In this document: positions 1 through 41,215 of the stretch, in pieces | How positions within the stretch are numbered: position 1 is the stretch's first letter | How the letters are laid out: each line of letters begins with the position of its first letter | Assembly: GCF_004345675.1 (NCBI RefSeq) | Contig: NZ_SLWU01000023.1 | Location: forward strand, 1 to 41,215 | Direction: 5' to 3' | Source: Caldanaerobacter subterraneus | GTDB taxonomy: Bacteria > Bacillota > Thermoanaerobacteria > Thermoanaerobacterales > Thermoanaerobacteraceae | Length of the DNA stretch: 41,215 nucleotides | Position numbers and translations under genes: made by a program | The notes under the pieces: model-generated | Seen by the model: only the letters and a program-made list of their open reading frames with translations | Told to the model about the DNA's origin: nothing | The model's database searches: none

Positions 1-59
1 CATGGGGCGGAAGCAGTACAATGAATTGAACGGTGGTGATAAAGAAGGTTCATGTTCTA

Positions 60-110
60 ACCAGGGGGATTTTACACAAAAATTTGGACTTGACCCCTCC
101 CCAAAAGGTT
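60..110. mobile_element. possible terminus of an IS256-like insertion sequence
   Basis: The stretch TTTTACACAAAAATTTGGAC followed by TTGACCCC resembles the terminal sequence that follows the transposase stop codon in IS256-family (Mutator) elements. The window begins at base 1, so the transposase itself cannot be seen, and no second end was found to the right. An open frame from base 2 does not resemble a transposase C-terminus that I can recognise. The call rests on resemblance of about 25 bases only. Confidence 0.3.
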
Positions 111-725
111 TTATTATTATATTATAATACCATTATCACATAAAGTAACTAGATATAACAGATAGTGTCAAGATACTGTAGGATTTTTTTAAGACAACCC
201 CTGTAACTTACTTAATTCAGGGCTTCGTCTTATCATGTTCTTTATATGACTTGCGTGCATTTTATTGCTCTTAAAATCCTGTATATTGGCGTTACTTTCC
301 CTATATTCAAAATCGTAATATTATTTATCTTTTCATTTGTAAGACGTTTTAACTTTCCTTACCGCTTCTTTTATTTGCTTCTTCGTTAATTTGTAACTTC
401 CTGCATTGATATTCTTTTTCTTACTCCATTCTGCTTCTCTTAAGTCTCCTCCATTCTTGCTGAATACCCTTAATTTCGCCATTAGTTTTAATCCTTCTCT
501 GCTCTACCCTAATGGATTCCTGCCTAGTCTTGCTGAAAATACATGGCTTATATGTCTTTCCGCACTGCACCCTGTCAATTCTCAAATTAAATCTCCAAAA
601 ATTTTCAAATTGTAATGGCATTTTTTAAGTGCATAAAAGTATTTTTTCTCAAATTATTACAACCTGATTAAAAATTTTTTTCACTTTCCAAGAGCATTGC
701 CACCAAAATATGTTAATATCTGTTA
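111..725. other. AT-rich gene-poor stretch, unassigned
   Basis: No convincing gene is present. A minus-strand open frame of 66 codons (621 down to 421) is rich in Arg and Lys, and a similar basic composition continues in another frame to about 360. This would fit a decayed protein-coding remnant, possibly of a mobile element, but I recognise no family. The plus-strand frame over the same bases has no ribosome binding site and is hydrophobic in the way antisense frames of basic proteins often are. Confidence 0.4.
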
Positions 726-754
726 TTGGCAATTTGGGTTAATTGAGGTATAAT
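726..754 (+). promoter_or_regulatory. sigma-A type promoter of the candidate small RNA
   Basis: TTGGCA at 726-731 and TATAAT at 749-754 are separated by 17 bases, a near-consensus vegetative promoter. The expected start of transcription is at about 760-761, exactly where a 10-bp hairpin begins. No open reading frame with a ribosome binding site follows. Confidence 0.6.
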
Positions 755-759
755 AAAAA

Positions 760-870
760 ATGAGAGTAGCAAAAGCTACTACTCTCATTAAGCAACCTCT
801 CCAATTAAAAAATTAATGCTAAAAGAATGTGATAAATTTTTTTCACATTCTTTTTAGCATTAATTTTATC
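760..870 (+). ncRNA. candidate small RNA with 5' hairpin and 3' long hairpin
   Basis: Starting at the predicted transcription start, bases 760-769 pair perfectly with 779-788 (ATGAGAGTAG and CTACTCTCAT). Bases 809-832 pair with 843-867 over 24 positions with a single bulge, around a 10-base loop. Between the hairpins lies an unpaired C/U-rich segment with CAACCTCTC at 793-801. This is the exact complement of GAGAGGTTG at 22166-22174, just upstream of the YnbB-like gene. A promoter, a 5' stem, a C-rich linker and a 3' stem are the layout of many bacterial regulatory RNAs. The 3' hairpin lacks a clean run of T after it, so termination there is uncertain. It could instead be a small palindromic repeat element that happens to follow a promoter. 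No known RNA family was recognised. Confidence 0.4.
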
Positions 871-933
871 ACAAGATTATTTAAATCTGAGAAATTTTTC
901 GATTTTAGGCTAAATTAATTTGAGAAATGACAT

Positions 934-1172
934 GTGTGGGCATGGGGCAAAAATGAGTTTGGTCACCTTTGGACAGGAAAGAATAGTGCTGTACCCATCC
1001 AGGTAGAAGGAATAAGGGATGTAATAGTGATAGCAGCAGGTGGAAACCATACAGTAGCATTGAAGAATGAAGAATAGTGTGGGCTTGGGGAGCTAATTAT
1101 TACGGTCAATTAGGGAATGGAACAACAAGGTATATAAACCATTCTGTAGAGGTAAAGTGGCAGAGCAATTAA
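934..1172 (+). pseudogene. RCC1-repeat protein fragment (frameshifted)
   Basis: Read from 934, the frame gives VWAWGKNEFG followed by GGNHTVALKN, the hallmark of RCC1 (regulator of chromosome condensation) beta-propeller repeats. It then meets a stop at about 1076. Shifting one base resumes with VWAWGANYYGQLGNGT and continues to a stop at 1170-1172. About one and a half repeats remain; an intact propeller needs around seven, and no start codon or signal peptide is present. In Firmicutes such repeats usually occur in large secreted or surface proteins. This copy is a dead C-terminal fragment. Confidence 0.75.
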
Positions 1173-1251
1173 ATTAGAATATGCTGAGATTTAGAAAGTA
1201 TTCTAAAGTTTGTTTTATGAAATAATATTCTAAAAAAATATTGATTTTTAA
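1173..1251. other. short AT-rich spacer, nothing recognised
   Basis: The spacer between the RCC1 fragment and the HTH-like fragment is AT-rich. I see no gene or structured element in it. Confidence 0.4.
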
Positions 1252-1401
1252 AGAGAAATACCTCGGACTGTCAAGGAAATATCGGAAACCCGTTATAATG
1301 GAAAAGATTCCTTTTTTAGTAGTATAAAACAGAAGAAGGGGAAAGGAGATGTTATCACGGTAATATTTGTAATTACTAGTTACAATAAGAAATATAGCTA
1401 G
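1252..1401 (+). pseudogene. HTH-like protein fragment, unassigned
   Basis: An open stretch of about 50 codons without a start codon includes IPRTVKEISE, which resembles the winged-helix segment found at the C-terminus of some AlbA_2-type ATP-binding regulators (PRTxKEI plus a Tyr-containing helix). The rest, ending VITSYNKKYS, is not recognised. It is followed 10 bases later by a hairpin terminator, which fits the 3' end of a former gene. A TATAAT at 1294-1299 lies within it and has no good -35 partner. Confidence 0.25.
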
Positions 1402-1411
1402 AAGTAGCTGA

Positions 1412-1449
1412 GGGACAGACTTTGAGAAATTGTCTGTCTCTTTCTTTTT
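1412..1449 (+). terminator. intrinsic terminator
   Basis: GGGACAGAC (1412-1420) pairs with GTCTGTCTC (1432-1440), with one G-T pair, around an 11-base loop. It is followed by TTTCTTTTT. It would end any transcript crossing the HTH-like fragment. Confidence 0.65.
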
Positions 1450-1454
1450 AGGTA

Positions 1455-1463
1455 TGGTATAAT
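1455..1463 (+). promoter_or_regulatory. extended -10 promoter of the Rpn-type gene
   Basis: TGGTATAAT is an extended -10 element (TGn before TATAAT). No good -35 is present. It lies 18 bases before an AGGAGG ribosome binding site at 1481-1486. Confidence 0.45.
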
Positions 1464-1494
1464 TGTAATAAGGGAATTACAGGAGGGAGAAGTT

Positions 1495-2332
1495 CTGGGG
1501 AAATACGATATAGCCCTAAAAAATATGTTTTCCGATTTAACAGATGATATATTAAGCTATTTTTTAGGAATACAATACACTAAAATAGAGGAACTTAATA
1601 TAGAATTTCCCAGAGTTGAGACTAAAAAAAGCGATATGGTTTTTAAGTGCAGTACAAATGAAAGAAATACCATTATTGTACATATAGAATTTCAGTCGGA
1701 TAATGACAATAAAATGCTTTACAGGATGTTAAGGTATGCGGTTGAAATAATGGAGAAATATAATTTAGCACCTTATCAGGCAGTGATTTATATAGGAGAA
1801 CATGATTTGAACATGGCTAACAAGATTGATTTTAACTTTGGAAAAGAAAATTTTTTGAGCTACAGATACAGAATAATTGATATAGGGCAAATAAAATTTG
1901 ATGAAATAACACAAACTGATTATTATGAGTTGTTTTCTCTGCTCCCATTGATGGATAAGGAAAAACGGCAGAAAGAAAAAGAAGATATTTAAAGAAATGT
2001 GTAGAGCAATTAAAAATGCTCCTGTGGACACAAACAAGAAAAGAGAGATAGCAGCCCGAGCTAAAATACTAGCAGAATTAATTTATCAAGAAGATGTCAT
2101 AAACATGATATTTGCGGAGGTGATAAAAATGTTAGATCTTGAAAAGTCTGCAACTTACAGAAGACTAAAGGAAGAAGGAAAGATAGAAGGAATAAAGGAA
2201 GGAATAAAAGAGGGATAAAAACAGGGTAAGCTGGCAGTAGCAAAAAAACTGTTAAAAAAAGGGATAAGTATTGATGAAATTGCAGAAATTACAGAATTAC
2301 CAAAAGAAGGAATAGAAAAGTTGTTGAATTAG
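1495..2332 (+). pseudogene. Rpn-family PD-(D/E)XK nuclease / putative transposase, disrupted
   Basis: The frame has the Rpn / PDDEXK_2 pattern: an N-terminal KYDIALKNMFSD, an acidic residue in KSDMVFK, and the HIEFQS motif with the conserved Glu-x-Gln. In this family these form a DNA-cleavage site linked to RecA-independent recombination. AGGAGG at 1481-1486 points to CTG at 1495 as the start, adding ten residues that match the family before the first ATG at 1525. The gene is broken twice. A one-base frameshift near 1988 moves reading to the frame of KEMCRAIKNAPVD, and a TAA at 2216-2218 interrupts a Lys/Glu/Gly/Ile-rich repeat. Without these lesions the protein would run to TAG at 2330-2332, about 278 residues, close to the usual family length. 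Confidence 0.75.
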
Positions 2333-2379
2333 GCAGGAGTGTCAAAGGGATAGGCAAAATACATTTATCCTTTTTTATT

Positions 2380-2489
2380 GCAGATATAAACAGTGCAATG
2401 AACATATTAAAGAAAGTAGCCTAAGGGCGGCATGAGGCTGCCAAACCTTTCATGAAGCCTCTATTTTCTCAAGCAGAATGGTAGTTCAC
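2380..2489 (+). mobile_element. IS200/IS605-family remnant: tnpB tail plus right end
   Basis: Codons 2380-2424 read ADINSAMNILKKVA and stop. This matches the C-terminal signature of TnpB (OrfB), where an Asp followed by N-x-A-x-NIL closes the RuvC-like nuclease. After the stop come an imperfect GC-rich hairpin (2426-2442) and then a segment ending GGTAGTTCAC at about 2480-2489. That resembles the right end of IS605/IS1341 elements, whose termini end in TTCAC. Everything upstream of the last 14 TnpB codons is gone, so the element is dead. In intact elements this 3' region also encodes the guide (omega) RNA scaffold. Confidence 0.6.
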
Positions 2490-2551
2490 TTACTTCATAC
2501 GATATTTTCCAAGTACTTTTTGTGAATCGTATTTTTCTTTTTGTCCACAAT

Positions 2552-2762
2552 GGCCTCGGAGAAGTCCAGAGCCTGGTGAACGACGTGGGTGACCTGAAGA
2601 AAGTGCTTTCAAATATAAAGACCAGGGGAATTCTTGGCGAAGTCCAGCTTGAGGCAATAATAAATAATAGAAGACATACTGGTACCGGGCCAGTATGAGA
2701 AGAACGTAATAGTAAAGCCTGGGAGTAGGGAAGTTGTTGAGTTTGCCGTAAAAATTCCCGTA
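2552..2762 (+). pseudogene. rmuC: rmuC fragment (DNA recombination protein RmuC)
   Basis: The reading gives GEVQSLVNDVGDLKKVLSNI and TRGILGEVQLEAII. After a one-base shift near 2668 it continues QYEKNVIVKPGSREVVEFAV. These are adjacent conserved blocks of RmuC, a predicted nuclease-fold protein that limits sequence inversions at short repeats. Only about 70 of some 400 residues remain. The fragment runs straight into the decayed signal peptide of the next gene. Codons are G+C-rich compared with the core genes to the right. Confidence 0.7.
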
Positions 2763-3396
2763 GTAAGGAAACTCATAAAAGCAGCCTTTTTGGCATATAC
2801 GGCCGTTTTGCTAATCCATGTTTTTGGATATTAAACTTGAAAGCGGCAAAGAAGAAAAAGTCCGGTTCATAGGTGTAAACACACCTGAAAGCACGACAAA
2901 GGTTGAGCCATATGGTCAAGAAGCTGCGGCCTACACGAAGTCGAAACTCCTCGGGAAAGACGTGGGGCTGCAACTGAACGTGCAGGAACGGGACAAATAC
3001 GGCAGGCTTTTGGCATATGTATGGTTGTCCCCACCTACTAAGGAAAGCAACGAAGAAATAAGGACAAAGATGTTCAATGCCGTGCTCCTGCTGGAAGGCT
3101 ATGCTCAGGTCATGATAGTACCGCCGAATGTGAAGTATGCGGAGTATTTAAGGAAATACCAGCAGGAAGCAAGAGAGAAAAATGCAGGTCTCTGGGGACT
3201 GGACGTAAAGGAAGAAAAGTCCGCATCTTCTAATGCAACGTTGTTTTCTTACATTGGCAATAAAAACAGCAAAAAGTTTCATCTCCCTGACTGTCAGTGG
3301 GCCAAAAAGATAGCACCGGGGAACAGAGTGTACTTTAAGTTGCGCGACGAAGCGATAAAGGCAGGGTATGAGCCGTGCAAGGTGGGCAAACCGTAA
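2763..3396 (+). pseudogene. secreted thermonuclease (SNase-domain protein), decayed
   Basis: From ATG at 2818 the frame encodes 192 residues of a staphylococcal-nuclease-type domain: VRFIGVNTPES, then QERDKYGRLLAYVWL with the catalytic Arg region, then a C-terminal FHLPDCQWAKKI...GYEPCKVGKP segment. That segment resembles the Ada-like metal-binding tail that follows SNase domains in clostridia. Upstream, in another frame, 2763-2815 encodes a hydrophobic VRKLIKAAFLAYTAVLLIH, probably the old signal peptide. The joining segment with the V-x-D-G-D-T motif is missing. The last Cys of the usual C-x-x-C tail is Gly here. ATG 2818 has no ribosome binding site and a stop lies two codons upstream. Probably inactive. 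Confidence 0.65.
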
Positions 3397-3479
3397 TAAC
3401 CCGCAAAATAATAAAAAGAGTACAGAAGGTAGATGTAACTGAGTAATTTTGTTTCATGGGGCAGTTTGTTGGTTTCCTT

Positions 3480-3569
3480 ATGACTGCTAGTGTCGATAAA
3501 ATTCTTTCCTATCTGCGAACAATTGCTAAAACCTCTCGTGAACAAGGCGAACTTTTTGAACAAGCGGAG
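3480..3569 (+). pseudogene. N-terminal fragment of a restriction-type DEAD/DEAH helicase
   Basis: MTASVDKILSYLRTIAKTSR followed by EQGELFEQ resembles the first residues of large predicted helicases of the type I/III restriction kind, which begin with a short helix and then the motif R-(E/D)-x-G-x-x-F-E. After about 30 codons the sequence stops resembling that family and a stop follows at about 3636. There is no ribosome binding site. The assignment rests on a short motif. Confidence 0.35.
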
Positions 3570-3634
3570 AAGAGTTTGCCCCTGGTGCACTGCAGAACCT
3601 GCAGGGACAGTAGATGCAGGGAAGGAGGGCGAAA

Positions 3635-5005
3635 ATGAAGCGAGACATCATTCTCATCCTTATTCTAGCTTTTTTTGTTTTCGCTACTCCTGTCGCTTGG
3701 GCTAGCAAAGGAAGTGTCGCAGTCTTCACTGTAGGCAAGAGTTCATATTTGCTGAACGGCAGAACCGTCACCATGGACGTAGCACCGTACGTTAAGGAAG
3801 GGAGAACATTCCTGCCCCTGCGGTTCGCGGCAAATGCAGTAGGTGTAGCTGATGAAAACATCACCTGGAATCCTGCATTGCGAGAAATCACCATCATCAA
3901 AGGTGACCGCGTTGTTCAGTTTGTCATCGGCAGCAAGGTACTTACCCTCAATAGGACACCTGTCACGATGGATGTTGCCCCGGAAATAGTCTCGGGCCGG
4001 GTCATGCTGCCGATTCGCTGGCTGGCGGTTGCCCTTGATGTGCCCGTGGAGTGGGACCCTGCATCCCGCACCGTCACAATCAGAGTTCCCGGTGAAAACA
4101 GAACAACTGAAGCAGGACCGTCTACAGAAACAAGCCCACCTGTAACTGATGACAGACAGGAAGAGGCACCTGAGAAGCTTGCTGCCGGCTACATTGTAAA
4201 GGAGTACAGGTGGCACGACAGGCAGGGGGCTGAGTGGACGTGGCGGGTACCTGTTCCCGAAGAGATGTACCGGTACTACAAGAGTCAACCCAGGATTCAT
4301 GAACGCATTCTGAAGGAATATCAGGAGCGGCTCGATGCTCTGAGACGACAGGTGGAAGAACTCCGGCGGTATATGGACTACTGGTACCAGCAGTACAGGA
4401 TTCTGCCGGGAGACTCTTACTACGAAGCCCTGTGGAAGTATCAGATGTACATGCAGAAGTACAACGAGGCCCTGCGCGAGCTCGAACAGATTTTGCAGGA
4501 ATACCAGAAACTGCAATGGCTGTACCGGGAAGCGAAATATCAGCAGATACTCGACGGTTACGTGTCTTACGTGACAGAAGAGAGAAACTACGAACTGGTA
4601 AAAACTTTAGCTCGTGTGTTTGCCCAACAAGCACCCCGGGATCACAAGGGCAGGATAGAATTTGCAGCGGCTTTTGTTCAGGAAGCGATACCCTACATAG
4701 AGGAGGAGGAGGAATATCCCAGGTATCCGGTCGAAACGCTGGTGGATGGGGGCGACTGTGAAGACAAGTCTATCCTGCTTGCCGCAATTCTCAGGGCGAT
4801 GGGCTACAGGGTTGCACTCCTACTTTTTGAAGGTAACCCCGGCCACATGGCGGTAGGGGTGGAGTGTCCGAACTGCTGGGGAGCTTACTACCTGAAGGAC
4901 GGGGTCAGATACTTTTATCTCGAAACTACATCTCCTGGCTGGTCAATTGGTGAGGTTCCACTGGAGTACCAGGAGATAGGCGCGCTGGTCTACGTTGTTC
5001 ACTGA
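3635..5005 (+). CDS. secreted copper-amine-oxidase-N-like / transglutaminase-like protein
   Basis: A protein of 456 residues. Residues 1-24 form a signal peptide (MKRD, hydrophobic core, WASKG). Residues of about 35-155 hold two copies of the copper amine oxidase N-terminal-like fold (YLLNGRTVTMDVAPYVKEGR and later LNRTPVTMDVAPEIVSGR), typical of cell-surface proteins of Firmicutes. A long Glu/Arg/Tyr-rich coiled coil follows at about 215-315. The C-terminus is transglutaminase-like, with the Cys in GGDCEDKS, the His in GHMAVGV and an acidic residue in YLETTS as the likely triad. AAGGAGGG at 3622-3629 sets ATG 3635 as start. It is the only intact gene of the accessory region. G+C is high: bases 4201-4260 contain 40 G or C of 60. 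It probably acts on the cell surface on an unknown substrate. Confidence 0.75.
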   Translation: MKRDIILILILAFFVFATPVAWASKGSVAVFTVGKSSYLLNGRTVTMDVAPYVKEGRTFLPLRFAANAVGVADENITWNPALREITIIKGDRVVQFVIGSKVLTLNRTPVTMDVAPEIVSGRVMLPIRWLAVALDVPVEWDPASRTVTIRVPGENRTTEAGPSTETSPPVTDDRQEEAPEKLAAGYIVKEYRWHDRQGAEWTWRVPVPEEMYRYYKSQPRIHERILKEYQERLDALRRQVEELRRYMDYWYQQYRILPGDSYYEALWKYQMYMQKYNEALRELEQILQEYQKLQWLYREAKYQQILDGYVSYVTEERNYELVKTLARVFAQQAPRDHKGRIEFAAAFVQEAIPYIEEEEEYPRYPVETLVDGGDCEDKSILLAAILRAMGYRVALLLFEGNPGHMAVGVECPNCWGAYYLKDGVRYFYLETTSPGWSIGEVPLEYQEIGALVYVVH

Positions 5006-5049
5006 ATTGCTTCAACCTCCTGGGCGGGTGAGTGAAGCAGTAATCACTG

Positions 5050-5300
5050 TAAACCTTGATTAACCAGTCTAAGACCAAAAGCAGACAGTAAAGTTGTGAG
5101 GCTTGAGATAACCGAACCGGCCGAAAGAGACGTGGTTGAGCACTCTCGCTTACTGTTAAAGTCCGAAGGGCAGGGCAGTGCAGTAAGTGTAAAAAGCAGG
5201 AACAACATTGGCGAGGAGAGCCTGTTGCAGTGCAGCAACGGCGTTACAAGCCCCTTACTGGGATACACAAAAGGAGAGATGTATATGGTATTTGTATTAG
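5050..5300 (+). ncRNA. structured-RNA-like segment, possible group II intron remnant
   Basis: No frame across this stretch looks like a protein, yet it contains several paired segments. CTTACTG (5149-5155) pairs with CAGTAAG (5181-5187), and GTTGC (5224-5228) pairs with GCAAC (5235-5239). A CCGGCC-GAAA segment lies at 5116-5125. Phrases such as CTAAGACCAAAAGC and GGGATACACAA, and the spacing of the stems, recall domain I of bacterial group II introns. Neither a domain V nor a reverse transcriptase is present. Its base composition matches the G+C-rich stretch to its left. Confidence 0.3.
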
Positions 5301-5388
5301 ATGAAAAGGTGTCGTTTTTTTTATAGATAACTTTAAAAGCTATATACAAATCGTTAATTATTACTGTAATAGTCACTGCCGTAAATTG

Positions 5389-5679
5389 TTATTTCTTTCC
5401 CTGAGTTGATATTGTTATCTCTTTCTTATGCGGTAATATTTCGCTCAAGCTATCTACAAGGTAACTTATATCATCGCTAAGAATTTTACCGGTCTGTAGC
5501 TTAAGCTTATTTATACGGGCATAAAATGTAGCATACGAAATACCTACAGTTATAAGATTTCCTAAAAAATCCTCAAATAAAAATCTACTTCTGAACTGCC
5601 CTTTAATGACAAAATATATGTAACAGTCATTACTATTACTATTATTACTAAAGTCTCTGCGTCTTCTTCTTCTGCTGCT
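5389..5679 (-). pseudogene. second copy of the small membrane protein, without a start
   Basis: On the minus strand a frame open from just after the stop of the neighbouring copy reads QFRSRFLFEDFLGNLITVGI, then KILSDDISYLVDSLSEILPH and KKEITIS, ending at TAA 5389-5391. It is clearly homologous to the copy upstream (FKSRFFG..., ENLITGFIVSAGFF, KVLSDNMDCFVNSLKKILPH). The 5' part is a low-complexity Arg and Ser/Asn run and offers no ATG, GTG or TTG start in frame. This is a tandem duplicate that has lost its beginning. Confidence 0.5.
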
Positions 5680-5998
5680 TTACACATTGATAATACTTTT
5701 GTGGGACGCATGCTGAAATACGCTTTCTATTGTTACTGTTATATTTTCCTTACTTTTATGAGGTAATATTTTCTTTAAACTATTTACAAAGCAATCCATA
5801 TTATCACTAAGAACTTTATTGCACTGTACCCAAAGATTATCTATAACGAGAAAAAATCCAGCAGATACAATAAATCCAGTTATAAGATTTTCTACAAAAA
5901 TCGCCCCCAAAAAATCTGCTTTTGAACCGTATCCTAATAAGAAAAATAAAAAGAATAAAAATTGATAAAAACATTGCTACTAGTAATACAGACTTCAT
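5680..5998 (-). pseudogene. small membrane protein, frameshifted
   Basis: GAGGAAAAC upstream of ATG 5998 is a plausible ribosome binding site. The frame starts MKSVLLVAMFLSIFILFIFL, a strong transmembrane helix. After FKSRFFG it goes out of frame in a homopolymer (T6 followed by G5, about 5900-5910). The next frame continues as ENLITGFIVSAGFFLVIDNL, a second hydrophobic segment, then KVLSDNMDCFVNSLKKILPH, and stops at 5680-5682. The combined protein would be about 105 residues. The family is not recognised. The shift could be decay or a sequencing slip in the homopolymer. Confidence 0.45.
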
Positions 5999-6044
5999 GT
6001 TTTCCTCTATTTTTGATTTACACAGTAATAATGTTTTGTCAAAC

Positions 6045-6564
6045 TTGCTAGAGGCTCTGTGGTATGACGAAGACACATATGGCAAGGTGAGAGAAGCAAT
6101 TTATAAAAGGGACTTAGAAAAAACGCAAAGGACAAAGAAGCAGTAAAGAAGACGAAAGGAGAACGTCGGAAGAGACTTATTAGGAGGGGATAAAAGGTTC
6201 TGAAGGAGCGGAAAGATTAGGAGCTATTGAAAGCCAAGTTCAGCATAACATAGCAAGACGTATGAAACGAGTTGGAGCTAGATGGACAGAAAAAAGTGGA
6301 GACAGGATAAATAGGATATTATCGGAAAAAGAGAATGGCAGATTAGAAAACTATACAACAAAGTGGCATTTAAAACAAGAAGAAATAAAAAAGATGATGC
6401 AACCGACAAAGCAGGAGGAGAGAAGAAAGTACACGGAAGAAGACGTAGAAGAATGGTTAAGAGTTTCATTACCGATACTGGAAGGTCCATTTGCGAGCAA
6501 GCCATGGATAAAATACGTTTTAAAGGAATTAACACGAGCAAATGGATTAGCAGTAGGTATTTGA
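6045..6564 (+). pseudogene. ISLre2 / UPF0236-family transposase, 3' remnant
   Basis: Bases 6196-6564 read GSEGAERLGAIESQVQHNIA, then RRMKRVGARWTEKSGDRINR, and end in PWIKYVLKELTRANGLAVGI. This is the C-terminal block of UPF0236 / ISLre2 transposases. Upstream pieces in other frames (YDEDTYGKVREAIYKRDLEK at about 6063-6125 and KDKEAVKKTKGERRKRLIRR at about 6133-6192) fit the preceding region of the same family. The gene therefore carries at least two frameshifts. The N-terminal half is absent, and the minus-strand membrane gene abuts the break. Confidence 0.7.
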
Positions 6565-6834
6565 GGAGTACACAATTCTAGTATATATTTTACGTTAAAA
6601 AAGCAAAAAGAGGAAGCAGATATTTATGATTTGTTGAAGTAATAATTTAACATAATTAGCAATATATATAAACTACTAATTTTAAACTCCTAGATTTTTA
6701 ACGGTGAGGAAAGTTTTGAAAAATTTTTACCTACAAAATCTTGACACAGACCTCATCTATTTTTTTGTTGCTATTTTGTATAATTAATACTAAAATTTTT
6801 ATAGGGAGAGAAATTGCTAGCTAGGTGATAAGAG

Positions 6835-8964
6835 ATGATAGATAAAAAGCAAAAGCCGGTGAAAGAAGAAATTGTGGGAATAATTTTTCTAGCCTTTACT
6901 CTTATTTCTTTTTTAAGCCTCTATACTGACTCAACAGGAATAATTGGCAAACACATAGGAATTTTTTTAAAAGGCTTTTTCGGGACAGGTTCCTATGTAA
7001 TCTCTGCCCTGCTTTTGGTATTTGCCTTGATGTTTTTATTTACAAACAAAAACTTTATAAAGCTTCATCGTTCGATGGCTCTTTTAGGGTTATTCCTCAT
7101 GTTTATAAGTTTAAATCAACTGTACTATTTTCCTGTGCTGACTGATTTTAAGGACTATCTTTCTGTAGCATATATAAGTGGAATTAACAACACAGGCGGA
7201 GGAATAATCGGCAGCCTGATAGTGTATTTTCTTGTTAAAATGGTAGGCATAATTGGAAGCTATATATTATTAATATCCCTCACTGCCATTTTTATAGTCC
7301 TCATAACAGATATTTCTCTTGTCAGTTTGATAAAGAGCTCTTATGACAAGTTAAAAGACCGCAAGAAGGTTTCAGCAAAAAACAAACTTCAAGACAAAAG
7401 GGCAGAAAAAAAGGCAGAAGAGGTAGAATCTAGTGAAGAATTAGTTGAAGTCGAGAAGAAGGAAAGAATTGATGTTCCAATTGAGATAGTAGAACAAGTT
7501 GAAGAAGAAAGAAAAGTTTACGAAAAAGCTTTTTTAGAAAAGGAAGAAGGGGAATACACGCCTCCCCCCATTACTCTTTTAAAGGAGGCAATTCCTTCTC
7601 CTAAAATAAAGAACGAGGTACTTTTAGAAAAAGCAAAAAAGATAGAGGAGACCTTAAGAAACTTCGGCATAGAAGCTAAAGTAGTTCAGGTAACCAAAGG
7701 ACCTGCTATCACCCGCTTTGAACTTCAGCCCAGCGCAGGAGTTAAAGTAAGCCGAATTGTGAGTTTGACAGATGACTTAGCCTTAAGCCTAGCTGCTCCT
7801 TCTGTAAGGATAGAAGCTCCTATACCTGGCAAGTCTGCAATTGGAATAGAAGTTCCAAATGAAAAGATAACTCCTGTATATCTAAGAGAAGTAATTGACA
7901 GCAAAAAGTTCAGAAGCTTTAAATCAGAACTTGCCATCGGCTTAGGAAAGGATATTGCCGGCAATATCGTGATAGCCGACCTTGCCAAGATGCCCCATCT
8001 TTTAATTGCAGGAGCAACTGGCTCAGGTAAAAGTGTTTGCATAAATTCTCTGATAGTGAGTCTTCTTTACAAATCTTCTCCTAAACAAGTTAAAATGATA
8101 CTAATTGACCCAAAGGTAGTAGAACTTAATGTCTATAACGGCATACCTCATCTTTTAACTCCTGTAGTTACAGATCCTAAAAAAGCAGCAGGGGTTTTGA
8201 ACTGGGCAGTGCAGGAGATGATAAGGAGGTACAGTCTTTTTGCAGATCACGGAGTGAGAGATATAGAGAGCTACAATGAAAAGTACAAAGAAGAAAGGCT
8301 ATATAAAATAGTCATAATCATAGATGAGCTCTCAGACTTAATGATGGTATCTCCTGCCGAGGTTGAAGAGTATATATTTAGACTCGCTCAAATGGCAAGA
8401 GCTGCTGGAATACACTTGGTTATTGCTACTCAGAGGCCTTCTGTTGATGTCATAACAGGAGTAATAAAGGCAAACATTCCTTCTAGAATTTCCTTTGCTG
8501 TTTCATCACAGATTGACTCGAGGACTATTCTAGATATGGCAGGGGCCGAAAAACTGCTGGGAAAAGGAGATATGCTTTTTGACCCTATCGGAGCTTCTAA
8601 ACCTATAAGGGTACAGGGGGCTTTCATCTCGGAAGAGGAAGTAGAAGCAGTTGTGAACTTTTTGAAAGAAAACTACAGCCCTCATTATGAAGAAATAAAA
8701 GTTGAAGAAAAAACAAATGGGAAAAATCTCGATGAAGAAGAGGACGAACTCTTGGAAGATGCAGTCTCTGTAATTTTGGAGACAGGTCAAGCTTCTATTT
8801 CCCTCCTCCAGAGAAAGTTGAGAATAGGGTACGCTAGAGCTGCAAGAATTATAGACCAGCTTGAGCAAAAAGGAATAATAAGCGGATACGACGGAGCAAA
8901 ACCGAGGCAAATTATACTGCCCAGAGAAGAAATACAAAAGATTCTAGAAAGGAAGTCGATATGA
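6835..8964 (+). CDS. ftsK: DNA translocase FtsK/SpoIIIE
   Basis: A 709-residue ring-forming ATPase that pumps chromosomal DNA through the division or sporulation septum. Residues 1-165 hold four or five transmembrane helices. Residues 180-230 are a charged Lys/Glu linker, shorter than in Gram-negative FtsK. The motor domain follows, with Walker A GATGSGKS at about residue 394 and Walker [13 protein letters not shown] at about 495. The last 65 residues form the gamma winged helix ([20 protein letters not shown]) that reads polar DNA sites. The start is set by AGGTGAT about 10 bases upstream of the ATG. The stop overlaps the rimO start by 4 bases (ATGA), so the two are translationally linked. 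It heads the rightward core cluster. Confidence 0.95.
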
Positions 8965-10271
8965 AAAACATTGGAATTATCTCATTAGGGTGCCCGAAAA
9001 ACAGCGTTGACTCAGAAAAAATGCTAGCTTTACTGAAAGAAAAAGGGTACAATATAGTAAATGATGAGAAAAAGGCTGATGTCATAATAATAAATACTTG
9101 TGCCTTTATTGAAGATGCCAAAAAAGAATCTATCGAATATATAATCCAAATGGGGGAGCTTAAGAAGAAGAGATTAAAATATCTAATTGCTACTGGATGC
9201 CTTTCTGAAAGGTACAATAAAGAACTTATAAAAGAATTACCTGAATTAGACGCAGTTATAGGAACAGGAGATTTTACGCAAATTGTAGATGTGATTGAAG
9301 AAGTAAAAAAAGGAAAAAAAGTTTTAAAATATGGACATCCAGACCTTTTAAACGACGAAGGAATCCCACGAATTCTTACCACTCCCCCTTATTACGCTTA
9401 TTTGAAGATTGCAGAAGGCTGCAGCAACGCCTGCTCTTTCTGCATAATTCCCAAACTAAGGGGAAAATACAAGAGCCGAAAAATGGAAAATATTATTGAA
9501 GAAGCTCAAGAACTTGCTAGAAAAGGTGTTAAAGAGCTTATCATCATTGCACAGGATACAACAAAATATGGCATTGACCTTTACAAAAAATTAATGCTTC
9601 CTCAACTTTTAAGAGAATTATCTAAAATAGAAGAACTAAAATGGATTAGATTGCTTTATGCCTATCCTGATAGCGTAACTGATGAATTGATAGAAGAGAT
9701 AAAAAACAATGAAAAGATAGTAAAATATATAGACATCCCTTTGCAGCACTCTAGTGAATCTGTATTAAAAAGAATGAACAGAGGTACAACAAGGCGTAAA
9801 ATAGAAGAAGTCATATCAAAACTACGAAGTATACCAGGAATGGTTATGAGGACTACTTTTATGGTAGGATTTCCAGGAGAAACAGAGGAAGAGTTTGAAG
9901 ACTTGAAAAACTTCATAAAGGAAAAAAGGTTTGAGAGAGTAGGAGTTTTTACTTACTCTAGAGAAGAAGGAACCAAGTCCTATTACATGAAGCCACAGAT
10001 AAGAAAAAAGGTTAAGTTAAAGCGACAAGAAGAACTTATGGAAATTCAAAAGCAAATTTCCTACGAATTCAATATGTCAAAAATAGGAACTAAGTTAGAG
10101 GTTTTAATTGAGGGATTTGAAGATGGGGTGTATTACGGAAGAAGTTACATGGATGCTCCAGAGATTGACGGTCTTGTATATGTGAGAAGCGACAAAAAAC
10201 TCTTTCCAGGCGATTTTGTTACAGTAACAGTAGTAGATGCGTTTGAATACGACCTTGTGGGGGAATATTGA
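8961..10271 (+). CDS. rimO: ribosomal protein S12 methylthiotransferase RimO
   Basis: A 436-residue radical-SAM enzyme that adds a methylthio group to an Asp of ribosomal protein S12. The N-terminal UPF0004 domain has the three iron-sulfur Cys at residues 11 (SLGCPKN), 47 (NTCAF) and 80 (ATGCLSE). The radical-SAM motif is CSNACSFC near residue 155. A TRAM domain closes the protein. It is distinguished from the paralogue MiaB, present at 31553-32968, by the SLGCPKNxVDSE start. Both ends overlap their neighbours: ATGA with ftsK, and 4 bases with pgsA. Confidence 0.93.
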
Positions 10272-10807
10272 TGAACCTAGCTAATAAACTGACTATGTCG
10301 CGACTTTTTTTAATACCCGTCTTTATGGTATTTATGCTGGTAAAAATTCCGTATGGAGATTTCATAGCTGCTTCTATTTTTGCCATTGGGGCTTTAACTG
10401 ACAAGTTGGACGGGTATATTGCAAGAAAATATAAACAAATAACAAACTTTGGCAAATTTATGGACCCTTTGGTTGACAAAATAATGGTCACTTCTGCTCT
10501 AATCGCCTTAGTTCAGATGGGAAGGATTGAAAGCTGGATAGTCATAGTCATAATTGCAAGAGAGTTTCTAATCACTGGCATAAGGACAGTCGCTGCAGAC
10601 AAAGGAATTGTAATAGCAGCAAGTAACTACGGAAAATACAAGACGACTTCTCAGATGATTGCAGTTATCGCTTTGATGCTGAACAATTATCCTTTTAGCC
10701 TTGTCAACTTCCCATTTGACAAGATAATGGTGTATATAGCGCTAATTTTGACAATTTACTCGGGTGTGGACTACATTGTAAAATCAAAAGACCTTTTTAA
10801 GGATTGA
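10268..10807 (+). CDS. pgsA: CDP-diacylglycerol-glycerol-3-phosphate 3-phosphatidyltransferase
   Basis: A 179-residue integral membrane enzyme making phosphatidylglycerol phosphate from CDP-diacylglycerol and glycerol-3-phosphate, the committed step to phosphatidylglycerol. The CDP-alcohol phosphotransferase motif is complete: [20 protein letters not shown] followed by LVDK, giving D-G-x2-A-R-x8-G-x3-D-x3-D. Five or six hydrophobic helices surround it. The ATG overlaps the rimO stop, so translation is probably coupled; a G-rich stretch just upstream may serve as a weak ribosome binding site. Confidence 0.93.
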
Positions 10808-10822
10808 AAAAGAGGTGTTTGT

Positions 10823-12061
10823 ATGAGAGGAGAAATAATTTCTGTAGGCACAGAGCTTTTATTAGGGCAAATTGTAAATACAAATGCCAAGTATCTATCT
10901 GAAAGACTTGCCCTTTTGGGAATTGACATTTATTTTCACACAAACGTAGGGGACAATGAGGAGAGGCTCAAGCAGTGCCTTAAAATCGCCTATGAGAGGT
11001 CAGAGTTGATAATAACCACAGGAGGGCTAGGTCCCACTGTAGACGATATAACAAAAGAAACAATTGCTTCATTTTTAAATCTTCCTCTTGTAGAAAGTGA
11101 GGAAGCAAAGCAAGAGATAATCAACTTTTTTGAAAGGATAGGACAGAAGCCGACAGAAAACAATTTTAAGCAAGCTCTTTTCCCTGCAGGTTCAAAAATC
11201 CTTCCAAACAAGAATGGAACTGCTCCCGGCTTTATACTTGAAAAAGAAGGAAAAATCTTTGTGGTCCTTCCAGGACCTCCTTCCGAACTCATACCGATGT
11301 TCGAGGAACACGTCTATCCTTACCTAAAAAGATTTACCAGTGAAACAATAAAGTCGCGAGTTTTAAAGATATTTGGTTTAGGGGAATCAAAAGTGGAGGA
11401 AATGGTAAGACCCCTACTTCAAGGAAGTAACCCGACTGTGGCACCTCTTGTAGGAGATGGATATGTGACTTTGAGGATAACCGCAAAAGGAAAAGAAGAA
11501 GAGGTTTATGAGATGATAAGCCAAGTAGAGAAAAAAATAAGGGAGATTTTAGGGGAGTATATTTATGCTGTAGACGATGAAGAGATGGAAGAGATAGTGA
11601 TTAAGTTACTTCAAAAGAGGGGATTTACTCTGGCTACCGCGGAGTCCTGCACAGGAGGACTTCTGGCGAAAAAGATAACAGATGTACCTGGGGCTTCAAA
11701 AGTCTTCAATCTAGGAGTTGTGACATACAGCAATGAAGCAAAAGAAAAGGTGCTGGGAGTGAAAAAAAGCACATTAGATGCCCACGGCGCAGTAAGCCCT
11801 GAAACAGCAAAAGAAATGGCTGAAAATGTAAGAGTATTAGCGAAGTCCGATTTGGGCCTTTCTACCACGGGCATAGCAGGGCCCTCAGGAGGTAGCCCTG
11901 AGAAACCTGTAGGACTTGTATATGTGGGATTTGCAACTCCGGAAAAAACTTATGTCAAAAAATTAATGTTAAGCGGTAACAGAGACAGAATACGTACAAG
12001 GTCAATGCTTCACGCGTTTGACATGGTGAGGAGGTACCTTGAAGGAAGGCAAATTGATTAG
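10823..12061 (+). CDS. cinA: CinA: competence/damage-inducible protein, NMN amidohydrolase
   Basis: A 412-residue two-domain protein. The N-terminal MoaB/Mog-like domain starts GEIISVGTELLLGQIVNTNA and carries TTGGLGPTVDD; in this family it hydrolyses ADP-ribose. The C-terminal domain (ATAESCTGGLLAKKITDVPG, TGIAGPSGG) is the nicotinamide mononucleotide deamidase, which recycles pyridine nucleotide. GAGGTG lies 7 bases upstream of the ATG. It sits directly upstream of recA, as in many Firmicutes, where the two are often co-transcribed. Confidence 0.92.
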   Translation: MRGEIISVGTELLLGQIVNTNAKYLSERLALLGIDIYFHTNVGDNEERLKQCLKIAYERSELIITTGGLGPTVDDITKETIASFLNLPLVESEEAKQEIINFFERIGQKPTENNFKQALFPAGSKILPNKNGTAPGFILEKEGKIFVVLPGPPSELIPMFEEHVYPYLKRFTSETIKSRVLKIFGLGESKVEEMVRPLLQGSNPTVAPLVGDGYVTLRITAKGKEEEVYEMISQVEKKIREILGEYIYAVDDEEMEEIVIKLLQKRGFTLATAESCTGGLLAKKITDVPGASKVFNLGVVTYSNEAKEKVLGVKKSTLDAHGAVSPETAKEMAENVRVLAKSDLGLSTTGIAGPSGGSPEKPVGLVYVGFATPEKTYVKKLMLSGNRDRIRTRSMLHAFDMVRRYLEGRQID

Positions 12062-12119
12062 TATAATTATTTTAATACGGAGTATAAAATAATTAATTTG
12101 GTCAGGAGGTAAAAGGTTG

Positions 12120-13145
12120 ATGATTGAAAAGCAAAAGGCTTTAGAAATGGCCATTAGTCAAATAGAAAGACAATTTGGAAAAGGCGCTATTATGAGGCTT
12201 GGCGATACTGCAAAGTTAAACGTAGAAGTTATTCCTACAGGGTCATTGGAATTAGATATTGCATTGGGAGTTGGAGGAGTACCAAGAGGCAGAATAATAG
12301 AAATTTTTGGACCTGAGTCTTCTGGTAAGACCACTTTAGCACTTCACATGATAGCAGAAGCTCAGAAAATAGGAGGAACAGGTGCTTTCATAGACGCAGA
12401 GCACGCACTTGATCCAGTATATGCAAAAAATCTCGGGGTAAACATTGACGATCTACTTGTTGCCCAGCCTGACACAGGAGAGCAAGCTTTAGAGATAGCA
12501 GAAGCTTTAGTAAGAAGCGGAGCAGTAGACATAATTGTGATTGACTCTGTTGCAGCTTTGGTGCCAAAAGCTGAAATAGAAGGAGAAATGGGAGACAGCC
12601 ATGTAGGTCTTCAGGCAAGGCTCATGTCACAAGCTTTGAGGAAGTTGGCAGGTGTTACCAGCAAGTCGAAATCAATTGTTGTGTTCATAAACCAGTTGAG
12701 AGAAAAAGTGGGTGTAATGTTTGGCAATCCTGAAACTACTCCTGGTGGAAGAGCTCTAAAATTTTACGCTACCATAAGATTGGATGTAAGAAAAGTGGAT
12801 AACATCAAACAGGGCAATGAAATTGTGGGAAGCAGGACCCGCGTAAAAGTGGTGAAAAACAAAATAGCACCTCCTTTCAAACAGGCTGAATTCGACATCA
12901 TGTACGGAGAAGGAATATCAAGAGAGGGAAGCATACTTGATTTAGGAACAGCTCTTGATATAATAGAGAAAAGCGGTTCTTGGTACTCCTATAAAGACAT
13001 AAAACTGGGCCAGGGAAGAGAAAATGCAAAGCAGTTTTTAAAAGAAAATAAGGAGATCGCAGAAGAGATTGAGAGGAAAATCAGGGAAAATTTCAATCTT
13101 GCTTACAATAAGATCAAATCAGCTCCTGATGCTATAGTAGAATAG
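12120..13145 (+). CDS. recA: recombinase RecA
   Basis: A 341-residue protein that forms filaments on single-stranded DNA, exchanges strands and triggers LexA self-cleavage. It has [16 protein letters not shown] at the N-terminus, Walker A GPESSGKT at about 65-72, [10 protein letters not shown], the Walker B strand [17 protein letters not shown], and loop L2 with [22 protein letters not shown] at 12104-12109 is followed by TTG (12117, spacing 7) and ATG (12120, spacing 10), so either may be used. No GAAC-N4-GTTC LexA box lies in the 58 bases after cinA, so any SOS control would act further upstream or through another sequence. Confidence 0.97.
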
Positions 13146-13168
13146 CCCCTGTAAGGGGTTATTTTGTT
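13146..13168 (+). terminator. weak intrinsic terminator after recA
   Basis: CCCCT (13146-13150) pairs with AGGGG (13154-13158) around a 3-base loop, followed by TTATTTTGTT. The stem is short, so it probably attenuates rather than stops transcription into recX. Confidence 0.45.
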
Positions 13169-13183
13169 AAAAGGTGAAGAAGT

Positions 13184-13777
13184 ATGCTAATTACTAGAAT
13201 CATAAAGAGAGAAAAAAGTTCAAAGTACGATGTATTTATTGACGGAGAATATGCTTTTACCTGCGATGCTGAAACTTTCTTTATGCTGGGAATTGAGGAA
13301 GGAAAAGAGATAACCAGTGAACAGTATAAATATTATGTAAACTACATAGAGGCTAAAGAAGCTAAAAACCACGCTTTTAGACTCCTTTCGAGAAAAATGC
13401 TTACAGAAAAACAGCTTGCAGATAAACTCAAATTAAAAGGCTTTTCTGAGGAAGCAATAGGAGAAGCAGTATCAAAAGCAAAAGAATACGATTATGTAAA
13501 TGATGAGAATTACGCTAAATTTTTTGTGGAAGAAAAAATGCAAAGTCTGTACAGCAGAAGAAGGATATACTATGAGCTTTTGAAAAGAGGCGTAGAGAAA
13601 GAGATAATAGAAAAGGTATTAGAAAGTATTTACCCTCACGAGAAAGAAGTGGAAGTAATAAGGCAGATTGTGGAGAAAAAGAAAAACTCCCACAGAGAAA
13701 TTCAAAAATTAAAAAAATATCTCTATACCAATGGCTTTGAAATTGAAAATATTGAAAAGGCATTGAACTTGACATAA
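13184..13777 (+). CDS. recX: regulatory protein RecX
   Basis: A 197-residue helical protein of three repeated three-helix units that binds RecA filaments and limits their activity. Diagnostic blocks are RLLSRKMLTEKQLADKLKLK, YDYVNDENYAKFFVEEKM and SRRRIYYELLKRGVEKEIIE. The N-terminal extension (YDVFIDGEYAFTCDAET) is usual for Firmicutes. AAGGTGAAG precedes the ATG. It lies 38 bases after recA, separated only by a weak hairpin, which allows partial read-through and so a lower level than RecA. The rny promoter -35 sits in its last codons. Confidence 0.92.
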   Translation: MLITRIIKREKSSKYDVFIDGEYAFTCDAETFFMLGIEEGKEITSEQYKYYVNYIEAKEAKNHAFRLLSRKMLTEKQLADKLKLKGFSEEAIGEAVSKAKEYDYVNDENYAKFFVEEKMQSLYSRRRIYYELLKRGVEKEIIEKVLESIYPHEKEVEVIRQIVEKKKNSHREIQKLKKYLYTNGFEIENIEKALNLT

Positions 13778-13797
13778 TTTTGTAAAGGGTCTAAAAT
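13769..13797 (+). promoter_or_regulatory. sigma-A promoter of rny
   Basis: TTGACA at 13769-13774, a perfect -35 just before the recX stop, and TAAAAT at 13792-13797 are 17 bases apart. Transcription should begin at about 13803-13804. This leaves the ATG at 13803 at the very first base of the message, or just outside it. Confidence 0.7.
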
Positions 13798-13832
13798 AGA
13801 ATATGAATCATCTACTAAGGAGGTGTAGGAGT

Positions 13833-15374
13833 ATAAGCTATGTTGGATTGATAATCACAGCACTTATTGCAATACTAATCGGCTTTCTAGCAGGTTTTCT
13901 GTCACGCAAAGTCATTGCAGAGTCTAAAATAAAAAGTGCCGAAAACCTGGCGCGGACTATTCTAGAAAGCGCTAAGAAGGACGCTGAGAATAAAAAGAGA
14001 GAAGCCTTACTGGAAGCCAAAGAAGAAATTCACCGCTTAAGATCCGATTTTGAAAAAGAAGTAAGAGACAGAAGAGGTGAACTTCAAAGACTTGAAAAAA
14101 GGCTTCTCCAAAAAGAAGAGATACTTGAAAAAAGAGCCGAAAGTCTCGAACAAAAAGAAATCTTATTAGAACAAAAGCAAAAAGAAATTCAACAGCTAGA
14201 AGAACAAATAACTCTGCTTCACAAAAAACAACTGGAGGAATTGGAAAGAATCTCCGGTCTTACTCAGGAAGAAGCGAAAAGTATACTGTTAGAAAGTGTA
14301 CAGAAAGAAATACAGCATGACATGGCAGTAATGATTAAAGAAATGGAAAACAAAGCCAAAGAAGAAGCAGACAGAAGAGCAAGAGAAATCGTGGGATTAG
14401 CTATACAGCGATGTGCCGCTGACCATGCGGCAGAAACAACTGTTTCAGTAGTTACACTGCCCAACGATGAGATGAAAGGACGCATTATTGGAAGAGAAGG
14501 TAGAAACATAAGGACAATTGAAACTCTTACAGGAATTGACCTAATAATTGACGATACACCTGAGGCAGTAGTAATCTCTGGTTTTGATCCGATAAGAAGA
14601 GAAATAGCGAGAATTGCCCTTGAGAAGTTGATTGAAGATGGCAGAATACACCCAGCAAGGATAGAGGAAATGGTAGAAAAAGCCAAGAAAGAAGTAGACA
14701 ACATGATAATAAAGGCTGGAGAAGAAGCGGCTTTTGAAGTAGGCGTACACGGATTGCACCCTGAACTCATAAAACTTCTGGGAAGACTCAAATTCAGAAC
14801 TAGCTATGGTCAAAATGTTCTCAAGCATTCCATAGAAGTTGCTCATCTTGCTGGGCTTATGGCTTATGAATTAGGGGCAGATGCCTCAATTGCTAAAAGA
14901 GCAGGGCTTTTGCACGACATAGGAAAGGCTGTAGACCATGAAGTGGAAGGCCCTCACGTGATGATAGGTGCAGAGCTTGCAAAAAGATATCACGAGTCTG
15001 ACGCAGTGGTACATGCGATTATGGCTCATCACAATGATGTTGAGCCTCAAACGATTGAAGCAGTTCTGGTTCAGGCAGCTGATGCGATTTCGGCGGCCAG
15101 ACCGGGTGCAAGGCGGGAGGCTTTAGAGGCTTATATAAAGAGGCTTGATAAGTTAGAGCAAATTGCTAATTCTTTTGAAGGCGTGGAAAAAGCTTATGCT
15201 ATTCAGGCAGGAAGAGAAATAAGGATAATGGTAAAACCTGAGGCTATAAGCGATGACGAACTTGTGATATTGGCTAGAAATATAAGCAAGAAGATTGAAG
15301 AAGAAGTGGAATATCCTGGACAGATTAAAGTGACAGTCATAAGGGAGACGGTGGCTATTGATTATGCAAAATAA
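13833..15374 (+). CDS. rny: ribonuclease Y
   Basis: A membrane-anchored endoribonuclease that starts mRNA decay in Firmicutes. It has an N-terminal transmembrane helix ([18 protein letters not shown]), a long coiled coil (Glu/Lys/Gln-rich, about residues 30-190), a KH domain with [20 protein letters not shown], and an HD phosphohydrolase domain with the metal-binding HD in [12 protein letters not shown]. The start is uncertain. The longest frame begins ATG 13803 (523 residues), but the promoter places that codon at the transcription start. AAGGAGG at 13817-13823 points 9 bases further to ATA 13833 (513 residues). The next standard codon is TTG 13848, 24 bases from that Shine-Dalgarno. I chose 13833 as the position best supported by it. 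Confidence 0.9.
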
Positions 15375-15386
15375 AGATTTTGAAAA

Positions 15387-15409
15387 AAAGCGTGCGTTTC
15401 GCACGCTTT
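15387..15409 (+). terminator. hairpin after rny
   Basis: AAAGCGTGCG pairs perfectly with CGCACGCTTT around a TTT loop, 12 bases after the rny stop. The T-run beyond the stem is poor (AAAAGTTTATAA), so it may protect the 3' end rather than terminate strongly. Confidence 0.6.
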
Positions 15410-15479
15410 AAAAGTTTATAAATTTGTGCAATAATAATTGGTAGGAGTTTTTCTAAAAAATTTTACTCGGAGGTAGAAA

Positions 15480-16259
15480 ATGAGAATACTCATTATAGGA
15501 GATATAGTTGGAAGACCTGGTAGAAATGCCTTGAAAGAACATCTAGAAGAGTTAAAAAACTTTTATAATGTAAATTTGGTAATAGCAAATGGTGAAAATG
15601 CAGCAGGAGGAAATGGAATAACCAGAAAAGTAGCTGACGAACTTTTTGAAATGGGAATTTCTCTTTTAACTACTGGAAACCACGTATGGGACCAGAAAGA
15701 AATACTTCAGTTCATAGATGAGGAACCTCGAATTTTAAGACCTGCCAACTATCTAGAAGGGACTCCTGGCAGAGGTTCTGCTGTGATAAACCTCGATGGA
15801 GTAAAAGTGGGCGTGTTAAACCTTCAAGGGACTACATTTATGCCCTGCAATAGAAATCCCTTTTTTGTGGCAATAGAAGAGGTAGAAAAATTAAAAGCCG
15901 AGACAAACATTATACTGGTGGATTTCCATGCAGAGGCTACTTCGGAAAAGATAGCGATGGGTTATTTCCTAGATGGAAAAGTGAGCTGCGTTTTTGGAAC
16001 GCATACTCACGTTCAGACAGCCGATGAAAAAATCTTACCAAATGGCACTGCTTATATCACTGATATAGGGATGACAGGGCCTTATGAATCTGTCCTTGGA
16101 ATAGATAAAGAACTGATAATAAAGAGATTTACTTCTTCTGTACCTCTCCGCTTTGAAGTAGCAAAAGGTCCTGCGCAAATAAATGGGATAGTGATTGAGG
16201 TGGATGAAAATACAGGCAAATCTTTGAGCATAGAAAGAATTAATAAAATTTGTACATAA
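15480..16259 (+). CDS. ymdB: YmdB-type 2',3'-cyclic nucleotide phosphodiesterase
   Basis: A 259-residue metallophosphoesterase. Metal-binding motifs are GDIVGRPGR at the start, NGENAAGG, TTGNHVWD, VDFHAEATSEK and FGTHTHVQTAD. In Bacillus this enzyme influences RNase Y targets, biofilm formation and sporulation, and it is usually the gene after rny, as here. GGAGGT lies 8 bases before the ATG. A 105-base spacer with the preceding hairpin separates it from rny, so it may be transcribed partly by read-through. Confidence 0.93.
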   Translation: MRILIIGDIVGRPGRNALKEHLEELKNFYNVNLVIANGENAAGGNGITRKVADELFEMGISLLTTGNHVWDQKEILQFIDEEPRILRPANYLEGTPGRGSAVINLDGVKVGVLNLQGTTFMPCNRNPFFVAIEEVEKLKAETNIILVDFHAEATSEKIAMGYFLDGKVSCVFGTHTHVQTADEKILPNGTAYITDIGMTGPYESVLGIDKELIIKRFTSSVPLRFEVAKGPAQINGIVIEVDENTGKSLSIERINKICT

Positions 16260-16263
16260 AAAA

Positions 16264-16292
16264 GAAGGATTTTTTAAATTGGTGTAGAATAT
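16264..16292 (+). promoter_or_regulatory. sigma-H promoter of spoVS
   Basis: GAAGGATTT (16264-16272) and GTAGAATAT (16284-16292) match the sigma-H consensus elements RnAGGAwWW and RnnGAATww at every specified base. They are separated by 11 bases. Transcription would start near 16300, about 30 bases before the spoVS ATG. Bacillus spoVS is known to be controlled by sigma-H. Confidence 0.75.
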
Positions 16293-16331
16293 TTAAACCA
16301 TGAGAAAATTATTTTTAAGGGGGAAAAAATA

Positions 16332-16592
16332 ATGGAAGTATTAAAAGTTTCAGCAAAATCTAATCCAAATGCTGTAGCAGGGGCATTGGCAGGAGTGATA
16401 AGAGAACGGGGTGGTGCAGAAGTACAGGCTATAGGGGCAGGGGCAATAAATCAAGCTGTAAAAGCTGTCGCAATTGCAAGGGGGTTTGTGGCTCCCAGCG
16501 GGATCGACTTAATTTGCATTCCTGCTTTTACAGATATTGAGATAGACGGGGAAGAAAGGACAGCAATAAAATTGATTGTTGAACCTAGATGA
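16332..16592 (+). CDS. spoVS: stage V sporulation protein S
   Basis: An 86-residue Alba-like protein needed for normal spore coat assembly and septation timing in Bacillus. The whole sequence is diagnostic, for example KVSAKSNPNAVAGALAGVIR and IGAGAINQAVKAVAIARGF. AAGGGGG precedes the ATG by about 8 bases. It has its own perfect sigma-H promoter and its own terminator, so it is a single-gene unit inside the cluster. It marks the organism as a spore former. Confidence 0.97.
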   Translation: MEVLKVSAKSNPNAVAGALAGVIRERGGAEVQAIGAGAINQAVKAVAIARGFVAPSGIDLICIPAFTDIEIDGEERTAIKLIVEPR

Positions 16593-16594
16593 GG

Positions 16595-16622
16595 AATAAC
16601 CTGCGCTTCGCAGGTTATTTTA
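16595..16622 (+). terminator. intrinsic terminator of spoVS
   Basis: AATAACCTGCG (16595-16605) pairs perfectly with CGCAGGTTATT (16609-16619) around CTT and runs into TTTTAAATTTTT. It begins 3 bases after the spoVS stop. It also overlaps the first codons of the longest possible frame of the next gene, which argues against that start. Confidence 0.85.
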
Positions 16623-16663
16623 AATTTTTAGAAAAAATTATGCTAAAAGAAAGGTTGGAGGAA

Positions 16664-17515
16664 ATGTTTGCCGATTTGCACATGCATTCAAAAGCTTCAG
16701 ATGGCACAAACTCTCCTCGCGAAGTAGTTAGATTAGCAAAAGCGCATGGACTTTCATGTATTGCATTGACAGACCACGATACAGTGGACGGCCTTCAAGA
16801 AGCAATAGAAGCATCTTTTGAACTTGGCATAGAAGTCATCCCTGGTATTGAATTTAACTGCTACTATAAAGACCAGGAAGTGCACATTTTAGGCTACTAC
16901 ATAGACTATGAAGATAGAGGCTTTGTTGACAAACTTGAAGAGATGAAAAAGCTTAGAAATGACAGAGCAAGAGCGATATTAAAAAAACTTAACGACTTAG
17001 GGATTAAAATCACTATCGAAGATGTGCTGGAGTTTACAAGTGAAAAGTTTATAGGAAGACCTCACATAGCAAGGGCCATGGTGAAGAAGAATTATGTGGG
17101 AAGTGTAAAAGAAGCTTTTGAGAAGTACATAGGAGTTGGAGGCCCTGCCTATGTAGAAAGATACCGCATCACTCCTATGGAGGCTATAGACTTGATCTTG
17201 GAAAATGGAGGAGTGCCTGTACTCGCTCATCCAGGACTTCTTTCTGATGACAGTGTCATTGAAGAGTTGGTAAAAAGAAACCTTGTAGGTATTGAGGTGT
17301 TTCATTCAAAACACACAGAAAGAGATGTTGAGAAATATTTTGAAAAAGCAAAGCAATACAATTTAATCATCACGGGAGGTTCAGATTTTCACGGGATAGA
17401 AGTTGATGGAAGAGACTTACTAGGTACAGTAAAACTGGATTATAAAAACGTAGAAATTTTAAAAAGTAAAGCTAGAAATTTGGATAGAAATTTGAAAACT
17501 TATAAGTTAAAATAA
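16664..17515 (+). CDS. PHP-domain phosphoesterase (TrpH/YciV type)
   Basis: A 283-residue protein of the polymerase-and-histidinol-phosphatase fold. Metal ligands are seen in ADLHMHSKASDGT, ALTDHDTVDG, GIEFNC, VLAHPG and GGSDFHG. Relatives hydrolyse nucleoside 3',5'-bisphosphates or trim RNA from the 5' end. The longest frame starts at 16589, but that start lies under the spoVS terminator; ATG 16664 gives the usual N-terminus and has AAAGG (9 bases away) and GGAGG upstream. Its substrate here cannot be told from sequence. Confidence 0.85.
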   Translation: MFADLHMHSKASDGTNSPREVVRLAKAHGLSCIALTDHDTVDGLQEAIEASFELGIEVIPGIEFNCYYKDQEVHILGYYIDYEDRGFVDKLEEMKKLRNDRARAILKKLNDLGIKITIEDVLEFTSEKFIGRPHIARAMVKKNYVGSVKEAFEKYIGVGGPAYVERYRITPMEAIDLILENGGVPVLAHPGLLSDDSVIEELVKRNLVGIEVFHSKHTERDVEKYFEKAKQYNLIITGGSDFHGIEVDGRDLLGTVKLDYKNVEILKSKARNLDRNLKTYKLK

Positions 17516-17552
17516 TAATTGTGATTCATATGACAATTTGGAGGTGTAAAAA

Positions 17553-18740
17553 TTGAATTTATCTCAAAATGCTTTACAAATTACTCCTTCAATGACTTTA
17601 GAGATAACGGCAAAAGCAAAACAGCTGAAAGCCCAAGGAGTGGATGTCATAGACTTTGGAGTCGGTGAACCGGATTTTGATACTCCTTCCTACATAAAAG
17701 AAGCTGCTATTGACGCTATAAAGAGAGGATATACTAAATACACTCCTTCATCAGGAATTCCCGAGTTAAAAAAGGCTATATGCGAAAAATTGCTAAAAGA
17801 TAACGGACTTAGTTACACTCCCGAACAAATTGTGGTTTCAAACGGCGCAAAACATTCGATATACAATGCTCTTTCTGCAATTTTAAATCCTGGCGATGAA
17901 GTGATAATACCTGTACCTTACTGGCTCAGTTATCCTGAAATGGTAAGATTAGCCTACGGAAAACCTGTTTTCGTTCATACAAAGGAAGAAAATGATTTTA
18001 AAATAACCGCTGAAGAGTTAGAAAATGCCATAACTCCAAAGACAAAAGCTATAATTTTAAATAGCCCAAACAATCCTTCAGGAGCTGTCTACACTAAAGA
18101 AGAGTTAGAAGAAATTGCCAGAGTAGTTGAAGAAGCAAATATTTTTGTGATTTCTGATGAAATATACGAAAAACTCATATACGAAGGAGAACACGTTAGC
18201 ATCGCTTCTTTTGGAGAAAAAATTAAAGAACTCACAATTGTAGTTAATGGCATGTCAAAGGCCTATGCCATGACTGGATGGAGAATAGGCTATACGGCTT
18301 CTTCACTAGAAGTTGCAAAAGTCATGTCAAATATTCAAAGTCACACTACATCAAACCCCAATTCAATTGCCCAGTACGCTAGCGTTGCTGCTTTACAAGG
18401 AGGAGAAGAAGAAATAGAAAAAATGAAAGAAGAATTTAACAGAAGAAGGCTTTATATGGTGGAGAGGGTAAATAAAATAAAAGATTTGAAATGTTCTACT
18501 CCAAAAGGAGCCTTTTATGTGATGGTAAATATAGAAAAATACATTGGTAGGGAGTTAAATGGAAAGACAATAAACGGTTCTTTGGACTTTGCAAGTGCTT
18601 TGATTGACGGAGCAAATGTAGCTGTGGTACCTGCTTTGCCTTTTGGAATGGACAACTATATAAGGATGTCCTACGCTACATCTCTTGAAAATATTAAGAA
18701 GGGCCTTGACAGAATTGAGGATTTTTTAAGTAAAAGCTGA
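17553..18740 (+). CDS. class I aminotransferase, aspartate aminotransferase type
   Basis: A 395-residue PLP enzyme of fold type I, subgroup I-gamma like Bacillus and Thermus aspartate aminotransferases. It shows DFGVGEPDFDTP at the start, NSPNNPSGAVY, ISDEIYEKLIYEG, the PLP-binding Lys in NGMSKAYAMTGWRIGY and the substrate-binding Arg in NYIRMSYATS. The start is a TTG with GGAGGTG about 7 bases upstream; the next Met is 14 residues in and would remove conserved sequence. It probably interconverts aspartate and oxaloacetate, though specificity cannot be fixed from sequence. A strong terminator follows. Confidence 0.9.
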   Translation: MNLSQNALQITPSMTLEITAKAKQLKAQGVDVIDFGVGEPDFDTPSYIKEAAIDAIKRGYTKYTPSSGIPELKKAICEKLLKDNGLSYTPEQIVVSNGAKHSIYNALSAILNPGDEVIIPVPYWLSYPEMVRLAYGKPVFVHTKEENDFKITAEELENAITPKTKAIILNSPNNPSGAVYTKEELEEIARVVEEANIFVISDEIYEKLIYEGEHVSIASFGEKIKELTIVVNGMSKAYAMTGWRIGYTASSLEVAKVMSNIQSHTTSNPNSIAQYASVAALQGGEEEIEKMKEEFNRRRLYMVERVNKIKDLKCSTPKGAFYVMVNIEKYIGRELNGKTINGSLDFASALIDGANVAVVPALPFGMDNYIRMSYATSLENIKKGLDRIEDFLSKS

Positions 18741-18764
18741 ATAAAGCGAATAAAAACGTAAACA

Positions 18765-18802
18765 AAAGCCCCTGTTTTTACATCTTACAGGGGCTTTAAT
18801 AA
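18765..18802 (+). terminator. intrinsic terminator between the aminotransferase and purB
   Basis: AAAGCCCCTGT (18765-18775) pairs perfectly with ACAGGGGCTTT (18787-18797) around an 11-base loop. The 3' side ends in TTT and is followed by AATAAA. Two other hairpins with an AGCCCCT core occur in the window, at 13146 and 41147. Confidence 0.75.
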
Positions 18803-18829
18803 ATATTTTAAAAGCAGGAGGAAGGAAAT

Positions 18830-20248
18830 ATGAGAGAGGTTTATGAAACACCTTTGGTCACAAGGTATGCGAGTAAAGAAATGGCACAAATTTTTTCTGA
18901 TGATGAGAAGTTTAAAACCTGGAGAAAATTGTGGGTGGCTTTAGCCAAAAGTGAAAAGGAATTAGGTCTTAATATAACTAATGAACAAATAGAAGAAATG
19001 GAAAAAAATATAGAAAATATAAATTATGAAGATGCGGAAAGGTTCGAAAAAGAATTCAGGCACGATGTAATGGCTCATATTCACGCTTATGGTCTTTTAT
19101 GCCCAAAAGCAAAGCCTATAATTCACTTAGGCGCAACTTCTGCGTTTGTAGATGACAATACGGATATTATTTTAATGGATAGAGGGCTTCAGCTAATTGA
19201 GAAAAAGCTTTTAAAAGCGATAAAAGTCCTCTCTGAATTTGCACTAAAATATAAAGATTTACCAACATTGGGTTATACTCACTTTCAGCCTGCTCAGCTG
19301 ACAACTGTAGGTAAAAGAGCCTGTCTCTGGATACAGGACCTGATCCTTGACCTTCAGGATTTAAGATACAGGCGTCAAAACATGATGCTGAGAGGAGTAA
19401 AAGGAACGACAGGTACTCAAGCTAGTTTTATGGAACTTTTTGATGGAGATGAGGAAAAGGTAAAAGAGCTTGACAGGTTGGTTGTAGAAAAGATGGGGTA
19501 TAAAAAATCCTTTCCTGTAACAGGTCAGACTTACACTCGAAAGTACGATTTTATGATTTTATCTGTGTTAAGTGGGATAGCTCAAAGTGCCCACAAGTTT
19601 AGCAACGACATAAGGCTTTTGCAACATTTAAGGGAAATCGAAGAACCTTTTGAAGAAAAGCAAATTGGTTCTTCTGCTATGGCCTATAAAAGAAATCCCA
19701 TGAGAAGTGAGAGGATGGCGGCCTTATGTAGATATGTGATTGTAACATTGCTCAATTCTTCCATTACAGCTTCCAATCAGTGGTTTGAAAGGACTCTGGA
19801 TGATTCTGCGAATAGAAGAATAGTGATTCCAGAGATGTTTTTGGCAACAGACGCTATTTTAAATCTCTATATAAACATAGCTTCCGGGTTGAAAGTGAAC
19901 GAAAAAGTGATTGAGAAAAACGTAAAAAGAGAACTTCCATTTATGGCTACAGAAAAAATTTTAATGGCGGCTGTGAAAAAGGGCGGAGATAGACAGGAAT
20001 TGCACGAAGCCATAAGAGTATATTCCTTAAAGGCTGCTGAAGAAGTAAAAAATGGCGAAGACAATAGACTGCTTGAGTATATCAAGCAGGATAAAAGATT
20101 TGGCCTTTCTCATGAGGAAATTCTTGACCTTACTGATCCAAGAAAGTTTACAGGCAGATCTGCAAATCAGGTAAAGGAATTTATTGAAGACCATGTAAGA
20201 CCTCTTCTTGATGGGATAGAAGACATAGAAGTCAAAGTAGAAGTTTAA
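18830..20248 (+). CDS. purB: adenylosuccinate lyase
   Basis: A 472-residue enzyme of the fumarase/aspartase superfamily that splits SAICAR and adenylosuccinate in purine synthesis. It shows [20 protein letters not shown], the [11 protein letters not shown] block, [19 protein letters not shown] with the catalytic His, and the signature loop [12 protein letters not shown] carrying the catalytic Ser. GGAGG precedes the ATG, just after the terminator. No other pur gene is nearby, so this copy stands apart from the purine operon. Confidence 0.95.
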
Positions 20249-20261
20249 AAACTTTCACTTT

Positions 20262-20310
20262 CCACATCCCAATATCATAAAATAGGATTGAAAATGATAT
20301 TGGGATGTGG
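20262..20310 (+). promoter_or_regulatory. 17-bp perfect hairpin covering the spoVK start region
   Basis: CCACATCCCAATATCAT (20262-20278) and its exact reverse complement at 20294-20310 flank a 15-base loop. The right arm contains the first possible ATG of the next gene (20305) and ends 6 bases before the second (20317). No T-run follows, so it is not a standard terminator. It may hide the translation start or serve as an operator. Confidence 0.6.
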
Positions 20311-20316
20311 TGTGAT

Positions 20317-21213
20317 ATGGGAATATGGCCCGTATTTTTTGAAGGGTATAGAATTGAAAAGAAGGCAGAAAAAGAGATATCTAAGGAATTGGAACAGGTG
20401 GATGAGAAAAAGCTGCAGGAAGAGGCTTTAAGAGAATTAAATTCTCTCATAGGGCTTCATAAAGTGAAAGAGATTATTTATGAAATTTACGCTTTTTCTC
20501 AACTTCAGATGAAGCGCAAAAAAGAAGGCCTTGCCACTGACTCCATAGTGCTTCATATGATTTTCAAAGGCAATCCTGGGACAGGGAAGACCACTGTGGC
20601 GAGGATTCTTGGGAAGCTCTTAAAAGGCATAGGTGTGCTGGAGAAGGGGCATGTGGTAGAAGTTGAAAGAGCAGACCTTGTGGGGGAGTACATAGGACAT
20701 ACAGCCCATAGGGTGAGGGAAAATATGAAAAAAGCCTTGGGAGGCATTTTGTTTGTAGATGAAGCGTATTCTCTGGCAAGGGGTGGAGAAAAAGACTTTG
20801 GCAAAGAAGCCATAGATACTTTAGTAAAAGAAATGGAAGACAATAGAAACAAATTCATTTTAATTCTGGCAGGTTACAAATACGAGATGGAATATTTTTT
20901 GAACACAAATCCGGGCTTAAGGTCCAGATTCCCGATACAAATAGATTTTCCAGATTACACAATTGAAGAACTCCTGCAGATTGCTGAAGTTATGGTAAAA
21001 AACAGGCAGTACAAACTGACAGAAAGTGCAAAGAGAAAGCTTATGAAGATACTGATAAAAAATGATGCCTCTAGAGAGATGGGGAATGCCAGAATGGTGA
21101 GAAATATCATTGAAAAAGCAATAAGAAAGCAGGCTGTGAGGGTTTTGAATAAAGTAAATATAACAAAGGAAGATTTAATAACAATAGACAGCATTGACAT
21201 ACGTGAAGATTAA
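20317..21213 (+). CDS. spoVK: SpoVK-like AAA ATPase
   Basis: About 298 residues: a single AAA domain of the CbxX/CfqX-SpoVK family. Walker A is FKGNPGTGKTTVARIL, Walker B GGILFVDEAYSLARGG, and the AAA C-terminal lid has GNARMVRNIIEKAIRKQAVR. In Bacillus SpoVK acts in spore maturation. It starts at ATG 20317 or 20305; both lie within or just after the 17-bp hairpin and neither has a strong ribosome binding site. Its stop overlaps that of the convergent hydrolase gene by 3 bases. The family assignment is firm, the sporulation role inferred. Confidence 0.87.
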   Translation: MGIWPVFFEGYRIEKKAEKEISKELEQVDEKKLQEEALRELNSLIGLHKVKEIIYEIYAFSQLQMKRKKEGLATDSIVLHMIFKGNPGTGKTTVARILGKLLKGIGVLEKGHVVEVERADLVGEYIGHTAHRVRENMKKALGGILFVDEAYSLARGGEKDFGKEAIDTLVKEMEDNRNKFILILAGYKYEMEYFLNTNPGLRSRFPIQIDFPDYTIEELLQIAEVMVKNRQYKLTESAKRKLMKILIKNDASREMGNARMVRNIIEKAIRKQAVRVLNKVNITKEDLITIDSIDIRED

Positions 21214-22049
21214 GTCTTAAAAAAGATCCTGTAGGCATTTTCGCCTTCTATTTTTATTTTTAGCTGTTCTTCTAAATCTACTTTTTCCCATTCTTTGTAA
21301 TAGCGCAAAGGAGAGAGCAAAGGAAAGTCACTCCCAAACAAAATCTTGTCTTCTATTCCAATTATTTTTACTGCACGGTATATTTGTGGAATATAAAGGT
21401 AAGGAGAAGCAGCAGTGTCATAATAGACATTTTTTAAAGTCTCTTTAACTTCAGGCATTAATTCATAAAAAAGAAGTCCTCCGCCCCAGTGAGCGTAAAT
21501 TATCACATTGTCTGGATTGTTTAAAGCAAAGGAATAAGCCTGCTCGGGGCCCATTTTACCTTTTCCTGGATAGTAATGTCCTACCAGCTCATTTACATGC
21601 ATCAATATTGGGAGATTTAATTCGCGGCAGATAGAAGCAAATTTGCCTATTTCATCTTGCTTGCTTATATCCACCCTCACAGCTTCGGGAATTATCTCGC
21701 CAACCCCTTTTAGTCCTTTTTCAACACACCTTATGATCTCTTTTTCTGTGTCTTTGTGATTTAAAGGTACGACAGCAAAACCTATAAATCTATCTGGGTA
21801 CCTTTTTACTACTTCTATCACATAATCATTAAATTCTCTTGCAAGCCCCATATCCAAACAGGAGAAACCAAAAACCACTGCTTTATCTATACCAGCCTTT
21901 TTCATCTCTTCCAACACATCTTCTGCTGTTGCGAATTTTGCTTTAGGGCTTGAGTGCAGCAGTTTGAAATGTTCATCCCTCTCCATGTTTTTATCAATAT
22001 TCTTTATAAATTCTGGAGGCAATATATGTACATGGGAATCTATTCTCAC
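21210..22049 (-). CDS. amidohydrolase-family metal-dependent hydrolase
   Basis: A 279-residue TIM-barrel enzyme of the amidohydrolase_2 family. Metal-binding and active-site segments are DSHVHILPPEF at the start, ILMHVNELVG, IYAHWGGGLLFYE and FGSDFPLLSP near the end. Relatives are decarboxylases or hydrolases of small carboxylic acids; no substrate can be assigned. The longest frame begins GTG 22055, but AGAAGG lies directly against it; GTG 22049 has a 7-base spacing and gives the usual start. It faces spoVK tail to tail. Confidence 0.8.
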   Translation of the reverse strand: MRIDSHVHILPPEFIKNIDKNMERDEHFKLLHSSPKAKFATAEDVLEEMKKAGIDKAVVFGFSCLDMGLAREFNDYVIEVVKRYPDRFIGFAVVPLNHKDTEKEIIRCVEKGLKGVGEIIPEAVRVDISKQDEIGKFASICRELNLPILMHVNELVGHYYPGKGKMGPEQAYSFALNNPDNVIIYAHWGGGLLFYELMPEVKETLKNVYYDTAASPYLYIPQIYRAVKIIGIEDKILFGSDFPLLSPLRYYKEWEKVDLEEQLKIKIEGENAYRIFFKT

Positions 22050-22109
22050 ATACACACCTTCTTTTCTTGGTAAATTGCTTTTATAGATAAATTATATCAC
22101 CTTTTCGTG

Positions 22110-22138
22110 TTTTCACAAACTCTTTTGAGTGCTATAAT
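22110..22138 (+). promoter_or_regulatory. promoter of the YnbB-like gene
   Basis: TTTTCA at 22110-22115 and TATAAT at 22133-22138 are 17 bases apart. The leader is about 35 bases and contains GAGAGGTTG (22166-22174), which serves as the ribosome binding site. Confidence 0.55.
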
Positions 22139-22179
22139 AGTATTGCTTGTAAACTTAAGACTAGAGAGAGGTTGATAAA

Positions 22180-23448
22180 ATGACATCGCAGGAATTTTTA
22201 AAAAACAACTTTAATATTCCGCCAAAAGTCATTGAATTGATAGAAAGCGCTGAAAAGAGCTGTTTAGATATATTTAAAAAAATTGATGAAATAGTCGAGT
22301 ACAACCAGTACAAAGTGATATACCATTTTCAAAAGAATAAATTGAGCGATATTCACTTTAATGGAACCACAGGTTATGGATACGGCGATATTGGAAGAGA
22401 TGTGATAGAAAAAATATATGCTGGCATTTTTGGAGCAGAAGACGCCTTAGTAAGGCCTCAAATCGTTTCTGGAACCCATGCCATATCAATTGTACTTTTC
22501 GGCAATTTAAAACCAAATGAAGAGCTAATTTCGGCTTCTGGAAAGCCCTATGATACATTAGAAGAGGTGATAGGTATAAAAGGGGAGGGGAGGGGAAGTT
22601 TAAGAGAGTGCGGTATTATTTATAAGGAAGTTCCTCTTCTTGAAAATGGGGAAATGGATGTAGAAGGCATAAAAAAGGCCATAACTTCAAAAACAAAGAT
22701 GATAATGATTCAAAGGTCAAAGGGATATGATTATAGAAAGTCCTTTACTATAGCGGAAATAGGGGAAGTGATTAAAGAGATAAGAAAAGTAAAAGAGGAC
22801 ATAATAGTCTTTGTAGATAATTGTTATGGTGAGTTCACAGAAAAAAAAGAACCTACGGAAGTAGGGGCTGATATCGTAGCTGGTTCTCTCATAAAAAACA
22901 TAGGAGGAGGGATTGCACCTACAGGAGGCTACGTGGTGGGTAAAAAAGAACTTGTGGAAAATGCTTCTTATAAGCTTTACGCTCCAGGAATAGGAAAAGA
23001 AGTAGGGCCCTCCCTTGGCTTTAATAGACTGATACTTCAAGGCCTGTTTTTTGCTCCAAAAGTAGTTGGAGAAGCTTTAAAGGGGGCAGTACTTCTTTCA
23101 AAAGTCATGTCGGATTTGGGTTATGAAGTACTGCCGGAATACAATGAAGAGAGGACAGATATAGTACAGGCTGTAAAATTTAGAACAGAGAAAGAGCTCA
23201 TATCCTTTATTCAAGGAATACAGTTGGGCTCTTATGTTGATGCTCATGTACTTCCCGAACCTTGGGACATGCCAGGCTATCAGGACAAGGTGATAATGGC
23301 AGCAGGCGGATTTATTCAAGGTTCTTCTATAGAGCTAAGCGCCGATGCGCCTATAAGAGAGCCTTATACTGCCTATGTACAGGGAGGCTTGAGTTATCCT
23401 CAAGTTAAATTGGCCATATCCATAGCTCTCAGCAGAATTTATTCTTGA
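22180..23448 (+). CDS. YnbB-type PLP enzyme (methionine gamma-lyase family)
   Basis: A 422-residue protein of the Met_gamma_lyase-like family, once called aluminium resistance protein. It shows HFNGTTGYGYGDIGRD, RPQIVSGTHAISIVLFGNLK, FVDNCYGEFTE with the PLP-binding Asp, and the Lys-bearing GSLIKNIGGGIAPTGGYVVG. The real reaction is not established in the family. In Firmicutes it lies near hfq and miaA, as here, but facing them. Its last 10 bases overlap the 3' end of the convergent recombinase gene. AGAGAGAGG precedes the ATG. Confidence 0.87.
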   Translation: MTSQEFLKNNFNIPPKVIELIESAEKSCLDIFKKIDEIVEYNQYKVIYHFQKNKLSDIHFNGTTGYGYGDIGRDVIEKIYAGIFGAEDALVRPQIVSGTHAISIVLFGNLKPNEELISASGKPYDTLEEVIGIKGEGRGSLRECGIIYKEVPLLENGEMDVEGIKKAITSKTKMIMIQRSKGYDYRKSFTIAEIGEVIKEIRKVKEDIIVFVDNCYGEFTEKKEPTEVGADIVAGSLIKNIGGGIAPTGGYVVGKKELVENASYKLYAPGIGKEVGPSLGFNRLILQGLFFAPKVVGEALKGAVLLSKVMSDLGYEVLPEYNEERTDIVQAVKFRTEKELISFIQGIQLGSYVDAHVLPEPWDMPGYQDKVIMAAGGFIQGSSIELSADAPIREPYTAYVQGGLSYPQVKLAISIALSRIYS

Positions 23449-24392
23449 GATAAGGGGTTTTTATTCACAGCCTCTCTAAGCTGTGAGTCGTCCACATGTG
23501 TGTAAATCTGCGTGGTTGAAACGTTAGAATGCCCCAAAAGCTTTTGCAATGTACGTATATCTACGTTTCCGTACCTGTACATTAAAGTAGCTGCTGTGTG
23601 GCGAAGTTTGTGAGCAGAGTATTTCTTGCCTTCTAAATTAGCATGTTTTAAATGCTTTTTAACCAAGTATTGAACAGTTTTTACGCTTATCCTCTTCAGT
23701 CTTTTACTCAAAAACAGGGCCTTTTTGTCTTTCACGCCTTCTTTGGGCCTTACTTTGAGGTAATCGCTTATAGCCTTTATACAAGCCTCATTTAGGTAGA
23801 TAGTCCGCTGCTTATTTCCTTTTCCTATGACAGTCAATTTGTCTTCTTTTATATCATCAAGATTTATATTTACAAGCTCTGAAACCCTTAAACCACAGTT
23901 TAGAAAAAGAGTTATAATAGCGTAATCTCTTTCTTTAAAAGGACCATCTATAGAGTTTAAAAGCTTTTTGCTTTCTTCTAAGGTCAGATAAATAGGATGC
24001 CTTACTGAAAGTTTAGGAGATTCTAATTCCTGTGTAGGATTTTTACTTATGACTTTTGCTTTTCTGTAAAGGTAATTGTAAAAAGACCTTAGACTTGCAA
24101 CTTTTCTTGCGCGAGCAGGGGGAGTATTAGACCTTTCATTTGTCACAAAAGAAAGATAGGCATAAAGGTCGTTTAAATCAACAGACTCTATAAGGTCGAT
24201 ATCAACGTCAGAAATGTTTATTTCATCAAAGGGAATATCATCGCTTACTTTTCCGCGCCTTTTCTTTAAAAAGCGGAAAAATAAAATAAGGTCATAAGCG
24301 TAAGCCTTTATAGTATTAGGTGACCTGGCTTTTACAGTGGAGAAGTAGTTCAGAAACTCTTCCAATATAGGGGGATACTTTAAAGCCTCCAT
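23439..24392 (-). CDS. tyrosine recombinase/integrase (XerC/XerD-like)
   Basis: A 317-residue protein with an N-terminal SAM-like core-binding domain (LEEFLNYFSTVKARSPNTIK) and a complete catalytic domain. The catalytic set is Arg in NCGLRVSELVNI, Lys in GKGNKQRTIY, His and Arg in SAHKLRHTAATLMY, His in LLGHSNVSTTQIYTHV, and the nucleophilic Tyr in the same segment. AAAGGAGC upstream of ATG 24392 sets the start; the frame extends 36 codons further up without a ribosome binding site and across the palindrome. It may be the chromosome dimer recombinase or a relative of it. No attachment site or prophage is visible, but a loxP-like palindrome lies in its promoter. Confidence 0.85.
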   Translation of the reverse strand: MEALKYPPILEEFLNYFSTVKARSPNTIKAYAYDLILFFRFLKKRRGKVSDDIPFDEINISDVDIDLIESVDLNDLYAYLSFVTNERSNTPPARARKVASLRSFYNYLYRKAKVISKNPTQELESPKLSVRHPIYLTLEESKKLLNSIDGPFKERDYAIITLFLNCGLRVSELVNINLDDIKEDKLTVIGKGNKQRTIYLNEACIKAISDYLKVRPKEGVKDKKALFLSKRLKRISVKTVQYLVKKHLKHANLEGKKYSAHKLRHTAATLMYRYGNVDIRTLQKLLGHSNVSTTQIYTHVDDSQLREAVNKNPLSQE

Positions 24393-24427
24393 AAATGAAA
24401 GCTCCTTTCTTTTTATAGTCCAAAATC

Positions 24428-24459
24428 TAATTATACGAAATAGATATTTCGTATAATTA
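24428..24459 (-). promoter_or_regulatory. loxP-like 14-bp perfect palindrome over the recombinase promoter
   Basis: TAATTATACGAAAT (24428-24441) and its exact reverse complement ATTTCGTATAATTA (24446-24459) flank AGAT. On the minus strand the proximal arm contains TATAAT (24430-24435), a likely -10 element, about 38 bases upstream of the recombinase ATG. It could be a repressor operator or a recombination target. Confidence 0.6.
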
Positions 24460-24508
24460 CATAATCTATGGTACCACACAAACAAGGAAAAATCAAGCAC
24501 AAAAACTA

Positions 24509-24540
24509 AAAGAGAATCCCAAAACTTAGGGATTCTCTTT
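24509..24540 (-). terminator. intrinsic terminator of the hfq-proC-rnhA side
   Basis: AAAGAGAATCCC pairs perfectly with GGGATTCTCTTT around an 8-base loop. On the minus strand it is followed by TTTTAGTTTTTG. The upstream arm of the stem encodes the last rnhA codons. Confidence 0.8.
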
Positions 24541-24987
24541 TATGTGTTTTTTTATTTGTTCTGTGGCCAGTCTGTCGCACAAGTTGTTGTACTCATTATC
24601 AGAATGACCTTTAACCTTAATCCAGTTTATCTGATGCGGTTTAGAAACTTCTAATAACTCTTTCCATAAGTCCTGATTTTCTACTGGAGTTTTGTCAGAT
24701 TTAAGCCAGTTGTTCTTCTGCCACTTTTCAATCCATCCCTCATTAAAAGCGTTTATTAAATAACTGCTGTCGCTATATAAATTCACCTTACAAGGCCTTT
24801 TTAAAGCCTTTAAACCCTCAATGGCTGCCTTTAATTCCATCCTGTTATTTGTGGTGTTTTCTTCAAACCCTGATATTTCTTTTTTTATTCCTTTATATAT
24901 CAAAACTGCCGCCCAGCCGCCTGGTCCAGGATTGCCGCTGCAAGCCCCATCTGTGTAGATTTCTACTATTTCGTTATTATTTTTCAT
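24526..24987 (-). CDS. rnhA: ribonuclease HI
   Basis: A 153-residue enzyme that cuts the RNA strand of RNA-DNA hybrids. The four catalytic acids are visible in EIYTDGACSGNPGPGGWAA, NNRMELKAAIEGL, NLYSDSSYLINA and NNLCDRLATEQI. It has the basic protrusion (GWIEKWQKNNWL) and lacks an N-terminal hybrid-binding domain, so it is the bacterial type HI. The gene begins 1 base after the proC stop and ends inside its own terminator. Confidence 0.95.
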   Translation of the reverse strand: MKNNNEIVEIYTDGACSGNPGPGGWAAVLIYKGIKKEISGFEENTTNNRMELKAAIEGLKALKRPCKVNLYSDSSYLINAFNEGWIEKWQKNNWLKSDKTPVENQDLWKELLEVSKPHQINWIKVKGHSDNEYNNLCDRLATEQIKKHIKENP

Positions 24988-24988
24988 T

Positions 24989-25783
24989 TTATTTCAGCCC
25001 TTTTGCCTTCTGATAAGCTGCAATCACAGCTTCAATCACCGCACTTCTCATACCGCTTTTTTCCAAAACTCTTATGCCTTCTATAGTAGTTCCCCCCGGA
25101 GAAGTGACCATGTCTTTTAACTGTCCTGGATGAAAGCCTGTCTTAAATACCATGCTTCCCGCTCCAGATACCGCTTTAGAAGCCAGTTTATAAGCTACAT
25201 CTCTTGGCAATCCCAGCAGGACTCCTCCGTCTGCTAAGGCTTCTATAAACATGTATACGAAGGCTGGGCTGCAACTTGACACGGCCATTGCCACATCTAT
25301 TAACTTTTCTTCTATCTCCACTATTTCTCCACAAGTGCTAAAAATCTTTCGCACAAGTTCTTTGTCTTCTTCTTTTACTTCTTCGGAATATGTAACGGCC
25401 GTTATGCCTTCTCCTATTAACGCAGGAGTATTAGGGATTGTCCTAACTATTTTCCCCCTGCCCAAAAGCTTTTTTACATGGTCTATAGTAATCCCTGGAG
25501 CTATCGTGATTATTATTTTTTCCTCTGTCACTTTTTCTCTAATTTCCTTGAGCACTTCATCGTAAACATTTGGCTTTACCGCTACTATTACTACATCCGA
25601 TTTTTCAGTTAATTCTAGATTGTCTTTAGCAGTAACTGTCCCAAACTCTCTTTCCAATCCTTCTACTTTTTCTCTTACAGGGTCATAAAGTATCAAGTCT
25701 TCTGCTTCCACAAAGTCTGACTTCAAAATACCCTTTATAAGGGCCATGCCCATGTTCCCGGCACCTATAAAGCCAATTTTCAT
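24989..25783 (-). CDS. proC: pyrroline-5-carboxylate reductase
   Basis: A 264-residue NAD(P)H enzyme catalysing the last step of proline synthesis. The Rossmann motif is KIGFIGAGNMGMALIKGIL, followed by VIVAVKPN and the family signature TSPGGTTIEGIRVLEKSGMR. Length is normal. No other proline gene is near. It lies between the hfq terminator and rnhA and probably shares a message with rnhA. Confidence 0.94.
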   Translation of the reverse strand: MKIGFIGAGNMGMALIKGILKSDFVEAEDLILYDPVREKVEGLEREFGTVTAKDNLELTEKSDVVIVAVKPNVYDEVLKEIREKVTEEKIIITIAPGITIDHVKKLLGRGKIVRTIPNTPALIGEGITAVTYSEEVKEEDKELVRKIFSTCGEIVEIEEKLIDVAMAVSSCSPAFVYMFIEALADGGVLLGLPRDVAYKLASKAVSGAGSMVFKTGFHPGQLKDMVTSPGGTTIEGIRVLEKSGMRSAVIEAVIAAYQKAKGLK

Positions 25784-25815
25784 CCTTTAAAACTCCCCTG
25801 TTTTTTAAATTATTT

Positions 25816-25855
25816 CAAAAAAACAGTATTAGTTAGGCCTAATACTGTTTTTTTG
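25816..25855 (-). terminator. intrinsic terminator after hfq
   Basis: CAAAAAAACAGTATTAG (25816-25832) and its perfect complement (25839-25855) flank TTAGGC. The A and T runs make it work in both directions. It lies 3 bases beyond the hfq stop. Such a strong site at the end of hfq ends the mutS-mutL-miaA-hfq message. Confidence 0.85.
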
Positions 25856-25858
25856 ATC

Positions 25859-26119
25859 TTACTCCTCCTTCTTATCATCTTTCTCAGAACCTGAGAAGAT
25901 GACAGGCTTTTGAGGAGAGATAGTAGAAATCGCATGTTTGTAAATTAGAAGCTGCTGTTTGCTTTCAGATTCTAACACAACTGTAAAATTGTCAAATCCT
26001 TTCACTGTACCTTTGAGCTGAAACCCATTTATAAGGTATACTGTGACTGGTACATGCTCCTTTCTCACTTGATTTAAAAAGATGTCTTGTAAATTAATAG
26101 CTGCTTTTGAACTTGCCAT
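25859..26119 (-). CDS. hfq: RNA-binding protein Hfq
   Basis: An 86-residue Sm-like protein forming a hexameric ring that binds A- and U-rich RNA and helps small RNAs pair with targets. The Sm1 motif is [20 protein letters not shown] and Sm2 is [11 protein letters not shown], which keeps the YKHA RNA-binding residues. A short acidic tail follows. It lies directly after miaA, the classical order. Its presence makes Hfq-assisted small RNAs plausible here. Confidence 0.96.
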
Positions 26120-26162
26120 CTTTATCCCCCTTCTTTAATATGTATCATTTAGTTATATTCTA

Positions 26163-27110
26163 TCAAAATTTCAATTTTCCTGCCAAGTATTCAAAAATAT
26201 TTTCTCGAAGTTCCTCATAGGTTTTATAGTCATCTACAAAAAACCATTTGATAAAGTCATAAGCCTTAAACCACGTGATCTGTCTCTTCGCATACCTCCT
26301 TGCCCCCTTTTTGATTTTCTCTACGGCTTCCTCTAAAGAAATTTCCCCATTTAAATACTCGACAATTTCTTTGTAACCTAAAGCCTGCATTGAAGTGCCA
26401 TATTTATTATACCCGATTTTTAGCAAGTTTACCACTTCTTCGACTAAATTATTTTTTATCATCTCATCTACTCTTCTATTAATTTTTTCGTACAAAAGCT
26501 GCCTGTTTTTATAGTTTAACCCTATCATTATCGGATCATATTCGGGATTTTTTCGCATTCCGCTCATCTTCTGATAATGAGAAATAGGTTTTCCCGTAAA
26601 TTCGTACACTTCTAAGGCCCTTATAATTCTCCTTAAATCATTGGGATGAATTTTCCTCGCTGCCTCTGGGTCCACTTCTTTTAACTTTTCATACAAATAA
26701 CTGGTACCGTAAGTTTCAGCGAGTTTTTTCATCTTTTCTCTAAATTCCTTGCTGCCTTCAAAATCAGAAAAGTGCATGATGTAAACGATGGAATTTATGT
26801 AAAGTCCCGTGCCTCCAACAATTATGGGAAGTTTTCCTCTTTCATGGATGTCTTTAATGATAGCCTTTGCTCTCTTTTCATATTCTGCTACGCTAAATTC
26901 TTCGTTAGGTTCCACTATGTCTATCATGTGGTGAGGTATGCCTTGCATCTCTTCCTTTGTAATTTTCGCTGTGCCAATGTCCATGTATTTGTAAATCTGC
27001 ATGGAATCAGCAGAGACTACTTCACCGTTAAATCTCTTTGCTACATCAACAGCCAATCTTGATTTTCCAGTGGCAGTAGGCCCTACAATAAGAACAATTT
27101 GTATAGCCAT
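26163..27110 (-). CDS. miaA: tRNA dimethylallyltransferase
   Basis: A 315-residue enzyme that puts an isopentenyl group on A37 of tRNAs reading U-first codons; MiaB, also in this window, then adds the methylthio group. It shows VLIVGPTATGKSRLAVDVA with the P-loop, VVSADSMQIYKYMDIGTAKI, GIPHHMIDIVEP and VGGTGLYINSI. The longest frame begins inside mutL at 27149; ATG 27110 follows the mutL stop, has GGGTGATGGG upstream and gives the normal N-terminus. Confidence 0.95.
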   Translation of the reverse strand: MAIQIVLIVGPTATGKSRLAVDVAKRFNGEVVSADSMQIYKYMDIGTAKITKEEMQGIPHHMIDIVEPNEEFSVAEYEKRAKAIIKDIHERGKLPIIVGGTGLYINSIVYIMHFSDFEGSKEFREKMKKLAETYGTSYLYEKLKEVDPEAARKIHPNDLRRIIRALEVYEFTGKPISHYQKMSGMRKNPEYDPIMIGLNYKNRQLLYEKINRRVDEMIKNNLVEEVVNLLKIGYNKYGTSMQALGYKEIVEYLNGEISLEEAVEKIKKGARRYAKRQITWFKAYDFIKWFFVDDYKTYEELRENIFEYLAGKLKF

Positions 27111-27120
27111 CCCATCACCC

Positions 27121-28893
27121 TTACTTGATTCGTTTAAACATCTTCTCAAGCTGGGTCTTAGTCATGGAAATTATGACAGGCCTGCCATGTGGACAGGTAT
27201 AAGGATTTTCAGCTATTTTTAAATCCTCAAAAAGCTTATAGATTTCATTTTCGGAAAGGGTGTCCATGGCTTTTACTGCAGCCTTGCAGGCCATTGTCGC
27301 TATTTCTTCCTCTTTAAAAGAAACCTTACTAGAAAAATCTTTGTCCCGCAGCCTTTCTACAATTTCTACAAACAGTTTTTTAGCCTCAGGTTGACCTAAG
27401 ATTACAGGAACCTCTCTTAACACAACAGAATTATTCCCAAATTCCTCAAAAACATACCCTAGCTTGTATAAAAGCTCCCTTTCCTGGCCTACAATTTCCA
27501 TGTCGCCAGGCTGCAATTCAACAACAATTGGGAAAGTCACCTGTCTTGACTGCACTCTTTCGTATTGAGAGACTAACTTTTCGTATAAAATTCTCTCGTG
27601 AGCAGCATGCTGGTCAATTATATAAAATACATCACCTTTTTCTACAATCACATAAGTAGAAAAGAGAGTCCCTACTATCCTTATATCGCTGAGTCTTTTT
27701 ACATTTCTTTCACTGTCAGAAGAACTCTCATGTTTAGGCGCTTTGTCAATCTTTTCTTCAGTTTTTACCTCTTCTCTTACAAAAATAGCTCCATCATCAG
27801 TTTTTTCTTTTACTTCAAAAAGAGGTAAAGATAATTTTACCTGCTCTCCTATTTGCCCTTCCTCATTTTTTAAGTCTTTTTCCAGCTTTACCTCTGGTAT
27901 TAAGTTGCTTTCTCTGAGAGCTTCCCTTATGGTCCTGTACACAGACTCAAAAATTCTTCTATCGTCAGAAAATTTAACTTCAAGTTTTGAAGGGTGAATA
28001 TTGACATCTATAAAGCGAGGATTTATTTCAAGGTATAAAAACACCCCTGGATATCTGTCAGAAGGCACATAAGTTTTAAAAGCCTCATCAACAGCTGCCG
28101 ACAAAGTCTTGTTTTTTACGTACCTGCCATTTACATAAAAAAACTGCATATTTCTGTTAGAATAATTTAGAAAATTCTTTGTGGCAAAAGCCTTTACCTT
28201 CAAATCCTCCGCTTCAAATTCTGAAAAAATAAGGGCAGAATGTACCTCCTTGCCAAAAAGCCTCAAAATTACGTCTTCTATACTTCCATTTCCAGAAGTG
28301 ATAAACTGTACCTTTTTGTCTTTCACGTACTTAAAAGAAATGCCAGGGTTTGAAAGACACAATCTAGTAACCACTTCTGTTACGTACATCGCTTCTGTAG
28401 AGGGCCTTTTTAAAAATTTTCTTCTCGCAGGCGTGTTAAAAAACACATCTTTTACTTCAACAGAAGTCCCCTTTTGGCATCCACATCTAGTCTTTTCTAA
28501 TATTTTTCCACCCTCTACTACTAATCTAGTGCCAAAAGTCTCATTTTCTTCCTTCGTCTGTAATACAACTTTTGAGACAGCTGCAATGCTGGCGAGTGCT
28601 TCTCCTCTAAACCCCAAAGTTGTTATATTGAAAAGATCTTCATCGGATCTTATTTTACTCGTAGCATGTCTTTCAAAAGCCAGAACTGCATCAATCTCAT
28701 TCATTCCGCATCCATCGTCCGTAACCTTTATATAAGGGATACCTCCTTCTAAAATTTCTACTGTGATGTTTTTACTTCCTGCATCAATAGAATTTTCTAC
28801 TAGCTCTTTGACAATTGAGGCAGGTCTTTCAACCACTTCTCCGGCAGCTATCTTGTTTACCGTTTTTTCGTCGAGAAGATGAATTTTATTCAT
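27121..28893 (-). CDS. mutL: DNA mismatch repair protein MutL
   Basis: A 590-residue GHKL ATPase and nicking endonuclease. N-terminal ATPase motifs are AAGEVVERPASIVKELVENS, DDGCGMN and TLGFRGEALASI. After a Glu/Lys-rich linker (about 330-400) the C-terminal domain has DQHAAHERILYEKL, ACKAAVKA and CPHGRP, the metal-binding endonuclease set of MutL proteins in organisms without MutH. The ATG overlaps the mutS stop (ATGA), and GGAGTGAT lies in the end of mutS. Confidence 0.96.
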   Translation of the reverse strand: MNKIHLLDEKTVNKIAAGEVVERPASIVKELVENSIDAGSKNITVEILEGGIPYIKVTDDGCGMNEIDAVLAFERHATSKIRSDEDLFNITTLGFRGEALASIAAVSKVVLQTKEENETFGTRLVVEGGKILEKTRCGCQKGTSVEVKDVFFNTPARRKFLKRPSTEAMYVTEVVTRLCLSNPGISFKYVKDKKVQFITSGNGSIEDVILRLFGKEVHSALIFSEFEAEDLKVKAFATKNFLNYSNRNMQFFYVNGRYVKNKTLSAAVDEAFKTYVPSDRYPGVFLYLEINPRFIDVNIHPSKLEVKFSDDRRIFESVYRTIREALRESNLIPEVKLEKDLKNEEGQIGEQVKLSLPLFEVKEKTDDGAIFVREEVKTEEKIDKAPKHESSSDSERNVKRLSDIRIVGTLFSTYVIVEKGDVFYIIDQHAAHERILYEKLVSQYERVQSRQVTFPIVVELQPGDMEIVGQERELLYKLGYVFEEFGNNSVVLREVPVILGQPEAKKLFVEIVERLRDKDFSSKVSFKEEEIATMACKAAVKAMDTLSENEIYKLFEDLKIAENPYTCPHGRPVIISMTKTQLEKMFKRIK

Positions 28894-31490
28894 ATCACTC
28901 CGCTCCTTAATGAGGCAGCCTTCTCTTTCAGCTTATAAAGATAAGTCAATGCCTGAAGAGGAGTCATATTGTCAGGATCGCAATTTGCAATCTCTTCTAT
29001 CAGAGCATCTTTAGCAGAAGAAAATATGTCTATCTGAGTAAAAGCAAACTGAGAGACTGCCTCTTCTAACTCGTTTTTGACTGCTTTATCCCTTTCTAAA
29101 GCTTCAAGGATTTCTTTAGCTCTTTCAATTATGCTGTAAGGTAGCCCTGCTAATTTCGAAACCTGTATCCCATAACTTCTATCTGAACCGCCTGGGACTA
29201 TTTTGTGAAGAAATATTATGTCATCTTCCCTTTCCTCTACTGATACATTAAAATTTCTCACTCCTCTTAACTTGCCTTCTAACTTGGTAAGCTCATGGTA
29301 GTGGGTAGCAAACAAAGTTTTGGCCTTTATCTTTTCATGGATATACTCAATCACAGCCTGTGCAATGCTCATCCCATCGTAAGTGCTAGTACCTCTTCCA
29401 ACCTCGTCCAAAATAATCAGGCTTTTACTTGTAGCAGAATGAAGTATGTTTGCCACCTCAGACATTTCTACCATAAATGTGCTCTGGCCAGCAAAGATGT
29501 CATCAGAAGCCCCTACTCTTGTAAATATCTTGTCTACTATCCCTATCCTAGCGTAGGAAGCCGGTACAAAGCACCCAACTTGAGCCATGAGAACTATAAG
29601 AGCTACCTGTCTCATGTAAGTAGACTTACCTGCCATATTAGGGCCTGTTATTATCATGATTGGGTTTTCTGGCCCTATGTCTATGTCGTTTGCCACAAAT
29701 CCTTCATCAGAAATCGTCTCAACGACAGGATGACGGCCTTCCTTTATGACAATCCTGTCTTCATAATCCACAATCGGCTTCACGTATTTATTTGTTTCAG
29801 CTACTTCTGCGAAAGATATTAAAACATCTATTATAGCTATGTATTTTGCAGTGTTTTGAATTCTCACTATCTGAAGTTCTACTTTTTCTCTTATTTCATT
29901 GAAAAGCTCATATTCCAGCTCAATTAGCTTTTCCTCCGCTCCCAGTATTGTCTCTTCAATTTCCTTAAGCTCTGGCGTCACATACCTTTCTGCATTAGCC
30001 AGTGTTTGTTTTCTGATATACCTATCTGGTACCTGAGGAATGTTTGACTTTGTAACTTCAATGTAATACCCGAATACCTTATTATAGCCTATCCTCAAGT
30101 TTTTAATTCCTGTCTTTTCCCTCTCATCAGCCTCTAAATTTGCAATCCAGTTTTTACCTTCAGTTGAGGCCTTTCTCAATTTATCTACCATTTCATTGTA
30201 TCCGTCTTTTATGATATTTCCCTCTTTCAACTGATTGGAAGGGTCGTCTTTTATAGATTTATCTATAAGTTCATATACGTCTTGCAAAACATCTAATTTT
30301 TCATAAATTTCTTTTAAAAGCCTGGAAGAAAATTTTGATAAAATATTCTTTATCTTTGGCAAGTTTTGTAAAGAAAGCTTTATAGAAATGAAATCTTTAG
30401 GCGTAACACTTTGATACACTATTTTGCTCGCTAGCCTTTCTAGATCGTATACTTTATTGAGGAGTTCTTTCAACTCAATTCTCTCTCTGTAATTGTTGAA
30501 AAGTTCTTCTACTGCATCAAGCCTTTTTTCTATCTCATCTTTGTCGATTAAAGGCTCTTCTAGCCATTTTTTTAGAAGCCTGCCTCCCATAGGAGTAACA
30601 GTTCTATCCAACACTCCTAAGAGAGAACCTTTTTTTGACTTGTTTCTGTTAGACTCCAGAATTTCCAGATTGCGTATTGCGTTACTGTCAAGGCCCATAT
30701 AGGAATTATCCTGGTATAAAGTCAATTTATTTATGTGTTTTAAAGAAGTTTTTTGAAGCTCTTTTAGATACGAAAGTAAGGCTCCAAGGGAATGAATTAC
30801 AAATTTTTTATCCTCAAGCTCTAACTCTTCTACTTTTTTGTCAAATTGCTTTTCAATGAGCTCAGAACTTGCCTCATAGTTTAAAGGCTTATAGGCATTG
30901 ACAGCACAGTTGTTGTTTTTAAATACTTTTATGTATTTATTGTTTTTTAAAAATTCTTCATTGGAAATTATCTCAGAAGGACTGTATTTGGCTATTTCAT
31001 CGTATATTCTTTTCCCGTTTTTACAGTTTTTAATTTCTGTAGCATAAAGCTCTCCTGTTGTCACATCAACGGCACAAATACCGTAATTGTCTTTTTCTCT
31101 ATATACAGAAACTAGATAATTGTTAGATTTTTCATCCATGGACTCAGGATTTATTATAGTCCCTGGAGTGTATATTCGCACCACATCTCTTTTTACCAAG
31201 CCTTTTGCTTTTGATGGGTCTTCTAATTGCTCACATATGGCGACTTTATATCCCTTTTTTACAAGCTTATCAATGTAGAAATCTGCTGCATGATATGGAA
31301 CTCCTGCCATGGGAGCCCTTTCTTCTGTTCCTGCATCTCTGCCAGTTAAAGCAATTTCAAGTTCTTTTGCTGCAATTTCTGCATCTTCGTAAAACATCTC
31401 ATAAAAGTCACCAAGGCGGAAAAAAAGTATCGCATCCTTGTATTTTTCCTTTATTTTAAGGTACTGTTCCATCATTGGAGTTACAGACAT
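28890..31490 (-). CDS. mutS: DNA mismatch repair protein MutS
   Basis: An 866-residue protein that recognises mismatches and recruits MutL. The mismatch-binding F-x-E motif is in FFRLGDFYEMFYEDA. The ATPase domain has Walker A ITGPNMAGKSTYMRQVA, then the DEVGRGTSTYDGMSIAQAV signature and FATHYHEL. A frame from GTG 31499 exists, but that GTG is part of the ribosome binding site GGAGGTG; ATG 31490 is 6 bases beyond it. It has its own extended -10 promoter. Confidence 0.96.
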   Translation of the reverse strand: MSVTPMMEQYLKIKEKYKDAILFFRLGDFYEMFYEDAEIAAKELEIALTGRDAGTEERAPMAGVPYHAADFYIDKLVKKGYKVAICEQLEDPSKAKGLVKRDVVRIYTPGTIINPESMDEKSNNYLVSVYREKDNYGICAVDVTTGELYATEIKNCKNGKRIYDEIAKYSPSEIISNEEFLKNNKYIKVFKNNNCAVNAYKPLNYEASSELIEKQFDKKVEELELEDKKFVIHSLGALLSYLKELQKTSLKHINKLTLYQDNSYMGLDSNAIRNLEILESNRNKSKKGSLLGVLDRTVTPMGGRLLKKWLEEPLIDKDEIEKRLDAVEELFNNYRERIELKELLNKVYDLERLASKIVYQSVTPKDFISIKLSLQNLPKIKNILSKFSSRLLKEIYEKLDVLQDVYELIDKSIKDDPSNQLKEGNIIKDGYNEMVDKLRKASTEGKNWIANLEADEREKTGIKNLRIGYNKVFGYYIEVTKSNIPQVPDRYIRKQTLANAERYVTPELKEIEETILGAEEKLIELEYELFNEIREKVELQIVRIQNTAKYIAIIDVLISFAEVAETNKYVKPIVDYEDRIVIKEGRHPVVETISDEGFVANDIDIGPENPIMIITGPNMAGKSTYMRQVALIVLMAQVGCFVPASYARIGIVDKIFTRVGASDDIFAGQSTFMVEMSEVANILHSATSKSLIILDEVGRGTSTYDGMSIAQAVIEYIHEKIKAKTLFATHYHELTKLEGKLRGVRNFNVSVEEREDDIIFLHKIVPGGSDRSYGIQVSKLAGLPYSIIERAKEILEALERDKAVKNELEEAVSQFAFTQIDIFSSAKDALIEEIANCDPDNMTPLQALTYLYKLKEKAASLRSGVI

Positions 31491-31514
31491 TTTTAGCACC
31501 TCCGACTCCTCTTT

Positions 31515-31523
31515 ATTATACCA
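31515..31523 (-). promoter_or_regulatory. extended -10 promoter of mutS
   Basis: On the minus strand TGGTATAAT (TGn plus TATAAT) lies just after the miaB terminator hairpin. The same context, TTTATGGTATAATAAA, also precedes aroH. No clear -35 is seen, as is common for extended -10 promoters. Confidence 0.5.
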
Positions 31524-31556
31524 TAAAACTGCGCTCTTTCTAGAGCGCAGTTTTAT
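31523..31556 (-). terminator. intrinsic terminator after miaB
   Basis: ATAAAACTGCGCTCT pairs perfectly over 15 bp with AGAGCGCAGTTTTAT around a 4-base loop. The distal part of the stem supplies the T-run. The miaB stop codon lies in the first arm, and the mutS -10 element follows directly. Confidence 0.8.
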
Positions 31557-32968
31557 CTTAGAACTTCTACCAATTCTCCTTGCATTGTCCAGGCTTTAGT
31601 CTCGGTTATTTTCACGTTTGCCAACTTGCCAATAAGACTTTCGTCTCCTATGAAATGGACGACTTTATTTGTTCTAGTGCGTGAAGTGAGCTTATTGGGG
31701 TCTCTTTTGCTGACTCCTTCTATAAGGACTTCTACTACTTTCCCTTTGAGTTCTGCACTTTTTTCAAGGCTTATTTTGTTCTGAAGCTCTATAAGCCTTA
31801 TCAAACGATCTTTTTTCACTTCGTCATCTACCTGGTCTGGCATGGAGGCTGCTGGAGTCCCTGCCCTTTTAGAGTACATAAAAGTGTAAGCGCCGTCAAA
31901 CCTTACTCTTTCTACCAAATCAAGAGTCTGAAAGAAATCTTCTTCTGTCTCTCCAGGAAATCCTACAATTATGTCTGTTGTAATTGCTATGTCAGGAATA
32001 TTGGCTCTGACTTTATCAATTATTTCCAGGTAATGCTCTCTAGTATAACGCCTGTTCATCCTTTTTAATATTTTATTGCTGCCCGCCTGGACAGGAAGAT
32101 GGAGGTGCTCACATACTTTGTCGAGGTCTCTCATAGCGTATATTAATTCATCTGAAATATCCTTTGGGTGGGAAGTCATAAACCTTATTCTCTCTATCCC
32201 TTTGATGTCATTTAACATATAAAGGAGCTTAGCAAAATTGATGTCTCCCCCCAGGTCCTTTCCGTATGAATTTACATTTTGACCCAATAATGTGATCTCT
32301 TTGTACCCTTTTTCTGCTAGTTCTTTTACCTCTGCTATTATGTCTTCAGGCCTTCTGCTCTTTTCTCTTCCTCTCGTGTATGGAACTATGCAGTAGGTGC
32401 AAAAATTGTTGCACCCGTATATTATATTGACCCACGCTTTAAGATTGCTATCTCTTCTTATAGGTAACCCTTCAATTACATTTTGAGTATTTTCAATCAC
32501 ATCTATCACTTGCACACGAGAATTTAAGGCTTGCCATAGAAGTTCCGGGAATTTATAAATATTGTGAGTGCCAAAAACAATATCTACATGAGGATACTTT
32601 TCTCTTATAGCCTCCACTATATGCTTTTCCTGCATCATACATCCAGAAATACCAATGATGAGATTGGGATTTCTATTTTTTAGTTCCTTTATCTGGGACA
32701 CTCTTCCTAATACCCTTACCTCCGCGTGTTCTCTCACAGCACAAGTATTAAAAAGTAAAACATCTGCTTTTTCTAAATCTTCTGTATATTTATAGCCCAT
32801 TTCCTCCAGCATACCAGCCAATTTTTCAGAGTCGTGCACATTCATCTGGCATCCGTAAGTTTCAATGTGATAATACACTTCTTTTCCTCTGTTTTCCCAA
32901 GCAATTTCTTCCATTATTTCTCTCTGTTTTTTTAGCTCTTCTTCAGAAACATAGTAGGAATTACGCAT
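31553..32968 (-). CDS. miaB: tRNA-2-methylthio-N6-dimethylallyladenosine synthase MiaB
   Basis: A 471-residue radical-SAM methylthiotransferase acting on i6A37 of tRNA. The N-terminal Cys residues are in [28 protein letters not shown] and [10 protein letters not shown]. The radical-SAM motif is [25 protein letters not shown] domain ends the protein. ETYGCQMN distinguishes it from RimO. AGAGGTG lies 8 bases upstream of the ATG. Its partner miaA is 4 kb downstream on the same strand. Confidence 0.95.
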
Positions 32969-32983
32969 CTTTATGACACCTCT

Positions 32984-33766
32984 TCATTTTTGAAAACTGA
33001 TTTTTTTGTAGAAAAAAGTCCTGACAGGTTCAAAATTATACCTATAAGGCAATATTATCTGCTCGGTACTTCCGACGAAAAATATACCGTCTTCATTTAA
33101 AGACTCATAAAATTTTCTATACACTTTATCTTTAGCAATGTCATTAAAATATATTAGCACATTTCTGCAGATTAGCAAATCAATATTTTTTGGATACTCG
33201 TCTTTTAAAAGGTCATGCTTTTCAAAGCGGACTGCCTTTCTTATTTCTTCAGAAATTTGATAGTATTTCTCGTCTATTTTTTTAAAAAATTTTTTTACAT
33301 ACTCCGGATAAGGAATTTTACTTACCGCATCCACAGAATAAATGCCCTTTTTTGCTTTTTCCAATGCCCTTATATCAATATCAGTTGCAATTATCGTTAC
33401 ATCCTTTAAATCTATGAATTTTGTCAAAAGCATTGCAACGGAGTAAGGCTCTTCTCCAGTAGAACAAGCAGCGCTCCAAACCCTAAATCCTTTTTTTACA
33501 ATTGTAGGCAGCAAATCTTTTTCTAAAATTTCCCATTGATTTGGGTTCCTAAAAAACTCCGTGACGTTTATGGTTATATAATCTAAAAATTCATCGTATA
33601 ATACTTTATCAGTGAGCAATGCGTTATAGTATTCGTCGTAAGATTTAAATTTTTTATTGGCAATGAGAGATTCCAAACGCCTTTTCATCTGCTTTTCTTT
33701 GTAGAGGGATAGGTCGATTCCAGTAAGTTTGTATACTTTTTTAACAAATTCCTCATAGCCTACCAT
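32984..33766 (-). CDS. cheR: CheR-type protein-glutamate methyltransferase
   Basis: A 260-residue SAM-dependent enzyme that methylates glutamates of chemoreceptors. The N-terminal helical domain (LESLIANKKFKSYDEYYNAL) precedes the Rossmann domain with ITINVTEFFRNPNQWE, WSAACSTGEEPYSVAML, ATDIDIRALEKAKKGIYS and LLICRNVLIYFN. It lacks the C-terminal receptor-tethering extension. The start is ATG 33766; GTG 33778, the longest possibility, overlaps the ribosome binding site AGGAGTG. No other chemotaxis gene is in the window. Confidence 0.9.
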   Translation of the reverse strand: MVGYEEFVKKVYKLTGIDLSLYKEKQMKRRLESLIANKKFKSYDEYYNALLTDKVLYDEFLDYITINVTEFFRNPNQWEILEKDLLPTIVKKGFRVWSAACSTGEEPYSVAMLLTKFIDLKDVTIIATDIDIRALEKAKKGIYSVDAVSKIPYPEYVKKFFKKIDEKYYQISEEIRKAVRFEKHDLLKDEYPKNIDLLICRNVLIYFNDIAKDKVYRKFYESLNEDGIFFVGSTEQIILPYRYNFEPVRTFFYKKISFQK

Positions 33767-33790
33767 AAATATCTTCACTCCTAATTATAG

Positions 33791-33813
33791 AAAAAAGTGG
33801 CTATAAAAGCCAC
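33791..33813 (-). terminator. intrinsic terminator after speD
   Basis: On the minus strand GTGGCT and AGCCAC form a 6-bp stem around a 5-base loop, followed by TTTTTT. It starts 23 bases beyond the speD stop codon and separates speD from cheR. Confidence 0.75.
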
Positions 33814-33836
33814 ACAGGATTAGAAAATCTTATATT

Positions 33837-34211
33837 TTAGAAGTTAGCAACTTTAACTGGTTTCTCAAATACCCCCCGCTTGACCTCTGTTGCAGTCATA
33901 TTCTCTGCCTTTAACATTCTCGCTATATAATTAACGCCATCCCACGGGTTGACATGGTCACCGCACGTGAATACGTCAACCGCGGCATAGCCCAGTTCTG
34001 GCCACGTATGAATGGTTAAATGAGACTCTGATATGACTACTACTCCGCTTACGCCCTGGGGATTAAATTTGTGAAAAGCCACTTCTCTGACTTCTGCGCC
34101 AGTTGCTATTGCAGCTTGGACCATGATATCTTCGATCATTTCCACATCGTCTAAAATCCTGCTGTCACAACCGTAAACTTCTGCCAAAATGTGGCGACCC
34201 AAAGCATTCAT
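33837..34211 (-). CDS. speD: S-adenosylmethionine decarboxylase proenzyme
   Basis: A 124-residue pyruvoyl enzyme that decarboxylates S-adenosylmethionine to supply aminopropyl groups for spermidine. Self-cleavage occurs before the Ser of VISESHLTIHTWPELGYAAV, whose Glu-Ser and following His are intact; the catalytic Cys is in DVFTCGDHVNP. ATG 34211 gives MNALGRHILAEVYGCD, the family start, with AAAGGAGGC upstream. A longer frame to 34289 would run through a promoter. Two tandem promoter copies precede it. No spermidine synthase gene lies in the window. Confidence 0.94.
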   Translation of the reverse strand: MNALGRHILAEVYGCDSRILDDVEMIEDIMVQAAIATGAEVREVAFHKFNPQGVSGVVVISESHLTIHTWPELGYAAVDVFTCGDHVNPWDGVNYIARMLKAENMTATEVKRGVFEKPVKVANF

Positions 34212-34260
34212 TTTGTATCGTGCCTCCTTTACTAAAATTTTGTTCCCATTCAATGACTTT

Positions 34261-34354
34261 AATTTTATCAAATTTTTCTCTTTTGTCAAGGCTTTTTACA
34301 TGACAGTTTAATTTTATCAGATTTTTTTGTTTTGTCAAGGCTTTTTACATGACA
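34261..34354 (-). promoter_or_regulatory. duplicated promoter of speD (49-bp tandem repeat)
   Basis: Two near-identical copies lie exactly 49 bases apart. On the minus strand each has TTGACA, 16 bases, then TAAAAT preceded by TGA (an extended -10). The proximal pair is 34284-34289 with 34262-34267; the distal pair is 34333-34338 with 34311-34316. Each copy also has TGTCA and TGACA as an inverted repeat around the -35 region. The proximal start of transcription would be near 34255, leaving a leader of about 44 bases. Confidence 0.75.
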
Positions 34355-34357
34355 TAA

Positions 34358-35455
34358 CTAAAATTTTTTCTTCAAAATTTCTCCCAAGTTTATTGTTAAT
34401 TCCTGGTATTCAGTTTGCTTTATATCATCTTCCCCTTCAAAAGGAGGCACTTCTTTTAAGCTTATTCTATCGGAGGATACTTCCAATACTTCTACTGTTA
34501 TAATATCCTCTGGAGAATAAGATTTGATACTTTTTTCTAAATTATTTTTGTGCACCAAACCTTCAACTCCAGGCTCTAGTTCTGCAAATACGCCAAAAGG
34601 CATAATCCGAGTAATCTTGGCTTTTAAAATATCTCCTTCGTGATACTTTTCCTTCACATTTTCCCATGGGTTTGGTAGAAGTTTTTTAAGGCTTAAAGTA
34701 ATCTTTCCTTCTTTTTTATCCACTTTAAGCACATATGCAGACACTTTATCACCAGGTTTTATTACTTCTTCAGGAGATTTAATCCTTCCATGCCCTAACT
34801 CACTTATGGGTATAAATCCATCCATTCCTCCCAAATTCACAAAAGCTCCCTTTGGTATTATCCTGCTGACTTTCCCCTCTATTACATCCCCTTCTTCAAG
34901 CCTTTCAAGAAGCTCAGCCTTCATCTTTTCCTCTTCTAATTTGATGACTTCTTTGCGGGAAGCTATAATTTTTTTGCCAGGAACATATTCAATTATTAGA
35001 AGTTCTAATATTTTTCCCAAGTACTCTTCCAAATTTTCCACTCTTTTTGTTGAAAGATGGGAAGCAGGTATAAATAGCCTTTTACCTAAAGAATAAGCAA
35101 TAACTCCTCCCTTTACAACCTTAACAACTTCCCCTTTTACTATCTCTCTATTTTTATAGGCTTTCTCAATTTTTTCTTCCCCTAATTTCTCTTCTGCTTT
35201 AATCTTTGAAGCAACAACGCTTCCCTCTTCGTTTTCTACCATCACTATATATAAATCAAGCTCTTCTCCTTCATGAAAATTAGAAAGCACGTCAAATTCG
35301 GGATTTAAAGAGAGTTCTTCTTTGGGCACAAAGGCTTCTCCTTTATATCCTATGTCTGCAACAACTCCATCTTCCAGTACTTTTACTACCTTGCCTTTCA
35401 CAATGTCTCCCGCCTTAATGGGCCTAAAAACATACCCTTCTAAAAAATCATTCAT
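34358..35455 (-). CDS. S1 RNA-binding domain protein (ribosomal protein S1-like)
   Basis: A 365-residue protein with four S1 domains. The best are IKAGDIVKGKVVKVLEDGVV near the start, LEEGDVIEGKVSRIIPKGAF near residue 190 and YHEGDILKAKITRIMPFGVF near 275. Firmicutes S1-like proteins bind mRNA but are less tied to the ribosome than in E. coli. It begins within the 3' end of ispH (8-base overlap). ATG 35455 is 9 bases from AAGGAG; ATG 35461 is only 3 bases away. In several clostridia the ispH and S1 reading frames are fused; here they only overlap. Confidence 0.9.
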   Translation of the reverse strand: MNDFLEGYVFRPIKAGDIVKGKVVKVLEDGVVADIGYKGEAFVPKEELSLNPEFDVLSNFHEGEELDLYIVMVENEEGSVVASKIKAEEKLGEEKIEKAYKNREIVKGEVVKVVKGGVIAYSLGKRLFIPASHLSTKRVENLEEYLGKILELLIIEYVPGKKIIASRKEVIKLEEEKMKAELLERLEEGDVIEGKVSRIIPKGAFVNLGGMDGFIPISELGHGRIKSPEEVIKPGDKVSAYVLKVDKKEGKITLSLKKLLPNPWENVKEKYHEGDILKAKITRIMPFGVFAELEPGVEGLVHKNNLEKSIKSYSPEDIITVEVLEVSSDRISLKEVPPFEGEDDIKQTEYQELTINLGEILKKKF

Positions 35456-36314
35456 TCTCATCTTCTCCTTTTAATGATTTAATTTTCTCTATGACTTCTT
35501 CAATCACATAATCAGGTGTAGAAGCTCCAGCGGTTATGCCGATAATATCATGCCCTTTTAACATTTCGAAAGTAATTTCATCGGCCCTTTCTATGTGATA
35601 GGTGTTTTTACAGTTCTTTTCACATATTTTTCGCAACTTCTGAGTATTGGAACTGTGTTTGCCACCTATCACAAACATCACATCCACCTTTTTAGAAAGG
35701 GCATCTGCTGCTTCCTGCCTCTTTTGTGTAGCATTACAGATTGTGTTAAAGTAAACCAGCTCTTTGGCCTTGCTTTTTAAAACTTCAAGTATGTCTTCCC
35801 AGTGCTTTTCAATCAGGGTAGTCTGAGATACTGCGCAAGCTTTTTCAAAAAAAGGTAAATTCTCTGCTTCCTCTACAGAATTTACTATGTAAGCTTTATC
35901 TTCACACCATCCATTTACCCCTATAACTTCTGGATGGTTCTTATCTCCCACAATCACTATATCATACCCTTTTTTATAGTACTCTTCAACTATGTTCTGC
36001 ACTTTCTTTACAAAAGGACAAGTTACATCTATGATTTCTACACCCTTTTGTTCTAGGAATTCGTACAACTTTTTTGAAATTCCATGACTCCTTATTATCA
36101 ACCTATCCCCTTTTAAAAGCTTTTCTAGCTCCTCTTCTTCTATAACTCTTACACCTTTTTCTTCTAAGTCTTTCACCACTTGAGGATTGTGAATGATTTC
36201 TCCTAAGGTGTATAGCCTTGTATCTTTTTGTTTGTTTAGTTCCTCATAAGCTATTTCAATTGCCCTCTTTACACCAAAACAAAATCCCGCGTGTTCAGCA
36301 ATTAAAATTTCCAT
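35448..36314 (-). CDS. ispH: 4-hydroxy-3-methylbut-2-enyl diphosphate reductase
   Basis: A 288-residue iron-sulfur enzyme, last in the MEP pathway to isopentenyl and dimethylallyl diphosphate. The three cluster Cys are in EHAGFCFGVKRAIEIAY, IIDVTCPFVKKVQ and FNTICNATQKRQ. The catalytic Glu is in KNHPEVIGVNGW. A good ribosome binding site (AGGAGG) precedes the ATG. Its product feeds prenylation by MiaA. It sits between plsC and the S1 gene, a common clostridial order. Confidence 0.95.
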   Translation of the reverse strand: MEILIAEHAGFCFGVKRAIEIAYEELNKQKDTRLYTLGEIIHNPQVVKDLEEKGVRVIEEEELEKLLKGDRLIIRSHGISKKLYEFLEQKGVEIIDVTCPFVKKVQNIVEEYYKKGYDIVIVGDKNHPEVIGVNGWCEDKAYIVNSVEEAENLPFFEKACAVSQTTLIEKHWEDILEVLKSKAKELVYFNTICNATQKRQEAADALSKKVDVMFVIGGKHSSNTQKLRKICEKNCKNTYHIERADEITFEMLKGHDIIGITAGASTPDYVIEEVIEKIKSLKGEDENE

Positions 36315-36324
36315 CTCAATCCTC

Positions 36325-36903
36325 CTAAATTAATTTAGCAATCTCTTTCATTATTTCTTCACCAATTTCTGCTAACTGTTGGGAGGAAAGCTTGGAATCA
36401 TAATATTTCTCAAAAGTCATTGGCTTGCCAATATTTATAATAACTCTTGAAAACAGTCCGTATCTCCCCTTAATTCCTACAGGTACAACAGGAGCCTTTG
36501 ACTTTATGGCCAACATTGCCACCCCTGGCTCTGCCCTCTGGAGCTTGCCTGTTTTGCTTCTCGTCCCTTCAGGAAAAATTCCCACTGCCCTTCCTTTTTT
36601 CAAATGGTTTAAAGCAGTTTTTATGGCGGATAAGTCCGCAGTGCCTCTTTTTACAGGAAAAGCTCCAAGGCCTGTCCCTAAAAGAAGCTTTAAAAAAGGA
36701 TTTCTAAAAAGCTCTTCTTTCGCCATAAAATATATGCGCCTGTTTAAAAGTGCTCCGACAACTGGCGGATCCAGCAGGCTTATGTGATTAGGGCATATTA
36801 TGACAGGCCCTTTTTTAGGGATATTTTCAAGGCCTTTTACCTTAATCCGAAATATGACTTTTACAATTGCTCTCACTATGACTTTCGCAAAATAATAAAA
36901 CAT
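36325..36903 (-). CDS. plsC: 1-acyl-sn-glycerol-3-phosphate acyltransferase
   Basis: A 192-residue membrane-associated enzyme that acylates lysophosphatidate to phosphatidate. The catalytic H-x4-D is in IICPNHISLLDPPVVGALL, and the substrate-binding Arg block is FPEGTRSKTGKLQRAEPGVA. One N-terminal hydrophobic segment anchors it. It starts 1 base after the cmk stop, so the two are translationally linked. Together with pgsA it covers two steps of phospholipid synthesis in this window. Confidence 0.93.
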   Translation of the reverse strand: MFYYFAKVIVRAIVKVIFRIKVKGLENIPKKGPVIICPNHISLLDPPVVGALLNRRIYFMAKEELFRNPFLKLLLGTGLGAFPVKRGTADLSAIKTALNHLKKGRAVGIFPEGTRSKTGKLQRAEPGVAMLAIKSKAPVVPVGIKGRYGLFSRVIINIGKPMTFEKYYDSKLSSQQLAEIGEEIMKEIAKLI

Positions 36904-36904
36904 A

Positions 36905-37570
36905 TCAGATTTCCCCTTTTGTATTCTTCCTTATTGCTTCATAAACTCTTTCTACAACTTCTTCCTCTGTAAGGTCAGTAGTATCGATTAGGATTGCGCC
37001 TTCTGGAATTGTCAAAGGAGAAGTCTTGCGACCTGAATCCAAACTATCTCTTTTTTTTATTTCTTCTAACACTTCCTCGTATTTTACCTCTGTACCTTTA
37101 TTTTTCAACTCTTCATAGCGCCTTCTTGCCCTCTCTTCCAGAGAAGCTGTAAGAAAAAATTTAAACTGGGCATCTGGGAGCACGACAGTGCCGATGTCTC
37201 TGCCGTCCATTACGACATTTTTTCCCTCTGCAATCTTTCGCTGTTTCTTCACTAGAATTTCTCTTACTTCAGGTATTTGCGACACAACGGAGACTTTTTG
37301 TGAAATGATGGGCTTTCTAATCTCCTCTGAAACATCTTCCCCGTCTAAGAATACCCTTTCTCCATCGAGAGAAATATCGCTTTTACGAGCTACTTCAACT
37401 ATTCTTTCCTCATCCTCCAGAGAAATGTTCTCCCTTAAAACTTTTAAAGTAATTGCCCTGTACATTGCACCTGTGTCTATGTAGGTAAAACCTAAAAGCT
37501 TTGCAAGTTTTTTTGCTACAGTGCTTTTTCCTGCCCCTGCAGGACCATCAATAGCTATTTTTACAGTCAA
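36905..37570 (-). CDS. cmk: cytidylate kinase
   Basis: A 221-residue nucleoside monophosphate kinase turning CMP and dCMP into diphosphates. It shows KIAIDGPAGAGKSTVAKKLA with the P-loop, YIDTGAMYRAIT, VVMDGRDIGTVVLPDA and the lid segment KKRDSLDSGRKTSPL. The start is probably TTG 37570, 6 bases after GAGGTG. The longest frame begins at GTG 37579, which is part of that ribosome binding site. Confidence 0.94.
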   Translation of the reverse strand: MTVKIAIDGPAGAGKSTVAKKLAKLLGFTYIDTGAMYRAITLKVLRENISLEDEERIVEVARKSDISLDGERVFLDGEDVSEEIRKPIISQKVSVVSQIPEVREILVKKQRKIAEGKNVVMDGRDIGTVVLPDAQFKFFLTASLEERARRRYEELKNKGTEVKYEEVLEEIKKRDSLDSGRKTSPLTIPEGAILIDTTDLTEEEVVERVYEAIRKNTKGEI

Positions 37571-37580
37571 GTTTATCACC

Positions 37581-37931
37581 TCAGGCCAAATCAGGTCTTA
37601 AATTTTTTGCTTCCTTAAGATATACATGTTTTACTTCCTGTTTTTCATCTATATTTGTAAAAATTGCCACTCTTATGCACTTAGGTAAACTTCCATTAAC
37701 CTCCATTTCCTGAAAACACATCATGGGAACGTCATCAAATTCCATCTCTTTTCTCACAGCCTCTGCTGGATACGCAGCAGTTAGGTCTTTTGTAGCACTA
37801 AAAAAAATGCTTATCAAGTTTTCTTTTTTTAGCCCGTTCCTTCTCATAATTTCTTCTATCAGAATAACCGTATCTTTAAAAATATCTTCTCTTGTGTTTT
37901 CAGTAGTGATAGCACCTCTTATAACCTTTAT
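37581..37931 (-). CDS. aroH: chorismate mutase AroH, with an apparent AUA start
   Basis: A monofunctional AroH-fold chorismate mutase (chorismate to prephenate, for Phe and Tyr). From ATA 37931 it reads IRGAITTENTREDIFKDTVI, IFFSATKDLTAAYPAEAVRK, PMMCFQEMEVNGSLPKCIRV and VYLKEAKNLRPDLA. This is the entire family sequence, with the active-site Arg of IRGAIT, the Arg of AEAVRK and the Cys and Glu of CFQEM. The first in-frame ATG (37847) would cut off 28 residues including the catalytic Arg. AAAGGAG at 37946-37940 is 8 bases before ATA 37931. No ATG, GTG or TTG lies in frame there. The total is 116 residues, normal for the family. Confidence 0.85.
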   Translation of the reverse strand: MKVIRGAITTENTREDIFKDTVILIEEIMRRNGLKKENLISIFFSATKDLTAAYPAEAVRKEMEFDDVPMMCFQEMEVNGSLPKCIRVAIFTNIDEKQEVKHVYLKEAKNLRPDLA

Positions 37932-37965
37932 AGCACATTCTCCTTTCTTCTGCTTCTTCAGTTTT

Positions 37966-37974
37966 ATTATACCA
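37966..37974 (-). promoter_or_regulatory. extended -10 promoter of aroH
   Basis: On the minus strand TGGTATAAT lies between the stop of the upstream membrane-protein gene and the aroH ribosome binding site. Transcription would start near 37959, leaving a leader of about 28 bases before ATA 37931. The element is nearly identical to that of mutS. Confidence 0.5.
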
Positions 37975-37980
37975 TAAACG

Positions 37981-38409
37981 CTATTTTAGTTTAACCATGC
38001 AGACTTTTTGTACATTTTTATCTACCCTTACCACTGTAGTATTTTGAGGCTCAATCACATTGTCACTTATGGCTGTTACTTTAAAGTGGAGAGGTTCGCT
38101 CTCTTTCGTCCCATCTATCTCCAAAATTTGGTTTGGCTTTACTTTAATTGTTATAGATTTCTTATAAAAATTAGAAACTGGCTCTCCATTTACCAGAATA
38201 TAAGAATTTGGGGCTTTGTCCTTTTCTACTACTTCAATTGTGACTTTTCCTTCTTGAGATAAATTAGAATCTAAAAAGACGTGAGCATCTTCTTTTCCAA
38301 TAAAAAGCTGGGCAATTGCAATGCTCAAAAGGCCCATCATTATAAGAATTGCCAGCACTACTTCGCTGTCTACATACCTTTTTAAAGTCCTTTTTCTCCT
38401 TTTCCCCAC
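37981..38409 (-). CDS. conserved small membrane protein of unknown function
   Basis: A 142-residue protein with a basic N-terminus (GKRRKRTLKRYV), one transmembrane helix (VVLAILIMMGLLSIAIAQLF) and an outside domain of predicted beta strands (KVTIEVVEKDKAPNSYILVN and ILEIDGTKESEPLHFKVTAI). The layout resembles single-pass proteins with an immunoglobulin-like extracellular domain; the family is not recognised. GTG 38409 is 7 bases after AGGAGG and is preferred over GTG 38415. It lies between the flavoprotein gene and aroH. Confidence 0.7.
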   Translation of the reverse strand: MGKRRKRTLKRYVDSEVVLAILIMMGLLSIAIAQLFIGKEDAHVFLDSNLSQEGKVTIEVVEKDKAPNSYILVNGEPVSNFYKKSITIKVKPNQILEIDGTKESEPLHFKVTAISDNVIEPQNTTVVRVDKNVQKVCMVKLK

Positions 38410-38476
38410 ATCCACCCCTCCTTTTCTAGTCTATATATTATGCCCTGTAAACAAAAAAATGCAGGAAAAATGGTTT

Positions 38477-39697
38477 TCACGCATTAACCCCTGCTACATA
38501 TCCTGTAGAAAAAGCAATTTGAAGGTTAAATCCTCCTGTAAGTCCATCTACATCTATAACTTCTCCGGCAAAGAAGAGCCCTTTTATTATTTTAGACTCC
38601 ATAGTTGAAGGGTTTATTTCTTTTACAGAAACTCCTCCGCCCGTGACAATAGCCTCTCTTATTGGTCTTAACTCTCTCACTTTAAAAGTCAAATTTTTTA
38701 AGGTTTTTACAAGCTGTTTTCTTTCCACCTTTGTTATACTTCTCACTTTTTTATCAGGGTCTATATCAGACCTTTTCAAAATGTATAAAATAAGAGATTG
38801 AGGGAGCAAATCCTTTAAAGCGTTTTTTATATCTTTATTCGGGTACTTCCCGAAATCCCTTAAAACTCTTTCTTCCAGCTTTTCTTCTGTTAAAGCTGGT
38901 TTTAAGTCAATTTTTATAAAAACCTCACCTTTTTCAAGGTAATCATAAATAAATCTGCTCAAAATAAGTATTACAGGGCCTGAAAGCCCAAAATGAGCAA
39001 AAAGCATCTCTCCAAATTCCTCTTTTATCACTTTTTTGCCCTGTATAGCATAAACTTTTACATTTTTAAGAGAAACGCCCATTATCTCTCTCACATTCTC
39101 CTGAGTTACTATAGGTACAAGGGCAGGAAAAGGTTTCACAATGGTGTGTCCCAGCTTCTCAGCCATCGCATATCCGTCTCCTGTAGACCCGGTGGCAGGA
39201 TAAGACAAGCCTCCTGTTGCCAAAATCACACTGTCGCAGGGTAAAAAGTCATCCCCTACCCTTATACCGGCTACCTTTCCATCCTCTGCTATTATTTCTT
39301 CAACTCTTGAATTATAAAAAATTTTTACTCCGTTCTTTTCAAGCAGGTTTTTAAAAAAATCTCTCACATCTATCGCTCTATCAGATGCTGGAAAAACTCT
39401 CATTCCCCTCTCTACTTTCAATTTGAGCCCATTATTTTCTAAAAATTCCATGAGGTCTCTGTTGGAAAACTGGCTAAAGGCACTATAAAGAAATTTACCG
39501 TTTCCAGGAATGTTTTCAAAAAAAGCATCTTTCTCCGCGAAATTTGTAATATTGCATCTGCCGTGTCCTGTAACCAGCAATTTTTTGCCAAGTATATTGT
39601 TCTTTTCAAAAAGGCTCACCTTTTTTCCTGTCATTGCTGCTGCCAGTGCCGCCATCATTCCAGCAGCTCCGCCGCCTATTACGAATACTTTTTTCAT
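38477..39697 (-). CDS. NAD(P)/FAD-dependent oxidoreductase, HI0933 family
   Basis: A 406-residue flavoprotein of the HI0933/YhiN/BaiN group. The FAD-binding dinucleotide fold is KVFVIGGGAAGMMAALAAAM. It is followed by GKKLLVTGHGRCNITN (usually TGGGRCN), VILATGGLSYPATGSTGDGY and the C-terminal FFAGEVIDVDGLTGGFNLQI. The physiological reaction is not established for most members; BaiN-type members reduce bile-acid intermediates. It starts 2 bases before the stop of the histidine phosphatase gene and probably shares its message. Confidence 0.87.
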   Translation of the reverse strand: MKKVFVIGGGAAGMMAALAAAMTGKKVSLFEKNNILGKKLLVTGHGRCNITNFAEKDAFFENIPGNGKFLYSAFSQFSNRDLMEFLENNGLKLKVERGMRVFPASDRAIDVRDFFKNLLEKNGVKIFYNSRVEEIIAEDGKVAGIRVGDDFLPCDSVILATGGLSYPATGSTGDGYAMAEKLGHTIVKPFPALVPIVTQENVREIMGVSLKNVKVYAIQGKKVIKEEFGEMLFAHFGLSGPVILILSRFIYDYLEKGEVFIKIDLKPALTEEKLEERVLRDFGKYPNKDIKNALKDLLPQSLILYILKRSDIDPDKKVRSITKVERKQLVKTLKNLTFKVRELRPIREAIVTGGGVSVKEINPSTMESKIIKGLFFAGEVIDVDGLTGGFNLQIAFSTGYVAGVNA

Positions 39698-39699
39698 TT

Positions 39700-40320
39700 C
39701 TACTTCCTCTCTCCTAAATGGCAGGTATCGTTATACAAAACTAGAACTGCTTTTTTGTTTTCTTTTATATCTATTATGCTAAGAGAAGCATTATCCATTC
39801 TAAAGCTAGGGTAAAAGCTCAAATCGATTTCCAGCAATCCTAAAATTAGAGCTTTAATAGAAGTGCCATGAGATACAATTAGAATATTTTTTCCCCAATT
39901 CTCTTCTACAATCTCTTTTGTCTTTGTGAGCATTCTCTTTTGGACCTCTTTTAATGTTTCCGCATTTTCTATAAGGACATGTCTAGGGTCTGTTTTCCAG
40001 AGGTCATAAAGTTCTTGATAGTTTTCTTCTATCTCCTTCGCAGTAAGCCCTTCCCAAACTCCAAAGGACATTTCCCTAAATTCCTCTATTTTTACTATGG
40101 GGGCATTTATTTCTTTTGAAATTATTTCTGCGGTGGTATAAGCTCTTTTTAAGTCACTAGAATATATACAATCTATGTTTTCCCCTTTCAGTCTTTTTGC
40201 AAGCAATTCAGCCTGTTCCAACCCTAATTGGGTCAGTTCAATATCTTTCATACCCTGCATTCTGCTCTCTAAATTCCACTTTGACTGGCCGTGCCTTGCT
40301 ATATAAAGTCTTGTAACCAT
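39700..40320 (-). CDS. histidine phosphatase (phosphoglycerate mutase family)
   Basis: A 206-residue protein of the histidine phosphatase superfamily. The phosphorylated His is in YIARHGQSKWNLESRMQG, the acid Glu in REMSFGVWEGLTAKEI, and the second His in LIVSHGTSIKALILGLL. Relatives include cobalamin phosphatase CobC, phosphoserine phosphatase and general acid phosphatases; sequence alone cannot choose. It forms a close pair with the downstream flavoprotein gene. Confidence 0.88.
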   Translation of the reverse strand: MVTRLYIARHGQSKWNLESRMQGMKDIELTQLGLEQAELLAKRLKGENIDCIYSSDLKRAYTTAEIISKEINAPIVKIEEFREMSFGVWEGLTAKEIEENYQELYDLWKTDPRHVLIENAETLKEVQKRMLTKTKEIVEENWGKNILIVSHGTSIKALILGLLEIDLSFYPSFRMDNASLSIIDIKENKKAVLVLYNDTCHLGERK

Positions 40321-40341
40321 TTACTTTTCATTTCCTCCCAG

Positions 40342-41049
40342 TTATGCAAAATTAAGATAAAAGATTTGGTCTCCATAGGAAAGCTTAGATACTTTCCATT
40401 CTCTAGGACTTATTCCCACCTCATGATAAAGCAATCCCAAACTGTTCACAAATCTCACAAAATCCTTGTCCAGCCACGGAGGAGTCCAAGCTCCAGACCT
40501 AGCGATGTGAATTACGCTTATTAAGCTATCTTTTGGCAACTTGTCCACTGAAAACACAAAGTCTATTCTGTATAAATTTATGAACTCTTCAAAATCAGAA
40601 GGTTTTTCTAAAGAATAAGGGCTATACACAACCATGGCTTCTTTTATTATATCATCTTTAAAAAGTTTTCCCAACCAATTGGCACAGTTTACTTCAAATT
40701 CCAAAGAAGCCAAACCACTGTATCCTAAATCAGAGTGGCTGTCAAAAGATATAACTCTGTCACAGTTAAAATTTTTTGCTAAATAATAAGCAAATTTGTG
40801 GGACTCAGATACAAATACCTTTACTCCTTTGTAAAAAGGCAGAATATTTTTTATACTTTTCCAGAACTCTAGCCTTTCAGAACTTGCCCTTACGCTTTTT
40901 TCCAAATCTTCTCCTTGCAATTTTGCCATTATATACCTTTTGTACCAGAGCTGAAGAGAATTTCTCTCATTTTCTATATAAGAAAAAAACCATTCTTTTT
41001 TAAAAGGAATGAAGTAGTCCCAATCTACTGTAAGGAGAGTTTTTCGCAT
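40342..41049 (-). CDS. ureohydrolase-like (UPF0489-like) hypothetical protein
   Basis: A 235-residue protein not assigned with certainty. It contains LTVDWDYFIPF at the start, ISFDSHSDLGYSG in the middle and SVIHIARSGAWTPPWLD near the end. The D-x-H-x-D pattern and the early Asp-rich strand resemble the two-metal site of arginase/agmatinase-fold proteins and the UPF0489 family. The start is ATG 41049, 6 bases after AAGGAGGG; a longer frame to 41112 runs through a hairpin. It is the first gene of a leftward group with the phosphatase and flavoprotein genes. No function is claimed. Confidence 0.65.
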   Translation of the reverse strand: MRKTLLTVDWDYFIPFKKEWFFSYIENERNSLQLWYKRYIMAKLQGEDLEKSVRASSERLEFWKSIKNILPFYKGVKVFVSESHKFAYYLAKNFNCDRVISFDSHSDLGYSGLASLEFEVNCANWLGKLFKDDIIKEAMVVYSPYSLEKPSDFEEFINLYRIDFVFSVDKLPKDSLISVIHIARSGAWTPPWLDKDFVRFVNSLGLLYHEVGISPREWKVSKLSYGDQIFYLNFA

Positions 41050-41091
41050 GCAAAACCCTCCTTGTAAAAAACTTCGTATTAATATTTTATC

Positions 41092-41121
41092 ACATAAAAA
41101 AAAGACCTTCAACGAAGGTCT
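41092..41121 (-). terminator. intrinsic terminator of a gene to the right of the window
   Basis: AGACCTTC (41103-41110) pairs with GAAGGTCT (41114-41121) around AAC. On the minus strand it is followed by a run of T. It would end a leftward transcript entering from beyond the window. Confidence 0.7.
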
Positions 41122-41145
41122 CAGTTTGTTGACAAAGCAAAATTT

Positions 41146-41181
41146 TAGCCCCTGTTTTCTTAGTACCGAAAGCAGGGGCTG
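41146..41181. terminator. hairpin with AGCCCCTG core
   Basis: AGCCCCTG and CAGGGGCT form an 8-bp perfect stem around an 18-base loop. Flanks are TTTT on the left and TATATAT on the right, so direction is unclear. The same AGCCCCTG core appears in the hairpin before purB. Confidence 0.5.
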
Positions 41182-41215
41182 TATATATCTGGATAAAATT
41201 TTCTTTAAAACTCCA

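Follow-up and report, generated by a model that had tools for sequence, protein, structure and literature searches.

The window analysed here is a 41,215-nt stretch of the Caldanaerobacter subterraneus genome. On its minus strand, at 37581..37931, lies aroH, a frame of 116 codons from an ATA triplet to the stop that encodes a monofunctional AroH-type chorismate mutase. Read from 37931, the frame matches TIGR01796 at 133 bits (cut-off 82), with residues 2-115 aligned to model positions 2-117, and PF07736 also matches the product. This full-length match above the curated cut-off, together with conserved IRGA and C-terminal segments, places the protein in the AroH type; 1xho and 1com are relatives in the PDB, and identity to orthologues of the family ranges from 74 to 61%. 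The initial annotation had read the AroH frame from ATA 37931, 8 nt after AAAGGAG, and its coordinates hold. The next gene after aroH is cmk (36905..37579, minus strand), which encodes a (d)CMP kinase (TIGR00017).

The putative promoter of aroH comprises a -10 box, TATAAT (37971-37966, minus strand), and a weak -35 element, TTAAAC (37994-37989, minus strand), separated by a 17-nt spacer. The -10 box was assigned from the sequence and from a TA-rich block conserved in relatives; it is absent from the output of a promoter consensus scan. Its position implies a leader of only about 28 nt, for which RNAalifold returned no pairs and Rfam no matches when a conserved leader RNA was sought. The gene upstream of aroH (37981-38415, minus strand) encodes 144 aa with one hydrophobic N-terminal segment and has no Pfam or NCBIfam matches; the aroH -35 region falls at the very end of this gene.

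Read on the minus strand, the start region consists of AGAAAGGAG (37948-37940), A, ATG, TGCT, ATA and then AAG GTT ATA AGA GGT GCT. The first element is the Shine-Dalgarno (SD) sequence, a 9-base match to the 16S 3' tail located 8 nt before the ATA (37931-37929, minus strand), the proposed start codon. The AAAGGAG of the initial annotation is present within it (37946-37940), the match to the 16S tail being longer than was first described. Sites of the GGAGNATGNNNTATWAA type occur at aroH alone in the Caldanaerobacter subterraneus genome. The ATG in the spacer (37938-37936, minus strand) is out of frame with aroH and opens a frame of 12 codons, MCYKGYKRCYHY followed by a stop, as was originally described. 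The stop-to-stop frame of aroH has 134 codons, and upstream of the ATA it contains no ATG, GTG or TTG. The initial annotation was correct for these three codons but had also excluded CTG, a single one of which is found in frame at 37961-37959; it has no SD and stands where transcription probably begins, about 5 nt beyond the -10 box. The first canonical in-frame ATG is codon 29 (37847-37845, minus strand), and a start there would cost the protein its first strand and the conserved IRGA, bearing out the earlier statement that this ATG would remove the catalytic N-terminus. Relatives have no Met at the codon-29 site.

In order to compare this region between species, aroH was sought in all available genomes of the family, order and class. 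The family sample consists of 20 genomes from three genera, among them Thermoanaerobacter wiegelii, Thermoanaerobacterium saccharolyticum and T. butyriciformans. An ATG, GTG or TTG in relatives had been named at the outset as what would speak against an AUA start; instead, the start position is ATA in 17 and ATT in 3 of the 20 genomes, which represent about seven distinct aroH start regions and hence few independent lineages, and ATG, GTG and TTG do not occur there. None of the family genomes offers a usable in-frame ATG, GTG, TTG or CTG at a workable position. Outside the family, aroH starts are ordinary: ATG in two genomes (G021 and G023) and TTG in the f4 genomes, some of which also have an in-frame ATG.

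The same survey bears on two simpler explanations. The genome of Caldanaerobacter subterraneus is a draft in 79 contigs, and the ATA could be thought to stem from faulty sequencing, or from the loss of a base in this genome alone. We assign this virtually no probability, since the same arrangement recurs in all 20 genomes, from different species and with several complete in one contig, which excludes a sequencing error. It is also very improbable that aroH starts elsewhere in its frame or is decaying. The CTG at 37961 and another CTG in G015 could serve as upstream starts, but the other 18 genomes lack one, and that of the window is located at the transcript start. In eight genomes of the Thermoanaerobacterium group (g2), moreover, an in-frame TGA stands two codons before the ATA, leaving TGT, CTT or CCT, and ATA ahead of the conserved AAA GCN ATT AGA; in these genomes, therefore, only ATA (or CTT/CCT or TGT) could start the gene. 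Relatives do not conserve the internal ATG, and a protein begun there would lack the catalytic strand. As for decay, AroH is intact in 19 of the 20 family genomes and is their only chorismate mutase. In the twentieth, G007, aroH breaks into two frames at about codon 80 (C7:21952-22292), by an assembly error or in a broken copy; this genome is flagged as 6% contaminated.

Changes were counted on a tree of 19 tips built from the aroH codons. The third base of the start triplet (AUW, where W is A or U) has undergone at least 3 changes, all between A and T and never to G or C. On the same tree, third codon positions of aroH average 2.9 changes, and 4% of them are unchanged. AUG is one substitution away, yet no lineage among the 20 genomes has it at the aroH start. 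The base before the triplet (T; 37932, minus strand, in the window) and the first base after it (A) show no changes, and together they form an invariant U-AUW-A context. The near-cognate triplet is thus conserved across species.

The same context is found at infC, which encodes IF3 and is the classical example of a gene with a non-AUG start. In the 19 of 20 family loci displayed, infC reads AGGAGGTGYGTATTT-ATT-AAC and thus appears to be AUU-started; its U-AUU-A equals the context of aroH, and in G011 the two genes share U-AUU-AAC. In general, the initiator tRNA offers A37 and U33 as possible pairing partners for a U at -1 and an A at +4, and such pairing can help a weak start codon.

The strength and spacing of the SD were assessed against a 16S 3' tail, ACCTCCTTTCTA, taken from two related genomes (G011 and G016), the tail pattern not having been found in the Caldanaerobacter subterraneus genome itself. 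A search with a 20-base pattern that allowed 3 mismatches likewise did not find the usual 16S 3' end in the g1 genomes G000 (that of the window), G009, G001 and G006, where it may be masked, absent from the assemblies or altered; g2 and g3 do have it. The match to the tail spans 8-9 bases in the window, G015, G011 and g2, and 5 bases in G009 and G006. Normal spacing was estimated from G009 and G016, with 400 kb of sequence per genome, by taking long ORFs that have ATG as their first start and a GGAG upstream; the mode from GGAG to ATG was 8 nt, and 7-11 nt were common. At aroH, the distance from GGAG to AUW is 8 nt, which equals the mode, and in eight g2 genomes it is 11 nt, which falls within the common range. 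Both the 11-nt spacing, less good than that of the other genomes, and the 5-base match in G009 and G006 count against initiation at AUW.

A further feature of the spacer complicates this picture. The out-of-frame ATG had been seen in the initial annotation, which missed its conservation: ATG-NNN-T-ATW is present at aroH in 20/20 family genomes, with 4 nt between ATG and ATW, so that an out-of-frame AUG stands seven bases upstream of every AUW. On the aroH tree, the three ATG sites have undergone no changes and the NNN sites 1, 3 and 4. The conservation of this AUG appears to exceed expectation, but it is suggestive rather than decisive, because 1 of 12 neighbouring genes is likewise unchanged at the same three sites across seven lineages, and an additional ATG lies within the SD spacer of about 11% of the GGAG-ATG genes sampled from G009 and G016. 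Direct initiation at AUW does not need a conserved out-of-frame AUG, and this too counts against it.

Translation that began at the conserved AUG would require a +1 shift in order to reach the aroH frame. The shift would have to occur within three codons (AUG NNN UAU W) and would yield a product beginning M-x-I-K or M-x-Y-K. Such a shift could be favoured when Tyr-tRNA runs short at the UAU, tying chorismate mutase to tyrosine supply. Three points favour it: the ATG is invariant across the 20 genomes but the codon after it is not; the product would have the usual AroH N-terminal length; and g1, g3 and G015 have AGGAGA-AUG-NNN-UAU, in which the SD lies 3 nt before the P-site codon as in prfB (AGGGGG, 3 nt, CTTT; PMC12421855). 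We nevertheless consider the frameshift improbable. Only 1 nt separates GGAG from the AUG, a spacing seen in 2/96 and 2/89 sampled genes of G009 and G016, or about 2%; in eight g2 genomes the gap is 4 nt. The would-be P-site codons (TGC, CCC, CTC, CCA, TCC, TCT and TTC) form no conserved slippery class, and full re-pairing is available for CCC to CCT only. A frame-0 stop (UAA) directly follows the UAU in just three genomes, eight g2 genomes have lost the prfB-like spacing through an insertion of 3 nt, and the UAU itself results simply from the T at -1 joined to AUW. In g1, g3 and G015, the aroH site resembles the prfB programmed +1 frameshift in having an SD-like sequence 3 nt before the would-be P-site codon; across the family it differs in lacking the CTTT slippery sequence, in having the stop in just 3/20 genomes and in having the spacing broken in eight (PMC12421855). 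Of the two options that the initial annotation had offered, an AUA start or a one-base error or frameshift, AUA/AUU initiation is the best remaining; error is eliminated, and a +1 frameshift is kept alive by the conserved AUG.

The conserved AUG might alternatively open a real overlapping mini-ORF (MxY-stop, MSYKSN-stop, or 12-27 codons) that competes or couples with AUW and so regulates aroH. Besides the conserved ATG, M-x-Y-stop frames that end directly at AUU in three lineages and a second, upstream GGAG 6 nt before the AUG in a seven-genome g1 haplotype point this way. We regard a functional mini-ORF as quite improbable, given that neither its length nor its end is conserved, that SD spacing is poor in most lineages and that spacer ATGs occur in about a tenth of sampled genes anyway. 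It is compatible with initiation at AUW and is therefore in part a refinement of that reading. A more speculative and rather unlikely proposal takes AUG-NNN-UAU-W as a regulatory decoding site, at which translation would start at AUG and then either shift +1 under Tyr-tRNA shortage or, through the mini-ORF, gate AUW. Aromatic supply or initiation factors would in this way tune the sole chorismate mutase, along with the fused CMP kinase in Thermoanaerobacterium.

Chorismate mutase is needed for tyrosine and phenylalanine synthesis. The AroQ type (PF01817) was found in none of the 20 family genomes, in a search whose control was positive in 13 of 14 reference genomes, and no second aroH copy was found; in each of the 20 genomes AroH is therefore the sole chorismate mutase found, and aroH its only gene. 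In 8 of the 9 g2 genomes (G010, G012-G014 and G016-G019), no stop closes the AroH frame, which continues into cmk and encodes a 330-aa AroH-Cmk fusion (L013:1501-2490, L015:1501-2490); in the two genomes tested, the fused ORF exceeds the cut-offs of both TIGR01796 and TIGR00017. The two genes are separate in G015, g1 and g3. A frame reading through from AroH to Cmk is also seen in G021 and G023, which belong to another family. Each genome has one strong cmk match, and no conserved internal cmk start with an SD was found in the fused frames. Since the AUA-started frame continues into cmk, the sole CMP kinase of most Thermoanaerobacterium appears to be the C-terminal part of an AUA-started protein and to depend on the aroH start.

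We propose that aroH of this family is translated directly from AUA or AUU, and that the near-cognate start is a conserved translational brake. We hold this to be the probable explanation, on the grounds that there is no canonical start, that AUW occupies the position in every genome, that SD spacing is at the normal optimum and that the context is that of the infC AUU. The strong SD would hold the ribosome and place AUW in the P site, where initiator fMet-tRNA would pair with AU and perhaps also with the flanking U(-1) and A(+4). Initiation would then proceed with Met at a fraction of the strength of AUG. Selection may keep the weak codon in order to limit supply of the only chorismate mutase, and the codon perhaps makes AroH supply dependent on IF3; in Thermoanaerobacterium, the same brake would limit the AroH-Cmk fusion. 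The out-of-frame AUG is probably too near the SD to initiate well, and if active it would act as a decoy or mini-ORF that lowers use of AUW.

If this is true, near-cognate starts on metabolic genes can be kept by selection, here across three genera, and the sole CMP kinase of Thermoanaerobacterium appears to hang on the same AUA. Gene finders restricted to ATG, GTG and TTG will shorten or miss such genes. The competing AUG also makes the locus a compact natural test of spacing versus codon identity in start choice. We found no literature on the starts of Thermoanaerobacter chorismate mutases, and a survey of conserved frame transitions mentions neither aroH, chorismate nor Thermoanaerobacter in its main text.

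Very few conserved AUA/AUU starts are known in bacteria, and most of them are linked to translation or regulation. The initial annotation had called AUA initiation very rare in bacteria, which is fair, although conserved cases are known at infC, pcnB, ccpN and cvfC1 (PMC13009471). Those with long SDs are infC (AUA) in S. aureus, ccpN (AUA) in S. aureus and B. subtilis, and cvfC1 (AUU) in staphylococci; two tested among them gave about 10-30% of AUG output in S. aureus (PMC13009471). In two Clostridium species, AUU, AUA, CUG and AUC reached 5-20% of AUG behind one 5' UTR and higher values behind a second, compared with 0.1-0.3% for near-cognate starts in E. coli (PMC9680021). Switches from AUG to AUU are exceedingly rare, with one seen among 61,358 reconstructed AUG starts (PMC5622118). 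Because conserved starts of this sort are already known, aroH would add to an existing kind, that of infC, pcnB and ccpN; what appears unusual is that it encodes a biosynthetic enzyme and carries a conserved competing AUG.

Like aroH, infC has an AUW start conserved across species, a strong SD and U-AUU-A, but infC is autoregulated by its own product, whereas AroH acts in metabolism and is not known to take part in start-codon choice, and the out-of-frame AUG belongs to the aroH spacer and not to that of infC. The AUU start of E. coli pcnB (Binns and Masters 2002, as cited in PMC13009471) similarly limits the amount of an enzyme, although in a different gene and lineage. Finally, ccpN and cvfC1 share with aroH a conserved AUA or AUU and a long SD outside the translation machinery, and ccpN is linked to metabolism, but as a regulator rather than an enzyme gene (PMC13009471). 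Their SDs extend toward the start codon, whereas AGAAAGGAG of aroH extends away from it, and their initiation has been measured (PMC13009471), whereas that of aroH is deduced from sequence.
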